Of a stretch of DNA of 56,999 bases, positions 1 to 56,999 are shown one piece after another; the first letter of the stretch is position 1, and every line of letters begins with the position of its first letter. The DNA comes from Bacillota bacterium (GTDB lineage Bacteria; Sysuimicrobiota; Sysuimicrobiia; Sysuimicrobiales; Segetimicrobiaceae): assembly GCA_021324975.1 (NCBI GenBank), contig JAJPIA010000122.1:1-56999 (forward strand), read 5' to 3'. The translations under genes and the position numbers were made by a program. Under the pieces are notes generated by a model. The model did no database searches. It was given only the letters and a program-made list of their open reading frames with translations, and was not told the origin of the DNA.

Positions 1-593
1 AAGATCGCCGCCGCGGCCAGCCCCGGCAGCGCCATCGGGAGCGTGACGCGGACCACGGCCCCGAGGCGGCCGCTCCCCAGCGTCATCGCGGCCTCCTCGA
101 GCTCGTACGAAATCGCCACGAAGATGCCCGTCACCATCGTCATCACGAACGGCACGGCCAGGGCCGTGTGCACGAGCGCGACCCCGAACAGCGTATCGTA
201 CAGCCCCCAGCGAATGAAGGCGACGGCGAGCGGGATCGCGAGGATCGTCGCCGGAAACATCTTCGTCGCCAGCACCAAAAACTGCACCGCGTCCCGGCCC
301 CGAAACCGGTAGCGGGCCAGCGCGTACGCCGCCGGCGCGGCGACCAGGAACGCCATGCCGATCGTCATCGCGGCCACGATGAGGCTGTTCCAGGTGGACT
401 GCAGCACGTCGGTGGCGCCGAGAAACGCGCGCATCGTCGCGAGCGTAAACGTCCCGGGCCAGATCGGGCGCGGCCACGCGTAGAGCGTGTCCCGGGGCGT
501 GAACGCGGCGAGCGTGATCAGCGCGAGCGGAAACACCACCCATGCCGCCACCAGGGTGGCGGCGCTGTAGATCGCGAAGCGCCGGAACGTCAC
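1..593 (-). CDS. ABC transporter permease, MalG type (C-terminus cut by window edge)
   Basis: Inner-membrane subunit of a carbohydrate ABC importer (CUT1 family). Translating the minus strand from a GTG at 593 gives a continuous reading frame of about 197 codons that runs off the window edge. It shows an N-terminal membrane segment, several further hydrophobic segments and the EAA loop (ELEEAAMTLGSG) that contacts the ATPase. The start overlaps the stop of the upstream permease gene by four bases (GTGA), which implies translational coupling. Together with the next two genes it forms a binding protein - MalF-like - MalG-like operon. The ATPase is not in the window and may lie beyond the left edge or be encoded elsewhere. 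The sugar substrate cannot be told from sequence. Confidence 0.88.
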   Translation of the reverse strand, partial: MTFRRFAIYSAATLVAAWVVFPLALITLAAFTPRDTLYAWPRPIWPGTFTLATMRAFLGATDVLQSTWNSLIVAAMTIGMAFLVAAPAAYALARYRFRGRDAVQFLVLATKMFPATILAIPLAVAFIRWGLYDTLFGVALVHTALAVPFVMTMVTGIFVAISYELEEAAMTLGSGRLGAVVRVTLPMALPGLAAAAI

Positions 594-1456
594 CCCGCGA
601 CCTCCCCCGGATGGGGACGCAGCACGCGAAGATACGTCCACGTCACCGCGCCCGACAGCAGCAGAATCAACGTGCCGTAGGCGGCCGCGACGTGGGGGTT
701 GCGGTACAGCGAGTACCACAGGTACGACTCGCCGGCGAGCACCGGCAGCAGCCGCCCCGTGAGCATCATCACCGGCGCGAACACCTCGAAGGCGAGGATC
801 GTGCGGATGACGAGCGCGGTCTGCAGGCTGGCGCGAAGCAGCGGCAGCGTGACGTGGCGGAGCGTCTGCCATGGTCCCGCGCCGAACACCTGCGCCGTCT
901 CGAGATAGTCGCGGGGGATGAGCTGCAGGCCGCTCAGCAGGATCAGCATCACGATCGCCGTGGCCCGCCACACCTCCGTCAGCACCACGGCGGCGAGCAG
1001 CCAGCCCGGCTGGTCGTACGTCAGGTACGGCGCGGGCTGCGCCACCCGGCCCGCCGCGAACAACAGCGCGTTCAGGTAGCCGCGCTCCGTGAAGATGGAC
1101 AGCCAGATGAGCCCCGCGGCGAGATCGGAGATCCCGATCGGCACGGCGCACAGGTACAGGAAGATGCCGTGCCCCGCGAAGCGGGTCTGCACGAGCATGG
1201 CCATGGCCAGGCCGAGCGCGAGTTGCAGCGGGATCGCGATCGCCGTGATGACGATCGTGTCGCGGACCGCCGGCACAAAATGCAGGTCCGAGATCATCTG
1301 CTGGACCGGCGCGGTGCCCAGGCGCCCGGTGTCGGGGTTCGTCAGGCCGAGCAGGAACGCCTGGACCATGGGGTACACGATGAACACGCCGAGAAACGCG
1401 AGCGTGGGCAGCACCAGGAGATACGGCGCCCACGCAGCGCGGCTCGACCTGACCAC
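590..1456 (-). CDS. ABC transporter permease, MalF/UgpA type
   Basis: Second permease subunit of the sugar importer, 288 aa, close to the usual CUT1 length. It begins with a GTG at 1456, 23 bases after the binding-protein stop. The N-terminus (APYLLVLPTLAFLGVFIVYP) is the characteristic first helix of MalF-like permeases. Six hydrophobic segments follow, and an EAA-type loop (YLETAQVFGAGPWQTLRHVT) near residue 185 matches the ATPase-docking motif. It is transcribed with the binding-protein gene upstream and the MalG-type gene downstream. It acts in the cytoplasmic membrane. Family assignment is firm but substrate is unknown. Confidence 0.92.
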   Translation of the reverse strand: MVRSSRAAWAPYLLVLPTLAFLGVFIVYPMVQAFLLGLTNPDTGRLGTAPVQQMISDLHFVPAVRDTIVITAIAIPLQLALGLAMAMLVQTRFAGHGIFLYLCAVPIGISDLAAGLIWLSIFTERGYLNALLFAAGRVAQPAPYLTYDQPGWLLAAVVLTEVWRATAIVMLILLSGLQLIPRDYLETAQVFGAGPWQTLRHVTLPLLRASLQTALVIRTILAFEVFAPVMMLTGRLLPVLAGESYLWYSLYRNPHVAAAYGTLILLLSGAVTWTYLRVLRPHPGEVAG

Positions 1457-1479
1457 GGGCCAGTCCCGGCGGGTCCGCG

Positions 1480-2826
1480 CTAATCCAATTTACACGGTGT
1501 CAGGGCGGGGTCGGGCGGCGGGCACACCGCGTTCTGGGCGCGGTACAGCGCGTCCAGCTTGCGCGCCTGGTCGTTGAGCACGTCCTGGATGTTCTTGCCC
1601 TGGATCACGATCAACTGGAACGCGTCGGTGTAGATCGGCACGAACTCGGCGGTCCGCGCGCCCAAGCCGACGGGCAGGAGCGCCGTGTGCGCGTCGGGCG
1701 CCCCGGCCTGGGCCGACACCCCGTCGGCCACGACCTTCACCCAGCCGGACGTCGCCGACTTCGCCACTTCCGGCGACACGGGGAAGAACCCGTCGCCCTG
1801 CAGGGTCACGAGCTGCGTCGACGGGCGGGTGAGGTACTCGATCAGCTTGGTGCCGCCGTCCACGTCCGGCGCATTTTTCGTGAGCGAGAGCCCCACGATG
1901 ACCGAGATGAACGACCGGCCGCGCGGGCCGGCCGGCGACGGCAGCACGACGAAGTCGTCGGGCTTTTGACGCACGGCCGGGATCAGGCGCGCCGTGTGAT
2001 CCCACGCCACCAAGACCTCGCCGGAGAGCAGCGGTTCGTACATGAACTCATAGGTGAACGAGGACGGGTGCGTAACGCCCCAGAGCCGGCGCAGGTACTG
2101 CCACATGGCGACGGCGTCCGGGGACTTGAAGCGCTTGACCTGCGCGCCGGTGAACGACGGGTACGCGTAGCCGTGCAGAAACCGGCCGTACAACCCATTC
2201 GGGCCCACGGGGAAACCGAGCCGGCGCTGCCCGCCGGCCTGCTGGAGATTCCGGCCCCACGCGAGCAGGTCGTCGTACGTCATGCGCATGGGGTTGCGGC
2301 CCTTCGGGAAGTACTGCAGCGACGATTTCGTGGCCGCGAACGCGTAGGTCGCCTGCATCCACGGGATGAAGACCTGCGTGCCGCCCATGTGCGACGCGGC
2401 CAGGAGATCCTTGTAGAACGTCCGGTCCTTCATCGCGTCCAGCTGCTTCTGCAGCGGCGCCATGTCCCGGACGAGGCCCCCGCTGAGCAGGATCGGGTAC
2501 AGGCCGTGGAGCGCCCCCGTGACGCTGATCGTCGACTTGCCGGCCTTGGCCTCGGCGGTCAGGCGGTCCACGTACGGGCCGTCCGGCTCGGCGATGAACC
2601 GGACCGGAATGCCGGACGCCTTCGTGAACCCGGAGAGCAGGCTGTTGCGCGCCCACTCCTGCTCCTGGATCGGGATCAGCTGGTCGGTCGTGAAGACGAT
2701 CTCCTGAGGCGCCGCTCCGAACGCCGGACTCCGGCCGAGGCGGATCGCCGCGGTCGCGCCCGCGAGCGCGCTCGCGGCGGCGATGAACTGGCGCCTCGTC
2801 AGCCGGACGGCCTGGCGATCGGACAT
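1480..2826 (-). CDS. Extracellular sugar-binding protein of ABC importer, Tat-exported
   Basis: Family 1 extracellular solute-binding protein, 448 aa, first gene of the importer operon. The N-terminus carries a twin-arginine signal (R11-R12-Q-F-I followed by an alanine-rich hydrophobic stretch to about residue 37), so export is probably by the Tat system in folded form. The body has the size and features of carbohydrate-binding proteins, including the late SLTKNAPDVDGGTKLIEYLT segment. A purine-rich ribosome site (AAGGGGGGA) sits just before the ATG. It should capture the ligand outside the membrane and deliver it to the two permeases downstream. The ligand is not predictable here. Confidence 0.9.
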   Translation of the reverse strand: MSDRQAVRLTRRQFIAAASALAGATAAIRLGRSPAFGAAPQEIVFTTDQLIPIQEQEWARNSLLSGFTKASGIPVRFIAEPDGPYVDRLTAEAKAGKSTISVTGALHGLYPILLSGGLVRDMAPLQKQLDAMKDRTFYKDLLAASHMGGTQVFIPWMQATYAFAATKSSLQYFPKGRNPMRMTYDDLLAWGRNLQQAGGQRRLGFPVGPNGLYGRFLHGYAYPSFTGAQVKRFKSPDAVAMWQYLRRLWGVTHPSSFTYEFMYEPLLSGEVLVAWDHTARLIPAVRQKPDDFVVLPSPAGPRGRSFISVIVGLSLTKNAPDVDGGTKLIEYLTRPSTQLVTLQGDGFFPVSPEVAKSATSGWVKVVADGVSAQAGAPDAHTALLPVGLGARTAEFVPIYTDAFQLIVIQGKNIQDVLNDQARKLDALYRAQNAVCPPPDPALTPCKLD

Positions 2827-2904
2827 CCCGGTCCCCCCTTGTGGCCCGATGTGGTGAGGTGGGGTTCGGTCCGAGGAAAGTGAATCCTGCCGATCGACGC
2901 GGCG

Positions 2905-2926
2905 GGAGGGGCCGCGGGGCCCCTCC
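2905..2926 (-). terminator. GC-rich hairpin after groEL
   Basis: A perfect 9-bp stem (GGAGGGGCC / GGCCCCTCC) with a 4-base loop lies about 32 bases past the groEL stop and before the binding-protein gene. It is positioned as a transcription terminator for groESL, but no T-run follows, so it may be a processing or Rho-dependent end instead. Confidence 0.45.
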
Positions 2927-2958
2927 TGCCGGCCGTGCTCAATTCCTGCCCGCCGTGC

Positions 2959-4894
<1,936 letters not shown>

Positions 4895-4921
4895 ACCAGC
4901 CTCCCTTCCCGGCAGTGTGTC

Positions 4922-4948
4922 TTAGCACTCCGACCTTATGAGTGCTAA
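4922..4948 (-). promoter_or_regulatory. CIRCE operator (HrcA binding site)
   Basis: TTAGCACTC - nine bases - GAGTGCTAA, a perfect match to the CIRCE consensus, between the promoter and groES. HrcA bound here represses groESL until heat shock. hrcA itself is not in this window. Confidence 0.97.
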
Positions 4949-4958
4949 TCTAAAGCCC

Positions 4959-4988
4959 ACTATAGGGAAACGTGGCGAAGGCGGGCAA
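4959..4988 (-). promoter_or_regulatory. Promoter of groESL
   Basis: On the minus strand TTGCCC (4988-4983), an 18-base spacer and TATAGT (4964-4959) lie just upstream of CIRCE. The transcript start would fall between the -10 box and the operator, the usual arrangement for CIRCE control. Confidence 0.65.
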
Positions 4989-5090
4989 CCACAAATTCCC
5001 TCGAAAACAGGATGCCAGATCACGAAATCGGGCCCGCACGGGTCCGCACGCGACGAATTTAACGTTTGTGATTGTGCACCGCGGGCCCGC

Positions 5091-6149
5091 TCACGGTTCG
5101 ACATCGACGCCCGTCTCCGGCACACGATCCGTAAGGTCCAACTCCGCGTAGGCGCCGAGGCGCAGGGACGAGCGTTCGTGGCGCGCGAGGCGGTGCGCGC
5201 CGGCCGCCGCGATCATGCCGGCGTTGTCCGTGCACAGAATCGGGGACGGCACGTACACCGGAATGCCGAGGGCTTGCGCCGCCTCGCCCATGCGCCGGCG
5301 GAGCCGGGAGTTCGCGGCGACGCCGCCCCCCAACAGAACGGCGCGGACCCGCCTGACATGCGCCGCCCGGACCGTCTTGTCCACGAGGACGCCAACGAGC
5401 GCCTCCTGGAAGGACGCCGCCGCGTCGGCGACCCAGGCGGGGTCCGGGGTGCCGCCCTCCCGCTCGTGCTTCGCCAGGGCGCGCAGCACCGCGGTTTTGA
5501 GCCCGCTGAAGGAAAAGTCGAGGCTGCGCTCGTCGGGGAACGGCCGCGGCAACCGGACGGCGCCGGCCTGCCCCCGCGCCGCGGCCCGGTCGATCGCGGG
5601 CCCGCCGGGATATCCGAGGCCGAGCGCTCGCGCCGCCTTGTCAAATGCCTCGCCCGCCGCGTCGTCGCGCGTCGCGCCGAGCACCTCGTACCGGCCGCGT
5701 TCGGTCATCAGGATCAAGTCGGTGTGGGAACCCGAGACGAGCAGGACGAGCGCCGGAAGCGGGACGTCCGGGTGCTCCAGCAGGCTCGCGTAGACGTGAC
5801 CTTCGAGGTGGTTCACCCCGATCAGCGGGCGCCCGAGCGCGAGCGCCGTCGCCTTGGCGGCGGCCACGCCGACGGCGAGCGCCCCGACGAGCCCCGGGCC
5901 GCAGGTGACCGCGATGGCGTCGATCGCGTCGAGCGCCAGCTGCGCTCCTTCGAGGGCCTCGTCGACCACGGGGCCGAGCCGTTCGAGGTGGCGCCGCGAC
6001 GCGAGCTCCGGCACGACGCCGCCGTACCGCGCATGGAGGTCCACCTGGGATGCCACAACGTTGGACAGCAGGCGTCCGGATCCGCCGGCCGCGGCAAACA
6101 CGGCGGCCGAGGTTTCATCGCACGAGGTTTCAATGCCGAGGACGTTCAT
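5091..6149 (-). CDS. tsaD: tRNA N6-threonylcarbamoyltransferase TsaD
   Basis: Catalytic subunit that transfers the threonylcarbamoyl group to A37 of ANN-decoding tRNAs (t6A). The 352-aa product begins MNVLGIETSCDETSAAVF, the family signature. It has the metal-binding HxxxH (NHLEGH) near residue 105-115, the LLVSGSHTDLILM ATPase-fold strand, and the C-terminal GGGVAANSRLRRRM and CTDNAGMIA motifs. An in-frame ATG six codons upstream (6167) exists, but 6149 fits the family start. Neither start has a strong ribosome site. It is the last gene of the tsaE-tsaB-rimI-tsaD group. TsaC, which makes threonylcarbamoyl-AMP, is not in the window. Confidence 0.97.
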   Translation of the reverse strand: MNVLGIETSCDETSAAVFAAAGGSGRLLSNVVASQVDLHARYGGVVPELASRRHLERLGPVVDEALEGAQLALDAIDAIAVTCGPGLVGALAVGVAAAKATALALGRPLIGVNHLEGHVYASLLEHPDVPLPALVLLVSGSHTDLILMTERGRYEVLGATRDDAAGEAFDKAARALGLGYPGGPAIDRAAARGQAGAVRLPRPFPDERSLDFSFSGLKTAVLRALAKHEREGGTPDPAWVADAAASFQEALVGVLVDKTVRAAHVRRVRAVLLGGGVAANSRLRRRMGEAAQALGIPVYVPSPILCTDNAGMIAAAGAHRLARHERSSLRLGAYAELDLTDRVPETGVDVEP

Positions 6150-6291
6150 AACTGTGCTTGAAACCATGCGGCATCAGCGCAATGTGCCGGGCGGCTCGGC
6201 GGCCTTCCCCGTCGCTCCGACGGCTGGACAGATGCCGAGTCGCCCCGGTCAGGCCTCCTGCGCCGCCTTATCCATCGGGTAGCATCCGTAT

Positions 6292-6834
6292 CTACGACGC
6301 GGGCCCGCTGATCGACGGAGGATCCTGGTCGAGGTTTGCCCGGTTCTGCTTGAAGCGCGCCTGGAAGGCATGTTCCCATACGTTCCCGGTCCACATCACG
6401 ATCGCGTCCTCGCGGTTGTCGCTGTAGTAGGCGCGACGGACACCGATCTCCTTGAACCCGTACTTGCGGTAGAGCGACTGCGCGCCGAGGTTGGTCTTGC
6501 GCACTTCCAGCGTCACCCAGCGGGCGCCGCGTCGCATTGCCTCGTCCAGCAACGCGACGAGCAGCCGCTCCCCGATCCGCCGCCGGCGGTACTCGGGGGC
6601 GACCGCGATCGTGGTGACGTGCGCCTCGTCGAGGATGATCCACATGCCCGTGTAGCCTACGACCTGGTGCATCGAGCGCGCCACGAGGTAGCACGCGAGC
6701 CGGTTCTCACGCAGCTCATGGGTGTAGGCGTCCCGCGGCCAGGGCGTCGGAAACGACGCCTGCTCGATCTCGGTCACCCGGGCCAGGTCGTCCGTGCGCA
6801 TCGGCCCGATGGTGATGTCGTTCGTCACGACCAT
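6292..6834 (-). CDS. rimI: Ribosomal-protein-alanine N-acetyltransferase RimI
   Basis: GNAT-family acetyltransferase, 180 aa, acetylating the N-terminal alanine of ribosomal protein S18 in well-studied bacteria. The start chosen is the ATG at 6834, two bases after the tsaB stop; longer upstream translation is only tsaB in another frame. Visible motifs are the acetyl-CoA-binding stretch (IAVAPEYRRRRIGERLL, about residues 75-92), TLEVRKTNLGAQSLYRKYGF, and a C-terminal extension after the acceptor tyrosine region. The tsaB-rimI-tsaD association is common in bacteria and the enzymes are probably cotranslated. A 142-base stretch without a gene separates it from tsaD. Confidence 0.94.
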   Translation of the reverse strand: MVVTNDITIGPMRTDDLARVTEIEQASFPTPWPRDAYTHELRENRLACYLVARSMHQVVGYTGMWIILDEAHVTTIAVAPEYRRRRIGERLLVALLDEAMRRGARWVTLEVRKTNLGAQSLYRKYGFKEIGVRRAYYSDNREDAIVMWTGNVWEHAFQARFKQNRANLDQDPPSISGPAS

Positions 6835-6836
6835 GG

Positions 6837-7577
6837 TCACCCGTTTCCCGGCTCCGCCGGGGTTTCCTGCCACTCGCGCAGCGCCGGCCGCCGTCCGTAA
6901 ATAGGCAGGAGTACCGCGGGATCGTCGCGCGCTCCTCCGATCAAGCGGAGCCGTCCAAGCGACGCGACAACCGTTGCTCTCGGATGCACGTGGGGGCCCG
7001 CGGTGCCCCACCCTTGCAATCCCCCAAGAAGGACCTGCTCGTAACGGCTGAGCGCGTCCCCGACGACCAGCACGCGACCCCCGCCGGGCTCCGTGCCCCG
7101 GGTGAGGCGCCGGACCACCGCCACGACCTCGGCCGTCACGACCGCCGGCGGAGCCACGGTCGGCGGAACGAGCGGCTCGGGCTCGCCTGTCCCAGGGATG
7201 CGATACAGCCCGGCGGCCACTTCGCCCCGGTGCGCGTCCAGCGCGGCGAGCACCGCATCATGCGGCCCGGCGCCGAGCGCGAGCGCCTCGAGCGTGCCCA
7301 CGCCCACGAGCGGCGCGCGCCGGGCGCGCGCCCATGCCGCCGCCGTCGCGATTCCAATCCTGAGCCCGGTGAATCCTCCCGGGCCCACGCTGACGGCGAT
7401 GCCCTCCACGTCCCCCGGCCCGAGCCCAAGCCCGCGCAGCATCTCGTCGACGGCGGGCGCGAGCCACTCCAAATGCCGCATCGTCCCGCGAAGCACGGTC
7501 TCCGCGAGCACGCCCGACCCGTCGACAAGCGCGCAGGACGCGAGCGGCGTCGCCGTCTCTACTCCCAACACGCGCAC
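6837..7577 (-). CDS. tsaB: t6A dimerisation partner TsaB
   Basis: Inactive TsaD paralogue that bridges TsaD and TsaE in t6A synthesis, 246 aa. The start is a GTG at 7577 (VRVLGVETATPLASCALVDG), inside the 3' end of tsaE with a 19-base overlap and an AAGGAG ribosome site eight bases upstream. The GPGGFTGLRIGIATA segment (about residues 66-80) is the family hallmark, and the ATP-site residues of TsaD are absent as expected. Its stop is two bases before the rimI ATG. Overlap on both sides supports one operon. Confidence 0.95.
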   Translation of the reverse strand: MRVLGVETATPLASCALVDGSGVLAETVLRGTMRHLEWLAPAVDEMLRGLGLGPGDVEGIAVSVGPGGFTGLRIGIATAAAWARARRAPLVGVGTLEALALGAGPHDAVLAALDAHRGEVAAGLYRIPGTGEPEPLVPPTVAPPAVVTAEVVAVVRRLTRGTEPGGGRVLVVGDALSRYEQVLLGGLQGWGTAGPHVHPRATVVASLGRLRLIGGARDDPAVLLPIYGRRPALREWQETPAEPGNG

Positions 7578-8059
7578 GCCGCGAGCTCCTTCACGACATG
7601 GTGGTAGCGATCGCCGCGCGGGGTGAAACGCAGCACCCGGTCGTCGTCCCCCTCGCCGTAGCCCACGTCGATCCCGAGATGCGCTCCCAGGACGTCGGGC
7701 CCCGCGCGGTCCGCCCACTCGATGGCGGTCACCCCGGGCCCGTCCAGGATCTCCTCCAATCCGAGGGTGTCGAGGTCATGCGACGTCAACCGGTACAGGT
7801 CGACGTGGTAGAGCGGGATCGCTCCGCGGTGCTCGTGCACGAGCACAAACGTCGGGCTGCGGACGGCGCCGCGCACACCCAGGCCGGACGCGAGCCCCTG
7901 CACGAAACACGTCTTGCCGGCGCCGAGCGGGCCCGACAACGCTACTACCATCCCGGCCGGTCCCATCCGCCCCAGGACGCTTCCCAGGGCCGCTCCCACG
8001 GCTCGGGTCTGCTCAGGCGAGCGCGACCGGACGATGAGCGGTGTGTGTGCACCACGCAT
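7559..8059 (-). CDS. tsaE: t6A ATPase TsaE
   Basis: P-loop ATPase needed for turnover of the TsaBD complex, 166 aa. Walker A is GPLGAGKT at residues 43-50. SPTFVLVHEH and LYHVDLYRL follow in the order typical of TsaE, then the IEWADR motif. The start used is the ATG at 8059, which gives the usual short N-terminus; an in-frame start 27 codons upstream would add sequence unlike the family. The 3' end overlaps tsaB. Confidence 0.95.
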   Translation of the reverse strand: MRGAHTPLIVRSRSPEQTRAVGAALGSVLGRMGPAGMVVALSGPLGAGKTCFVQGLASGLGVRGAVRSPTFVLVHEHRGAIPLYHVDLYRLTSHDLDTLGLEEILDGPGVTAIEWADRAGPDVLGAHLGIDVGYGEGDDDRVLRFTPRGDRYHHVVKELAACACWE

Positions 8060-8194
8060 GGCATTATCACTCGCGTGGCCGCGGCCCCGTGCGCTTCGCG
8101 ACGCGGGCAAGCGTCCGCGGTCCGATCCCGTCATCGTCATGGAACGCGAAGACGACGTCGGGCCGGCCTGGTGTAGTGTAGCAAAAACTCCGGC

Positions 8195-8977
8195 TTAGCT
8201 GCCGCCGGGCGGCTGCGGCAGCTTGCGCTGGAGCAGCGCCAGGATATCGAGCGGCACGGGAAAGACCGTCACGGAGTTGCGGTCCGACGTGATCTCGGTC
8301 AGCGCCTGCAGGTAGCGCAGCTGCAGCGCCACCGGCTCCACGGCGATCTTGGTCGCCGCCTGCACGAGCCGTTCGGCTGCCTGGTACTCGCCCTCCGCGT
8401 TGATGATCTTGGCGCGCCGCTCCCGCTCGACCTCGGCCTGCTTGGCCATCGCGCGCTTCATGCCCTCGGGCAGCGCCACGTCGCGCACCTCGACGAGCGT
8501 CACCTTGATGCCCCACGGCTCCGTGCCCTCATCGATCACCTGCTGCAGCTGCTGGTTGATCCTGTCGCGCTGGCTCAGCAGCTCGTCGAGTTCGTGCTGG
8601 CCGACCACGCTGCGCAGCGTCGTCTGCGCGAGCAGGTACGTGGCCCGGGAGAAGTTTTCCACGCGCACGACGGCGTCTTCGGGGTTGACGACGCGGAAGT
8701 ACACGACGGCGTCCACGGTGACCGGCACGTTGTCGCGCGTCATCATCTCCTGGCGGGGCACATCGAGGGTCACGACACGCAGGTCGATCTTCATCATCCG
8801 GTCCACGATCGGGATCAGCACGATCACGCCGGGCCCCTTGGCGCCGATCAGCCGGCCCAGCCGGAAGATGACGCCCCGCTCGTACTCGCGGGCGATCTTG
8901 ACCGTCGAGCTGGCGAGCACGATCACCACGATGATGATCGCGACGACCAGCGGCCCGAGCAACGTGGCCACGCTCAC
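8195..8977 (-). CDS. Slipin (SPFH/band-7 membrane protein)
   Basis: Stomatin-like protein of 260 aa that should anchor at the cytoplasmic membrane by an N-terminal helix (about residues 3-22) and oligomerise. The band-7 core is clear: [40 protein letters not shown] and [20 protein letters not shown]. The start is the GTG at 8977 behind GGGAGGAGG, overlapping the nfeD stop as GTGA. NfeD-slipin pairs are a conserved two-gene unit; the NfeD protease cleaves its slipin partner in the archaeal example. Function is presumed to be in membrane-domain organisation. Confidence 0.95.
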
Positions 8978-10323
8978 GACGCCTCCTCCCGGCGCACATC
9001 GAGATGCAACCCGCGCACGCGCAGCACGCGGACCCGCCGGCCGGCCGGGATCACGCCGTCCTCGCTCTCGGCGCTCCACAGCTCGCCCTCCACGAACACG
9101 GTGCCCGCCGGCGCAAGATCGGTGCGCGCCACGCCCACGGCACCCACGAGCCGCTCCCGCCCGGTCTGCACCCGGCGCGCCTGCGCGCGCACGCCGGCGC
9201 CGACCGCGAACGCGAAGAACGCGGCCGTCAACGCCGCCATCGTCAGGATCAAGACGAGCGAGATGCGGAGAAACGGCGCCTGCCGCTCCGTGAGCAGCAG
9301 CGCACCAAGGACGAACGCGACGATGCCCCCGGCCGTGAGCACCCCGTGGCTCGGCACCTTGAGATCGGCGATGAACAAGACGAGCGCAAACCCGATCAGC
9401 AGCAGGCCGGCGACGTTCACCTGCACGACGGCGAACGAGGCGAGCGCGAGAATGAGCGCCAGGCCGCCGATGACGCCGGGGAACACCGATCCCGGGTTGC
9501 TCAGCTCGAAGATGATCCCGTAGATCGCCATCGTCATCAGGACGAAGCCGACGTTGGGATCCCCGAGCAGCAGGAGGAACCGCTCCGTGAGGTCCATGGG
9601 GATCTCGACGATGCGGGCGTCCCGCGTGGCGAGCCGGCGCGTGCCGGAGGCGGTCTGCACCTCACGCCCGTCGACCGCGGCCAAGAGGGCCGCCGGCGTC
9701 GGCGCCACGAGGTCGATCACGTGCAACTGGAGCGCCTGCGTCTCCGTGATGGACACGCTCCGCCGCACCGCCTGTTCGGCCCACGCGGCGTTGCGGCCCC
9801 GCCGCGCGGCGAAGCTCCGGATCTCGGAGACCGCATCGTTCGTGATCTTCGTCATCTCCGTCGGATCGATCTGCGTGGTACCGCCTCCCGGACCCATCGT
9901 GACCGGGTGCGCCGCGCCGATGTGGGTGGTCGGCGCCATCGCCGCGATGGTCGCGGCGTACGTGATGAAGACGCCCGCCGACGCGTCCCGCGCGCCGCTG
10001 GGGTAAACATAGACGATCGACGGCACCGGCGAAGCCAACAGCGCCTTGGCGATATCTTCCATCGAGGTGAGCAGGCCGCCCGGCGTATCCATCTCGATCA
10101 CGAGCGCCTGGGCGCCGTCCTGGGTGGCCTGCCGGAGACCGCGCAGCACGTAACGCGCCGTGGCGGGACCGATGATGCCGTCGAGCTGCACGACGTCGAC
10201 GACGGAGCCGGTTCCGGCGGCGGCCGCGGCGGGCAACGGGGAGGTCAGGCGGGGCAGGATCTGCAATGCCAACGCCGCCGCGAGCAGCGACAGCAGCACC
10301 CCACAGCGCACGCGCGGGGACAT
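8974..10323 (-). CDS. NfeD-family membrane serine protease
   Basis: Long-form NfeD of 449 aa. An N-terminal signal/anchor (residues 8-35) is followed by a ClpP-like protease domain. MDTPGGLL (about 79-85) and [13 protein letters not shown] carry the probable nucleophile S115. Several transmembrane helices (about 240-370) and a C-terminal OB-fold NfeD domain ([21 protein letters not shown]) complete it. The gene lies directly upstream of the slipin with a GTGA overlap, the standard stomatin-protease operon. ATG at 10323 with a GGTGG ribosome site. Confidence 0.94.
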
Positions 10324-10439
10324 GCCACCGTGTTCTACGCTCGCGGAGGGCCCTCCTGTTCCCGGCCGCGCCGGGACCCCGTACGGGCCGGTGCTCGTCG
10401 CGTCGGGGCCGTAGTGCCTCGTCCTACTGTGTGACGAGG

Positions 10440-10668
10440 GTAGAGGCGGCCGAGCGGACTTGGCCGGACGTCCTGGCTCACGCCGTAGGCGCGTACTGGT
10501 TCACGCCCGTGGGCCCAGGGCGTTCGACGCCCGCGATGCGCGCATGTGCGTGGCCTCACTCTACATGCGCTGCTGACGAACCGAACCGACGGATTTGTCA
10601 GGCGTCGTGCGTGGAGCGGAGGTCAGGTCCGCGCGGCTCCAACCCTTGGCGAAATACCACACGGTGCA
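10440..10668 (+). repeat. Copy A of an unidentified repeat, inverted relative to copy B
   Basis: This gene-free stretch between nfeD and the ligase gene matches 14245-14545 in opposite orientation in three blocks: 10448-10490 with 14537-14495 (40 of 43 bases identical), 10524-10573 with 14416-14367 (42 of 50), and 10611-10656 with 14305-14259. Sequence between the blocks differs in length and content. No transposase is encoded. It may be a miniature mobile element or a structured RNA. Nothing was seen in 10324-10439 apart from local GC-rich inverted repeats. Confidence 0.8.
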
Positions 10669-12318
10669 TTAGGGGGGCGGCCAGCCGTCCGCGGTCCCGG
10701 CCGCGCGGCGAACGAGCGCCGCGTGCAGCGCGCGGACGCGATCGAGCGTGTCGATCTCGTCCGCCGACTTGTCGTCGCGGATACGGACGATCCGCGGAAA
10801 CCTGAGCGCATACCCCGAATCATGGCGCTGGCTCTTGGTGATCGCGTCAAACGCGACCTCGAGCACCCGCACGGGCTCGACGAGCCGCAGCGGGCCGAGA
10901 TCGCGGCGCGTGTGCGCGTGGAACCAGGCGCTGAGCCCGGCGATCTCCTCGTCCGTCAGGCCCGAGTACGCCTTGCCGATCGTAGCGAGGCGCGCGCCGT
11001 CGCGCACCGCAAACGTGTAGTCGGACAAGATGCCCGCACGCTTGCCGTGCCCGTACTCGGCCGCCACGACGACCACGTCCAGGGTCCCGACGCCGGGCTT
11101 CCACTTCGTCCACAGCCGCCCGCGGCGCCCCGGCTGGTAAGGGGAGTCGGGGCGCTTCATCACGATCCCCTCGTGGCCCGCGTCGCGCGCCGCGTGAAAG
11201 CGCGCGTCGAGCTCCTCCGGCGTGCGTGCGAGGCTCCCGGTGCTGAGGCGCACCGGCCCCCGCGGCAGGAGCGCGTCGAGCACGGCGCGGCGCGCCGACA
11301 ACGGGGCGCCCAGGAGATCGCGGCCGTCGAGGTGCAGCACGTCGAAGCAGAGCAACACGACCGGGATCTCGTCCATGAGCCCGGCGGGATCGCGGCGCTG
11401 GAGCCGCTGCTGCAGGAGGAAAAACGGCAGCGGGCGCGTCCCCTTCCACGCGACGATCTCGCCGTCGAAGACGAAGGAGTGTCCGGCGGCCTCGAGCGGG
11501 GCCACGAGCTCGGGAAACACCGCCGTCACGTCGTCCAGTGTCCGCGAGAGAATTGCCACGCGCTGCGCGGTCCGGTGCACCTGCACGCGGACCCCGTCGT
11601 ACTTGTCCTCGACCCACAGCGCGGGCACGGAGTCCGCAAACGCGTCCCGCGGCGCGTCCACGGGGCTGGCCAACATGAAGCGAAACGGGCGGCCGGGCTC
11701 GATCGCGGTCTCGTGGAGCGCCCCGTGTCTGGCGCGAACGGCGATCTCGCCCGGATCCGCGATGAGCAGCGCGGCGTGGCGCACCTCCGCGGCGTCGCGC
11801 CCCGACGCCGACGCGATCGCCGGCAGCAGGAGCCCCTCGCGCAGGCCCACGCGCATGTCGGACGTAATGATCTTCACCAGGTAGGCGCCCTCGCGCGGCG
11901 TCGCGTCGTGAAACAGGCTCCTGAGCGCCGCGGCCTTGACGCGCCTCGACGCCGCGCCCTGGGCGCCGGCGATCGCCTCGAATCCCCGCGCGACCGTCTC
12001 GAGCGTGAGCGGCGCTTGAAAGAGCGCGGGCGCCGGAGGATACTGCGCGAGCAGCGCGGCCGCGGTGTCGCCGAGGTCGCCGTGCCGGCGGTAGGTCGCG
12101 TGGAACTCGTCGTCGGGCGCGCGCGTCAGCTCACGGAGAACCTCTCCGATCGCCACCCATCCCACACCGAGCCGCCGCGGATCACCCGGTGGGAACGGCG
12201 CGCCCCGAAGAAACGTGCAGGCGCGCCGCAGATCGTCGTCGGCCAGCGACGCGAGATACCGGCCGAGTGCCGAGATCTTCGTGAGCGTGCTCGAGGTGGC
12301 CCGCACCTCGTCCAACAC
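10669..12318 (-). CDS. ATP-dependent DNA ligase
   Basis: DNA ligase of the large archaeal/eukaryotic-like ATP-dependent family (LigB type), 549 aa. Order of domains: DNA-binding N-terminal domain (1-200), adenylation domain, OB fold. The nucleotidyl-acceptor lysine is K239 in EDKYDGVRVQVH (motif I). FDGEIVAW (III), EGIVMKR (IV) and WTKWK (V) are all present, so it should be active. It would act beside the NAD-dependent LigA, in repair or end joining; no Ku or LigD partner is nearby. The only in-frame start is the GTG at 12318. The codons just upstream (AAFAGLAAV) also look like family sequence but lack a start, so the true N-terminus is uncertain. It sits inside the repeat-bracketed block. 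Confidence 0.95.
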   Translation of the reverse strand: MLDEVRATSSTLTKISALGRYLASLADDDLRRACTFLRGAPFPPGDPRRLGVGWVAIGEVLRELTRAPDDEFHATYRRHGDLGDTAAALLAQYPPAPALFQAPLTLETVARGFEAIAGAQGAASRRVKAAALRSLFHDATPREGAYLVKIITSDMRVGLREGLLLPAIASASGRDAAEVRHAALLIADPGEIAVRARHGALHETAIEPGRPFRFMLASPVDAPRDAFADSVPALWVEDKYDGVRVQVHRTAQRVAILSRTLDDVTAVFPELVAPLEAAGHSFVFDGEIVAWKGTRPLPFFLLQQRLQRRDPAGLMDEIPVVLLCFDVLHLDGRDLLGAPLSARRAVLDALLPRGPVRLSTGSLARTPEELDARFHAARDAGHEGIVMKRPDSPYQPGRRGRLWTKWKPGVGTLDVVVVAAEYGHGKRAGILSDYTFAVRDGARLATIGKAYSGLTDEEIAGLSAWFHAHTRRDLGPLRLVEPVRVLEVAFDAITKSQRHDSGYALRFPRIVRIRDDKSADEIDTLDRVRALHAALVRRAAGTADGWPPP

Positions 12319-12424
12319 CGCGGCAAGCCCGGCAAACGCGGCCGCCGGACGATCCGGCGGGCCGGCGTCGCCCGGGCGGCGGGGATCGGCTGGATCACGC
12401 TCGAGACCGGCCGTGCAAACGCTC

Positions 12425-13246
12425 CTACAGGGTCGACCGCGCCATCACCAAGCACGCGACCGTGACGGTGTACGCCTGCTCGGCGTCCTTGGCCTTGAAG
12501 GCGACGGTACGAGGGTTCACGCGCGTCACGCCCGGGATCAGCATGCATCGATCCGCCATGCCCGTGTAGTGCCACTCGATCTCGAGCCCCACGGGCCGCG
12601 GGACGGTGAACGGCTTGAGGTCTTTCACGCGCTTGAGGGCCCGCTGCGCCCCGTCCTTGATGCGGCGGCGCGCCTCCACGGGCTGGTAGGACCGGGCCGC
12701 CACCCGGCCGATGGCTTCCTTGACGACGACGGGCTCGACCTGGGGGATGAGCTTCTTGACCTGCGCGGTCGCGGTTCCGTCGCCGGTCACGAGCGCCACG
12801 GGCACCTTGAAATGCCCGGCGAGCGCCGCGTTCAGCCCAACCTCGCCGACGATCAGGTTGCCGAGCTTGATCTGCCGGACGGATGCGCTGCTGAACGAGT
12901 GGTCGAGGATCGCGTTGGCCGTGCCCGCCGCGGCGTGGTAGCCGGTGAAAAACACGGCATCGAAGGACGCGTCGATGCCCTGCATCATGCTGTGCGGCTT
13001 CGGGCTGCCGCTGATGAGCTGCGCCTGCGGGTGCAGCTCCTCGATCAAGATGTTGCGCATGTCGGCGTGCGAGTCGTTGACGAGGATCTCCTTCGCGCCG
13101 CCTTCGAGCGCACCGAGGATCGCGGCGTTGACCTCCTCGGTCATCAGGCGGCGGAACCGCGTGTACTCGGGATGCCGCGACTGCACCTGTTCCCAATCCG
13201 TGACGCCGGCCGTGCCCTCCATATCCGCGGAGATGAAGACCTTCAT
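12425..13246 (-). CDS. M55-family D-aminopeptidase (DppA-like)
   Basis: Zinc peptidase of 273 aa related to Bacillus DppA, which removes N-terminal D-Ala from D-amino-acid peptides. Metal-binding signatures are present: ISADMEG at residues 5-11, VNDSHADM near 57-64 and FTGYHA near 100-105. The C-terminal part has the EWHYTGMAD motif region. The ATG at 13246 follows a run of Gs. It is about 100 bases upstream of the ligase and 223 bases downstream of the C26 hydrolase. Given nearby alanine racemase and gamma-glutamyl hydrolase, a role in scavenging peptidoglycan-derived peptides is plausible (inference). The 13247-13469 gap holds no gene that could be confirmed. Confidence 0.93.
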   Translation of the reverse strand: MKVFISADMEGTAGVTDWEQVQSRHPEYTRFRRLMTEEVNAAILGALEGGAKEILVNDSHADMRNILIEELHPQAQLISGSPKPHSMMQGIDASFDAVFFTGYHAAAGTANAILDHSFSSASVRQIKLGNLIVGEVGLNAALAGHFKVPVALVTGDGTATAQVKKLIPQVEPVVVKEAIGRVAARSYQPVEARRRIKDGAQRALKRVKDLKPFTVPRPVGLEIEWHYTGMADRCMLIPGVTRVNPRTVAFKAKDAEQAYTVTVACLVMARSTL

Positions 13247-13469
13247 CGATCCCCCCCGGAACTCGTCTCGATCAAACGCCCGCTACCGCGTATCCACATC
13301 GGGTCCGACGGGGCACACATATTCCGTCGCGGGCGCCAAACGCCCGCCTCCGATCAGCCCCGTCCGGCACGTGCGGCGCGCCACGCACTTCGACGGTAAG
13401 ACGCCAGGATACCTCCTCCGGGCCGTCTCCGGATGCGCCGTGCGGCCCGCCGAACGTTCAGCAGCCGCG

Positions 13470-14228
13470 TCACCGCGCGGCGATACGGACCCGCTCCCGC
13501 GCGGCGCGGACCAGGGCTTGGAACAGGCGCGCGTGAGCGGCGTCGTGCCTCCACATGCGCTCGGGATGCCACTGCACGCCCAGCACGAATCGCTTTGCCG
13601 GCGCCTCGATCGCTTCGATCAGCGCCGGAGCCTGGGGCTCCACGGCCCGCGCCGTCACGACCAGCCCCGGAGCGGGATCGCGGACCGCCTGGTGGTGGAA
13701 CGTGTTCACGCCGAGCGTGGCCGCGCCGACGATGTCGCGCAGGCGCGTGCCCGCCTCGACCGTCACGGCGTGGACCGCGGCGTGGGTCGGGAGCTCCGGA
13801 TGCGACTTGCGCTGCTGGTGAGTCCACGCCTGGCGCCCTGAGCGCTCGACATCCACATCCTGGATCAGCGTGCCGCCGAGCGCCACGTTGAGCGTCTGGA
13901 TGCCGCGGCAGATGGCGAACACCGGCAGATCCCGCCGGACCGCCTCGCGCGCCAGGGGCAGCTCGAGCGCGTCGCGCTCGGGATCGGGCTCGACCGCCAT
14001 CTCCGGCCGCGCCCGCTCGCCGTACTCCTCCGGGGCAACGTCGAGGCCGCCCGTAAGCACGAGCCCGTCGAGATCGTCGAGCGCGCGCGCCGGGACGGCA
14101 CCCGGCAGCACGGGGACCGGCTCGCCGCCCGCGGCCTCCACCGCTTCGGCGTACGCGTCAAACGAGATGCGCTCGCGCTCGGTGCGCCGCGCGCCGGCGA
14201 TGCCGATGCGTGGACGGTGGTCGGTCAC
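13470..14228 (-). CDS. Class I glutamine amidotransferase-like gamma-glutamyl hydrolase (peptidase C26)
   Basis: 252-aa protein of the gamma-Glu-GABA hydrolase (PuuD-like) family. The nucleophile elbow is AICRGIQTLNVALGG, and the catalytic His-Glu pair lies in GVQWHPE near the C-terminus. The N-terminal RPRIGIAG strand and TGGLDVAPEEYGE loop match the family. The start is a GTG at 14228 behind GGAGG eight bases upstream; the open frame extends further only through repeat copy B. Substrate could be a gamma-glutamyl amide or peptide. It is the outermost gene of the repeat-bracketed block. Confidence 0.92.
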   Translation of the reverse strand: MTDHRPRIGIAGARRTERERISFDAYAEAVEAAGGEPVPVLPGAVPARALDDLDGLVLTGGLDVAPEEYGERARPEMAVEPDPERDALELPLAREAVRRDLPVFAICRGIQTLNVALGGTLIQDVDVERSGRQAWTHQQRKSHPELPTHAAVHAVTVEAGTRLRDIVGAATLGVNTFHHQAVRDPAPGLVVTARAVEPQAPALIEAIEAPAKRFVLGVQWHPERMWRHDAAHARLFQALVRAARERVRIAAR

Positions 14229-14244
14229 GGTGGCGTCCTCCACA

Positions 14245-14545
14245 AGTGCGTCATCGCTTACTTCAGCAAGGGCTGGTGCCGGGCGGGCCTGCCCCTCCGC
14301 TCCACTATGCCTGCGGCGCGAGCCAAAGCGCCCGACGCCGGACCCATGCCGTGCCTTCGCTTGGTCCGCAGCGCAAGTAAGGTGATGCCACGCAACTGTG
14401 AGCATCGCGGGCGTCGACCGGAGGCGGCCCAAGCCGCCGGAGGGGTCGAGGCCCTCGTTGGATTGGATTCATGAGGGCCGAGACCAACCCCGCTGCCTAC
14501 GGCGTGGGCCAGGACGTCCGGCCAGGCCCGCTCGGCCCGTCTACC
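14245..14545 (-). repeat. Copy B of the unidentified repeat
   Basis: Partner of copy A, in opposite orientation, between the pxpBC fusion and the C26 hydrolase gene. It carries several strong internal hairpins, for example the arms GGCCCTC / GAGGGCC (14450-14479) and GGCGGC / GCCGCC (around 14423-14438), and CATCGCTTACTT near 14252 can pair with AAGTAAGGTGATG near 14375-14387. Arms of this kind suggest a folded RNA or a palindromic mobile element. Compared with copy A it contains extra sequence between the first two shared blocks. 14546-14682 shows nothing recognisable. Confidence 0.8.
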
Positions 14546-14682
14546 CTGGTCGCGCATACGAGATGCGGCACCCGAACGTCACGCTCCCACAACTCTACAC
14601 CGTGGTGCCCGCCGGCGTCAAAGGAACTGCGTGGCGACAGGCATCACCGCCTCGACGACATGGAGCCGACCATCCCGCCGGG

Positions 14683-16380
14683 CTACGGGTCGGACCCCGC
14701 CCGGTCGAACCGCAGCGACGCCAGCACCACGGCCTCGTCGTGGGCCGCGCGGCGCGCCTCGTCCCACGGGACGGCGCGAAACCGGATCGGCGTGGCGCGG
14801 GACGCCTGCGCGACGAGCCGCAGGTCGGGCGCGAGCACCGCGCCGATCTTCGGGTAGCCGCCCGCCGTGGGGCCGTCGGGCATGATCACGATCGGCCGGC
14901 CGTCCGCGGGTACCTGGATCGCGCCCGGCAGCAGGCCGTCGGACAGCAGCTCGCTTTGGGCCCGATGGGCGAGGCACGGGCCGTCGAGCCGGTACCCGAC
15001 GCGGTCGACGTCGTGGCCCGGCCGGTATGCCTCGGTGAGCAGCGCACGCACCGCGTCCGGCGCAAAGTAGTCCGTCTGCGGCCCCAGCACGACGCGCACC
15101 TCCGCCTCCGCGCCGGCCGGCGGCGCGGGTCCCCGAAGCGCGAGGCGCGTTGCGGCCGCCCGCAGCGTTGCCGCGACGCGATCGCCGCGGCGGAGGCGCC
15201 GTCCGCCGTACCCGCCGAGCCCGCCGCGCACGTAGGTCGCGCGGCTGCCCAGCACCGCGGGCACATCCACGCCCCCGGGAACGGCCAGGTACGCCCACCG
15301 CCCCCCGCGCGGCGCCGCAAACGAGAGCACGTCGCCCGCGGCGAGCGGCGTGGCGCGCCAGGTCCCACACGGCCGGCCGTTTCGCATCGGGCCGAGATCG
15401 GCGCCGCCGATCGCGATCGCGGTGGGGCCCAGCGCCACGAGGCGCGGACCGGGGAACGCAAACTCCAGCGCGGGAGCGTCCGGAGGATTGCCGAGGAGGA
15501 GGTTGGCGATGCGGAGCGCGAGCGGGTCCATGGCGCCGCTCTGCGGCATGCCGAACCGCCGGTAACCGGGCCGCCCGAGATCCTGGACGGTCGTGAGTAC
15601 CCCGCCGTCCTCCACCAGGAAGTCGGCTCGGGACGGTGTCGGCGAAGGCGCCGCCGTACCGTCCGTGGGGGCGCGCCGCTCATACTCCGCCGCGGAGATC
15701 GCGACGTAGCGAACGCGATCGCCCGCGTCGAGCAGAAACGGGTTCGCGCGCCACGGATCATAGATCAGGAGCGGCGTACGCCCGATGAGACGCCACCCTC
15801 CGGGACTGTCGGTTGGGTAGACGCCCGTCTGCTGTCCCGCCATCGCGACCGACCGCACGGGCACGCGCGTGCGTGGCGACGCAAGCCGCGGCACCCGGAT
15901 CGGCGGCGGCAGCGTGCCCATGTAGGGGAAGCCTGGGGTGAACCCGATCATGTAGACTCGGTACACGGCGCCGGTGTGCGCGGCCACGACCTGCGACTCG
16001 GAGAGCCCTGTCTCCGCCGCCACGCCGGCGAGGTCCGGCCCGTGCGCCCCGCCGTACGCGGTTGGGATCTCGAGCAGGCGTCCCTCGGGCAGGCGCGCGG
16101 GATCCGCCACCGCGAGCCGGTCCCGCACCGCGGCGCCAAGGTCCTGGACCGACGTCACGAGCGGGTCGTATACCACGAGCAACGACCGGTAGGTGGGGAC
16201 GGTCTCGCGCAGGCCCGCGGGCGGTTGCGCCTCGATCGCCGCGCGCAGCGCCAAGACGGCGGCGTTGGCCGCATCGGAGATCTCGTCGCCGCCGAACTCG
16301 ACCACCAGCCCCGTGTCGCCGAGCGGCAGAAACCGGGGCGCGCCCGGCGAGGCGCGCGGCCCGTCAGTCCGGGCCGTCAT
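14683..16380 (-). CDS. 5-oxoprolinase subunits B and C fused (PxpB-PxpC, KipI-KipA)
   Basis: 565-aa fusion. The N-terminal half (about 14-240) is PxpB/KipI: RFLPLGDTGLVVEFG, then YMIGFTPGFPYMGTLP and AGQQTGVYPTDSPGGWRLIG. The C-terminal half (from about 262) is PxpC/KipA: TTVQDLGRPGYRRFGMPQSG and the late MPDGPTAGGYPKIG motif. With PxpA these convert 5-oxoproline to glutamate using ATP; PxpA is not in the window. The start is the ATG at 16380, overlapping the alanine racemase stop as ATGA; earlier in-frame ATGs lie within alr. Older annotations call such proteins allophanate hydrolase subunits. Confidence 0.93.
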   Translation of the reverse strand: MTARTDGPRASPGAPRFLPLGDTGLVVEFGGDEISDAANAAVLALRAAIEAQPPAGLRETVPTYRSLLVVYDPLVTSVQDLGAAVRDRLAVADPARLPEGRLLEIPTAYGGAHGPDLAGVAAETGLSESQVVAAHTGAVYRVYMIGFTPGFPYMGTLPPPIRVPRLASPRTRVPVRSVAMAGQQTGVYPTDSPGGWRLIGRTPLLIYDPWRANPFLLDAGDRVRYVAISAAEYERRAPTDGTAAPSPTPSRADFLVEDGGVLTTVQDLGRPGYRRFGMPQSGAMDPLALRIANLLLGNPPDAPALEFAFPGPRLVALGPTAIAIGGADLGPMRNGRPCGTWRATPLAAGDVLSFAAPRGGRWAYLAVPGGVDVPAVLGSRATYVRGGLGGYGGRRLRRGDRVAATLRAAATRLALRGPAPPAGAEAEVRVVLGPQTDYFAPDAVRALLTEAYRPGHDVDRVGYRLDGPCLAHRAQSELLSDGLLPGAIQVPADGRPIVIMPDGPTAGGYPKIGAVLAPDLRLVAQASRATPIRFRAVPWDEARRAAHDEAVVLASLRFDRAGSDP

Positions 16381-17585
16381 TCCTCGCCGAGCAGCGTGCG
16401 GACGGCCACGACGCGCCCCCCGTCGAGATAGACGCGGGGCACGCGTCGCGCGGTCCGGGCGAGCACCTCGTACGGGATTGTCCGCGCCGCGCGCGCGACG
16501 ATCTCCACCGGCACCGCGGCCCCCCACAACTCGACCACGTCGCCGAGCGCCACGGGCGCGTCTGCGGCGTCCACGGTGATCTGATCCATGCTCACCCGTC
16601 CCGCGATCGGCGCGCACCGGCCGTGGAGCCACACCGTGCATCCCTCGCCGGCCGCCCGCGGGTATCCGTCGGCGTACCCCACCGGGAGCGTGATCACCGT
16701 GGTCTCTCGCGTCGTCCGGAACGCGTGGCCGTATCCGATCGGCGTCCCCGGTGGCACGCGCTTGCGGTGCACCACGCGCGCGCAGAGCCGCATCACGGGA
16801 CGCAACTCGGCGCGCCCGACGAGGTGCGGCGCGGGCGCGACACCGTAGAGCGCCAGGCCGCAGCGGACGAGATCGAGGCGCGCCCCGGGGAGCGCCAGCG
16901 TGGCCGCGCTGTTCGCGGCGTGGCGCAGAGCGGGGCGCACTCCCGCCCTCTCGAGGGCGCGCAGCGTCCCCATGAATATCTCGAGCTGCCGCGCCGCGGA
17001 GCCGAGATCGGGGTCATCCGCGCTCGCGAAATGCGTGGAGCACCCCTCGAGCGTCACGTGGGGCAGCGCCGCCACGCGGGCGGCCAGCGCCGCCGCGTCA
17101 TCGGAGGCGACGCCGAGGCGGCCCATCCCCGTGTCCACCTTCAGGTGCAGCCGCGCCTCGCGGCGGGCGGCGGCCGCGGCCAGGCTCGCGGCCGCGGCCA
17201 CCGTCTCTTCCGCCACCGTCAACCGCAGGTCGTGCGCCAAGGCCGTCGCCGCCTCGTCCGGCCCGATGGCGCCGAGCACCAGGATGGGGGCGTCGATCCC
17301 GGCACGCCTCAGCTCGGTCCCTTCGTCCACGGTCGCGACGCCGAGTCCCCACGCGCCGGCCTCCACGGCGGCGCGCGCGACCCGCGCGGCGCCGTGCCCG
17401 TACGCGTCGGCCTTCACCACGGCGAGCAAGGAGGCCGGCGCCGCCACGCCTCGCAGCGCACGCACGTTGGCGTGCACCGCGTCCAAATCGATCTCCGCCC
17501 ACGCAGGCCGCAACGGACGGCGCGTCGCGAGGCCCGCCGGCCCCCCCGGCTCCGCGCCGGGGCTAGGGGACGGCCCGAAAGCCAT
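16377..17585 (-). CDS. alr: Alanine racemase
   Basis: PLP enzyme that makes D-alanine for peptidoglycan, 402 aa. The PLP lysine is K58 in AVVKADAYGHGA. LKVDTGMGRLG and VRCGLALYG (catalytic tyrosine region) follow. ITLPVGYADGYPR and GRVSMDQITVD complete the C-terminal beta domain. The ATG at 17585 overlaps the 3' end of the NAD(P)HX repair gene by 23 bases. The N-terminus before RPAWAEIDLDAVHANVRAL is about 27 residues longer than usual, so a later start is possible. The stop overlaps pxpBC. Confidence 0.96.
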   Translation of the reverse strand: MAFGPSPSPGAEPGGPAGLATRRPLRPAWAEIDLDAVHANVRALRGVAAPASLLAVVKADAYGHGAARVARAAVEAGAWGLGVATVDEGTELRRAGIDAPILVLGAIGPDEAATALAHDLRLTVAEETVAAAASLAAAAARREARLHLKVDTGMGRLGVASDDAAALAARVAALPHVTLEGCSTHFASADDPDLGSAARQLEIFMGTLRALERAGVRPALRHAANSAATLALPGARLDLVRCGLALYGVAPAPHLVGRAELRPVMRLCARVVHRKRVPPGTPIGYGHAFRTTRETTVITLPVGYADGYPRAAGEGCTVWLHGRCAPIAGRVSMDQITVDAADAPVALGDVVELWGAAVPVEIVARAARTIPYEVLARTARRVPRVYLDGGRVVAVRTLLGEE

Positions 17586-19134
17586 CGTCGATCTCGCCGC
17601 GTCGAACCCGGTCGAGGGCACGCGGCAGCGCATCGGCCACCTCGTGCGCGAGGAGACCGCGGTCGGCGCACGCGACAAGACGCCCCGCGAGCCCGTGGAG
17701 ATACGCCCCGCACGCCGCGGCGTCGAACGGTGGAAGCCCGCCGGCGAGGAGCGCGGCCACGGCCCCCGTGAGCACGTCCCCCATGCCCGCGGTCGCCATC
17801 GCCGCGGTGCCGCTCGGGACGATCCGGACCGCTCCGCCCGGCTCGGCCACGACCGTGCCCGCGCCCTTCAGCACGACCGTCGCGCCGAGCGAGGCGGCGG
17901 CCGCCCTCGCCGCGGCCACGCGGTCGCGCTGGATCTCGGGGACCGCGCCTCCCACGAGGCGCGCGAGCTCTCCCGGGTGCGGCGTGACCACGAGCGGCGC
18001 CCGCACGTCGCGGAACCGCGCCGGCTCACCGGCGAGCACGTTCAAGGCGTCCGCGTCCAGCACCACGGGACACGCCACCCGCGGAAGGACCGCGCGTATG
18101 AGCGCGCTCACGTCGGCGTGCGTCGTGAGCCCCGGCCCGAACGCCGCGGCGGACGCCGCGCCGACCATCTCGAGCACGGCCTCGACGGCACCCGCGGCGA
18201 CCGTGCCGTCCTCCGTCTCCGGCAGGGCACGCGTCATCGCCTCCGGAAGCGAGCCCGCCGACACGGACGCAAGCGACGCCGGCAGCCCCACCGTCACGAG
18301 CCCGGCACCCGCGCGAAGCGCGCCCCTCGCCGCGAGGATCGCGGCCCCGACGAAGCCGCGGGCGCCCGCGACGATGGTGACGCGTCCCGCCAGGCCCTTG
18401 TGCGCGTCCACCGCACGCCGCGGCAGCGCCCGCTCGACCCAGGCGGCGCCGGCGAGCGCAGCCCCGATCGGGGCGTCGTCGATCAGCGTCCGGGGGAGAC
18501 CGATGTCGGCCACAAACACCGCGCCGGCATACGCCGCGGCGGGGTATTGCGTCAGGCCGAGCTTCGGCAGGCCCATCGTCACCGTCGCGGCGGCGTGCAC
18601 GCACGGCGGATCGGCGCGCCCGGTCTCCGCGTCGCACCCCGACGGAACGTCGACGGCGAGGACCTGCGCGCCCGACCGGTTGATCGCCTCGATGACGCGC
18701 GCGGGCTCCTCACGCGCCGGACCGCGAAAGCCGGTGCCAAAGATCGCGTCGACGACCAGGTCGGCATCCCCGAGCGCCCTGGCCAGCGCGGCGTCGTCCA
18801 GCGCCGCGGTGGCCTGCACCGGCACGCTCGATTCCGCGAGGGCTCGAAGGCGCTCCCCCGCCTCGCCACGGATGTCCGCGGGCGGGGCGACGACAAGCAC
18901 CGTCACGGCCGCGCCGTCCGAGAGATCGCGCGCGGCGACGAACCCATCGCCGCCGTTGTTGCCCTTGCCGGCGACCACGACGACGCGCCGGCCGCCGCGC
19001 GCGCGCAGGAGGCGTCGGGCAACCTCCGCGACGCCGGCGCCGGCGCGGTCCATGAGGGCCGGGACCCCGAGGCCGCACGCCTCGTGGGCACGGCGCTCGA
19101 GCGCGGCCATTTCCGCGGGGGTCGGGAGCTTCAC
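17563..19134 (-). CDS. nnr: Bifunctional NAD(P)H-hydrate epimerase / dehydratase
   Basis: Repairs damaged NAD(P)HX. The N-terminal epimerase domain (about 1-215) has VVVAGKGNNGGDGFVAARDL, DAIFGTGFRG and AVDVPSGCDAETG. The C-terminal ADP-dependent dehydratase domain has KGLAGRVTIVAGARGFVGAA, VVTPHPGELARL, VVLKGAGTVVAEP and the catalytic TAGMGDVLTGAVAA motif. 523 aa is normal for the fused form. The start is the GTG at 19134 (VKLPTPAEM); there is no strong ribosome site. AcpS lies upstream and alr overlaps downstream, a widespread arrangement. Confidence 0.96.
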   Translation of the reverse strand: MKLPTPAEMAALERRAHEACGLGVPALMDRAGAGVAEVARRLLRARGGRRVVVVAGKGNNGGDGFVAARDLSDGAAVTVLVVAPPADIRGEAGERLRALAESSVPVQATAALDDAALARALGDADLVVDAIFGTGFRGPAREEPARVIEAINRSGAQVLAVDVPSGCDAETGRADPPCVHAAATVTMGLPKLGLTQYPAAAYAGAVFVADIGLPRTLIDDAPIGAALAGAAWVERALPRRAVDAHKGLAGRVTIVAGARGFVGAAILAARGALRAGAGLVTVGLPASLASVSAGSLPEAMTRALPETEDGTVAAGAVEAVLEMVGAASAAAFGPGLTTHADVSALIRAVLPRVACPVVLDADALNVLAGEPARFRDVRAPLVVTPHPGELARLVGGAVPEIQRDRVAAARAAAASLGATVVLKGAGTVVAEPGGAVRIVPSGTAAMATAGMGDVLTGAVAALLAGGLPPFDAAACGAYLHGLAGRLVACADRGLLAHEVADALPRALDRVRRGEIDDGFRAVP

Positions 19135-19201
19135 GGCGGGTCGATGCGGGACAGTCGAGCCGGCCTGGGAGCGCGGCGATCTGGGCGGCCCGGCCGCCCG
19201 G

Positions 19202-19573
19202 TCATTCCGCCACGGCGAGCGCCGTCGCGAGCGCGCGTGTGTGGGAAATCGACACCGCCAGCCCGGCGATGCCCCGCGCGGACGCGGCACGCGCGGCGCG
19301 CCCGCTGAGGCGCACCACAGGGTTGCCCCGCGGGTCGGCGTCGATCTCGATCTCCCGCCACGCCAGGCCGCGCCACCCCGTGCCGAGCGCCTTCATCACG
19401 GCTTCCTTCGCCGCGAAGCGGCCCGCCAGGTGCTGCGCGGCGCCCGGCCGTCCGCCGGCGCGACGGCGCTCCACGTCCGTGAAGACGCGCCGGAGAAACG
19501 GCTCACCCCATCGCTCGATGGCGCGTTCCAGCCGGGGAATCTCGATGATGTCGACGCCCACGCCGCGGATCAT
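19202..19573 (-). CDS. acpS: Holo-[acyl-carrier-protein] synthase AcpS
   Basis: Transfers the phosphopantetheine arm from CoA to acyl carrier protein, 123 aa. The N-terminal GVGVDIIEIPRLERAIER with the metal-binding Asp, RFAAKEAVMKALGTG with its Glu, and the terminal AVSISHTRALATALAV are all family signatures. ATG at 19573. It is upstream of the NAD(P)HX repair enzyme, with 67 bases between them. Confidence 0.97.
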   Translation of the reverse strand: MIRGVGVDIIEIPRLERAIERWGEPFLRRVFTDVERRRAGGRPGAAQHLAGRFAAKEAVMKALGTGWRGLAWREIEIDADPRGNPVVRLSGRAARAASARGIAGLAVSISHTRALATALAVAE

Positions 19574-19596
19574 CGGCGTCCAAAACGGCGGCCGGC

Positions 19597-19782
19597 TCAG
19601 CCGCCCGAGGGCTTGGCCCCGGCGTTTCCCGGCTCCGCCTCGTCGACGAGCATCACCGGGATGCCGTCGCGGATCGGGTAGCGGCGCCCGCACTGCGTGC
19701 AGACGAGCCGCTCTTCCCGCTCGACGACGGTCGTCTTGCACACGGGACACGCCAGGATCTCCAGCAGCTCTTTGTCGATCAC
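19597..19782 (-). CDS. Trm112-like zinc-ribbon protein
   Basis: 61-aa protein of the Trm112/YcaR family. LLEILACPVCK and LVCTQCGRRYPIRDGIPVML provide two CxxC pairs for zinc. The GTG at 19782 behind GGAGGGG gives the family length; extension upstream would run into the epimerase gene. Bacterial members are often partners or activators of methyltransferases, but its partner here is unknown. Confidence 0.9.
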   Translation of the reverse strand: MIDKELLEILACPVCKTTVVEREERLVCTQCGRRYPIRDGIPVMLVDEAEPGNAGAKPSGG

Positions 19783-19814
19783 GGCGCCCCTCCGGTACGG
19801 CCCGCGGCGCCGCC

Positions 19815-20756
19815 TCACGCGCTCGTGGCGCTCGTCGAGCTCTGCTGCCGAAACCATTCGACGGTGCGTCGAAGGCCTTCCTCCAGCGGCACGCGTGGCC
19901 GCCAGTCCAAGAGGCGCGCGGCGCGGCCCGGGGACAGCACGATCGTGTGGACCTCTCCGGGCATCGCGGGACCGTGCTCCGGCCTGTGGGCCGCGCCCGT
20001 GAGCCCGCGCAGCGCCTCCGCGAGGTCGTTGACGGACGTGCCGACGCCGGTGGCAATGTGCACCGGCTCGTCGATGCGCCGTCCCACGACCCGGAGGTTG
20101 GCGTCCGCGACGTCGCCCACGTACACGAAGTCGCGCACCTGCGTGCCGTCCCCGAAGATCGTCGGGCGCCGGCCGGCGAGCATGGCCGCCGCGAAGATGG
20201 CGATGACGCCGGCTTCCGTCTGCGGATCCTGTCGCGGACCGTACACGTTGCCGTAGCGGAGAATGGTCGTGTTGAGCCCGTGCATCCGGCGATAGTACTC
20301 GAGGTACTGCTCACCGAGGTACTTGTGAAATCCGTAGGGCGCCGTGGGCAGGATCGGGTGGTCCTCGCCCACGGGGAGGCGCTGCGGCTCGCCGTACAGC
20401 GCGCCGGCCGTGGACGAAAACACGAGCTGCGAGACGTGATAGCGGACGGCGAGCTCGAGCACGCGCAGCGTGCCCAGCACGTTCGTGTCCGCGTCGGCGA
20501 CCGGGTTCGCGATCGACGCCCGGACGTTGGCCTCGGCGGCGTGATGCGACACGATCTCCGGGCGCTCCTCCCGAAACACCTCCGCCAGCTCCGGGCGGCG
20601 GATGTCCATGCGGTAGAACATCACCCCCGGCGGCGTGTTGTTGCGCCGCCCCCCGCTCAGCACGTCCACGACGGCGACATGATGCCCCGCGTTGCGGTAC
20701 GCCTCGGCGACGTGGGAACCGACGAACCCGCCGCCGCCGGTGACGAGGATCCTCAT
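19815..20756 (-). CDS. NAD-dependent sugar-nucleotide epimerase/dehydratase (GalE-like)
   Basis: Extended short-chain dehydrogenase, 313 aa. The NAD-binding glycines are in MRILVTGGGGFVGSHVAE, the catalytic Ser region is FSSTAGALYGEP, and the YxxxK pair is YGFHK. The GDGTQVRDFVYVGDVADAN motif is typical of UDP-glucose/UDP-GlcNAc 4-epimerases. The ATG at 20756 overlaps the glmS stop (ATGA). Being coupled to glmS suggests it works on an amino-sugar nucleotide, but specificity is not determined. Confidence 0.93.
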   Translation of the reverse strand: MRILVTGGGGFVGSHVAEAYRNAGHHVAVVDVLSGGRRNNTPPGVMFYRMDIRRPELAEVFREERPEIVSHHAAEANVRASIANPVADADTNVLGTLRVLELAVRYHVSQLVFSSTAGALYGEPQRLPVGEDHPILPTAPYGFHKYLGEQYLEYYRRMHGLNTTILRYGNVYGPRQDPQTEAGVIAIFAAAMLAGRRPTIFGDGTQVRDFVYVGDVADANLRVVGRRIDEPVHIATGVGTSVNDLAEALRGLTGAAHRPEHGPAMPGEVHTIVLSPGRAARLLDWRPRVPLEEGLRRTVEWFRQQSSTSATSA

Positions 20757-22582
20757 TCGACCGTCACGCTCTTTGCCAGATTGCGCGGCTGGTCCACGTC
20801 GTTGCCGCGCAGCCGCGCGACGTGATACGCAAACAGCTGCAGCGGGATCACGGCGAGCATCGGCACGAGCAGCGGGTGCGCCGCCGGCACGCGCAGCAGC
20901 GTGTCGACGTGCGGCTCGAGCGCCGGGGCGGTGGCCTCCGTCGCCAGGCCGATCACGTCCGCGCCGCGGGCGCGCACCTGCTCGATATTGCTCACGGTCT
21001 TCGCTACGAGGTCCGGCTGCGTGGCCAGCGCCACGACCACCACGCCGGGCGTCACCAGGGCCAGCGTCCCGTGCTTGAGTTCGCCGCCGGCCAGCGCCTC
21101 GGAGTGCACGTAGCTGATCTCCTTGAACTTCAGGGAGCCCTCCATCGCCACGTAGTAATCGAGCCCGCGGCCGATGAAAAAGACATCCTCCGTCGTGTAC
21201 AGGCGCTCGGCGAGGGCGACGACCTCCGCCTCGCGCGCGAGCACGGCCTGCGCGAGCGTGGGGAGGGCCCGAAGGCCGCGGATCAGCTCCGCGGCGCGGG
21301 ACGGCTCGAGCGTCCCGCGGGCGCTCCCGAGGCGCAGCGCGAGCATCGTGAGCGCGGCCAACTGTGTCAGGTACGCCTTGGTCGAGCACACGGCGATCTC
21401 GGGGCCCGCGCGCGTGTAGAGCACGTCGTCGGCCTCTCGGGCGAGCGTGCTGCCGACGACGTTGGCCACGGCGAGCGTGCGCGCGCCCTGTCCGTGCGCC
21501 TCCCGGAGCGCCGCGAGCGTATCCGCGGTCTCGCCCGACTGGCTGATCGCCACGGCCAGGGCCCGCGGGCCCACAAGCGGCTCGCGATACCGGAACTCGC
21601 TGCCGAGATCGGCCTCCGCCGGCACGCGCGCCACGCGCTCCAGGAGCGCGCGGCCGACCAGCCCCGCATGATACGCGGTCCCGCACGCCACGAGCCACAC
21701 CTTGTCCACCGCGCGCGCCGCCTCGGCGGCCAGGCCGACGCCGTCGAGCACGACCTCCCGGTCGTCCGGAAGGCGCCCCATCATCGTCTCCTGCAGGGCC
21801 CGCGGCTGCTCATAGATCTCCTTGAGCATGAAATGCGCGTAGCCACCCTTCTCCGCCGCCTCCGCGTCCCAGTCGACGCGGAACGGCGCGCGCGAGACGG
21901 GGCCGCCCCCGATGTGCACGAGCGAGGTCGCGCGCTGCGTGAGGACGGCCATCTCGCCGTCCTCGATCACGAGCACGTCGCGGGTGTACGGCAGCAGCGC
22001 CGGGATATCTGACGCCAGCCACATCTCGTCCCGGCCGAGCCCGACGATGAGCGGACTGGTCCGGCGGACCGCGACGATCTTGTCCGGCTCGTCCGCGGAG
22101 AGCACGACGAGCGCGTACGCGCCCCGCGCGCGCCCGAGGGCCCGCTCCACCGCCGCCGGCAGATCGCCCTCGTAGGCCTCCTCGATGAGGTGCGCGAGCA
22201 CCTCGGTGTCGGTGTCGGAGCGGAAGCGGTGATCCCGAGCACGTAGCTCCTCTTTTAATTCGAGGAAGTTCTCGATGATGCCGTTGTGGATGACGACCAC
22301 CCGCCCCCGGCAGTCCGTGTGCGGGTGCGCGTTTTCGTCGGACGGGTTCCCGTGGGTCGCCCACCGCGTGTGCCCAATCCCGAGCGCGCCGTGGACCGGC
22401 GCGCGTTCGACCATCTCCGCGAGGCGCGCCAGCTTGCCGGCGGCCTTGCGCACCTCCACCGTCCCGCCGTTCATCACCGCGAGCCCCGCCGAATCGTAGC
22501 CGCGATACTCGAGCCGGCGAAGCCCGTCGAGCAGCACCGGCACGGCCGGCCGCATCCCGATATATCCCATGATCCCGCACAT
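20753..22582 (-). CDS. glmS: Glutamine-fructose-6-phosphate aminotransferase GlmS
   Basis: Makes glucosamine-6-phosphate from fructose-6-phosphate and glutamine, 609 aa. The start is fixed by the catalytic cysteine: MCGIMGYIGMRPAVPVLLDG. The glutaminase domain continues with LEYRGYDSAG and HTRWATHG. Two SIS isomerase domains follow (VACGTAYHAGLVGR, AISQSGETADTLAALR), and it ends LAKSVTVE as usual. The ribosome site is GGAGG eight bases before the ATG. A glmS ribozyme lies 258 bases upstream in the leader. Confidence 0.98.
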   Translation of the reverse strand: MCGIMGYIGMRPAVPVLLDGLRRLEYRGYDSAGLAVMNGGTVEVRKAAGKLARLAEMVERAPVHGALGIGHTRWATHGNPSDENAHPHTDCRGRVVVIHNGIIENFLELKEELRARDHRFRSDTDTEVLAHLIEEAYEGDLPAAVERALGRARGAYALVVLSADEPDKIVAVRRTSPLIVGLGRDEMWLASDIPALLPYTRDVLVIEDGEMAVLTQRATSLVHIGGGPVSRAPFRVDWDAEAAEKGGYAHFMLKEIYEQPRALQETMMGRLPDDREVVLDGVGLAAEAARAVDKVWLVACGTAYHAGLVGRALLERVARVPAEADLGSEFRYREPLVGPRALAVAISQSGETADTLAALREAHGQGARTLAVANVVGSTLAREADDVLYTRAGPEIAVCSTKAYLTQLAALTMLALRLGSARGTLEPSRAAELIRGLRALPTLAQAVLAREAEVVALAERLYTTEDVFFIGRGLDYYVAMEGSLKFKEISYVHSEALAGGELKHGTLALVTPGVVVVALATQPDLVAKTVSNIEQVRARGADVIGLATEATAPALEPHVDTLLRVPAAHPLLVPMLAVIPLQLFAYHVARLRGNDVDQPRNLAKSVTVE

Positions 22583-22840
22583 TGAGGCAGCCTCCATCGC
22601 GCGCTGCGGCTCGTCCGGCGTAACGGTCCGGGGCCGCGGCGCGAAGATGTGCCCGACGAATACCCGCGCCGCCCCAACGGATCGTCGGAGGCGCACCGGC
22701 ACACGGCCGCTGCCGCCATTGGGCAACGGACCACGCGAGCCGCGGTGGAAAATGCGGGCAGGCACGGCGGGATGACTCCGCGGATGGCGGCCGCGGGGCG
22801 GGAATCCGCCGCGACCGCCCACTGCCTGTCGGGGTGTGTG

Positions 22841-23001
22841 TCCCGGACGCCTTTTGTGCCCGGGGTCACCCCCGGGTTTTGTCGGCGTCCTTCGAGGCTT
22901 GGACCGAGCCTAGGGTCACCCGCCGAATAGGAGCGTCACCGCTCCACTCGAGATCCCCTACCTCGTCAACTCGCCGCACGAGCGCGGCGAGTTCCGGCGC
23001 T
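22841..23001 (-). ncRNA. glmS ribozyme
   Basis: Self-cleaving RNA in the glmS leader, activated by glucosamine-6-phosphate to switch off glmS. Read on the minus strand it starts with A-GCGCC; cleavage is expected between 23001 and 23000. A perfect 9-bp stem (22992-22984 with 22977-22969) follows. The invariant GTTGACGAGG is at 22970-22961 and TCGGCGGGTG at about 22926-22917. Then come a GGACGCC / GGCGTCC stem (22890-22884 with 22851-22845) enclosing an AAAACCCGGGG / CCCCGGG hairpin, and the closing CCGGG. Order and spacing match Thermoanaerobacter-type ribozymes. An added hairpin occupies 22930-22945. The 22583-22840 stretch to the start codon shows no further feature. Confidence 0.94.
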
Positions 23002-23228
23002 TGTGTCGCGACGCGTCCCCTCTCACCCCCTCTGGCTCATGCTGCCGTCGGCGCTGCGGCCGCCTGTCGGCCGGCGCCTGTCTTACACTGCCGCCCCCGA
23101 CGCCGCGATCTGCGGGTGCCGTCTGCCCCTCCCGGAATCGCGATGGAATCATACCCTATTCGGGCGGCGCGCGCCAGACACGCCGGGGCGCTGTCACGTT
23201 TATACCCCGGATTGGAGTCCGGCCGGCG
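23002..23228 (-). other. Gene-free stretch between glmM and the glmS ribozyme
   Basis: About 230 bases holding presumably the glmS promoter. A TATGAT-like box on the minus strand is visible near 23148-23153, but no convincing -35 partner was found. No ORF looks coding. Confidence 0.4.
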
Positions 23229-24596
23229 CTATCCGGGCGTGCCTGGGCCGGCTGGGGTCCCGCCGAGGCGGGCCGCGATCAACTCCGCGAGCCCGCGCGC
23301 GGTGTCGTCCGCGAGCCCGGCCGCGTCCGCCTCGGTCATGATCCGCACGAGCGGTTCCGTGCCGGACGCCCGCACGAGCACGCGCCCCCGCCCGGCGAGG
23401 CGGCGCTCCGCGGCCACGACCGCCGCGAGGATCTCGGCGTCGTCCTGCCATCGCTCCGGAGACTGCGCGCGGACGTTGAGCAGGACCTGCGGGAACCGGT
23501 GCAGGAACGGCTCGGCGTGCTCCTCGAGCGGGCGGCCGGATTCCAGCAGCACGTTGATGAGCTGGAGCGCGGTCACGAGCCCGTCGCCGGTCGTCGCGTC
23601 GTCGAGAAAGATAACGTGCCCGCTCTGTTCACCGCCCATGCGCGCGCCCGTGTCGAGCATGCGCTCCAGGACGTACCGGTCTCCCACACGCGCGCGCTCG
23701 AGGCGGACGCCGCGGTCCCGCAGCGCGATCTCGATCCGCATATTGGTCATCACGGTGGCCACGAGCAGGTTGCCGGGCAGCGCGCCGCCGTCCGCGCGGT
23801 GGAGCGCGGTCACGCCCATGATCGTGTCGCCATCGAGCAGCCGGCCCTGCCGGTCCGCCGCGATGACGCGGTCGCCGTCCCCGTCGTGCGCAAACCCGAG
23901 GTCCGCCCCGTGCGCGCGCACCGCCGCCTGGATACACTCCGGGTGCGTGGACCCGCACCCCGCGTTGATGTTCGTGCCGTCGGGCGACGCGTTGAGCGGG
24001 ATCACCGTCGCGCCCAACCGCTCCCAGAGCGCGGGCGCGATTCGCGCCGTCGCGCCGTTCGCGCAGTCCACGGCGATGCGCCAGCCGTCGAGCCGGGCGC
24101 GGGCGAGCCGCAGGAGATAGCCGAGATACCGTTCCGCGGCATCGGCGACGTCGTCGACGCGGCCGATGGCGGCCCCCGTGGGGCGCGGCAATGACCCGGC
24201 CTCGTCCATCACGAGCTCGATGCGCTCCTCCATCTCATCCGGAAACTTGAACCCGGTCGGGGCGAAGAGCTTCACGCCGTTGTCTTCCATGGGGTTGTGC
24301 GAGGCGGAGATCACCGCGCCGGCGTGCACCTCGAGCTCCTGGGTGAGCAGCGCAATCCCCGGAGTCGGCAGCACGCCGAGGCGGAGCACATCCGCGCCTG
24401 CAGAGCACAACGCGGCGGTGAGCGCGGCCTCCAGCAGGTCGCCCGAGATGCGGGGATCGCGGCCGACGGCGAAGCGCCCACGGGCCCCGGCCGCCAACAC
24501 GTGGACCGCCGCCCGGCCCAGCCGGTCCACCAGCTCCGTGGAGAGGTCGGCGTTGGCGATGCCGCGGATGCCGTCCGTGCCGAAAAACCGTCCCAC
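23229..24596 (-). CDS. glmM: Phosphoglucosamine mutase GlmM
   Basis: Converts glucosamine-6-phosphate to glucosamine-1-phosphate, 455 aa. FFGTDGIRGIAN at the N-terminus, the phosphoserine loop AVISASHNPMEDNG (S99), the metal loop DGDGDR, sugar-binding GEQSGH and phosphate-binding RASGTEPLVRIM are all intact. It starts with a GTG at 24596, five bases after the cdaR stop. The cdaA-cdaR-glmM order is the conserved c-di-AMP operon, in which CdaA activity is modulated by GlmM. Confidence 0.97.
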   Translation of the reverse strand: MGRFFGTDGIRGIANADLSTELVDRLGRAAVHVLAAGARGRFAVGRDPRISGDLLEAALTAALCSAGADVLRLGVLPTPGIALLTQELEVHAGAVISASHNPMEDNGVKLFAPTGFKFPDEMEERIELVMDEAGSLPRPTGAAIGRVDDVADAAERYLGYLLRLARARLDGWRIAVDCANGATARIAPALWERLGATVIPLNASPDGTNINAGCGSTHPECIQAAVRAHGADLGFAHDGDGDRVIAADRQGRLLDGDTIMGVTALHRADGGALPGNLLVATVMTNMRIEIALRDRGVRLERARVGDRYVLERMLDTGARMGGEQSGHVIFLDDATTGDGLVTALQLINVLLESGRPLEEHAEPFLHRFPQVLLNVRAQSPERWQDDAEILAAVVAAERRLAGRGRVLVRASGTEPLVRIMTEADAAGLADDTARGLAELIAARLGGTPAGPGTPG

Positions 24597-24601
24597 GTGC
24601 G

Positions 24602-25798
24602 TCAGGACGACGGGGTGACGATCACGCTGACCTGCGCCGGCGAGATCATGAGCACCCGCACGCCGTGCGGCACCGCCACGCGGGGCGTCGCGCGGTGCGT
24701 GCCGCGCCCGTCGGTCGACGCGTCCACCTGCGCCGCGAGCGCGCTCGGCGTGAGCCGCTGTACCGCATCCTGCGGGCCTTCGACCTGGACGTCCACCCGG
24801 TCCGGCGCCGCGCGGGCCGTGAGGCCCTTGGAGACGCCCGAGATCCGCACGGGGACACCCTGCAGGATGCGCGCGAGCTGCACGCTGCCGATGTGCACGA
24901 CCGCGGTCACCTGCTGGGTGGCCGAGGTGCTACCCTGGGGCAGGGAGAGCGCCACGCGCCGCGTCACGTCGCCGTGGGCGCCGGTCACATCGATCGGCAC
25001 CGTCACCGCGGTCTGCACCGTCTGCAACGTGCTGGCCGAGCCCGTGAGCGTGATCGTCGCGGGGGTGATCGTGACGCCGCTCACGGCGAGCCCGGCCGCG
25101 GGGCTCCCCGTGAGCGTCGGCACGACGGGCACCAACTTCGTGATCGTCCCCTCACGGACAGGGAGCGTGGCCTGCACGATCGACGGATCGACGGTCAACC
25201 CGCGGACCTCTTGTCCGGTCGCATCCAGAAGGTGCACCGGCACGGAGCTGACGAGCTGCTGGCGGGCCTGGGACGTGTCCAGCGTGACGACGGCGTGACG
25301 GACCTCCTCCACCTGCGTGGACGCGCCGCTGACCTGGATGTACGCCGGCTGCGTGCGGGGGTTCCCGAGCGTCACCCCGGACGGCGGCACGCCGATCAGC
25401 GTGACCTCCACGGGCATGCGGTGACGCATGAGCTGGTCCAGGACGACCACCGCCTCGGACGGGGTCCGCTCCACGACGTGCACGTCCGGCGGCGCGGCGA
25501 TGTACACGGGGACCCGGTGTTCCCCGGGGGTGAGCCCGCTCAGGTCGACCGACGCGTCCAGCAGCGCCGGCGTGAGCAGGGCCAGCGCCGAGCGCGGGCC
25601 CTGGAGGTGCACCTGGACGCGGCTCGGCGCCTGCACGACCACCTCGCTCCCCGACAACCCGCGGACGTGCAGGTCGAGCGTCATGAGCCGTTCGATCAAG
25701 GGGTTCTGCGCCGTCGCCACGTAGAGCCACATCACCGTCGCGATGGCGAGCGAGAGCCCGGCGTAGAAGAAGCGCGTGTTGGCGAGCCGCCGCCTCAT
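24602..25798 (-). CDS. cdaR: CdaA regulator CdaR (YbbR-domain protein)
   Basis: 398-aa protein with one N-terminal transmembrane helix (about residues 12-30) and a long extracytoplasmic part made of YbbR repeats, recognisable by the recurring pattern of short beta-strands such as LPVREGTITKLVPVVPTLTG. In Firmicutes CdaR binds and regulates the diadenylate cyclase CdaA. The ATG at 25798 (MRRRLANTRFF) overlaps the cdaA stop as ATGA; a start five codons further upstream is open but less likely. Confidence 0.92.
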   Translation of the reverse strand: MRRRLANTRFFYAGLSLAIATVMWLYVATAQNPLIERLMTLDLHVRGLSGSEVVVQAPSRVQVHLQGPRSALALLTPALLDASVDLSGLTPGEHRVPVYIAAPPDVHVVERTPSEAVVVLDQLMRHRMPVEVTLIGVPPSGVTLGNPRTQPAYIQVSGASTQVEEVRHAVVTLDTSQARQQLVSSVPVHLLDATGQEVRGLTVDPSIVQATLPVREGTITKLVPVVPTLTGSPAAGLAVSGVTITPATITLTGSASTLQTVQTAVTVPIDVTGAHGDVTRRVALSLPQGSTSATQQVTAVVHIGSVQLARILQGVPVRISGVSKGLTARAAPDRVDVQVEGPQDAVQRLTPSALAAQVDASTDGRGTHRATPRVAVPHGVRVLMISPAQVSVIVTPSS

Positions 25799-26652
25799 GC
25801 CTCCCGCCTCCACGGCCAGAACAGCGGCACGCGGAGCGGCGGCACGCGCGGGATATGAAGCGCCCCCGGCCGGAGCGCGGGGGGGCCGGCGAGCGCGAGG
25901 AGCGAGACCTTGAGCTCCTCCTCGGTGAGGCCTCGCCGCATGCGCCTTTCCTGGGCCAGCGAGATCGTCCCGGTCTCCTCGGAGACGACGACCGCGACGG
26001 CATCCGTGTCCTCGGTGATGCCGAGCGCCGCGCGGTGCCGGGTGCCCATCCCGCGGGCGAGGCCCGGACGCTCGCTGAGAGGCAAGAGACAGCCGGCCGC
26101 GGCCACCCGGTTGCCGCGGATGATGAGCGCGCCGTCGTGCAGCGGCGTGTTGGGATAGAAGATGTTGATCAGGAGCTGCACCGTGACCGCGCCGTCCACG
26201 CGGATGCCGGTGTCGATGACATCCTGGAGGCCGACCTGGCGCTCGATGACGATGAGGGCGCCGATCTTGCGGGAGCCGAGGACCCGCGCGGCGCGCGCCA
26301 CGTCGTTCACGAGCCGGATCGCGGCCTCACGGTCGAGCCCCACCGGGCTCAGCCCGACCAACGAGACGCCGCCGCGCCCCAGCTGCTCCAGCATCCGGCG
26401 GAGCTCAGGTTGGAACAGCACGAGCAGCGCGATCGGCACGACCAGCCCGACGTAGCTGAGGAGCCACTGCAGCGTGTACAGCCCGAGCCATCGGCTGACG
26501 ACGTAGACGCCGAAGAGGACGGCCAGCCCGCTCACGAGCTGTACGGCGCGGGTGCCGCGGATCAACGTCAACACCTGGTAGATGATGACGGTGACGACCA
26601 GGATGTCGATCAGGTCCCAAATGCGTATGGGAAACGGAACCGGCCAGGGCAT
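25795..26652 (-). CDS. cdaA: Diadenylate cyclase CdaA
   Basis: Membrane enzyme that makes c-di-AMP from two ATP, 285 aa. Three transmembrane helices span about residues 15-95. The DAC domain follows, with LHDGALII (the DGA motif) and GTRHRAALGITEDTDAVAVVVSEETG (RHR motif region), so catalysis should be intact. The C-terminal tail after residue 255 is proline-rich. It is first in the cdaA-cdaR-glmM operon and 47 bases downstream of argF, so it may share the argF transcript. Confidence 0.96.
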   Translation of the reverse strand: MPWPVPFPIRIWDLIDILVVTVIIYQVLTLIRGTRAVQLVSGLAVLFGVYVVSRWLGLYTLQWLLSYVGLVVPIALLVLFQPELRRMLEQLGRGGVSLVGLSPVGLDREAAIRLVNDVARAARVLGSRKIGALIVIERQVGLQDVIDTGIRVDGAVTVQLLINIFYPNTPLHDGALIIRGNRVAAAGCLLPLSERPGLARGMGTRHRAALGITEDTDAVAVVVSEETGTISLAQERRMRRGLTEEELKVSLLALAGPPALRPGALHIPRVPPLRVPLFWPWRREA

Positions 26653-26699
26653 CCCCTCACCTCCGGCGCGTCCGCCGGTCCGAGCGGGGCCCGCGAGCC

Positions 26700-27656
26700 C
26701 TACAGCGCCAGCGCGAGGAGGGACTTCTGCACGTGCAGCCGGTTTTCCGCCTCGTCGAACGCCACCGATCGCGGTCCGTCGAGGACCTCGTCGGTGATCT
26801 CCTCACCACGATGGGCCGGTAGGCAGTGCGATACGAGCGCGTGGCGCGGGGCGCGTGCGAGGAGCGCGGTGTTGACCTGAAACCGGCCGAACACGGGACG
26901 GCGCCGCTCCGCCTCGCCTTCCTGCCCCATGCTGGCCCACACGTCGGTGTACACGAGGTCCGCGTCCCGCACGGCCCGCACGGGGTCGTCCGTGACGTCG
27001 ATCACCGTCCCAGGGGCCGCGCGGCGTCCCGCCTCGTCGAGCGTGGCCGCGTCGAGCTCGTAGCCGGGCGGCGTCGCGATCGCCACGGAGACGCCCAGGC
27101 GGACCGCGCCGAGGAGCAGCGAGCGCAGGACGTTGTTGCCGTCGCCCACCCAGGCGATCCGCAGGCCCTCGAGGCGCCCCCACCGCTCCTCCGCCGTGAA
27201 CAGGGCGGCGAGCGCCTGACACGGGTGCTCCCAGTCCGAGAGCGCGTTGATCACCGGCACGCGTGCGTGGGCGGCGAGCGCCTCGGCGTTGGCGTGTGCA
27301 AACGTGCGTACCGCGATGCCCTGCACCCACCGTTCCAGATTGCGGGCAATGTCGGCATACGACTCGCGCCGCCCCATGCCGACGCTCCGGTCATCGAGGT
27401 ACAGCGCGTGCCCGCCGAGGTGGAACATCCCCGTTTCGAACGTGGCGTGCGTCCGCAGCGACGGCTTTTCGAACAGCAGCGCGAGCACCTTGCCCGCCAG
27501 GAGCGGCGGACGGTCGCCGGCCTGGCCGCGCTCCTTGAGCTCCGCCGCAAGGGCGAGCACCGTGCGCATCTCGCGCGCGTCGAGATCACCGATGCCGAGC
27601 ACGTCGTGCCCGCGCAGCGCGACCTGCGGCCTCTCTATCGCCTGCGACGTCTCCAC
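26700..27656 (-). CDS. argF: Ornithine carbamoyltransferase
   Basis: Makes citrulline from ornithine and carbamoyl phosphate, 318 aa. The carbamoyl-phosphate loop reads FEKPSLRTHATFETG, with H where R is usual after RT. The ornithine-binding segment is YTDVWASMGQEGE, and HCLPAHRGEEI carries the catalytic HCLP. The start at 27656 follows a good promoter (27690-27718). No other arginine gene is adjacent, and the cdaA operon comes next. Confidence 0.95.
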   Translation of the reverse strand: METSQAIERPQVALRGHDVLGIGDLDAREMRTVLALAAELKERGQAGDRPPLLAGKVLALLFEKPSLRTHATFETGMFHLGGHALYLDDRSVGMGRRESYADIARNLERWVQGIAVRTFAHANAEALAAHARVPVINALSDWEHPCQALAALFTAEERWGRLEGLRIAWVGDGNNVLRSLLLGAVRLGVSVAIATPPGYELDAATLDEAGRRAAPGTVIDVTDDPVRAVRDADLVYTDVWASMGQEGEAERRRPVFGRFQVNTALLARAPRHALVSHCLPAHRGEEITDEVLDGPRSVAFDEAENRLHVQKSLLALAL

Positions 27657-27689
27657 CCGGGGCCTCCTTGGGCGGGAAAGCTGCGTATA

Positions 27690-27718
27690 ATTATACGTGG
27701 AGCATCATAATAATGCAA
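27690..27718 (-). promoter_or_regulatory. argF promoter inside a perfect palindrome
   Basis: On the minus strand TTGCAT (27718-27713), 17 bases, TATAAT (27695-27690). The -10 box belongs to the perfect 12-base palindrome GTATAATTATAC (27685-27696), so a TATAAT also reads on the plus strand (27686-27691), directly before the RelE-like ORF. The plus-strand side lacks a clear -35 box. Confidence 0.7.
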
Positions 27719-27933
27719 ACGACCGCCAGGTCGTTCGCCGGCTGCTCGACCTGAGCGAAAACCCTCGCCCCCACGACAGCGAGCAACTCCACGGTTATCG
27801 CGATCCGGAGGTCACGGGCCGCAAAGGCTCCCGGTTGGATCAGGGAGAGTATCGGCTGCTCTACACGATTGACGATAACACACGTCGCGTGATCATCTTC
27901 CGAGTCGGACACCGCAAGGACATCTACAGGTAA
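27697..27933 (+). CDS. RelE/ParE-family toxin-like protein, short N-terminus, no antitoxin
   Basis: 78 aa read from a GTG. The C-terminal two thirds fit RelE: LLDLSENPRPHDSEQLHG, then GEYRLLYTIDDNTRRVIIFRVGHRKDIYR, the closing strands with the basic catalytic region. About 15-20 N-terminal residues of the fold (first strand and part of the first helix) are missing, and the frame is closed upstream by TAA at 27688. It is one of very few plus-strand genes. No antitoxin gene is next to it. It may be a truncated relic, or be translated from a leaderless transcript because TATAAT lies six bases before the GTG. Confidence 0.72.
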   Translation: MEHHNNANDRQVVRRLLDLSENPRPHDSEQLHGYRDPEVTGRKGSRLDQGEYRLLYTIDDNTRRVIIFRVGHRKDIYR

Positions 27934-27936
27934 TCC

Positions 27937-27956
27937 CGGCCCGCGGAACCGGGCCG
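27937..27956. terminator. Hairpin between convergent genes
   Basis: CGGCCCG - six bases - CGGGCCG sits between the ends of the RelE-like gene (plus) and the NlpC/P60 gene (minus). It is placed to serve both directions; no T-run on either side. Confidence 0.4.
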
Positions 27957-27975
27957 CAGGACGCGCGCCGGGACC

Positions 27976-29061
27976 CTACAGGATACGGCGCGCTCCCAGG
28001 TAGTGCGAGAGGTAATACGGCTCGTCCAGGTTGTCCACGACGACGCGGTGGGCGCTGCTCGACGGATGCACGAACTGGCCCCCGCCGATGTAGATGCCGA
28101 CGTGGGACGCTCCGGTCCCATCGGTATCGAAGAAGACGAGGTCGCCGGGCTCTAGGTTGGACGAATCGACCGCGACGCCCGCCCCCCACTGGTCATACGA
28201 CAGCCTGGGGAGGTTCGGGACGTACGGCGCGTAGACGAGGTACACCAGCCCGGAACAGTCGACGCCCGCGCGGCTCGACCCGCCCCACACATATGGCGTG
28301 CCGAGATATCCGAGCGCGTCCGCGACCGCCCTCCGCGCGAGCAGCGTCATCCGTAACGGTGTCTGTGTTGCCGGGGCCGGTGCTCCCGGGGTGGCGCGAT
28401 CCGGTAACGTCAACGCGCCGCCGTACGGGCCTCCGGCGTTAGGGAGCGGCCCCGCCGATGCCGGGGGCGCGGACGCCGGCGGCACGATCGGGGGTGGCGT
28501 GTCCGCGGCGGGGTGACCGCCGCCGTGGATGACCAGGATCTGATCCACGTGGAGCGTGTCCGACGGGCCCAAGCCGTTGGCCTGCCGCAGCTCTGCCACC
28601 GAGATACCGTGGGTGGTCGCCACGTGGTAGAGCGTGTCCCCGGGGCGCACAACGTAGGTCTCCCCCGCGGCTTCGGCCGGCTCCGGAGCGCGAGGCGCAG
28701 GCGGCGTCGCGAGCGGGCCGGGTGCGGGCTCCGGCACTCCACGCTCTCCCTGGGGGCCCCACATAGCCGGAGACGGTGCTTCAAGACCCCACGGGCCCCC
28801 GGAGGCACCGGCGCCCGCGGCGGCGGGCCGTGCGGTCGAGGCGCCGCCGTCTGGAATCGTCAGGACCTGTCCGACCCGGAGTTTCGACGCATCGCGGAGA
28901 TCATTGGCTTCGATGAGGCGGGACACCGGCACGCCGAAGCGGCGGGCGATGCTGTACAGGGTATCGTGCGGTGCCACGGTGTAGAGGATGGCCGCATCCG
29001 CGCGCCCCAGGCACGCGAGCGCCATGCCGACCCAAACCACGACCCATGCGACGATGCGCAC
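27976..29061 (-). CDS. Secreted LysM / NlpC-P60 peptidoglycan endopeptidase
   Basis: 361-aa exported cell-wall hydrolase. It has an N-terminal signal (residues 1-23), LysM 1 (about 26-70), a proline/alanine-rich linker, LysM 2 (about 135-178), a second Pro-rich linker, and an NlpC/P60 domain (about 238-361). Catalytic residues are C269 in GVDCSGLVYLVY, H320 in ASHVGIYIG and a polar third residue at H332 in FVHPSS. It should cleave peptide stems, typically the gamma-D-Glu-diamino acid bond. Start GTG at 29061 behind GGGAGG. Monocistronic context with hairpins on both sides. Confidence 0.94.
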   Translation of the reverse strand: MRIVAWVVVWVGMALACLGRADAAILYTVAPHDTLYSIARRFGVPVSRLIEANDLRDASKLRVGQVLTIPDGGASTARPAAAGAGASGGPWGLEAPSPAMWGPQGERGVPEPAPGPLATPPAPRAPEPAEAAGETYVVRPGDTLYHVATTHGISVAELRQANGLGPSDTLHVDQILVIHGGGHPAADTPPPIVPPASAPPASAGPLPNAGGPYGGALTLPDRATPGAPAPATQTPLRMTLLARRAVADALGYLGTPYVWGGSSRAGVDCSGLVYLVYAPYVPNLPRLSYDQWGAGVAVDSSNLEPGDLVFFDTDGTGASHVGIYIGGGQFVHPSSSAHRVVVDNLDEPYYLSHYLGARRIL

Positions 29062-29182
29062 GCTCCGCTTTCCTCCCGACCCGTTCCCGTGGCCGACGCC
29101 TGTCCTCGTCGTGCCCGGGACGGGTGCCCGTTAGACCGGAGCAGCTCAGGCTGCGATGACTGCCGCGTCGTACGTACAATGC

Positions 29183-29210
29183 GGCGGACGGCCCGCGTGA
29201 GCCGTCCGCC
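29183..29210 (-). terminator. Strong hairpin after rpsI
   Basis: A perfect 10-bp stem (GGCGGACGGC / GCCGTCCGCC) with an 8-base loop, 15 bases past the rpsI stop. No T-run follows, but the position suits the end of the rplM-rpsI transcript. Confidence 0.55.
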
Positions 29211-29224
29211 ACATCAAGCCAAAC

Positions 29225-29620
29225 TCAGCGCTTCGAGTACTGGAATCCTTTCCGTGCGCGTTTGTGGCCGTACTTCTTGCGTTCCTTCTGCCGTGGGTCC
29301 CGCGTCAGGAGCCCGGCCTTGCGGAGCGGCGACCGGAGCTCGCTGTCCGCGGCGAGCAACGCGCGGGCGATCCCGAGCCGGACGGCGCCCGCCTGGCCCG
29401 CCACCCCGCCCCCCTGGACGTCCGCGATGACATCAAACCGCCCTTCCGCGTTGGCCACGACGAGGGCCTGCCGGATGCTCGAGAGCAGGGGCCCTTTCGG
29501 AAAATGCTGCTCGACGGTGCGGCCGTTGACGGTGATGGTGCCGGTACCGGGCACCAGCCGCACGCGGGCAATCGCCTCCTTGCGGCCGCCGGACGCCATC
29601 ATCATGATCGGGGTCTCCAT
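29225..29620 (-). CDS. rpsI: Ribosomal protein S9
   Basis: 30S subunit protein of 131 aa. GGRKEAIARVRLVPGTG and the basic C-terminus ending KRARKGFQYSKR, which reaches the P-site tRNA, identify it. The ATG at 29620 shares one base with the rplM stop (TAATG), so the pair is translationally coupled as usual. Confidence 0.98.
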   Translation of the reverse strand: METPIMMMASGGRKEAIARVRLVPGTGTITVNGRTVEQHFPKGPLLSSIRQALVVANAEGRFDVIADVQGGGVAGQAGAVRLGIARALLAADSELRSPLRKAGLLTRDPRQKERKKYGHKRARKGFQYSKR

Positions 29621-30093
29621 TACTGCTCACGTCCCTTCGTCGAACTCGCGCCGGCCGAGGCGCCCCGGGCCGCCACGTCGAGCGCCATCGGCTGCTGTGC
29701 AGCGTGCCGGTGCGCCTCGCCGCGATACACGCGCAGCTTGCGCAGACACGCCCGCCCAAGCGCCGTCTTCGGAAGCATGCCCTTCACTGCTTCCTTGAGA
29801 ACGGTCTCGGGGTGGCGCTGCAGCATCTTCCCCGCCGGGGTGGCGCGGAGTCCGCCGGGGTACCCGGAGTGACGATAGTAGATCTTTTGCACCGCCTTGC
29901 GCCCGGTGAGGCGGATCTTGTCGGCGTTGATCACGACGACGTAGTCGCCGCTCACGGACGGCGTGTACGTCGGACGCGTCTTCCCGCGCAGCACGGAGGC
30001 CACGCGGCTCGCGAGGCGCCCCAGCACGTGCCCCTTCGCGTCCACGACGTACCACCGCGCATGCTCGCCCGGCTTCGCCACAATCGTCCGCAT
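29620..30093 (-). CDS. rplM: Ribosomal protein L13
   Basis: 50S subunit protein, 157 aa. [20 protein letters not shown], the [17 protein letters not shown] segment and the [12 protein letters not shown] motif are diagnostic. The ATG at 30093 follows GAGGGG. The C-terminus extends about 12-15 residues beyond the typical end with an Ala/Ser-rich tail ([16 protein letters not shown]). It heads the rplM-rpsI operon with its own promoter. Confidence 0.98.
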
Positions 30094-30145
30094 CAGATCC
30101 CCCTCACGATCCCGCGCGCACCGCCTGCGCGGGGGCAACAGGCGG

Positions 30146-30175
30146 ATTGTACCACGCGGCTTTTTCGACCGTCAA
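30146..30175 (-). promoter_or_regulatory. Promoter of rplM-rpsI
   Basis: TTGACG (30175-30170), 18 bases, TACAAT (30151-30146) on the minus strand, about 50 bases upstream of the rplM start. A 7-bp hairpin (CCGCCTG / CAGGCGG, 30121-30145) straddles the expected transcript start. Confidence 0.75.
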
Positions 30176-30247
30176 ACGCCGAATCGCGCCGCGGAGAATC
30201 TTAGCGTGAGGCCTATCGTCGCGTCATCGAAAATCTTACCGAGCCGC

Positions 30248-31534
30248 TCAGTTCTTGTGCGGGATGTTCGCCCCGGCGAGTTGCACTTCCCCGATGCGAT
30301 TCCGGCCGCTGCACGCGATCCACAGCGTGCTGCCGTCCGGGGTGTGCACCATGTTCCGCACCACTCCGCCGCCCGACGGGATTGCCCACGTCTGGAATCG
30401 CTCGGTCTTTGGGTCGAACCGAACGATCGTGTTCGGCTTCGTGTTCGACTCGCTGTACCACACGATGCCGTTCACGACCGTGATCCCATAGGGCTCGGAC
30501 TTTGGCCCGCCCGGCGACGGCCACTCGGTCATCGCTCCCGTCTTAGTATCGAGCCGCCCGAGATACCCGCGCGCGTAATCGGAATAGTAAATCACGTCGT
30601 CGGGCGTAATGGCCACGCGCCGCGGCCGGCTGGCCGCATGCGGCAGCACGTATTCGTGAATGGCCAGCGTCTGCGGATCGATGCTGGCGATCTTGTTCGA
30701 GCCGAACTCCGCAAAATAGGGAATGCCCTTCGAGGTGATCACCATGCCGTAGGGGTTGGACCGCGGCGTCGGCGACGTCATGAGCTTGATGTCGCCGGTC
30801 CGCACGTCGAGGCGTCCCACCATGTTTCCACCCTGCACGGTGAAAAAGATGCGGTCGGGCCCGTCAAAGAGCAGCGTATGCGGGTCGCGGGCCTTGGGAT
30901 CGGGCATCGGATACTTCGTGACCGCACCGGTGCTCGGATCGAGCCTGCCGATGTACGCGGCGAAGTTCGCCGTATACCATACGTTGCCGTTCGTGTCGGC
31001 AATCAATCCGTGCGGCCCCGACCTCGGAGGCAGCTTGTATTCCTTGAACGTCTGCGTCTTAGGATCGAACCGTCCCAGCACATTGGCCATCTGGCCCGAA
31101 TACCACACCGACCCGTCCGGCGCGTACATCGGATCGTGCGGCCGCGTTCCGGGGGTGGGCACCACCCATTCTTTGATCGCGACGCGCGCGGGGCCGGGGA
31201 TGATCTTCGCTACGGGCTGCGGCTTTGGCGGAAACTTCGCGGCCAGATAGTTCAGCGCCGTGTCGAACTGATCGTGCGGCAACGGCGCGCCCACGTTGAC
31301 CATCATGTGCAGCACCGTGTCCCAGCCGGCGCGGTCGTATCCCGCGTTCGTGACCTGCGTGAGCGAATGGCAGATCCCGCACGTCGCCTGCACCGTCGCT
31401 TTGCCTTCGCCCGGGGGCAGTTGCACCGGCTGCCGGTTTTGTGGCCCGCTCTCTTGTCCTCGGATCGGGACCGCGGCGCACACTGCGACGGCGAGGAGGA
31501 GCAGCCCGAGCGAGGAGAATCCTTTCGTCCACAT
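30248..31534 (-). CDS. Exported c-type haem protein with Vgb-like beta-propeller
   Basis: 428-aa protein with an N-terminal signal (about residues 5-26). A single haem-attachment motif CGICH (C52-C55-H56) sits in a small cytochrome-like region (about 40-105). A beta-propeller resembling virginiamycin B lyase / SMP-30 fills the rest: repeated blades of the form GSVWYSGQMANVLGRFDPKT, GNVWYTANFAAYIGRLDPST and GIVWYSESNTKPNTIVRFDP. The ATG at 31534 has a GTGAGG ribosome site; a GTG four codons earlier is also open. It should sit outside the membrane. Antibiotic lyase activity should not be assumed from the fold. No cytochrome-maturation gene is nearby. Confidence 0.85.
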   Translation of the reverse strand: MWTKGFSSLGLLLLAVAVCAAVPIRGQESGPQNRQPVQLPPGEGKATVQATCGICHSLTQVTNAGYDRAGWDTVLHMMVNVGAPLPHDQFDTALNYLAAKFPPKPQPVAKIIPGPARVAIKEWVVPTPGTRPHDPMYAPDGSVWYSGQMANVLGRFDPKTQTFKEYKLPPRSGPHGLIADTNGNVWYTANFAAYIGRLDPSTGAVTKYPMPDPKARDPHTLLFDGPDRIFFTVQGGNMVGRLDVRTGDIKLMTSPTPRSNPYGMVITSKGIPYFAEFGSNKIASIDPQTLAIHEYVLPHAASRPRRVAITPDDVIYYSDYARGYLGRLDTKTGAMTEWPSPGGPKSEPYGITVVNGIVWYSESNTKPNTIVRFDPKTERFQTWAIPSGGGVVRNMVHTPDGSTLWIACSGRNRIGEVQLAGANIPHKN

Positions 31535-31546
31535 AGGCGGCCTCAC

Positions 31547-31939
31547 CGTCCAACGCCGGGATCAACGCACTCGGTACGCGCCCACTCTCGGCCTAGGATT
31601 TGGATCCTTGCACTCCCCGTGACACACCGGCAGGCTCCCTCATAGCCCGCCTTGAACCCTTCCGCGTGCACGGATTCGCCCACGTTGCTGCGCCGGCGCT
31701 CCGGCTCGCGGCTAAAGTGTACGGCAAGGTGCTGGCCGCCGGCTGGATCGTGGAGCCACGGCGGCCGATGGATCTACCTGGCCGGCCTCATGGGCTTCGC
31801 CTTCGGGCTGGTCCTGCTCGCCGTCCTGCGTACACCGGACCCACCCCTCTAATTTTCACACCAAACTCGCATCAGCTTCGGCCGCCTCGGGTGAATCCGC
31901 TTCGAAGGACTTGATACTCCCGAACTCGCGGGGAAAGCG
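31547..31939. other. Intergenic stretch between divergent genes
   Basis: 393 bases between the haem/propeller gene (minus) and the PAP2 gene (plus). A plus-strand frame at 31652-31852 (66 codons, TTG start) ends in one plausible membrane segment (WIYLAGLMGFAFGLVLLAVL) followed by RTPDPPL, but the first half has shadow-like composition. It may be a relic or a small membrane protein. No promoter was convincing. Confidence 0.3.
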
Positions 31940-32611
31940 GTGAGCCCGTCCGAAGTAGGCTCTATGCGTGCTTCTCCCGTTCGTCTGTTCGGGGCGCTCG
32001 CGTTGTTCCTCGTGTTCGCCGCCGCTGCGGCGCACAATGCCGGCCATCGCTACGACGTCGCCGTCACCGCGTGGCTCCAGCGCGCCGCCCCGGTCCCTGA
32101 TCTCCCCGCGTCACTCTACGTCTTCGCGGGCGACGCTGAGGTCCTGATCACGGGCGCGGTGGTGGCCGGGCTGATCCTCGCGCGCCGCGCGCCCAGGTGC
32201 GCGGTAACCGCGTTCCGGCTCGCCGTGGGGCTTGCCGCGCTGAGCCTCATCGCCGTCGGCCTGAAGCACCTCCTGCCGCACCCGGGACCGCCCGACGCGC
32301 TGCAACGGCACGTCTTCCGCGCGGGCATCAGCATCGCGGAGCCCTACAGCTTCCCGTCTGGGCACACGCTCCGGACCAGTTTCCTCGCAGGAACCGTCCT
32401 GCGCCGAACGCCGGTGATCGCGGTGACGGCGCTCGGCGCGATGATGGCGTCGCTCGTGTACCTCGGCGATCACTGGACGAGCGACGTGCTCGGAGCCCTT
32501 TGCCTCGGGTGGGCGGCCGTCGAGGCCGCGCGCATCATTGCAGGCCGTGCCGCGGGCCGTGGGCCCGCGCGCCTCAGGACAGCTCGACTTCCGAGCTATC
32601 GCCGAGGTTGA
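31940..32611 (+). CDS. PAP2-family phosphatase-like membrane protein
   Basis: 223 aa with about five or six hydrophobic segments. The PSGH motif is clear (EPYSFPSGHTLRTSFLAG), and YLGDHWTSDVLGALCLGWA matches the last motif region. However, the first motif (KHLLPHPGPP) lacks the usual Arg-Pro end, and the Arg before YLG in motif three is Leu. Phosphatase activity, for example on undecaprenyl pyrophosphate, is therefore uncertain. The start is a GTG at 31940, or an ATG eight codons on. It is on the plus strand, and its 3' end overlaps the convergent nucleotidyltransferase gene by 38 bases. Confidence 0.85.
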   Translation: MSPSEVGSMRASPVRLFGALALFLVFAAAAAHNAGHRYDVAVTAWLQRAAPVPDLPASLYVFAGDAEVLITGAVVAGLILARRAPRCAVTAFRLAVGLAALSLIAVGLKHLLPHPGPPDALQRHVFRAGISIAEPYSFPSGHTLRTSFLAGTVLRRTPVIAVTALGAMMASLVYLGDHWTSDVLGALCLGWAAVEAARIIAGRAAGRGPARLRTARLPSYRRG

Positions 32612-33548
32612 TGCGGCCGAGCCGTCCGGTTACCGTGGCGTTCTCGCCGATGATCGAGTGGTCCAGTAACACGCGTTCCACGCGGGCGTGGGCGTTGATG
32701 ATGGTTTCCTGGATCACCGCACTCTTGATGCGGGCGCCCTCGGCCACGGTGGCGTACGGGCCGATCACGGAGCCTTCCACGACCGCCGTCTCCGCGATGA
32801 ACGACGGCGGGATGATGACCGAACCGGGGACCGCGGCCGGGGGCGACGTGCGCTGGAGCAAGGCGTGGTTGGCGCGCAGCAGGGCGGCCGGCGTGCCGCA
32901 GTCGTACCAGCCGCCAACGGGGAAGGTGCCGAGGTGCTCGCCGTCCTCCACCATGAACTGCAACGCGTCCGCGAGCCAGTATTCACCGCGCACGACGTGC
33001 CGCTCGTCGACGAGCCGCTCGAGCGCGGCGCGAAACGGCGCGGGGCGCTGGATCATGTACACGCCGACGACCGCGAGATCGCTCGGCGGCGTGGCCGGCT
33101 TCTCCCACAGGTGACGAACGAATCCGTCGCCATCCACCTCGACGACGCCGAACGCGCGAGGATCCTTGACGCGGTTTACGCCGATCGCGGAGTGCCCCAG
33201 CCGGGTCGCGGACCGCAGGTCCGCCTCCACGATCGTGTCGCCGAAGACGATGAGCGTCGGGCCCGTGAGATGCTCCCGCGCCAGGTAGATCGCGTGCCCG
33301 TTGCCCATCGGTTCGGGCTGATGCACAAAGTGCGCCCGAAACGTGTACCGCTCTTTGACGAACTCCTCGACCTTCTCGGCCAGGTACCCGACCACAAAGA
33401 CAATCTCGTCCACGCCGAGGTCGCGCAGTTCGTCGAGGATGTACGCCAGGATGGCCTTGCCCGCAACGTTCATCAAGACCTTCGGCTGCGTGTGGGTGTG
33501 CGGACGGAGGCGCTTGCCCTGCCCGGCGACCGGAATAATCGCGTTCAT
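32574..33548 (-). CDS. Sugar-phosphate nucleotidyltransferase with left-handed helix tail
   Basis: 324-aa NDP-sugar synthase. The N-terminal nucleotidyltransferase domain starts MNAIIPVAGQGKRLRPHTHT with the nucleotide-binding GxGxRL loop and PKVLMNV. VFGDTIVEAD carries the metal aspartate, and GEYWLADAL and VGGWYDCGTP mark the sugar site. A C-terminal hexapeptide-repeat region (about 235-315, SVIGPYATVAEGARIKSAVI) resembles long RmlA/GlmU-type enzymes. The likely product is a dTDP- or UDP-sugar for the surface-glycan locus. The ATG at 33548 is preferred over the TTG just before it. Confidence 0.92.
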   Translation of the reverse strand: MNAIIPVAGQGKRLRPHTHTQPKVLMNVAGKAILAYILDELRDLGVDEIVFVVGYLAEKVEEFVKERYTFRAHFVHQPEPMGNGHAIYLAREHLTGPTLIVFGDTIVEADLRSATRLGHSAIGVNRVKDPRAFGVVEVDGDGFVRHLWEKPATPPSDLAVVGVYMIQRPAPFRAALERLVDERHVVRGEYWLADALQFMVEDGEHLGTFPVGGWYDCGTPAALLRANHALLQRTSPPAAVPGSVIIPPSFIAETAVVEGSVIGPYATVAEGARIKSAVIQETIINAHARVERVLLDHSIIGENATVTGRLGRINLGDSSEVELS

Positions 33549-33551
33549 CAA

Positions 33552-33754
33552 GGAGCACGCCCCTTTTGGGTGATCTTTACCCTATTTCGCCGGCCCCGGA
33601 GCCAGCGGCCGCACGCTTTGGCGCGTTACCCGCGTGCCAAGCGGCACGCTCTGCCCGTGCACGCACCACCGGCCGCTTGTCCCGACGTGGCGCTGAGCGG
33701 TCGCACAGCCCCGTCCGGCCGCGCGCGCTCGTTCAACCGCTTGGCGAATCCCGG
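33552..33754 (-). other. Leader/intergenic stretch between two nucleotidyltransferase genes
   Basis: About 200 bases with no credible ORF. A hairpin with arms CGTGCC / GGCACG and a 4-base loop lies near 33639-33654. No clear promoter was found. Confidence 0.3.
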
Positions 33755-34468
33755 CTATCCTTCGCGAAAGAAGCTCAGCAGCCGGCTCTGGAGCTCCGCG
33801 CCGACCTCGGTCACGTCCTTGATCGTGTCGACGCCCCGCCAGTACGCCTCCGACCGAAACGCGCCGAGCCCGTGCGCGCGCGCCAGTTCCGGAAACGTGG
33901 TCGTCTCGTGGTCGCCGTGGTCCGGGAGCCGGTCGCGCACCGACGGCGAGAGCACGTACACGCCGGCGTTGATCCAGTACGGCAGACGCGGCTTTTCGAC
34001 GAACTGCGTCACGGCATCATCGGCGTCGACGTCCACGATGCCGTAGGGGCTGACAAACGGCGTCAGCACGACGGTGGCCACGAGGCGCCGCGCCAGGTGG
34101 GCCGCCACGACCGGGCCGAGCCGGAGGTTGGTGATGATGTCCCCGTTGGTGGCGATGACCGCGTCGACGCCCGGGGGCAGCTGGGAGAGCGCCAGCTTGA
34201 GCGCGCCGCCCCGGCCGAGCGGATCCTCCTCCACCGAATAGCGTATCCGGAGCCCGAGGCGCTCGCCCTGGCCGAAGTAGGCCTCGATGACCTCGTGCCG
34301 GTAGCCGCAGGAGATGACGACGTCCGTGACCCCCTGCCCGGCCAGCCACTGCAGCTGGTACCCGAGAATCGGGATGCCCATGATCTCCACCATGGGCTTC
34401 GGCCGGTCCTCGGTGAACGGGCGAAGGCGCTCGCCCTTGCCGCCGGCGAGTACGATCGCGTGCCTCAT
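33755..34468 (-). CDS. Sugar-phosphate nucleotidyltransferase, short form
   Basis: 237-aa enzyme without the helix tail, related to mannose-1-phosphate guanylyl- or glucose-1-phosphate transferases. The N-terminal AIVLAGGKGERLRPFTED, PKPMVEIMGIPILGYQ, VIATNGDIITN (metal site) and FVEKPRLPYWINAGVYVLSP are classic. The ATG at 34468 follows a GGAG site. It is 16 bases after the epimerase gene in the same operon, so the two probably act in one nucleotide-sugar pathway. Confidence 0.92.
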   Translation of the reverse strand: MRHAIVLAGGKGERLRPFTEDRPKPMVEIMGIPILGYQLQWLAGQGVTDVVISCGYRHEVIEAYFGQGERLGLRIRYSVEEDPLGRGGALKLALSQLPPGVDAVIATNGDIITNLRLGPVVAAHLARRLVATVVLTPFVSPYGIVDVDADDAVTQFVEKPRLPYWINAGVYVLSPSVRDRLPDHGDHETTTFPELARAHGLGAFRSEAYWRGVDTIKDVTEVGAELQSRLLSFFREG

Positions 34469-34484
34469 GTGAGACTCCGGTGCA

Positions 34485-35480
34485 TCAGAAGCGCGCGTCG
34501 GCGGCGATGCGATCCCAGTTCGTCGTAAACCACTCCCACGTGCGCCGCACGCCCGTCTCGAAGTCGGTCCCCGGTTGATAGCCGAGCAGGTGGTGGGCCT
34601 TCTCCACGGACGCCCGCCGCCGCGTGATGTGGTCCCAGGAGCGCCGCTCCACGTACTTGACGCCCGCGGAGTTGTCCGTGATGCCGTTGACGAGCGTCGC
34701 GAGCATCGCGACGGAGACCTCGCGGCCGGACGCCAGGTTCACCGCCTCGCCCACCGCCGCTTCGGAAATCCCCGCTGCCAGCAACCCTTGCACGACGTCG
34801 CCCACGTATGTGAAGTCGCGTGTCTCCTCGCCCGTGCCGGTAATCGGCAGCGCCTCCTTGCGCGTGGCCCAGTACAGGAAGTTGGGGATGACGTTTCGGT
34901 AGCGTCCGGGGATCTCACCGGGGCCGTACACGTTGAAGAACCGCGTCCGGACGATCGGCATCTTGTAGTAGTTGGAGAAGTAGTTGCAGTAGAGCTCGCC
35001 GAGCAGCTTCGTGATCTGGTACGGCGTGTCGAGATCGAGGGAGACAAAGTCCTCGGTGAGCGGCAGCGGCGCCTTGCTCCCATACACGGAGCACCCGGAC
35101 GACGCGTAGATGAACCGGCGGACGCCCGCGAGTTGCGCGAACTCCAGCACCCGGAGCGTGCCCAGGCCGTTGACCTGGAGGTCACGCTCGGGGTGATCGA
35201 CCGAGTTTTGGTTGGCGAACAGCGCGGCGAGGTGAAACACGTAGTCGGGCCGCTCGGAGAACGCCGCGCGCAGCACTTCCGGGTCGAGCACGCTGCCGTG
35301 GATGAAGCGCACCACTGGATGGTCGGGGATGTTCCAGCGGCTGGCGGACGACAGGTCGTCGAGCACCTGGACCCGCGTTGCCCCGGCCGCGGCCAGCGCC
35401 GCGACGAGGTTGCTCCCGATACAGCCGGCCCCGCCGGTGACCAGCACGGTGCGGCCGGCGTAGCCCTGTTCTGCCGTCAT
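34485..35480 (-). CDS. NAD-dependent sugar-nucleotide epimerase/dehydratase
   Basis: 331-aa extended SDR. VLVTGGAGCIGSNLVAALAA binds NAD, YASSGCSVYGSKAPLPLTED carries the catalytic Ser region, and YQITK gives the Tyr-Lys pair. RTRFFNVYGPGEIPGRY and GTGEETRDFTYVGDVVQG follow. ATG at 35480 overlaps the preceding oxidoreductase stop (ATGA). It likely converts a nucleotide-activated hexose for the surface polysaccharide. Confidence 0.93.
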   Translation of the reverse strand: MTAEQGYAGRTVLVTGGAGCIGSNLVAALAAAGATRVQVLDDLSSASRWNIPDHPVVRFIHGSVLDPEVLRAAFSERPDYVFHLAALFANQNSVDHPERDLQVNGLGTLRVLEFAQLAGVRRFIYASSGCSVYGSKAPLPLTEDFVSLDLDTPYQITKLLGELYCNYFSNYYKMPIVRTRFFNVYGPGEIPGRYRNVIPNFLYWATRKEALPITGTGEETRDFTYVGDVVQGLLAAGISEAAVGEAVNLASGREVSVAMLATLVNGITDNSAGVKYVERRSWDHITRRRASVEKAHHLLGYQPGTDFETGVRRTWEWFTTNWDRIAADARF

Positions 35481-37666
35481 GCCTGCCCCCTCCCCGAAGC
35501 TTCCGTGCCGGCCCCGGACGCGGCTCCCGGTGCCGCGACCGCGACCGGCAGGCCCGAGCGCACGGACTCGAGCACCGCAAAGCAGCACGCCGTGTTGGCC
35601 GCGTAGGCGCTCATCTCGACCGGCGGCGGTGCATCACCCCGGACCGCGGCCACCCAGGCGGTCAGCTCTTCTTTATGCCCGCGGGCCGCCTCGGTGAGCG
35701 TCACCCTCCGCACGCGTCCGCCGCGGGCGAGCGCCGCGCGGCGGAAGTCCTCCAGTGTGCAGGCGACCCCGCGGCCGAAGACATCGAGGCGCTCCCGCCA
35801 CGCGGCGCGGTCGGCCCCATCCGCGTACACGATCGTGCCCGCCGAGCCGTCGCCAAACGCGAGCGAGACGATAAATGACGCTCCCGGCGTTCCCTCGGGC
35901 ACGCTCGCCCGCGCAAACACCTGCACAGGGTCGGCGCCCGTAAGGTACTGGAGCAGATCGACGAAGTGGCCGCCCTCGCCGAGCCAGCGCCCGCCGCCCT
36001 CCACGGGATCGTGCACCCAGTGCTCGGCCTCGACGGCGCCGGCGTTGACATGGTAGGCGAGCGTCAGCGGGTGTTCGTCGCCGACGAACGCCTTGACCCG
36101 CCGCACGATGGGTGAATATCGCCGGTTGAATCCTACCACAACGACGCGCGGCGACGCGACGTAGGCCGCGAGCACGCGGTCCAGCTCGGCCGTCGAGAGC
36201 GCGAGCGGCTTCTCCACGAACACGTGCTTGCCGGCCCGGAGCGCGGCCTCCACGAGGGGAGCGTGCGTGTCGTTGCGCGTCGCGATCACGACCGCCTGCA
36301 CGTGCGCATCACCGAGGACGGCATGCGCGTCCGTCGCGCAGAACTCGAAACCGAGACGGTCCGCCGCGTTGCGTGCCGACAGGCCCGACGCGGCGGCGAT
36401 ACCGCGCAACCGCAGGCCGGGGATCTGCCGGAGGGCCGGAAGGAGCACGGTCTGCGCAAAGAGCCCGCTCCCGATCACCCCGATGCCGAGGCCCCCCTGC
36501 GAGGCCGCCGCGGGACGGGGCAGCGTCACCGTCCGCTCCGTAGGCGCGGCCTCCGGATACGTGAGAACCACGGCGAGGTGTGGAGCGCCGCCCTGGATCA
36601 ACGCGTAGGCATCCCGGGCGCGATCGATCGGAAACCGGTGTGTCACGAGCGCCTCGGTGCGCACCGCGCCGCGGGCGACGTCCGCGACAAACGCCGCCAT
36701 GTTCCGGCCCGCGGTCCACCGGACGTAGCCCGGGGGGTATTCGGCGCCGCGGCGTTCGTACGCGGCCTCCTCGGCGCCGGGTCCCGAGGCGCGAGAGAGC
36801 ACGAACGCGAGCTCCTTCTTCCAAAAGGCGCGCCGGGGGATCTCCATGCCTGTGACGCCCACCATCACCACCGTCGCGCGGACGCGCGCGAGATCGGCGG
36901 CCAGCTCGATCGGTGCGTTCCCCGCCGTGGAAGCTGCGATGATCACCGCGTCGGCGCCGATGCCGCCGGAGAGACGCAGGACCGCGGCCGACGCCGCGGC
37001 GGGATCCGTAACCGCCGCGTCGGCCCCCAGGTCCGCCGCGAGCGCCGCGCGGGCCGGCGCCGGATCGTGGGCCACCACGCGGCATCCGGCCGCCCGGAGC
37101 AGCTGGACCGTGAGCTGCCCGAGCAGTCCGAGGCCGAGCACGGCCACCGTCTCGCCGAACGCGGCGGAGGCGCGGCGCACACCGTGCAGCGCGATCGCGC
37201 CGAGCATCGCAAACGCGCCGGCCTCCATCGACACCGCGGGCGGGAGCGGCACACACAACTGCCGCGGCACCACGACGACCTCGGCGTGGTTCGCAAATCC
37301 TGCACCCGCGCAGGCGATGCGGTCGCCGGGCGCGATCGCCTCGACGCCGGCGCCGGTGGCGAGCACCGTGCCGGCGCTGCTGTACCCGAGCGGCTGCGCC
37401 ATCTCGAGACGCCGAAACGTCTCCCGGACCGTGGCCCTGAGGCCGTCGCGGCGCATCTTGTTGAGCGCCTCGCGGACGAGGTCCGGCCGCGCGCGGGCCT
37501 TGCCGAGCAGGCTTTGGCCCGCCAGCCGGATCACGGATCGCTCCGTGCCGGCGCTTACGATCGACAGGGCGTTGTGCACGAGCACGGTCCCCGGCCGGAC
37601 CTGCGGCACGGGGACGTCGGCCACGGTGAGCGCGCCGGTGCGGGGACTGAGCACCACCTGTTTCAT
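35477..37666 (-). CDS. Two-domain oxidoreductase: zinc-type dehydrogenase fused to Gfo/Idh/MocA
   Basis: 729-aa fusion common in polysaccharide loci. The N-terminal half (about 1-355) is a medium-chain dehydrogenase: GYSSAGTVLATGAGVEAIAPGDR, then the cofactor site VAVLGLGLLGQLTVQLL. The C-terminal half (from about 385) is Gfo/Idh/MocA: GIGVIGSGLFAQTVLLPALR, HVFVEKPLALS and the GGGRWLGEGGHFVDLLQYLTG catalytic region. It starts at ATG 37666, overlapping the GT2 stop, and ends overlapping the epimerase start. It probably oxidises or reduces a sugar-nucleotide intermediate; substrate unknown. Confidence 0.92.
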   Translation of the reverse strand: MKQVVLSPRTGALTVADVPVPQVRPGTVLVHNALSIVSAGTERSVIRLAGQSLLGKARARPDLVREALNKMRRDGLRATVRETFRRLEMAQPLGYSSAGTVLATGAGVEAIAPGDRIACAGAGFANHAEVVVVPRQLCVPLPPAVSMEAGAFAMLGAIALHGVRRASAAFGETVAVLGLGLLGQLTVQLLRAAGCRVVAHDPAPARAALAADLGADAAVTDPAAASAAVLRLSGGIGADAVIIAASTAGNAPIELAADLARVRATVVMVGVTGMEIPRRAFWKKELAFVLSRASGPGAEEAAYERRGAEYPPGYVRWTAGRNMAAFVADVARGAVRTEALVTHRFPIDRARDAYALIQGGAPHLAVVLTYPEAAPTERTVTLPRPAAASQGGLGIGVIGSGLFAQTVLLPALRQIPGLRLRGIAAASGLSARNAADRLGFEFCATDAHAVLGDAHVQAVVIATRNDTHAPLVEAALRAGKHVFVEKPLALSTAELDRVLAAYVASPRVVVVGFNRRYSPIVRRVKAFVGDEHPLTLAYHVNAGAVEAEHWVHDPVEGGGRWLGEGGHFVDLLQYLTGADPVQVFARASVPEGTPGASFIVSLAFGDGSAGTIVYADGADRAAWRERLDVFGRGVACTLEDFRRAALARGGRVRRVTLTEAARGHKEELTAWVAAVRGDAPPPVEMSAYAANTACCFAVLESVRSGLPVAVAAPGAASGAGTEASGRGQA

Positions 37667-38610
37667 CGTTCGGCGGAGGAATCGGCCCGGGAGATCACGC
37701 GCGGGCCGGGCGAGTGCTCCGACGCGCCCCGGCGCGTCTCGAGCACGTACGCGTCGATCAGGACCCGGTACCAGAGCGCCTGCAGCACGTAGTAGATGAG
37801 ACCCTCCCGCCCGTCGAGAAACCCGCCGCGCAGCACGTAGCGGTAGGTAAAGTACCCCAGCGCACGCAGCCCCAGCGGCGTGCGCCGGTACACGCGCTCG
37901 TACCACCACCGCGACCGCTCCGACGGCTCGCCGCCGCGCAGCCTCGGGGCGACGCCGTCCGCGGCGGCGCCGCGGACCAGGTCCGCGGCCGCGAGCTGCG
38001 CATAGCGGGTGTGCCGCTCGACCCACCGCGCCAGGGGCCGCCGGTCCTCGTGCAGCAGGTCGTGCTCGAGCCGGTCCGTGGGACCGTCGACGAGCAGGTG
38101 CTCGTCCACGCCGCGCTCCTCGCAGCGCGCGAGGCGGTGCCGCACCACCCGCAGCAGCCAGACGGGGTAGTATCCGCCGTGGCGCAGCCAGCGGCCCAAA
38201 AAGATGAATCGCCGCTTCACGTAAAACCCGGCCACGTCATCGAGCGGAGCGGCGAAGCGCCGGCGCAGCTCGTCCCGCAGCTCCGGCGTCACGCTCTCGT
38301 CCGCATCCAGGAACAGCACCCAGTCGCAGCGGAAGGGCAGCATGCGGAGCGCCCACGTGCGCTGCGCCGCGTACCCGCTGAAGTCGTGGGTAACGACGCC
38401 GGCGCCCCACGCGCGCGCCACGCCGGCCGTCTGGTCCGTGCTGTGGGAGTCGACGATCCAGACTTCCTGCGCCCAGCCGGTGACGCTCGCGAGCGCGTTG
38501 GGAAGGTTTGCTTCTTCGTTATGGGTGAGGATGACGACGGCGAGCGGGACGTCGCCGCCGCGCGCGGGATGCTGGAGGCCGGGGGTCCCTTCGCCCGCGG
38601 CCCCGGTCAC
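37663..38610 (-). CDS. Glycosyltransferase family 2 (WaaE/KdtX-like)
   Basis: 315-aa GT-A enzyme. LAVVILTHNEEANLPNALAS and WVLFLDADESVTPEL supply the nucleotide-binding and DxD-type metal residues. FYVKRRFIFLGRWLRHGGYYP and the later HEDRRPLARWVERHTRYAQL resemble core-type beta-glycosyltransferases of the WaaE group. The start is a GTG at 38610, overlapping the sugar transferase stop (GTGA). It should add a hexose to the lipid-linked glycan on the cytoplasmic face. Confidence 0.92.
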   Translation of the reverse strand: MTGAAGEGTPGLQHPARGGDVPLAVVILTHNEEANLPNALASVTGWAQEVWIVDSHSTDQTAGVARAWGAGVVTHDFSGYAAQRTWALRMLPFRCDWVLFLDADESVTPELRDELRRRFAAPLDDVAGFYVKRRFIFLGRWLRHGGYYPVWLLRVVRHRLARCEERGVDEHLLVDGPTDRLEHDLLHEDRRPLARWVERHTRYAQLAAADLVRGAAADGVAPRLRGGEPSERSRWWYERVYRRTPLGLRALGYFTYRYVLRGGFLDGREGLIYYVLQALWYRVLIDAYVLETRRGASEHSPGPRVISRADSSAER

Positions 38611-39335
38611 CCGGCCATCCGGTGCCATGCCGGCCGGCCGCGCCGCGGCCAACGCCCGGTGAGGCTGATGAACACCGAGAGCACGAAGAGGCGCAGGTCC
38701 AGACCGAGGCTCATCCGGCGCACGTACAGCGCGTCGTACTTGAACTTCCGCTGGCGGCTGATGTCGCGCGGCGCGTAGACCTGGGCGAGCCCGGTGAGCC
38801 CGGGCCGCACCGAGATCCGCACGTGATAGTTCGGCACCTCCTCGATCCGGTGGTACCGGCGCGAGCGAGGGTCGACCTCGATCTCCTGCGGCAGGAGAGC
38901 CCGCGGCCCGACGAAGCTCATGTCGCCGCGTAGGATGTTGAGCAGCTGGGGGATCTCGTCGAGCGCCGCCGCCCGCAGCAGCTTCCCCACCGGCGTGATC
39001 CGGCTGTCGTTGACCGTGGCCTGGCGGTGCACCCGGCCATGCGCATGCACGCGCATGGTGCGGAACTTGATCACCCGGAACGGCGCGCCGAAGCGGCCGA
39101 CGCGCACCTGGTGGATGAACACCGGCCCGCGGTCGTTGATCCACACGAGAAAGGCCACGACGAGGCACACCGGCAGCAGCACGATGAGCCCCAGCAGCGC
39201 CAGCACAAACTCGATAGGCCGCTTGAGCGTGTACTCGCCGGCGTCTTCCCGCGCGGGCGCCAGCTCGACCACGGCCGCTCGCCCTACGGGGAACGTGCTG
39301 ATCGTCTCCTCAGGCGCCTGTCCGGCCGAATTCAT
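38607..39335 (-). CDS. Initiating sugar-1-phosphate transferase (bacterial sugar transferase family)
   Basis: 242-aa membrane enzyme that starts polysaccharide assembly by moving a sugar phosphate to undecaprenyl phosphate. One N-terminal transmembrane/re-entrant helix (about 40-66) precedes the catalytic domain, with RVIKFRTMRV, ALDEIPQLLNILRGDMSFVG, PRALLPQE and VRPGLTGLAQV all present. It ends with a second hydrophobic stretch. ATG at 39335. An inverted repeat (AGATTA at 39373-39378, TAATCT at 39392-39397) lies upstream; no promoter was confirmed. Confidence 0.94.
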   Translation of the reverse strand: MNSAGQAPEETISTFPVGRAAVVELAPAREDAGEYTLKRPIEFVLALLGLIVLLPVCLVVAFLVWINDRGPVFIHQVRVGRFGAPFRVIKFRTMRVHAHGRVHRQATVNDSRITPVGKLLRAAALDEIPQLLNILRGDMSFVGPRALLPQEIEVDPRSRRYHRIEEVPNYHVRISVRPGLTGLAQVYAPRDISRQRKFKYDALYVRRMSLGLDLRLFVLSVFISLTGRWPRRGRPAWHRMAG

Positions 39336-39503
39336 CTATGCAACCACATCCCGCATACGCACACCCCGCCTCAGATTAGGCTCTTCGGAGGTAATCTCCT
39401 GCGCCGGAACGACGTTGTGGCGCAATCTTGAATATGCGAATTTTCGTAGCCGAAACCACACGTCCCGATGGGACGCCATTAGGGCCGACCCGCATTCCCA
39501 GGT

Positions 39504-39740
39504 CTATGAGCGGCGGCCCACAGTTCGCACAGGGTCGGCGAGACCCGCCTGCCGAGCGGCCCGGAGCGCAGATCGCTGAACCCGGGCAAATTCTTCTTTC
39601 TCCCGAGTGACGCGGTAGGCTTCCCACATATCTCGGAACAGCTCGCTCTTGGTCTTCTGCTCTTCCTTGGCGGTCCGCTCAATCTGGCGTGCAATGGCGG
39701 GAGGAACAGAAAAAGCCAGCACTTTCGTGGACCGTCCCAC
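39504..39740 (-). CDS. Ribbon-helix-helix DNA-binding protein (orphan antitoxin-like)
   Basis: 78-aa protein. KVLAFSVPPAIARQIERTAK forms the strand-helix of an RHH fold and EEQKTKSELFRDMWEAYR the second helix, as in CopG/MazE-like antitoxins. The GTG start at 39740 has an ideal AGGAGG site. The C-terminus (LADPVRTVGRRS) departs from the usual pattern, and no toxin ORF follows, so the pair appears to have lost its toxin or the frame end has decayed. It has its own promoter with two palindromes and is probably autoregulated. Confidence 0.78.
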   Translation of the reverse strand: MGRSTKVLAFSVPPAIARQIERTAKEEQKTKSELFRDMWEAYRVTREKEEFARVQRSALRAARQAGLADPVRTVGRRS

Positions 39741-39770
39741 AACAGACCTCCTCCTAGATCGCCTTCGTTC

Positions 39771-39808
39771 ATACTAAGTATAACTCACACCATCTTCTCG
39801 TGTGAAGA
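39771..39808 (-). promoter_or_regulatory. Promoter with operator-like palindromes before the RHH gene
   Basis: TTCACA (39806-39801), 18 bases, TATACT (39782-39777) on the minus strand. ATACT-A-AGTAT (39771-39781) overlaps the -10 box, and CTCACAC / GTGTGAG-type arms lie in 39784-39807, suiting repression by the RHH dimer itself. Confidence 0.6.
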
Positions 39809-39874
39809 GCACCGCATGCCGTTATGCTGCGAATGGTGACTCCGCTGCGCCACCGATGATTTCCATGAGTGAAA

Positions 39875-40837
39875 TCAACCGTTCGAGCGACTCGACCCGG
39901 CCTCCCGCCCGGGTGGCACACTGTCGCCGGCGAGCGCGAGCCGCCGCGCCAGCGCGCCTCCTGCCTCATAGACCTGGCGGAGAACCTCCGCAGGAGATTC
40001 CCGAAGGGACCAGGACGGCGGCGCGCCGAGCTGCCGCAGCACCACCGCGTGAACCGCAGGTGCCTCGATGCGAAAGCGCAGCGCTGCGAGGGGCGCCCGC
40101 AGTTGCTCGAATGCCGCGGCGGCCGCCTTGTCCAGCGACACGGTCGCGACGGCGGCCGTGCGCTTCGCGGCCCGGCCCTGCGCCGCCGCGCCAGCCGTTG
40201 CGCCCGCACGGAGCCGGCGCAGCGCATCGAGCACCTGCCTGCGGGGCCGCCCGCGAAGCTCGAAGAGCAGGAACGGATCTCTGTCGAACGCCTCGCCCAG
40301 GACGTAGTGCACCGCTGCGATGTGCTTGCACGGGTTCGCCCAGTCCGGGCAGGAACATTCCGTTTCGAGATCGTCCGGCTTCAACGGGAACAAGCTCGCC
40401 CCGGCGGCACGGAATGCGTTGTCCACGTCCCTCGGCATCTCGCCCGCGAGGAGTTGGGCGGCGAAGATCGCTTCCCCGGCCATCGCCGCCATGGCCTTCG
40501 TCCATGCGGCCGCCGACAAAGCCCGGAGGCGCAGGGTGACCCTGTAAGGGGTCGCACGCGACCCGGTGACCCGCGCGGTGACGGTCCCCGAGGCGATCCC
40601 AAGGTCGTACACGCGCCCGGCCCGCGCGTATGTCCGGCCGCGCGCGAGCCGATTCGCGTACTCCCACGAGAGTTGCTCGAGCGCCTCGATCCAGCGCTGC
40701 CCCCACCACGTCGCGCCGATCTTCTTGACTTTGATCCCGCGCGCGGGCGGCGGCTGCTTCGGCGGTGCCGGAGGATACCAGCCGTGGTCGTCCCAGGGCT
40801 CCCAGTATTCGCGAAACCGCGGCCGCCGGTGGCTCAC
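39875..40837 (-). CDS. SWIM zinc-finger protein
   Basis: 320-aa protein with a SWIM finger, CSCPDWANPCKH (C161, C163, C170, H172), flanked by an N-terminal region starting WDDHGWYPPAPP and TWWGQRWIEALEQ, which is typical of SWIM proteins encoded beside SNF2 helicases. The 3' part is alanine-rich. The GTG at 40837 overlaps the SNF2 stop (GTGA), so both are made together. The pair probably acts on DNA; the biochemical role is not established. Confidence 0.92.
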   Translation of the reverse strand: MSHRRPRFREYWEPWDDHGWYPPAPPKQPPPARGIKVKKIGATWWGQRWIEALEQLSWEYANRLARGRTYARAGRVYDLGIASGTVTARVTGSRATPYRVTLRLRALSAAAWTKAMAAMAGEAIFAAQLLAGEMPRDVDNAFRAAGASLFPLKPDDLETECSCPDWANPCKHIAAVHYVLGEAFDRDPFLLFELRGRPRRQVLDALRRLRAGATAGAAAQGRAAKRTAAVATVSLDKAAAAAFEQLRAPLAALRFRIEAPAVHAVVLRQLGAPPSWSLRESPAEVLRQVYEAGGALARRLALAGDSVPPGREAGSSRSNG

Positions 40838-43800
40838 GACGGCACCCTCATGGTCCGGCCGGGGCGGCGCGACGTCGGTGTACGCGGAGCGGGTCCGGCG
40901 GACCCGGAGGAACGACCGCCGGCTTCATCGCGGACGTGCCCATCGTCCGCCGCCACGACGGCATCGGCGGAAAGGGTGAAGAGGTCGCGGAGCGCGGCGT
41001 CGTCCAACTCCGTGATCCATTGCTCGCCCGCGCCCACGATCCGCGAGGCGAGATCCCGCTTGTCCTCGAGCAGGCGGTCGACCTTCTCCTCCACGGTCCC
41101 CGCGGTGAGGAGCTTGTACACCAGGACCGCCCGTTTCTGCCCGATCCGGTAGGCGCGGTCGGTGGCCTGGTCCTCGACCGCAGGGTTCCACCAGCGGTCG
41201 AAGTGAAAGACGCGGCTGGCCCGGGTGAGGTTGAGCCCCGTCCCGCCGGCTCTGAGCGAAAGCACGAAAATACGCGGGCCTCGCTCGTCGTCCTGGAAGC
41301 GCCGGACCATTTCTTCCCGCGCCGCCCGCGCGACGCCGCCGTGCAGGAACAGGACTTCCGCCGCCAAGGCGTCGACAAGATAGGCGACCAAACGATCTCC
41401 CATCTCGCGAAACTGGGTGAAGACCAGCGCGCGGTCGCCCGCGGCGAGCACTTCTTCCAGCATCTCGCCGAGCCGCGCCAGCTTGCCGGACCGCCCCGCA
41501 AGCGGTGCGGACTCGCCGAGGTAGTGCGCGGGGTGGTTGCAGATCTGCTTGAGCGCGGTGATGAGGGCGAGCACGCGTCCCCGCCGCCGAATCCCCTCGG
41601 ACTCCCGGATCGCGCGCATCGCGTCGTTGACGGCCGCCTGATAGAGCGTGGCTTGCTCCCTGGTGAGCGAGCACACGACTCTCATCTCGTTTTTGGGCGG
41701 CAGGTCCTGGATCACCGCCGGGTCGCTCTTCAGGCGGCGCAGGACAAACGGCTGCACCATTCGACGGAGCCGGCCCGCGGCGGCTTCGTCTCGGTACCGC
41801 TCGATCGGCACGGCGTACTGCGTGCGGAACGCCTCGGAACGGCCGAGGAGCCCGGGCGCGGCAAATTCCAGGATCGACCACAGTTCGGCGAGCCGGTTCT
41901 CCACCGGCGTGCCGGTCAGCGCGAAGCGGTGCTGCGCACGCAGCGCCCGCGCCGCGCGCGCGGCGCGCGACGCCGCGTTCTTGATATTCTGCGCCTCATC
42001 GAGCACCGCCGCCGCCCACTCGACCGCCGTTAACACGTGCGCGTCGCGGCGAAGCAGCCCGTAGGTCGTCAGGACCAGGGCCCCTGCGCCGTCCGCGAAC
42101 GCCTCCGGAGACCGCGCTCGCTCCGAACCGTAATGACGAATGACGGGCAGAGAGGGCGCGAACCGGGCAATTTCGCGTTCCCAGTTGCCCACCACCGACG
42201 TCGGACACACGATCAGACTGGATCGGGGGTCGTCCGGCGACGCCTGCCGCCGCGCGAGCAGGAAGGCCAGCACCTGGACCGTCTTTCCAAGCCCCATGTC
42301 GTCGGCGAGACACGCCCCGAGGCCCAAGGACGCGAGCGACCACAGCCAGGCGACTCCGCGCTCCTGATAGGGGCGCAGCGTGCCCTGCAGGCCGTACGCG
42401 GCCGGCGGCGCCGCGGCGTGCGCCGCTCCTGCTCGCAGCCGGTCGAGCACGCCGCTCAGCGCACCGTCCGGCACCACGTCAACCGGGAGGATAGAGCGGG
42501 CGTCCGGCGCCGAACCGGCAAGCGCCGCGGCAAGGGCGTCGACGACCGGCAGCCGGCCTTCGCCCTCGAGGAGCAATCGCTGAGCTTCCTTGAGTTCGGC
42601 AGGATCCACCGCCACCCACTGCCCCCGCCAACGGACGAGCGGCGCCTTGAGTTTGGCCAGCGCGGCCAGATCGGCCGGGGAGAGCGCGTCGTCCCCAAGC
42701 GCCGCCTCCCACCGGAAGGCCAGCAATCCCTCGAGCGCGAGCCCGCGCGAGGCTCCGGCAACCCCTGCCTGTGGGGTGCCGCCCGTGACGCGCATGCGGA
42801 GCCGGAGGCGCCGTCGCCCCGAGCGCGTGAACTCGGCCGGCAGCATGACGCCGAAACCGGATTCCGCCAACGCCGGCGCGGCTTCGTTCAAAAATGTCCA
42901 CGCTTCTCGGGCATCGAGCGTCACCTCCGCCGGTCGAGGTTCGCGGAGGCTGCGTTGAACCGGCGGGAACACGCGCGCCGCAACGGCCAAAGCGCGGAGG
43001 AGGCGCTCCTGCGGCTCTTCGAACACGCGCCCTAAGCGCCGCAGGGTTCTCCCCCGGGCACGCCAAATCTCGCCGGCCGGGACGAGCAGGCTGGGATCAT
43101 CGGACGCCTGGAGGAAATAGCGGAGGGATAGCGGACTGGCGGCGCGCTTGGCCGCGGGGCCAGCCGCGGCGCGTTCATCAGAGAGATCGGCGGCGTCGGT
43201 CTCCGCACCGGGCAGGTCGAGCCGCAAGCAGGCACGCGCGGCGCCGGGCTCGACACCGATCGCCGCCCGGCTCCAATTCGTCACCTCGTCAAGCAGCCCG
43301 CGGCCTTGGAAGCCGGCTGCCTCGAACGCCGGCGCCGGCGATGTCAATGCGGCCTCAAATCTCTGCTCCCACAGAAGCGGCCCCGCCTCGCGCTGCTGCC
43401 GGCGAACGCCGACGCCCCACGTGCCGTCGGACGCGGCCGCCGCCCGCAGGATCGCGTCCGCAGACATATCGAGAAAGACGCGGAGGAGCGCATCCGGAGC
43501 CCACACCGCTATCCCGGCCTTGGGGCGGCGGGCTCGCCCGCGCCCGGCTCGTGCATCGTCCTCGATGGATACGGCATGGGCCGCCGGCGGGAATGCCTGC
43601 CCCAGCGCCTTCACGCGGTCGGCGTCCTCGGCAAGCGACAAGGCGACGCCCCAGCGCGCCTCCATTCCGCCGCCCGGCCGTTCTTGGAGACGCGGGACCA
43701 CCCGCTCGCGCCCGACGAGCTCGAGCGCGAGCTTGGCGGCGTAGCTCCACGCCACCACCGACGCCGGCACGCGCTCCGCTTCTTCGGTGGCCACGGCCGC

Positions 43801-44082
43801 GAGCACCGGGAGTGCCTCGAGCAGAGGAATTGCCACCCCTTCGTGTTCGCGCGCAACGAGCGACTCGTCGACGACTACAGCCCTTGCGGCCGTCCCGCGG
43901 ACCAAGAGTGCCGTGACGGTGGACAGCGGCCCGGTGGGCGCCGCCAGACCTCCCCAAATAAAAAACCGCGGACCTGCAGCGTCCGGGAGGAAGGTTAGAT
44001 GACGAGAGTGGCCGGTACGGGCAGCCCCCTCAGGCTCAGCTGTCCCTCTCCCCCGCGGCGCCGCCACCGTCCTGTCAGGCAT
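40834..44082 (-). CDS. SNF2-family DEAD/DEAH-box ATPase (HepA/RapA-like)
   Basis: 1082-aa SWI2/SNF2 protein. The N-terminal 550 residues form the divergent accessory domain of this bacterial subgroup. The helicase core follows: RPYQERGVAWLWSL, Walker A ADDMGLGKT, DEAQN, FALTGTPVENRLAELWSILE, then the C-terminal lobe KQICNHPAHYLG, VFTQFREMGDRLVAYL, LSLRAGGTGLNLT and QATDRAYRIGQKRAV. ATP-driven DNA translocation is expected rather than strand separation. The start ATG at 44082 lies within the end of a HepT-like relic. It is translationally coupled to the SWIM gene and inserted inside the glycan locus. Confidence 0.95.
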   Translation of the reverse strand: MPDRTVAAPRGRGTAEPEGAARTGHSRHLTFLPDAAGPRFFIWGGLAAPTGPLSTVTALLVRGTAARAVVVDESLVAREHEGVAIPLLEALPVLAAVATEEAERVPASVVAWSYAAKLALELVGRERVVPRLQERPGGGMEARWGVALSLAEDADRVKALGQAFPPAAHAVSIEDDARAGRGRARRPKAGIAVWAPDALLRVFLDMSADAILRAAAASDGTWGVGVRRQQREAGPLLWEQRFEAALTSPAPAFEAAGFQGRGLLDEVTNWSRAAIGVEPGAARACLRLDLPGAETDAADLSDERAAAGPAAKRAASPLSLRYFLQASDDPSLLVPAGEIWRARGRTLRRLGRVFEEPQERLLRALAVAARVFPPVQRSLREPRPAEVTLDAREAWTFLNEAAPALAESGFGVMLPAEFTRSGRRRLRLRMRVTGGTPQAGVAGASRGLALEGLLAFRWEAALGDDALSPADLAALAKLKAPLVRWRGQWVAVDPAELKEAQRLLLEGEGRLPVVDALAAALAGSAPDARSILPVDVVPDGALSGVLDRLRAGAAHAAAPPAAYGLQGTLRPYQERGVAWLWSLASLGLGACLADDMGLGKTVQVLAFLLARRQASPDDPRSSLIVCPTSVVGNWEREIARFAPSLPVIRHYGSERARSPEAFADGAGALVLTTYGLLRRDAHVLTAVEWAAAVLDEAQNIKNAASRAARAARALRAQHRFALTGTPVENRLAELWSILEFAAPGLLGRSEAFRTQYAVPIERYRDEAAAGRLRRMVQPFVLRRLKSDPAVIQDLPPKNEMRVVCSLTREQATLYQAAVNDAMRAIRESEGIRRRGRVLALITALKQICNHPAHYLGESAPLAGRSGKLARLGEMLEEVLAAGDRALVFTQFREMGDRLVAYLVDALAAEVLFLHGGVARAAREEMVRRFQDDERGPRIFVLSLRAGGTGLNLTRASRVFHFDRWWNPAVEDQATDRAYRIGQKRAVLVYKLLTAGTVEEKVDRLLEDKRDLASRIVGAGEQWITELDDAALRDLFTLSADAVVAADDGHVRDEAGGRSSGSAGPAPRTPTSRRPGRTMRVPS

Positions 44083-44221
44083 CCCGCTCGAGCTGAGCGA
44101 CGAGCCGCGCAAATGCCCTGACCGGTTCGGTGCCATTGACCGCTTCCACCACTCTCCGAAAGTCCATGGCCACGTACTCGTGAACGCTCACGTTGGGAAA
44201 GCCCGGCAGCCGCGACAGCGC
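44075..44221 (-). pseudogene. C-terminal remnant of a HepT-like (DUF86) protein
   Basis: A 48-codon frame with a stop (TAG) immediately before it and no start at its front. It reads LSRLPGFPNVSVHEYVAMDF, then RRVVEAVN and VRAFARLVAQLE. That is the end of a HepT/MNT-type HEPN protein, with VHEY matching the H-x-Y part of the RNase motif, but the motif arginine is replaced (FPN instead of FRN). The N-terminal two thirds and any MNT nucleotidyltransferase partner are gone. It overlaps the SNF2 start by eight bases. Confidence 0.55.
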
Positions 44222-44262
44222 CTATGTCGTAGTACGGTCAAGTCTCTTGCCTTTCCATGGGT

Positions 44263-45522
44263 TCACGCGCCCGGCGATCCGCGCCCGGAGACGTCGTGCA
44301 GCGCCGCAACCGGCGTCGCGACGCGCCGGATCAGCCGATCGTACGCGGCCGTCGCCACCCCGCGGGCGTAATGCGCTTCCACGTATCTTCGCCCCGCCTC
44401 CCCCAGCGTCCGGTACAGGGTGGGATCCCGCGCAAGCCGCCGGATCGCCGCGGCCAATGCAGCCCCGTCGCCCGGGGCGACGCATATCCCTCCGCCCGAC
44501 TTCTCGACGAGGACGCGCGCGTCGCCCTGCGGGAGCGCGGCCAGGACGGGGCGCCCGGCCGCCAGGATGCCGGCGATCTTCGAGGGCACCACGGGCGTTG
44601 CCACCGACGCCTGCAGCGTGGCGAGGCAGCAGTCAGCGGCGGCAAGCAACAGCGGGTACCGCTCCACCGGCTGGAACGGTGCGAACCGGACGTTGGGCAA
44701 GCCGCGGGCGCGGACGAGATCCTCCGCCTCGCTGCGACGCACGCCGTCGCCGACCAGCAGAAAGACGATGTCCTGGTCTTCGCGGAGGGCCGTGGCGGCA
44801 TCGATCATCACCGCCATGTCCTGCGCGTACCCCATGACGCCGGCAAACAACACGACGAACGCATCCCCGAGTCCGAACTCGTCGCGATACCCGTTGTGGC
44901 GGGGACCGGGGACCGTCTCCGCGGTATCGATCCAGTTGTGGACGACCGTAATCTTGTCTTCCGCGACGCCGCGTGCGGCCACGAGCGCCCGGTTGCCCTC
45001 GGAGTGCACGGAGATCGCCGCCGCATGCCGGTACGCGCGCCGCTCGAGCCAGCCGAGGACCCCGACCACCGCGCGGTGCCGCGCCAGCCCGAGATCGATG
45101 AGCGCCTGGGGATACACGTCCTGCACGTTCAGCACATACGGGGCGCCCCAGCAACGCCCGAGGATCTCGCACGCGAGCGCGAGCGTGAGCGGCGGCGAGT
45201 ATGCGATCATCACGTCGTGCCGGCCCTCACGGAGACCGGCGAGAACCATCCCTACCGCAAGCGTGAAATGGGTGAGCGCGCGCACGACGGGCGCGACCTT
45301 CACAAACGGCGGCACCTGGACCCGCAGGATACGCACGCGCCCGTTCTGCTCGCGCGATGCTGCCGAGCCCCCCTGGGCCTCCGCCATGTTCGCGGGCGGA
45401 TACGGCGTCAGCACCGTCACATCGTGTCCCGCCGCGGCGAGATCGTCCGCGAGCTGGGACATGAGCACGGACACGCTCCGAATCTCGGGCAGGTAGTGCG
45501 GCGTCACCAACAACACCTTCAT
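44263..45522 (-). CDS. Glycosyltransferase family 4 (WbuB-like)
   Basis: 419-aa GT-B enzyme. MKVLLVTPHYLPEIRSVSVL and DVTVLTPYPP form the acceptor side. LNVQDVYPQALIDLGL is typical of WbuB/N-acetylfucosamine-type transferases. TVVHNWID, FLLVGDGVRR and VPSKIAGILAAGRPVLAALP form the nucleotide-sugar site, with an E/K pattern near the C-terminus. The ATG at 45522 follows the vapC stop with no gap, so it may be read from the vapBC promoter. It elongates the surface glycan. Confidence 0.93.
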   Translation of the reverse strand: MKVLLVTPHYLPEIRSVSVLMSQLADDLAAAGHDVTVLTPYPPANMAEAQGGSAASREQNGRVRILRVQVPPFVKVAPVVRALTHFTLAVGMVLAGLREGRHDVMIAYSPPLTLALACEILGRCWGAPYVLNVQDVYPQALIDLGLARHRAVVGVLGWLERRAYRHAAAISVHSEGNRALVAARGVAEDKITVVHNWIDTAETVPGPRHNGYRDEFGLGDAFVVLFAGVMGYAQDMAVMIDAATALREDQDIVFLLVGDGVRRSEAEDLVRARGLPNVRFAPFQPVERYPLLLAAADCCLATLQASVATPVVPSKIAGILAAGRPVLAALPQGDARVLVEKSGGGICVAPGDGAALAAAIRRLARDPTLYRTLGEAGRRYVEAHYARGVATAAYDRLIRRVATPVAALHDVSGRGSPGA

Positions 45523-45936
45523 TCAGGGCACCACGCGAAACGGCTTGCGGCCATATATCCGGTAGATGGCGAATCCGCGCCGGTCCAGTGTGAAGACCTG
45601 ATCCAGCCGGCGCTCCTCCGCGAGCGCCACGAGCGTGGCGTCGGCAAAATCCATCGGCAACTCACGATATTTCGCCATCAGCTCGGCGACCCGCCGGAGG
45701 CTGTCCCGCGACGAGGGGGTGAGTGCAAACGCCCCTCGCGCAAAGAACTCCAGGCACGCTCTTTGCCTCGGCCACTGCGGTCCGACGAGGTGAATAGTCT
45801 CGGTCAGGACGGCCTCGGTCGTCAGAATAGGACTCGCCCACTGCTCCAAAACCGCTACGCACTCTGCGTGCGCCTGTTCGCTACGATCGACCAAAGCGAC
45901 GAACGCCCCGGTGTCGATCAGGAGCTCACCGGCCAC
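45523..45936 (-). CDS. vapC: VapC-family PIN-domain toxin
   Basis: 137-aa PIN ribonuclease. The acidic residues are in LLIDTGAFVALVDRSE (first Asp), TTEAVLTETIHLVG (Glu) and PMDFADATLVALAEE (two Asp), and FTLDRRGFAIYR closes the fold, so it looks intact. It starts with a GTG at 45936 inside the end of vapB (11-base overlap), the usual antitoxin-toxin order. It cleaves RNA when VapB is lost. It is embedded between two GT4 genes. Confidence 0.93.
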   Translation of the reverse strand: MAGELLIDTGAFVALVDRSEQAHAECVAVLEQWASPILTTEAVLTETIHLVGPQWPRQRACLEFFARGAFALTPSSRDSLRRVAELMAKYRELPMDFADATLVALAEERRLDQVFTLDRRGFAIYRIYGRKPFRVVP

Positions 45937-46180
45937 GTCTGAGGCGCTTCAAGAGGTATTTCCGATGATTCCGTCCGAGGTCGGGGATCCCGCTGTCGAC
46001 GCTTCCCAATAGATCGCGGACCAGGTCGATCGGCCGTCGCTCGACGCCCGGGCCCGCCTGCTCCAAAAACTGCTCCAACGCCAGGCGGACCAGTTCCGAT
46101 CGCCTCCGCCGTGTGAGTCGGGCAACCTTCGCAAGCCTGTCCGCGAGGTCCGCCGGCATACGCAACGTCAACTGCGTCTC
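45926..46180 (-). CDS. vapB: VapB-type ribbon-helix-helix antitoxin
   Basis: 84 aa from a GTG at 46180 (VETQLTLRMPADLADRLAKV) preceded by GGAGGGGAG. An ATG eight codons upstream (46204) is open, but it coincides with the expected transcript start, so 46180 is preferred. LTLRMPADLADRLAKVARLT plus RRRRSELVRLALEQFLEQAG is an RHH DNA-binding fold; the C-terminal tail should wrap VapC. It overlaps vapC by 11 bases. The dimer probably represses its own promoter through the palindrome at 46213-46225. Confidence 0.88.
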   Translation of the reverse strand, partial: ETQLTLRMPADLADRLAKVARLTRRRRSELVRLALEQFLEQAGPGVERRPIDLVRDLLGSVDSGIPDLGRNHRKYLLKRLRRGR

Positions 46181-46207
46181 CACCGGTCTCCCCTCCGTCT
46201 GCATTGC

Positions 46208-46236
46208 AATGTAGTGCTTTGCACTTCAATTTGCAA
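46208..46236 (-). promoter_or_regulatory. vapBC promoter with an internal operator
   Basis: TTGCAA (46236-46231), 17 bases, TACATT (46213-46208). The spacer contains AGTGC-TTT-GCACT (46213-46225), a palindrome placed for autorepression by VapBC. Confidence 0.72.
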
Positions 46237-46248
46237 GAGGGGATCGCC

Positions 46249-47394
46249 TCAGGCGAGTGGTATCGGCTGTCCTGCAGCGAGGGTTATATAGGCGCGGATC
46301 GCCCGATCTCCGTACGCGTCCCAGGTCCATGCGCGCGCGCGCTCCGCGGCGGCAGCGGCCATCGCGCGGCGTCGATCCTCGTCCTCGTACAGCGACAGGA
46401 TCGCGTCCGCAATCGCGGCGGGATCGCGCATCGGGACGATCAGCCCCTCCCGGCCGTGCTCGATCAGGTCCTCGCCTCCGGTGTTCGGCGTGAGGATGAC
46501 GGGCAAACCGCTCGCCATCGCCTCCAGCACGGACTGGGGCAGCCCTTCCTCGATCGACGGCAGCACGAACACGGAGGCAGCGCGGTAGACCTCCGCGAGC
46601 GCCGAGTGCGGGAGCCGTCCGACGTCTCGAAACCCCACCCCCGCCGTTCGCAGGAGCGGCCCGAGATCCGCGGGGATCCCACCGACCAGCCACAGCTCAA
46701 GGTCGGGCACGCGAAGCCTCGCCACCGCCTGCACTAGATATGGCGTCCCTTTCCGCAGGCTCAAACCGACGGCTACAATCCGAAACGGGCGCGAATCCGG
46801 GGGCGCCGGGTGGAACAGGGTCGAGTCGATGCCGAGATTCGGCACGTGCAGGAGACGGTCGCGCGCCACGCCGCGGTCGAGAAAGCTCCGAAGGACGAAC
46901 CGGCTCGTTACCTCGATGTAGTCCGCCTCTTCGTACTCCTGCAGCTGGCGCACCAGGAGCCGGCGATCCAGGGGCGGCGCGGCGTATCCCCAGCGGCGAT
47001 ACTCTTCGTCCAGCAGCTCCCACTGTGTGGCGGCGTGGGTGGAGCCGCGCTGCAGCACGGTCCGCACCCCGTGCCGTCGCGCCGCGCGCGTCGAGCGCAG
47101 CCCGAACAGCGCCCAGACGGCGAGCACATCGCAGTCTTGCACGTACCGCTCCGCCCACCGGTCGAAGCTCACAGCCTTCAGGTAGTCGCCGATCTGCCAC
47201 CGCAGCCCGAGCGCCCGGGGGCCGCGCATCACGATCTCGGGGATGGGATTGATGACGATGCGTTCCGGGGAAATCCGCTCGCCGCGGCGCGGGGTGTGCG
47301 TCGTCACCAAGCGGTGCAGCAGGCCCCGGCCGTCCAGTTGTTCGGCGAGCCGGAAGGCGTTCCATGTCCCGCCGACCGAGACCGTGACTTTCAC
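46249..47394 (-). CDS. Glycosyltransferase family 4
   Basis: 381-aa GT-B enzyme. The N-terminus (MKVTVSVGGTWNAFRLAEQL) is unusual, but VLQRGSTHAATQWELLDEEY, the EADYIEVTSRFVLRSFLDRG hinge and LHVPNLGIDSTLFHP fit the group. PSIEEGLPQSVLEAMASGLPVILTPNTGG is the conserved E-x7-E nucleotide-sugar motif. The start GTG at 47394 overlaps the flippase stop (GTGA). Its stop is 13 bases before the vapBC -35 box. Confidence 0.92.
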   Translation of the reverse strand: MKVTVSVGGTWNAFRLAEQLDGRGLLHRLVTTHTPRRGERISPERIVINPIPEIVMRGPRALGLRWQIGDYLKAVSFDRWAERYVQDCDVLAVWALFGLRSTRAARRHGVRTVLQRGSTHAATQWELLDEEYRRWGYAAPPLDRRLLVRQLQEYEEADYIEVTSRFVLRSFLDRGVARDRLLHVPNLGIDSTLFHPAPPDSRPFRIVAVGLSLRKGTPYLVQAVARLRVPDLELWLVGGIPADLGPLLRTAGVGFRDVGRLPHSALAEVYRAASVFVLPSIEEGLPQSVLEAMASGLPVILTPNTGGEDLIEHGREGLIVPMRDPAAIADAILSLYEDEDRRRAMAAAAAERARAWTWDAYGDRAIRAYITLAAGQPIPLA

Positions 47395-48950
47395 GCCGGA
47401 TCGTCCGCCGCCGGCGCCGCCGCCTCCCGCCGGCCGTTAGTGCCGATATCCACCGGCTCCACCTCGACACCGTCGGCCGCCGCGGCGAACGCCGCCGGCG
47501 TCTCCCCGCGGAATCCCGCCAAAATGGCCAGCAGGTGCTCCTGCAGTTGTTGCCGGTCCAGGACGGCCAGGCCTACGAGGTAGAGCGCGCCCACGGCACC
47601 GAGATTCGCCGCAAATCCGAGCCGGCCCACCCACGGGAGCACGTGCAGGCTGCGCCCCGCGGCGACGATCAGGCCGGCCGCCACCGCGGCGATCGCGGGA
47701 CGCAGGTAGTGGTCGATGTACAGCGCCGTGACCTCTTTGCGCAACGCGCGGTAGCCTACCACGAGGCCCGCGATCTCGCTCACAAACATCACGGACGCGG
47801 CACCGTAAGCCCCGCCCACTTTGATCGCGGGGACGAGCAGCGGGAGCGCGACCACAACCTGCGACGCCCGAATCATCGTCGCCGCCCGCATCCGCCCGAT
47901 CCCCTGCAGCAACACCTTGATGTTCTCCGAGAGCGGATACAGGAACCCGAACCCGGCCAGCCACGGGAGGATCGTGGCGGTTTCCGCCCAGCGCACGCCG
48001 GCGCCGTACAGCAGCCCGACGAGCTCGCGCGGGAACAGCGCGAGCCAGACGAGCGCGGGGAGCATGAGGCGGACGAGCAACCCGTGCGTCAGCCGGTACG
48101 CAAACGTGAGACCTTCGCGGCGGCCCTGCAGTCGCGCGTACACCGGAAACGCCACCTGCACCGCGCCGAACGACACGATGTAGTGCCCGAATTCCGCCAG
48201 ATACCGTCCGCGGTCATAAAAGCCGAGCAACAGCGTGCCGCTGATAAGGCCCAGCAGCGCCGTGTCTGCCCGGTACCAGATCGTCTCGAGCGCGCGCATG
48301 GAGAACATCTGCCAGCCGAACCGCCAGAGCTTCCGCGCCGTCTCGGGGTCATACCCGCCCCGATAGCGCCATCCGCTGGCGAGTCGCGTCCCGATGAGCG
48401 TAACCCCGGATAACGCCAGCTCGCGCCCGAGCAGGCTCCACACCCCGGCGCCGGCTCGCGCGAGGCCGAGCGCGACCACGATGGACAAGAGCGTCGACAA
48501 GATCCGGACACGCGAGATTTGATTGTAGTGAAACGTGCGCTCCATCGTTGCCGAGTACACGTACGTCGTCACGCTCAGGTTGCGCACGGCAAACAGGGAG
48601 ATGAACAGCGGGATGAACGGCCCGGGGTAGTGCGGCGCGAGCGCCAGCGCCAGTATCCCGCCGACCCCCATGAGCCCCCAGAAGAGGCGGACGCTCAGGA
48701 TATACGCCGTCTCTACGATCGCCGGCGTGTCGCGCATCTGGATGATGCCCTGGGAAAAGCTGAAGCCCGTGATCAGCGACAGGAGGTCGACCAGCGATGC
48801 TGCGAGCGCGAACTGCCCGAAGTCCTTGGGAAACAGGAGGCGCGCGAGCAGCAGGTTGAGGCCGAAGTTGAGCATGAACGAGAGGTAGCCGGTGGCGCTC
48901 AGCCACACGGCGCCCATGAGCGCCCGTCGAATCCCGGAGTTGGAGTTCAC
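47391..48950 (-). CDS. Polysaccharide flippase, Wzx/MATE superfamily
   Basis: 519-aa integral membrane protein with about 12-14 helices. LLARLLFPKDFGQFALAASLVDLLSLITG near the N-terminus is the hallmark of O-antigen/teichoic-type exporters. It should flip undecaprenyl-linked repeats to the outer face. The last 40 residues are a hydrophilic Ala/Glu-rich tail beyond the usual end. The GTG at 48950 overlaps the preceding GT4 stop. No Wzy or Wzz is certain in the window. Confidence 0.93.
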   Translation of the reverse strand: MNSNSGIRRALMGAVWLSATGYLSFMLNFGLNLLLARLLFPKDFGQFALAASLVDLLSLITGFSFSQGIIQMRDTPAIVETAYILSVRLFWGLMGVGGILALALAPHYPGPFIPLFISLFAVRNLSVTTYVYSATMERTFHYNQISRVRILSTLLSIVVALGLARAGAGVWSLLGRELALSGVTLIGTRLASGWRYRGGYDPETARKLWRFGWQMFSMRALETIWYRADTALLGLISGTLLLGFYDRGRYLAEFGHYIVSFGAVQVAFPVYARLQGRREGLTFAYRLTHGLLVRLMLPALVWLALFPRELVGLLYGAGVRWAETATILPWLAGFGFLYPLSENIKVLLQGIGRMRAATMIRASQVVVALPLLVPAIKVGGAYGAASVMFVSEIAGLVVGYRALRKEVTALYIDHYLRPAIAAVAAGLIVAAGRSLHVLPWVGRLGFAANLGAVGALYLVGLAVLDRQQLQEHLLAILAGFRGETPAAFAAAADGVEVEPVDIGTNGRREAAAPAADDPA

Positions 48951-50188
48951 CGGGCGCTCCTGGTGCGTTCGAAGGGACTGGATGCGGCTGGGTGGTTCGC
49001 GGCGCGCCGCTGAGTTGTGACGCTGTGGAGCGCGTCGAGGATCCCCCGGACGTCAGCGTCGTAGGAATACGCGGACACGATCTCGCGGGAGCGCGCGCCC
49101 ATCTGCAGGCGCCGCTCCGGGCTCGCCAGCACGCGGCTAAGCGCGTCCGCAAGAGCCTGGGTGTCGCCGGCCGGGTACACGAATCCGTTCTCGCCGTTCC
49201 GCACTAGGTCGGGGGCAGCCCCGACCGCGTCGCTTGCGACAACCGGTAGACTGAAGCACATGCCCTCGTTGAGCGCAAGCCCCCACGGCTCGTACCCGGA
49301 TGGGAGCGCCAACACGTCTGCGGCGGCGTAGTATCGCGGGACCTCTGTCTGATTGACAAATCCGGTGACGAACAAGTGCTCCAGCCCGCGCCGGCGGGCC
49401 TCCGCCTCCACCTCCCCCCGAAGGGGACCGTCCCCCATCAGCACGAGCCGTACGGGACAATTCTCGGCAAGCCGCGCGCACGCGTCGACGAGATCCATCG
49501 GCCGCTTCTTGGGGATGAGCTTTCCGGAATACAGGACGACCGCGAGATCGTCCGGCCAGCCCAACTGACGGCGTAGCGCCGGTCGCTCGGGCGCCAGGCG
49601 ATCCGCCTCGGCCATGAACCGCTCGTTGTCGACCGCGTATGGTACAAAGAAGATCCGGGACTCTGGCACCCCGTACGCCCGGTAGAACTCCCGGTTGAGC
49701 GCACCGATCGCCAGCATCCCCTGCATGCGCCGCAGCGCGGGGCCGAGCACGAGACGCTTGGCCACGCGCACCCACCGCCGCCGGCCGAGGAGTGTCGACT
49801 CACCGCGCAGCAGAAGCGGCGTGCGGCTCAACCAAGCGCCGAGGAACGCGAACCACTCCGTCGCGTGGGCGTATCCATGAACGATCACAGCATCGTAGCG
49901 CTCGTGCCGCAGCGCGCCGATCACGGACGGCTGCAAATAGCGCAGAAAGTGGTCCGCCCTCGGGATCGGCGAGCGATTGGGAAGTACGCGCCAAGCGTAC
50001 CCGTCTAGGAGGGGCAGATCCCACTGGATGGCAACGCCGAACTCCGGATCGCGGTATTGTTTCGCTCCCGCATCGTCCAAGTAATAAACGGTGAGGTCGA
50101 CCTCCGGATGAGCTGCGAGGCAGCGCAGCAGCGGCACCTGATACTGGATGGGATGGGAGACCAGATAGGCAACGCGGAAGGATGTCAT
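48947..50188 (-). CDS. Glycosyltransferase family 4
   Basis: 413-aa GT-B enzyme. FRVAYLVSHPIQYQVPLLRCL is a recurring N-terminus in exopolysaccharide loci. LLRGESTLLGRRRWVRVAKR, LYSGKLIPKKRPMDLVDACA and PSGYEPWGLALNEGMCFSLPVVASD give the donor-binding side with its E-x7-E motif. The ATG at 50188 is chosen because it overlaps a short upstream frame as ATGA, the pattern seen throughout this operon; an in-frame GTG six codons earlier is possible. Confidence 0.93.
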   Translation of the reverse strand: MTSFRVAYLVSHPIQYQVPLLRCLAAHPEVDLTVYYLDDAGAKQYRDPEFGVAIQWDLPLLDGYAWRVLPNRSPIPRADHFLRYLQPSVIGALRHERYDAVIVHGYAHATEWFAFLGAWLSRTPLLLRGESTLLGRRRWVRVAKRLVLGPALRRMQGMLAIGALNREFYRAYGVPESRIFFVPYAVDNERFMAEADRLAPERPALRRQLGWPDDLAVVLYSGKLIPKKRPMDLVDACARLAENCPVRLVLMGDGPLRGEVEAEARRRGLEHLFVTGFVNQTEVPRYYAAADVLALPSGYEPWGLALNEGMCFSLPVVASDAVGAAPDLVRNGENGFVYPAGDTQALADALSRVLASPERRLQMGARSREIVSAYSYDADVRGILDALHSVTTQRRAANHPAASSPFERTRSAR

Positions 50189-50319
50189 CCCTTCGCGCCG
50201 GGCCACGTGTGGTCGAACAAATCGGCTCGAACTCGCATCGCGCTACCTGAGCCTACCATGGCACCCGATCGGTCGTCGAGTGCCTCTGCGAATGCCATGA
50301 CCTCCGCATGCTGGGCCAC
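50185..50319 (-). pseudogene. Short frame, possible glycosyltransferase tail
   Basis: 44 codons from a GTG at 50319, ending in a TGA that overlaps the next GT4 start (ATGA). The sequence VMAFAEALDDRSGAM and VRADLFDHTWPG loosely resembles the last helix pair of GT4 enzymes. It starts 10 bases after the preceding membrane-protein stop. It could be the remnant of a lost glycosyltransferase or a spurious frame. Confidence 0.3.
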
Positions 50320-50329
50320 GGGCGAGCGG

Positions 50330-52042
50330 CTACAGGTGAATGGGCGCGTCCCACACGAGGACGGTATATCTACCAACGTGCCGGTAGATATGCGACGGCG
50401 GGCCGAAGGTGTTGACCGCCGTGTCCACATCAACACCGACGTCGCGGTCCCAGGACGGAGCGGGATTGAGAACCAGGAACTTCGCGCCCGGGTCGGCCGC
50501 ATACCACGCGTCCCTGGACAACCAGCGATACGGCGAGATACGCCACTCGTTCGCGGGCAAATGCGACGGTCCTAGGCCGGGTTGGTTCACTTTCGTCGAC
50601 GCGACGGGACGCACTTTCACCGCACCGTGGGTAACGACCGTGACGATGGACGCCTCCGGATACCCTGCGTAGCCGCATACGAGCCCGCGTCGAGCGAGCC
50701 AGCGGCCGAGCGCCAGATCCGAGTCTGAGCCATTCATCGACGCCGTCGGGAGAACCCTGCCTCCAACCGTCGGCGGGCTAGCGTATGACGCGATCGGCCC
50801 GACGTACAGATACACGAACAGCGCCCCGATCGCTGCAGCGGGGATCGTTCTGTGGGCGATCCATGAGCCGGCCCGGATCCCCAACCATCGGGCAAGCGCA
50901 ACGCTGAGCATGATGAACGGCGGGACGCGATACCGCGTGTCGACGTCCGACGTGCCGAGGATATTTCCGGCCAGAGCGACCGCGGCGGCGACCGCGGTGA
51001 CCGCAAGAAGCCAATCCTGGCCAGGGCGACCGTGCGCGGCAGCGCGAACCTCGTCCCGCAACACAAGCCAGGCCACCACGAGGGCGCTCGCGAGGTACGT
51101 GAGGCGGAGCACGGCCGGTATCAGCGACGCGTCGAATACCCGGCCAAAAATGTCTCCGCCCACGACCTTGAGGAGCGCGAGGCCCAACGCGGCCACGCTG
51201 TCTCCGAGCCTCGCGTAGGCGATGGTCGTGGGATGAAACGGCGTAACGGTGGCGCCTCCCAGGTGCCGAAGGAGCCACAGCAGCGCCAGGAACCCAGGCC
51301 AGGAGGCGACCGCTACGCTCACTGGGATCAGATGACGGGACCGCGCTGACGCGGGGTGCTCCAGCAGCAGGCGCGCCCCCGATACGAGAATGATCGGGAC
51401 GACGGCAACAATGGTGATGTACGGGTCCCCGAGCCTCGCAGACGTGAGGAGGAGGAATGCGACGCCGGACAAGATCCATCGTCGCCCCCGTCCCTGGCCG
51501 GGTTGCTGGGCGAGATATAGGCTCAGCATGGAGGCGAGCGCAAAGACGACCGTCCCCGTGTGAAACGGTCCCATCAAGATCACGGCCGCCAGATCCGGCG
51601 ACGGGAAGAGGACGGGTAGAATAGCGACGCCGGCCACAAACGGCCAGGCCGTGCGAGGGGCCGTCGCCACGGTCGCGGCCGTGACCATCGCCGCAGCAAG
51701 CGCGATGCAGACAGCTGTCGGCACCGCGTAGAGGAGGACCGGATCGATTCCTCGAACAGCCGCCCCGACCGCGTACAAGAGACCGTCGGGCAGCCAGTAC
51801 GGATCTTCGGGAAAGGTCCAGCCGCGAAGCACCCAGTTCCCCTGGATCGCATCGTGAGCATACAGGAGATAGCCGGCCTGATCTGCGCCGATCGCGTTCT
51901 GCGCGGACAACCGGAAGAAATACACCCCCAGCACCAGAACCGCCAGCCCCAAGGCGATCGACACCGCCAAACCAGGCATGCGGGTACGGTCGCGCGCGAG
52001 CGCGAGCCCCGTGGCTCGCTCCTTGACGGATGTCGACTCCAT
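50330..52042 (-). CDS. Large multi-spanning membrane protein of the glycan locus
   Basis: 570 aa with roughly 11-12 predicted transmembrane helices in the first 420 residues and a soluble C-terminal part of about 150 residues. Early features are GADQAGYLLYAHDAIQGNWV and TFPEDPYWLPDGLLY, an acidic first external loop such as is seen in GT-C-fold mannosyltransferases and related proteins, but no family motif is decisive. The ATG at 52042 follows a GGCGGGAT stretch. It may be a lipid-linked sugar transferase or a polymerase-like protein. Confidence 0.75.
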   Translation of the reverse strand: MESTSVKERATGLALARDRTRMPGLAVSIALGLAVLVLGVYFFRLSAQNAIGADQAGYLLYAHDAIQGNWVLRGWTFPEDPYWLPDGLLYAVGAAVRGIDPVLLYAVPTAVCIALAAAMVTAATVATAPRTAWPFVAGVAILPVLFPSPDLAAVILMGPFHTGTVVFALASMLSLYLAQQPGQGRGRRWILSGVAFLLLTSARLGDPYITIVAVVPIILVSGARLLLEHPASARSRHLIPVSVAVASWPGFLALLWLLRHLGGATVTPFHPTTIAYARLGDSVAALGLALLKVVGGDIFGRVFDASLIPAVLRLTYLASALVVAWLVLRDEVRAAAHGRPGQDWLLAVTAVAAAVALAGNILGTSDVDTRYRVPPFIMLSVALARWLGIRAGSWIAHRTIPAAAIGALFVYLYVGPIASYASPPTVGGRVLPTASMNGSDSDLALGRWLARRGLVCGYAGYPEASIVTVVTHGAVKVRPVASTKVNQPGLGPSHLPANEWRISPYRWLSRDAWYAADPGAKFLVLNPAPSWDRDVGVDVDTAVNTFGPPSHIYRHVGRYTVLVWDAPIHL

Positions 52043-52182
52043 TGACAGATCCCGCCGATTCGTAGAGTCTCGACGCTGCCGGACGCGGCGCTTGCACCGC
52101 GTACCGCACGTCCTGAGCCGGTGGCGACCTTGGGCGCGGGGCGGCGGCTACGGGATATCGAACGCGCCCACGTGGCTAACGG

Positions 52183-52542
52183 CTAACTCGTGGCGACGAC
52201 GATGAACCCGATCGCGACCAAGCCGACCCCGAGCCACCGGTACATAGACACCTGTTCGTGAAGTAGAATCGCCGAGACGATGACCACGATGACAAAGTTG
52301 AGCCCGAGCAGCGGGTAGACATAGCTGAGCGGAGCCCTTGAAAGGGCGGTTATCCACAGGCATGTCGCTCCGCCGTAGAGCGCCAGCGCGGCCACCGTGG
52401 ACGGGCGCAGAAGATTTGCGACAAGATCGCCAAAGCTATGCACAGGTGTGCTGGCCCCTACCTTCAGCAGAAACTGGCCGGTCACGCCCATGGCGATGGA
52501 CAACAGCACCAGCACCAAGACCACCGGGAACCTCCTGCTCAC
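52183..52542 (-). CDS. Small EamA/SMR-family membrane protein
   Basis: 119-aa protein with four hydrophobic helices, starting VVLVLVLLSIAMGVTGQFLL. APLSYVYPLLGLNFVIVVIVSA and the C-terminal MYRWLGVGLVAIGFIVVATS are typical of the small transporters found with lipid-sugar pathways, such as the ArnE/F type. The GTG at 52542 overlaps the upstream repeat-protein stop (GTGA). A role in moving a lipid-linked sugar is likely but inferred. The 140 bases after it show no gene. Confidence 0.82.
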   Translation of the reverse strand: MSRRFPVVLVLVLLSIAMGVTGQFLLKVGASTPVHSFGDLVANLLRPSTVAALALYGGATCLWITALSRAPLSYVYPLLGLNFVIVVIVSAILLHEQVSMYRWLGVGLVAIGFIVVATS

Positions 52543-53165
52543 GGCGTTGAAAACAGATCGTGGCCGCGTGCATCCGTCACGGCGATGCGCGGGGACCCGT
52601 CCCGGGCGACGTCCAGGCCGACGCGGCGATTTCCATCCGCATCATCCAACACGAGCGCCGACGCTCCGCCGGACGCCGCCTCTAGGCTGGCCCGCGAAAC
52701 CTGGGCAGCGTCGAAGAATCTCACCCAAGACGCTCCGTCGGATGCGGTGCCCACGTCGAGCCGGGGCCTGCGGTCCGCGTCGAGAAACTTCAGCCAGGGA
52801 GCGCCGTCCATATCGACACCCAGGCCGACGCGAGGACGCCCTCCCACATCATAGAAATTAAGCCGGGCCTCTCCATCGGAGCCGACGCCCAGGGTAACGC
52901 GAGGCAGTCCCGTGCCACCGGCGAGAACGATCCGCGGCGTCCCGTCGGACGCGGCATACAGCGCGAGGCGCGTTCGTCCTGACGAATCCACGATCTGGAG
53001 CTCTCTCGCCTTCAACTGGACCGGCTGCGAGTGAGCATGTCCCATGGCGACCGCGAGAACGACCAACGCAGGCACCGCCACCATCCATGCCATCGATAGG
53101 TACCGAAGCCGTGCCTCCGCACGCCTCAGGCGGTCGTACAATATGTTGAATTCGCGTGAATCCAT
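52539..53165 (-). CDS. Membrane-anchored protein of six 23-residue repeats
   Basis: 208 aa, no family recognised. Residues 8-25 are charged and helix-like, and 26-42 form a membrane anchor (MVAVPALVVLAVAMG). A linker (ARELQIVDSSGR) follows, then six consecutive units of exactly 23 residues (65-87, 88-110, 111-133, 134-156, 157-179, 180-202) with the pattern R-h-x-L-x(4)-D-G-x(3)-h-x-h-x-D-x(2)-G, for example PRVTLGVGSDGEARL and RRVGLDVARDGSPRI. The regularity suggests a beta-solenoid outside the membrane. ATG at 53165 behind GAGGAGGG. It is coupled to the SMR-like gene. Confidence 0.8.
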   Translation of the reverse strand: MDSREFNILYDRLRRAEARLRYLSMAWMVAVPALVVLAVAMGHAHSQPVQLKARELQIVDSSGRTRLALYAASDGTPRIVLAGGTGLPRVTLGVGSDGEARLNFYDVGGRPRVGLGVDMDGAPWLKFLDADRRPRLDVGTASDGASWVRFFDAAQVSRASLEAASGGASALVLDDADGNRRVGLDVARDGSPRIAVTDARGHDLFSTP

Positions 53166-53259
53166 TTGCGCCCTCCTCAAGCTTCGCGCCGTCCGGCGGT
53201 CTATGCGGAGACTCGGTTCTTCGGCTCAGCCGTGCGGAAACGAATCCGATCGACAACGC

Positions 53260-53282
53260 AAAAAACTGCCGGCTGGATGCCG
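53260..53282 (-). terminator. Weak intrinsic terminator
   Basis: Just after the 53287 membrane-protein stop: a short CGGC / GCCG stem followed by a few bases and six Ts on the minus strand. Confidence 0.4.
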
Positions 53283-53286
53283 CGCA

Positions 53287-55719
53287 TTACTGGTGCAGAG
53301 GAGCCAGCCGAATCGCAGGATCCAATTTCACAATGGCCCACAGACCCCGCCGGCTGCGATCCTCGGCCGCGAGCACGTTGAAAAACGGCCCGGTGTGCTG
53401 GGTCGCGTCCACAACTATAGGATCACTCCGGCAGTTCGACAGATGGCGGCCAGGACGCAATCCCGCCACGTCCCTGGCCATGTACATCGACGGCATCGTC
53501 AGGCAAAGGTAGTATTGAGGACGCGTGTAGGCTAGGTTGACATCGCGGTCGGCCTCCCAGACGTACTGCCCGCCCATCATCTCAGTCAGCATGCCGCGTT
53601 GGACGGCAACGACCGCGTCATTGAAGGTCGCGTCCGGATAGGCCCACGTGTGAGTATAGTAAGTGACAAGACCGGGGTAGTTATTGCTGATGAACGTGGC
53701 TCCCGCGTATCTCGGTCGCATGAGCTCTTGGTGGAGCGTCTGTATTGTCGTAGGGGGGAGCGTGTTGATGTAGACAAACTGCGCCCTCGCCCAGTAGGCT
53801 ACCCCGAACATGAAGAGGAAGGCCGAGAGAAGGAATACGAATCGATGGCTGGCTACCGTGAATTGCCTCCCCCTAGCAAACGTACAGGAGAGGCGGCTCA
53901 CGGGAATACCGGCTCTTCGCGCGCTGGCCAGCACGATCTTCACCAGAGCATAGAAGAACAGGGCCACCCAAACGTCGACGACGAAAACCGGCAGCGGCGC
54001 CTGGCGCACGAGATAGCCGCTCGCGAGATAACCGGGAAAGATCAGGTACACGATTCCGAAGGCGAGCGCACCCGCCGCAAGGTACCGCAGCACCGCCACG
54101 AAAACCGCGTCGTCGTACGATCGTAGCAGGCTCCGGCCGCCGCGCAGTACGAGGAGCAACGCCAGCAGAGAAAATCCGACGAGCGCTGCCTCCAGGATAG
54201 GCGAGCCGAAGAATCCCTGAATCGCCCACATCCACAGGGAAGCGAAGTCCACGTCAAAAAACTGCCAGTAGTTCAACTCAAATGCCGCGATGACGGCGAG
54301 GAGAATCGCGGCGAGGAACAGTTCCCGCATAGAAATCCTCACCGCTCGCGCGGCCGCGGCCGCATGCTTCAGCGCGGGCCGCGCATCGACAACGAGGAAC
54401 CCGAGATGACGGCGGGACACCACGTGCAGCACGAGCGCGCGACCCACAGTTCTGTAGACTGCCCACAACAACAGTAGGGTCGCCGCAATTGTTGTGAGGC
54501 TCGGCGGCGCGAATAAGTAAATGGGGAAACCCGGCAGACCACCGGAACTTGCTAGGGGCATGCGGCTGGGGTCGTTGGATGCAAGGCTTATGACCACGTA
54601 GAGCAGCACCGCGATCGCCGGGATCGTCACCGCAGCGGCCGGTTCCGTTTGGAGCGACCCTCGGTGCACTCCGAGCTTCGGTGCTGACAAGGTCGCGGTT
54701 GCACGCCGAGGAGGCACCATCCGAATCCTCCAACCTATCTTGACAATCCATGCCGCGGTGATGATCCACATGAGCAGGACGAGATACGGGGTGTGGATCT
54801 GCAGAATGTCGGTCCCAACAGTGCGCAGAAACGTATCGAGGTGCAGGTATCCGCGAGTATCCGGATTGTCGATCCAGAAGACGATGTGATGCTGTTGAAA
54901 GAACGCCAGCATGCGTTGTGCGCCGGTCGGCGTAAGGGACTGCTGGGAGAAGTTTCGGGAGAGAAAGGTGAGCCGAACATCCTGCAACGCCGTCGCCCAT
55001 CCAAAGAGTGCAACGCTTTGTGCGAGCAGCGTCAGAAGCGCGGTCGCGATCCCGACGGCGGAGGTCAGCGCGACTCGCATGGCAAGGCGGGCCTCATGCC
55101 AATATGCCAACAGCGCGTACAAGAGCCAGGTCAAAGCCGTGAACGCCGCAAAGACGATTTCGAAATAGCCGAGAACAATGGCGGTCAAGAACAATAACAG
55201 ACCTGCAATGCGACGCGGCTGTGCCATGTGCTGAATGCAGACCAGCCCGGCAAAGAACAGGAACCCATGCCACACTCTATAGGTACTGCCTTCCCATTGC
55301 ATGAAGAGCACATAGTCGGTGGTCAATACCGCGCAGACGAGAAACGCGAACAAGCTGTCCGCGATCCTCGAGAAAAACTGAAAACATAGATAGATCGTGG
55401 CCAATCCAATCATAAGCGAGAGTATGACAATCTGCCATTCAATTCGGGTGATCCCGAGGCTCTGGAGTAGATACACTGGGAACCTGGGGAAATTGCCACC
55501 GTGCGTGTACACGTACGGGTGAGCAACCGAGCTGTTCGACGTCGCCTCGTCGGCCAACCCCATCGCGCTCGCAAGCCCGTGTCGCAGCATGTTCCGGGCA
55601 TGGAGGGCCGCGGAGAAACTCTCGTTGTTGTCGGTGACGTACGGGAGAAACCCAGACGAGGCAAGGAGCGCCACTGACGCAACCGCGTACATGCCCAGGC
55701 TCGCCGCCAGGTAAAGCAT
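53287..55719 (-). CDS. Large integral membrane protein, unknown family
   Basis: 810 aa with about 14 hydrophobic helices. The N-terminal part has an external loop with TDNNESFSAALHARNMLRHG and VAHPYVYTHGGNFPRFPVYL, patterns seen in membrane glycosyltransferase-like proteins (GT-C fold: acidic pair in the first loop), but no signature is conclusive. A soluble external C-terminal part (about 650-810) follows the last helix. Base composition is clearly lower in GC than the left of the window. ATG at 55719. It is upstream of the repeat-protein and SMR genes in transcription order. Confidence 0.75.
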   Translation of the reverse strand: MLYLAASLGMYAVASVALLASSGFLPYVTDNNESFSAALHARNMLRHGLASAMGLADEATSNSSVAHPYVYTHGGNFPRFPVYLLQSLGITRIEWQIVILSLMIGLATIYLCFQFFSRIADSLFAFLVCAVLTTDYVLFMQWEGSTYRVWHGFLFFAGLVCIQHMAQPRRIAGLLLFLTAIVLGYFEIVFAAFTALTWLLYALLAYWHEARLAMRVALTSAVGIATALLTLLAQSVALFGWATALQDVRLTFLSRNFSQQSLTPTGAQRMLAFFQQHHIVFWIDNPDTRGYLHLDTFLRTVGTDILQIHTPYLVLLMWIITAAWIVKIGWRIRMVPPRRATATLSAPKLGVHRGSLQTEPAAAVTIPAIAVLLYVVISLASNDPSRMPLASSGGLPGFPIYLFAPPSLTTIAATLLLLWAVYRTVGRALVLHVVSRRHLGFLVVDARPALKHAAAAARAVRISMRELFLAAILLAVIAAFELNYWQFFDVDFASLWMWAIQGFFGSPILEAALVGFSLLALLLVLRGGRSLLRSYDDAVFVAVLRYLAAGALAFGIVYLIFPGYLASGYLVRQAPLPVFVVDVWVALFFYALVKIVLASARRAGIPVSRLSCTFARGRQFTVASHRFVFLLSAFLFMFGVAYWARAQFVYINTLPPTTIQTLHQELMRPRYAGATFISNNYPGLVTYYTHTWAYPDATFNDAVVAVQRGMLTEMMGGQYVWEADRDVNLAYTRPQYYLCLTMPSMYMARDVAGLRPGRHLSNCRSDPIVVDATQHTGPFFNVLAAEDRSRRGLWAIVKLDPAIRLAPLHQ

Positions 55720-55874
55720 GTGGGCTGTCCCAAGCAGCCGCCGCAGTTGATCACGCAGCAGGATACATCACCTCATGACGACCCGATGTAGCGGGGGTGG
55801 GCCGAGAGGAACTTCAATGAAATTAAGCGCATACACACAATGACCGCCGGCGACGGAGATTCGGGATACGGACG

Positions 55875-56036
55875 ATGGGCCGCGCGTTCTCGCGTATCGT
55901 ACTATCGCCGGCGAACGTGCGCAACCCGCGCATCCCGCGGCGCCTCCGTCTTGGCCCTGAGCGGGTCTTTGAGGCAACCCATGAGATCCTACTGGCAAGG
56001 CTTTTTGACGGCCGTGTTGCCTTTCTGACGCGCTGA
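55875..56036 (+). CDS. Small ORF before the methyltransferase gene
   Basis: 53 codons on the plus strand: MGRAFSRIVLSPANVRNPRI at the front, then VFEATHEILLARLFDGRVAF. Composition is protein-like, unlike the shadow frames around it. It ends seven bases before the methyltransferase ATG. It could be a small protein or the tail of a lost gene; no family recognised. The rest of 55720-56043 shows nothing. Confidence 0.4.
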   Translation: MGRAFSRIVLSPANVRNPRIPRRLRLGPERVFEATHEILLARLFDGRVAFLTR

Positions 56037-56043
56037 TAGGCTG

Positions 56044-56724
56044 ATGCCACTAACCTACACTATCAATCTCGGCGTCCTGAACAGGTTCCGGGACGACCTG
56101 GCGCTCCGCGCGCGCCGCGGGATCTTTGAGGCTTTTATGCAAGAATGCAGTCCCTCGGCGACCTCAAGGGTCGCCGACTTTGGAGTGTCCGGACACCGAT
56201 CACATCCGGCGCATTACTTCTTCGAAGACATGTACCCGCATCGCAGGAATCTCACCGCCATTGCGCGTACGAGCGAAGGCGCGCAATGGCTGCTCGAAGA
56301 ATTCCCGGGATTGAATTTTCTCGAGGCCGATCTCCGAGCCATCCCTCTCCCGGACCTCTACTTCGATTGCGGGATTTGCAACGCCGTCGTCGAGCACGCG
56401 GGAACCCGCGACCAGCAGGCCCGGCTGGTTCATGAAGTCTGCCGGGTCTGCCGGTGCGTGATGTTCACGACGCCCAATCGCCGGTTCCCCGTCGACGTCC
56501 ACACTATGCTGCCGTTGCTTCACTGGCTCCCCGACGCGGCGTATCGAGCGGTCCTCAGACGAGTAGGATTGGGATACTTTGGCGACGTCGAGAACTTGAA
56601 TCTCCTTGACCGCAGGAGCTTCCACGATCTGTTGCCGGCGTCCCGTAGGAACCGTATGTTGCGGTTCGGGCCGCCGCTTCTCACGACGAACCTGATCTGC
56701 ATTTCCACCGCCGCATCATCCTGA
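56044..56724 (+). CDS. Class I SAM-methyltransferase-like protein
   Basis: 226 aa on the plus strand. The fold order fits a methyltransferase: strand VADFGVSGHRSH where motif I should be, then LTAIARTSEGAQWLLEEF, EADLRAIPLPDLYFDCGICN (motifs II-III) and VVEHAGTRDQQARLVHEVCR, CVMFTTPNRRFPVDVHT. The glycine-rich SAM loop is altered (GVSGHRS rather than GCGTG), so activity needs testing. ATG at 56044. It is divergent from the large membrane protein and at the end of the glycan locus. Confidence 0.7.
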   Translation: MPLTYTINLGVLNRFRDDLALRARRGIFEAFMQECSPSATSRVADFGVSGHRSHPAHYFFEDMYPHRRNLTAIARTSEGAQWLLEEFPGLNFLEADLRAIPLPDLYFDCGICNAVVEHAGTRDQQARLVHEVCRVCRCVMFTTPNRRFPVDVHTMLPLLHWLPDAAYRAVLRRVGLGYFGDVENLNLLDRRSFHDLLPASRRNRMLRFGPPLLTTNLICISTAASS

Positions 56725-56886
56725 ACCTGTACCTTTCGCCTCGCTACTCCACCAGAGGGCGCACGTCAAAAGCAGACAGCCACGAAAATAATTCGCGCAG
56801 TTTCCGTCTATGAATTTACTGAATTTAGTCGGGTTGGGGCCCCTTCACTTCGCACCGCGACACCTATCGGCAAGTCATGAAAATGC

Positions 56887-56999
56887 TCAATTGAAGTAAG
56901 CATGCGCGGTCATCAATATGAAAGTGCATGCAAGCGCTGCGCCAACGAACATCGCCCACGCAGGCACGTCCGATCGTTTCCGAATCGCCGCCTCTGCCG
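56887..56999 (-). CDS. C-terminal end of a membrane protein (cut by window edge)
   Basis: A minus-strand frame enters from the right edge and stops at 56887-56889. The visible 37 residues are basic (AIRKRSDVPAW) followed by one hydrophobic helix (AMFVGAALACTFILMTAHAY) ending at N. This is consistent with the last transmembrane segment of a membrane protein. Nothing recognisable lies in 56725-56886. Confidence 0.45.
   Translation of the reverse strand, partial: AEAAIRKRSDVPAWAMFVGAALACTFILMTAHAYFN

Follow-up and report, generated by a model that had tools for sequence, protein, structure and literature searches.

The closest described counterparts of the repeat family reported here are the modular BOX and the IS630-linked RUP elements of pneumococcus, together with ERIC for orientation-dependent effects on transcripts. 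ERIC and Correia (NEMIS) elements insert at TA, and we know of no swappable 23-bp unit in them. They are intergenic fold-backs whose transcription in one particular orientation can alter mRNA stability (work cited in PMC3049150). BOX elements, found in Streptococcus pneumoniae and S. suis, are intergenic and tightly folded, carry terminal inverted repeats and range from 67 to 637 bp, with boxB being absent, single or multiple (PMC3049150); their mobilisation by an IS in trans has been proposed (PMC3049150). RUP of S. pneumoniae is a MITE with terminal inverted repeats and target duplication, attributed to an IS630-type transposase in trans; it is simple, AT-rich and 107 bp long, and it matches the ends of the resident IS630-Spn1 (PMC3049150). 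BOX, RUP and SPRITE repeats have also been inserted into one another (PMC3049150).

How repeats of 20-30 bp can seemingly be mobile with neither ends nor a transposase has long been a puzzle, and the known cases come mainly from cyanobacteria. One cyanobacterial small dispersed repeat, SDR5, was reportedly described by Elhai et al. 2008. Precise insertion of SDR5 into HIP1 is on record (cited in PMC4390886), and small dispersed repeats have been characterised as ~20 bp long, tandem and possibly mobile (PMC2884548).

Here, we analysed a window of 56,999 nucleotides (the whole stretch of DNA under study) from a 4.43-Mb draft genome (G000), in which two oppositely oriented repeats flank three genes. 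We consider it highly probable that these repeats are copies of a modular MITE with IS630/Tc1-mariner-type insertion and with nested, swapped modules. The kind is known, namely a BOX-, RUP- or ERIC-like MITE together with SDR5-like very small repeats, and the nested content is unusual. Like BOX, the element is short, non-coding, modular and folded and has inverted ends, but it differs in sequence, phylum and base composition; its likeness to ERIC and Correia elements, as an intergenic fold-back inserted at TA, is one of features.

Two repeats and the genes between them

The two repeat stretches align locally with a score of 679, whereas 198 pairs drawn at random from the window score 319 on average and 458 at most; this bears out an earlier note that had described ordered conserved blocks on opposite strands. 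The locations given there were right but the extents were not, the full elements being slightly longer. The first copy, read from TA to TA, occupies 10412-10671 on the plus strand, between an NfeD-like gene and the ligase stop codon, and runs against the direction of the neighbouring genes; the second occupies 14244-14573 on the minus strand, between the PxpBC and C26 genes and sense to both, with its end just upstream of the C26 ribosome-binding region and its terminal TAs decayed. What had been called variable sequence between the blocks is indeed variable, mostly through the presence or absence of discrete inserted modules. In copy 1, socket 1 holds a 23-bp T unit (10468-10490, plus strand), followed in tandem, on a by-eye reading, by a diverged second T-like unit, GCGTACTGGTTCACGCCCGTGGGC (10491-10514, plus strand), and socket 2 keeps the conserved hairpin GGGCGTTCGACGCCC (10518-10532, plus strand) without a ~70-bp module. 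In copy 2, socket 1 is again filled by a 23-bp T unit (14495-14517), socket 2, which is the loop of the central hairpin, by the ~70-bp double-hairpin module M2 (14418-14487) and socket 3 by the T-like unit GCGCTTTGGCTCGCGCCGCAGGCA (14308-14331), all on the minus strand. The element was correctly described as lacking a transposase and as containing internal hairpins; one core copy (L014) folds end to end with z = -3.9.

Both window repeats are members of one dispersed family. DNA searches with either copy returned tens of matches in G000, which merged into about 40 elements, and an end-to-end catalogue comprises 51 full copies, of which 38 are in G000 and 13 in the draft genome of a congener, G002 (assembly JAJPJL01, Centralia_MAG_47, labelled Bacillota). 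When the 86 bp at the right end were made into a sequence model, it gave 51 matches in G000 and 36 in G002, confirming the many genome-wide copies that the earlier note had named as a sign of mobility; in the 41 further genomes searched from the phylum, probably Sysuimicrobiota, among them one of a third species of the genus, it gave 0 matches, in a search run with stricter filters that very weak relatives could escape.

The enclosed genes encode an ATP-dependent DNA ligase (10669-12318; PF01068/PF04675/PF04679), an M55 D-aminopeptidase (12425-13246; PF04951) and a C26 peptidase or glutamine amidotransferase-like protein (13470-14225; PF07722), all on the minus strand, and their Pfam domains agree with the identities first proposed. 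It had been suggested that the element might have moved these genes as a cassette, accessory ligases often being laterally acquired. That the ligase, M55 and C26 genes arrived together with both copies is now refuted: the copies do flank the block in opposite orientation, as such a pair would, but G001, G002 and G008 all have the order NfeD-ligase-M55-C26-PxpBC, as do G003 and G005 in the parts available, so that synteny of the block extends across the family in genomes lacking the element pair. G002, the closest relative, lacks both window copies and instead has copies of its own within the block, in the ligase-M55 and M55-C26 spacers. The ligase is present in 13 of the 15 genomes searched and is thus not an accessory acquisition, and the block, whose absence from sister genomes the note would have taken as support for mobility, is present in relatives in the same order. 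All three genes are conserved in place, the ligase not being cargo, and the two copies bracket the block by the coincidence of separate insertions.

Ends, target site and transposase

Full copies have the ends TA-GTGCnnCrTC ... GATGAnGCAC-TA, and in the copy catalogue the flanks mostly read C/TA...TA/G, which makes CTAG the usual target. The terminal inverted repeats form helix 1 of the alignment (columns 5-14/340-349), with 95.6% of cells paired. The core class is 213-219 bp long, and derivatives of 53-135 bp keep both ends; because the interior of one orthologous insertion, behind the same TAG in G000 and G002, is gone in G002, some of the short forms are internal deletions.

The insertion event can be read in the ligase-M55 spacer. 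Here, at an empty TA target (12426-12427, unstranded), the window has CCTG-TA-GGAG, whereas G002, which carries a 219-bp copy with TA on both sides, has CCTG-TA-GTGCTGCGCC...CGACGCAG-TA-GGAG. The comparison of empty and filled spacer shows insertion with TA duplication, read at this one clean empty site, the empty versions of the window copies being too diverged for reading. No second empty site was found elsewhere in the alignment of the window with G002, where the differences consist of other sequence; two window stretches, 27722-27930 (~210 bp) and 31594-31918 (~325 bp), have no counterpart at the syntenic place in G002 and are not the MITE. The target-site duplication that the earlier note had looked to as a sign of mobility is therefore present, and its reading of a non-autonomous mobile element is upheld by dozens of copies, inverted ends, the TA duplication, deletion derivatives and absence from most relatives.

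These ends also bear on whether the repeats might be REP/RAYT-type or IS200/IS605-derived elements and not a MITE with terminal inverted repeats, which we regard as very unlikely. Both the T unit and the region near the left end contain GTAG, and M2 consists of two adjacent hairpins, as might be expected of such elements. IS200/IS605-type insertion, however, yields neither terminal inverted repeats nor TA duplication, both of which the element has, and the T unit is not a GTAG-tagged palindrome, being non-palindromic with a fold z of -0.3.

The TA duplication and the outer bases point to a transposase of the IS630/Tc1-mariner family, which would be supplied in trans. For ISY100, of the IS630 family, TA is almost the sole target and is duplicated on insertion (PMC2170065); the MITE has the same target and duplication, but it has no transposase gene of its own and a different inner end sequence. 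In G000, there is an IS630-type transposase gene (PF13358) whose element likewise starts with CTAGTG. This element (L108, contig C19, 935-2055, with the ends CTAGTGCACCGAGTC and GACTCAGGACACTAG) is apparently intact and lies near a contig end. As the direct parent of the MITE it was rejected, the two having only the outer CTAGTG in common and different inner ends. Unlike RUP, the MITE thus matches no resident IS beyond CTAGTG, and because the end match failed, we class it as IS630-like by its insertion without deriving it from any named IS630. No transposase gene was found between matching ends in the drafts of G000 and G002, in which a partner could hide at contig ends, and an autonomous copy, sought as ends 0.6-2.5 kb apart, was absent from the exact matches in G000 and from those listed for G001 and G002. 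We propose that a trans-supplied IS630/Tc1-mariner-type transposase would recognise the two ends of the element and insert it at TA, mostly in CTAG.

Orientation behind genes and RNA structure

With genes called by a home-made GC3-based method and not taken from annotation, 44 of the 48 copies follow a gene pointing the same way as the element (two-sided p = 1.5e-9); among co-directional contexts, 32 are sense ('++') and 3 antisense ('--'), window copy 1 being counted. This strong sense bias can be set against the situation in pneumococcus, where the leading strand carries 61-63% of repeats, in keeping with the coding bias (PMC3049150). In 26 of 49 copies the upstream frame ends at the left-edge TAG, which serves as its stop codon, and in 11 copies a gene on the opposite strand ends in this way at the right edge. 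The keeping of stop codons does not explain the bias, since both ends begin with TA-GTGC and either orientation rebuilds TAG. In our proposal, the CTAG target in a GC-rich genome would often be the TAG stop codon of a gene, insertion would be harmless because both element ends rebuild TAG, and the inserted element would probably be co-transcribed with the preceding gene and form one long fold-back. The bias itself is observed. Its cause may be selection against antisense copies or a directional insertion process, two possibilities between which the data do not discriminate; in our proposal, antisense copies would be purged or avoided.

The covariation analysis covered 30 aligned copies, with 95.2% of pairs in the predicted helices being standard and with more covariation than in any of the 500 shuffles or any slid version. 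The strongest is the subterminal helix (columns 49-57/295-303), in which 98.7% of cells are paired and 5 of 8 pairs have changed on both sides, in particular by a G-C to C-G exchange between subfamilies. In the core of this helix, G-U cells outnumber A-C cells 30 to 1, an excess that is expected if the sense RNA pairs, although few independent columns contribute to it. The covarying stems that the earlier note had named as the mark of an RNA were thus found, with 0 of 500 shuffles reaching the observed score.

Such observations could mean that the repeat is a functional structured RNA, for example a site behind stop codons at which mRNA is processed, stabilised or attenuated; on this reading, function accounts for its amplification and retention, mobility being only its route of spread. 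We judge this rather unlikely. It would account for compensatory changes far above the shuffled and slid controls, for the sense orientation, for the G-U excess and for the position of copies at the 3' ends of genes within operon-like runs; covariation and orientation bias together exceed what a purely parasitic MITE would need, and this counts against an entirely parasitic element. However, copies decay to 53-bp remnants, their positions differ between the two congeners, neither the genus's third species nor any other genome searched in the phylum yielded a copy, and an Rfam scan of the window at the gathering score gave no match except glmS elsewhere in the window. Covariation between the arms could also stem from DNA palindrome correction or subfamily turnover and is, for a palindromic element, not specific to RNA. 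The suggestion of a repeated structured RNA has therefore gained covarying stems and a sense orientation bias, both of which fit a MITE within transcripts equally well. We retain the modular MITE as our preferred reading, and judged from its sequence, a role at the mRNA level is plausible. The glmS ribozyme/riboswitch itself, at 22835-23012 on the minus strand, scores 86 bits, well over the gathering score, in this GC-rich genome.

T and M2 modules in their sockets

Optional pieces occupy fixed sockets of the element in combinations that differ among copies, filled and empty versions occurring in one genome. The 23-bp T unit, ACGTCYTGGCTCACGCCGTAGGC, fills socket 1, in some copies with a second, diverged unit after it; the loop formed by the hairpin GCGGGCGTTCGACGCCCGC is socket 2 and holds M2, ~70 bp in length with two hairpins; and socket 3 holds a T-like unit. 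Across 11 M2-bearing copies, the mean identity is 0.945 for M2 and 0.762 for the host, with a correlation of -0.16. M2 is 94-100% identical between hosts of 57-65% identity, and between window copy 2 and the C70 copy it is 100% identical with hosts at 64%. These identities show that M2 travels apart from its host, presumably by insertion or within very short conversion tracts.

Unlike the internal module of BOX, T also lives outside the element across the bacterial family: it was found in 6 of 12 family genomes and in 0 of 31 genomes of other families, with 0 control hits. In G004, G007, G008 and G010, which are without the MITE, T is single or in tandem, up to 5 copies, and has exact edges at about 49 distinct unrelated contexts; the bases before it are GG, with G at -2 in 44 of 49 contexts. 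The orientation of T relative to genes shows no significant bias (12 vs 20), and no T unit was found in viral contigs. A preference for hairpin loops, suggested by eye in G007, was rejected, with junction-spanning pairs at 10.7 compared with 10.7 for re-paired flanks.

Several individual T sites deserve description. Arrays of 4-5 tandem copies are present at three loci of G008 (L240, L239 and L207, on contigs C186, C18 and C111, respectively), and at what appears to be the site orthologous to the C111 array, G010 has a single copy. On contig C59 of G008 (L213), T lies, by eye, within the N-terminal coding region of a PxpB-like gene, in frame as DVLAHAVG, and may have added residues to this protein. 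On contig C57 of G007 (L142, ~1500), a direct repeat, GGGACTAGCCGTCGGG...GCGACGGCGTCGCC, carries T in only one of its two adjacent copies; this neighbouring pair of empty and filled sites is suggestive only.

The sockets are filled by T (23 bp) and M2 (~70 bp), which, as the contrast in identity shows, have spread among copies independently of the host. We tentatively propose that both may themselves be very small mobile elements that enter the sockets of the MITE and, in the case of T, many other sites too. It is about equally likely that neither module is mobile: homologous recombination or gene conversion among MITE copies may have distributed them, and T elsewhere may represent old minisatellites. 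The 10-20 bp of shared host sequence that flank the module edges are consistent with such exchange, as are the tandem arrays of 1-5 T copies, including one site where G008 has five and G010 a single copy; the near-identity of M2 between divergent hosts would, however, need a very short conversion tract, and the precise edges of T in its many unrelated contexts, in four genomes without the MITE, argue against it.

For T, the nearest likeness is to SDR5. SDR5 and T are both ~23-24 bp long, have exact edges, lie in unrelated contexts, occur singly or in tandem and within other elements, and have no known transposase. T differs in sequence and lineage, its hairpin-loop preference is unsupported, and it is preceded by GG and not by HIP1. 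If mobile, both modules would lie far below the usual size of transposable elements, and an equivalent of cyanobacterial SDR5 would exist in a bacterial lineage unrelated to it. The MITE is a test case for why insertions that are possible either way persist almost only in the sense direction behind genes, and the occurrence of T in exact MITE sockets, together with its family-wide spread, provides a clean comparative system for how such units move.
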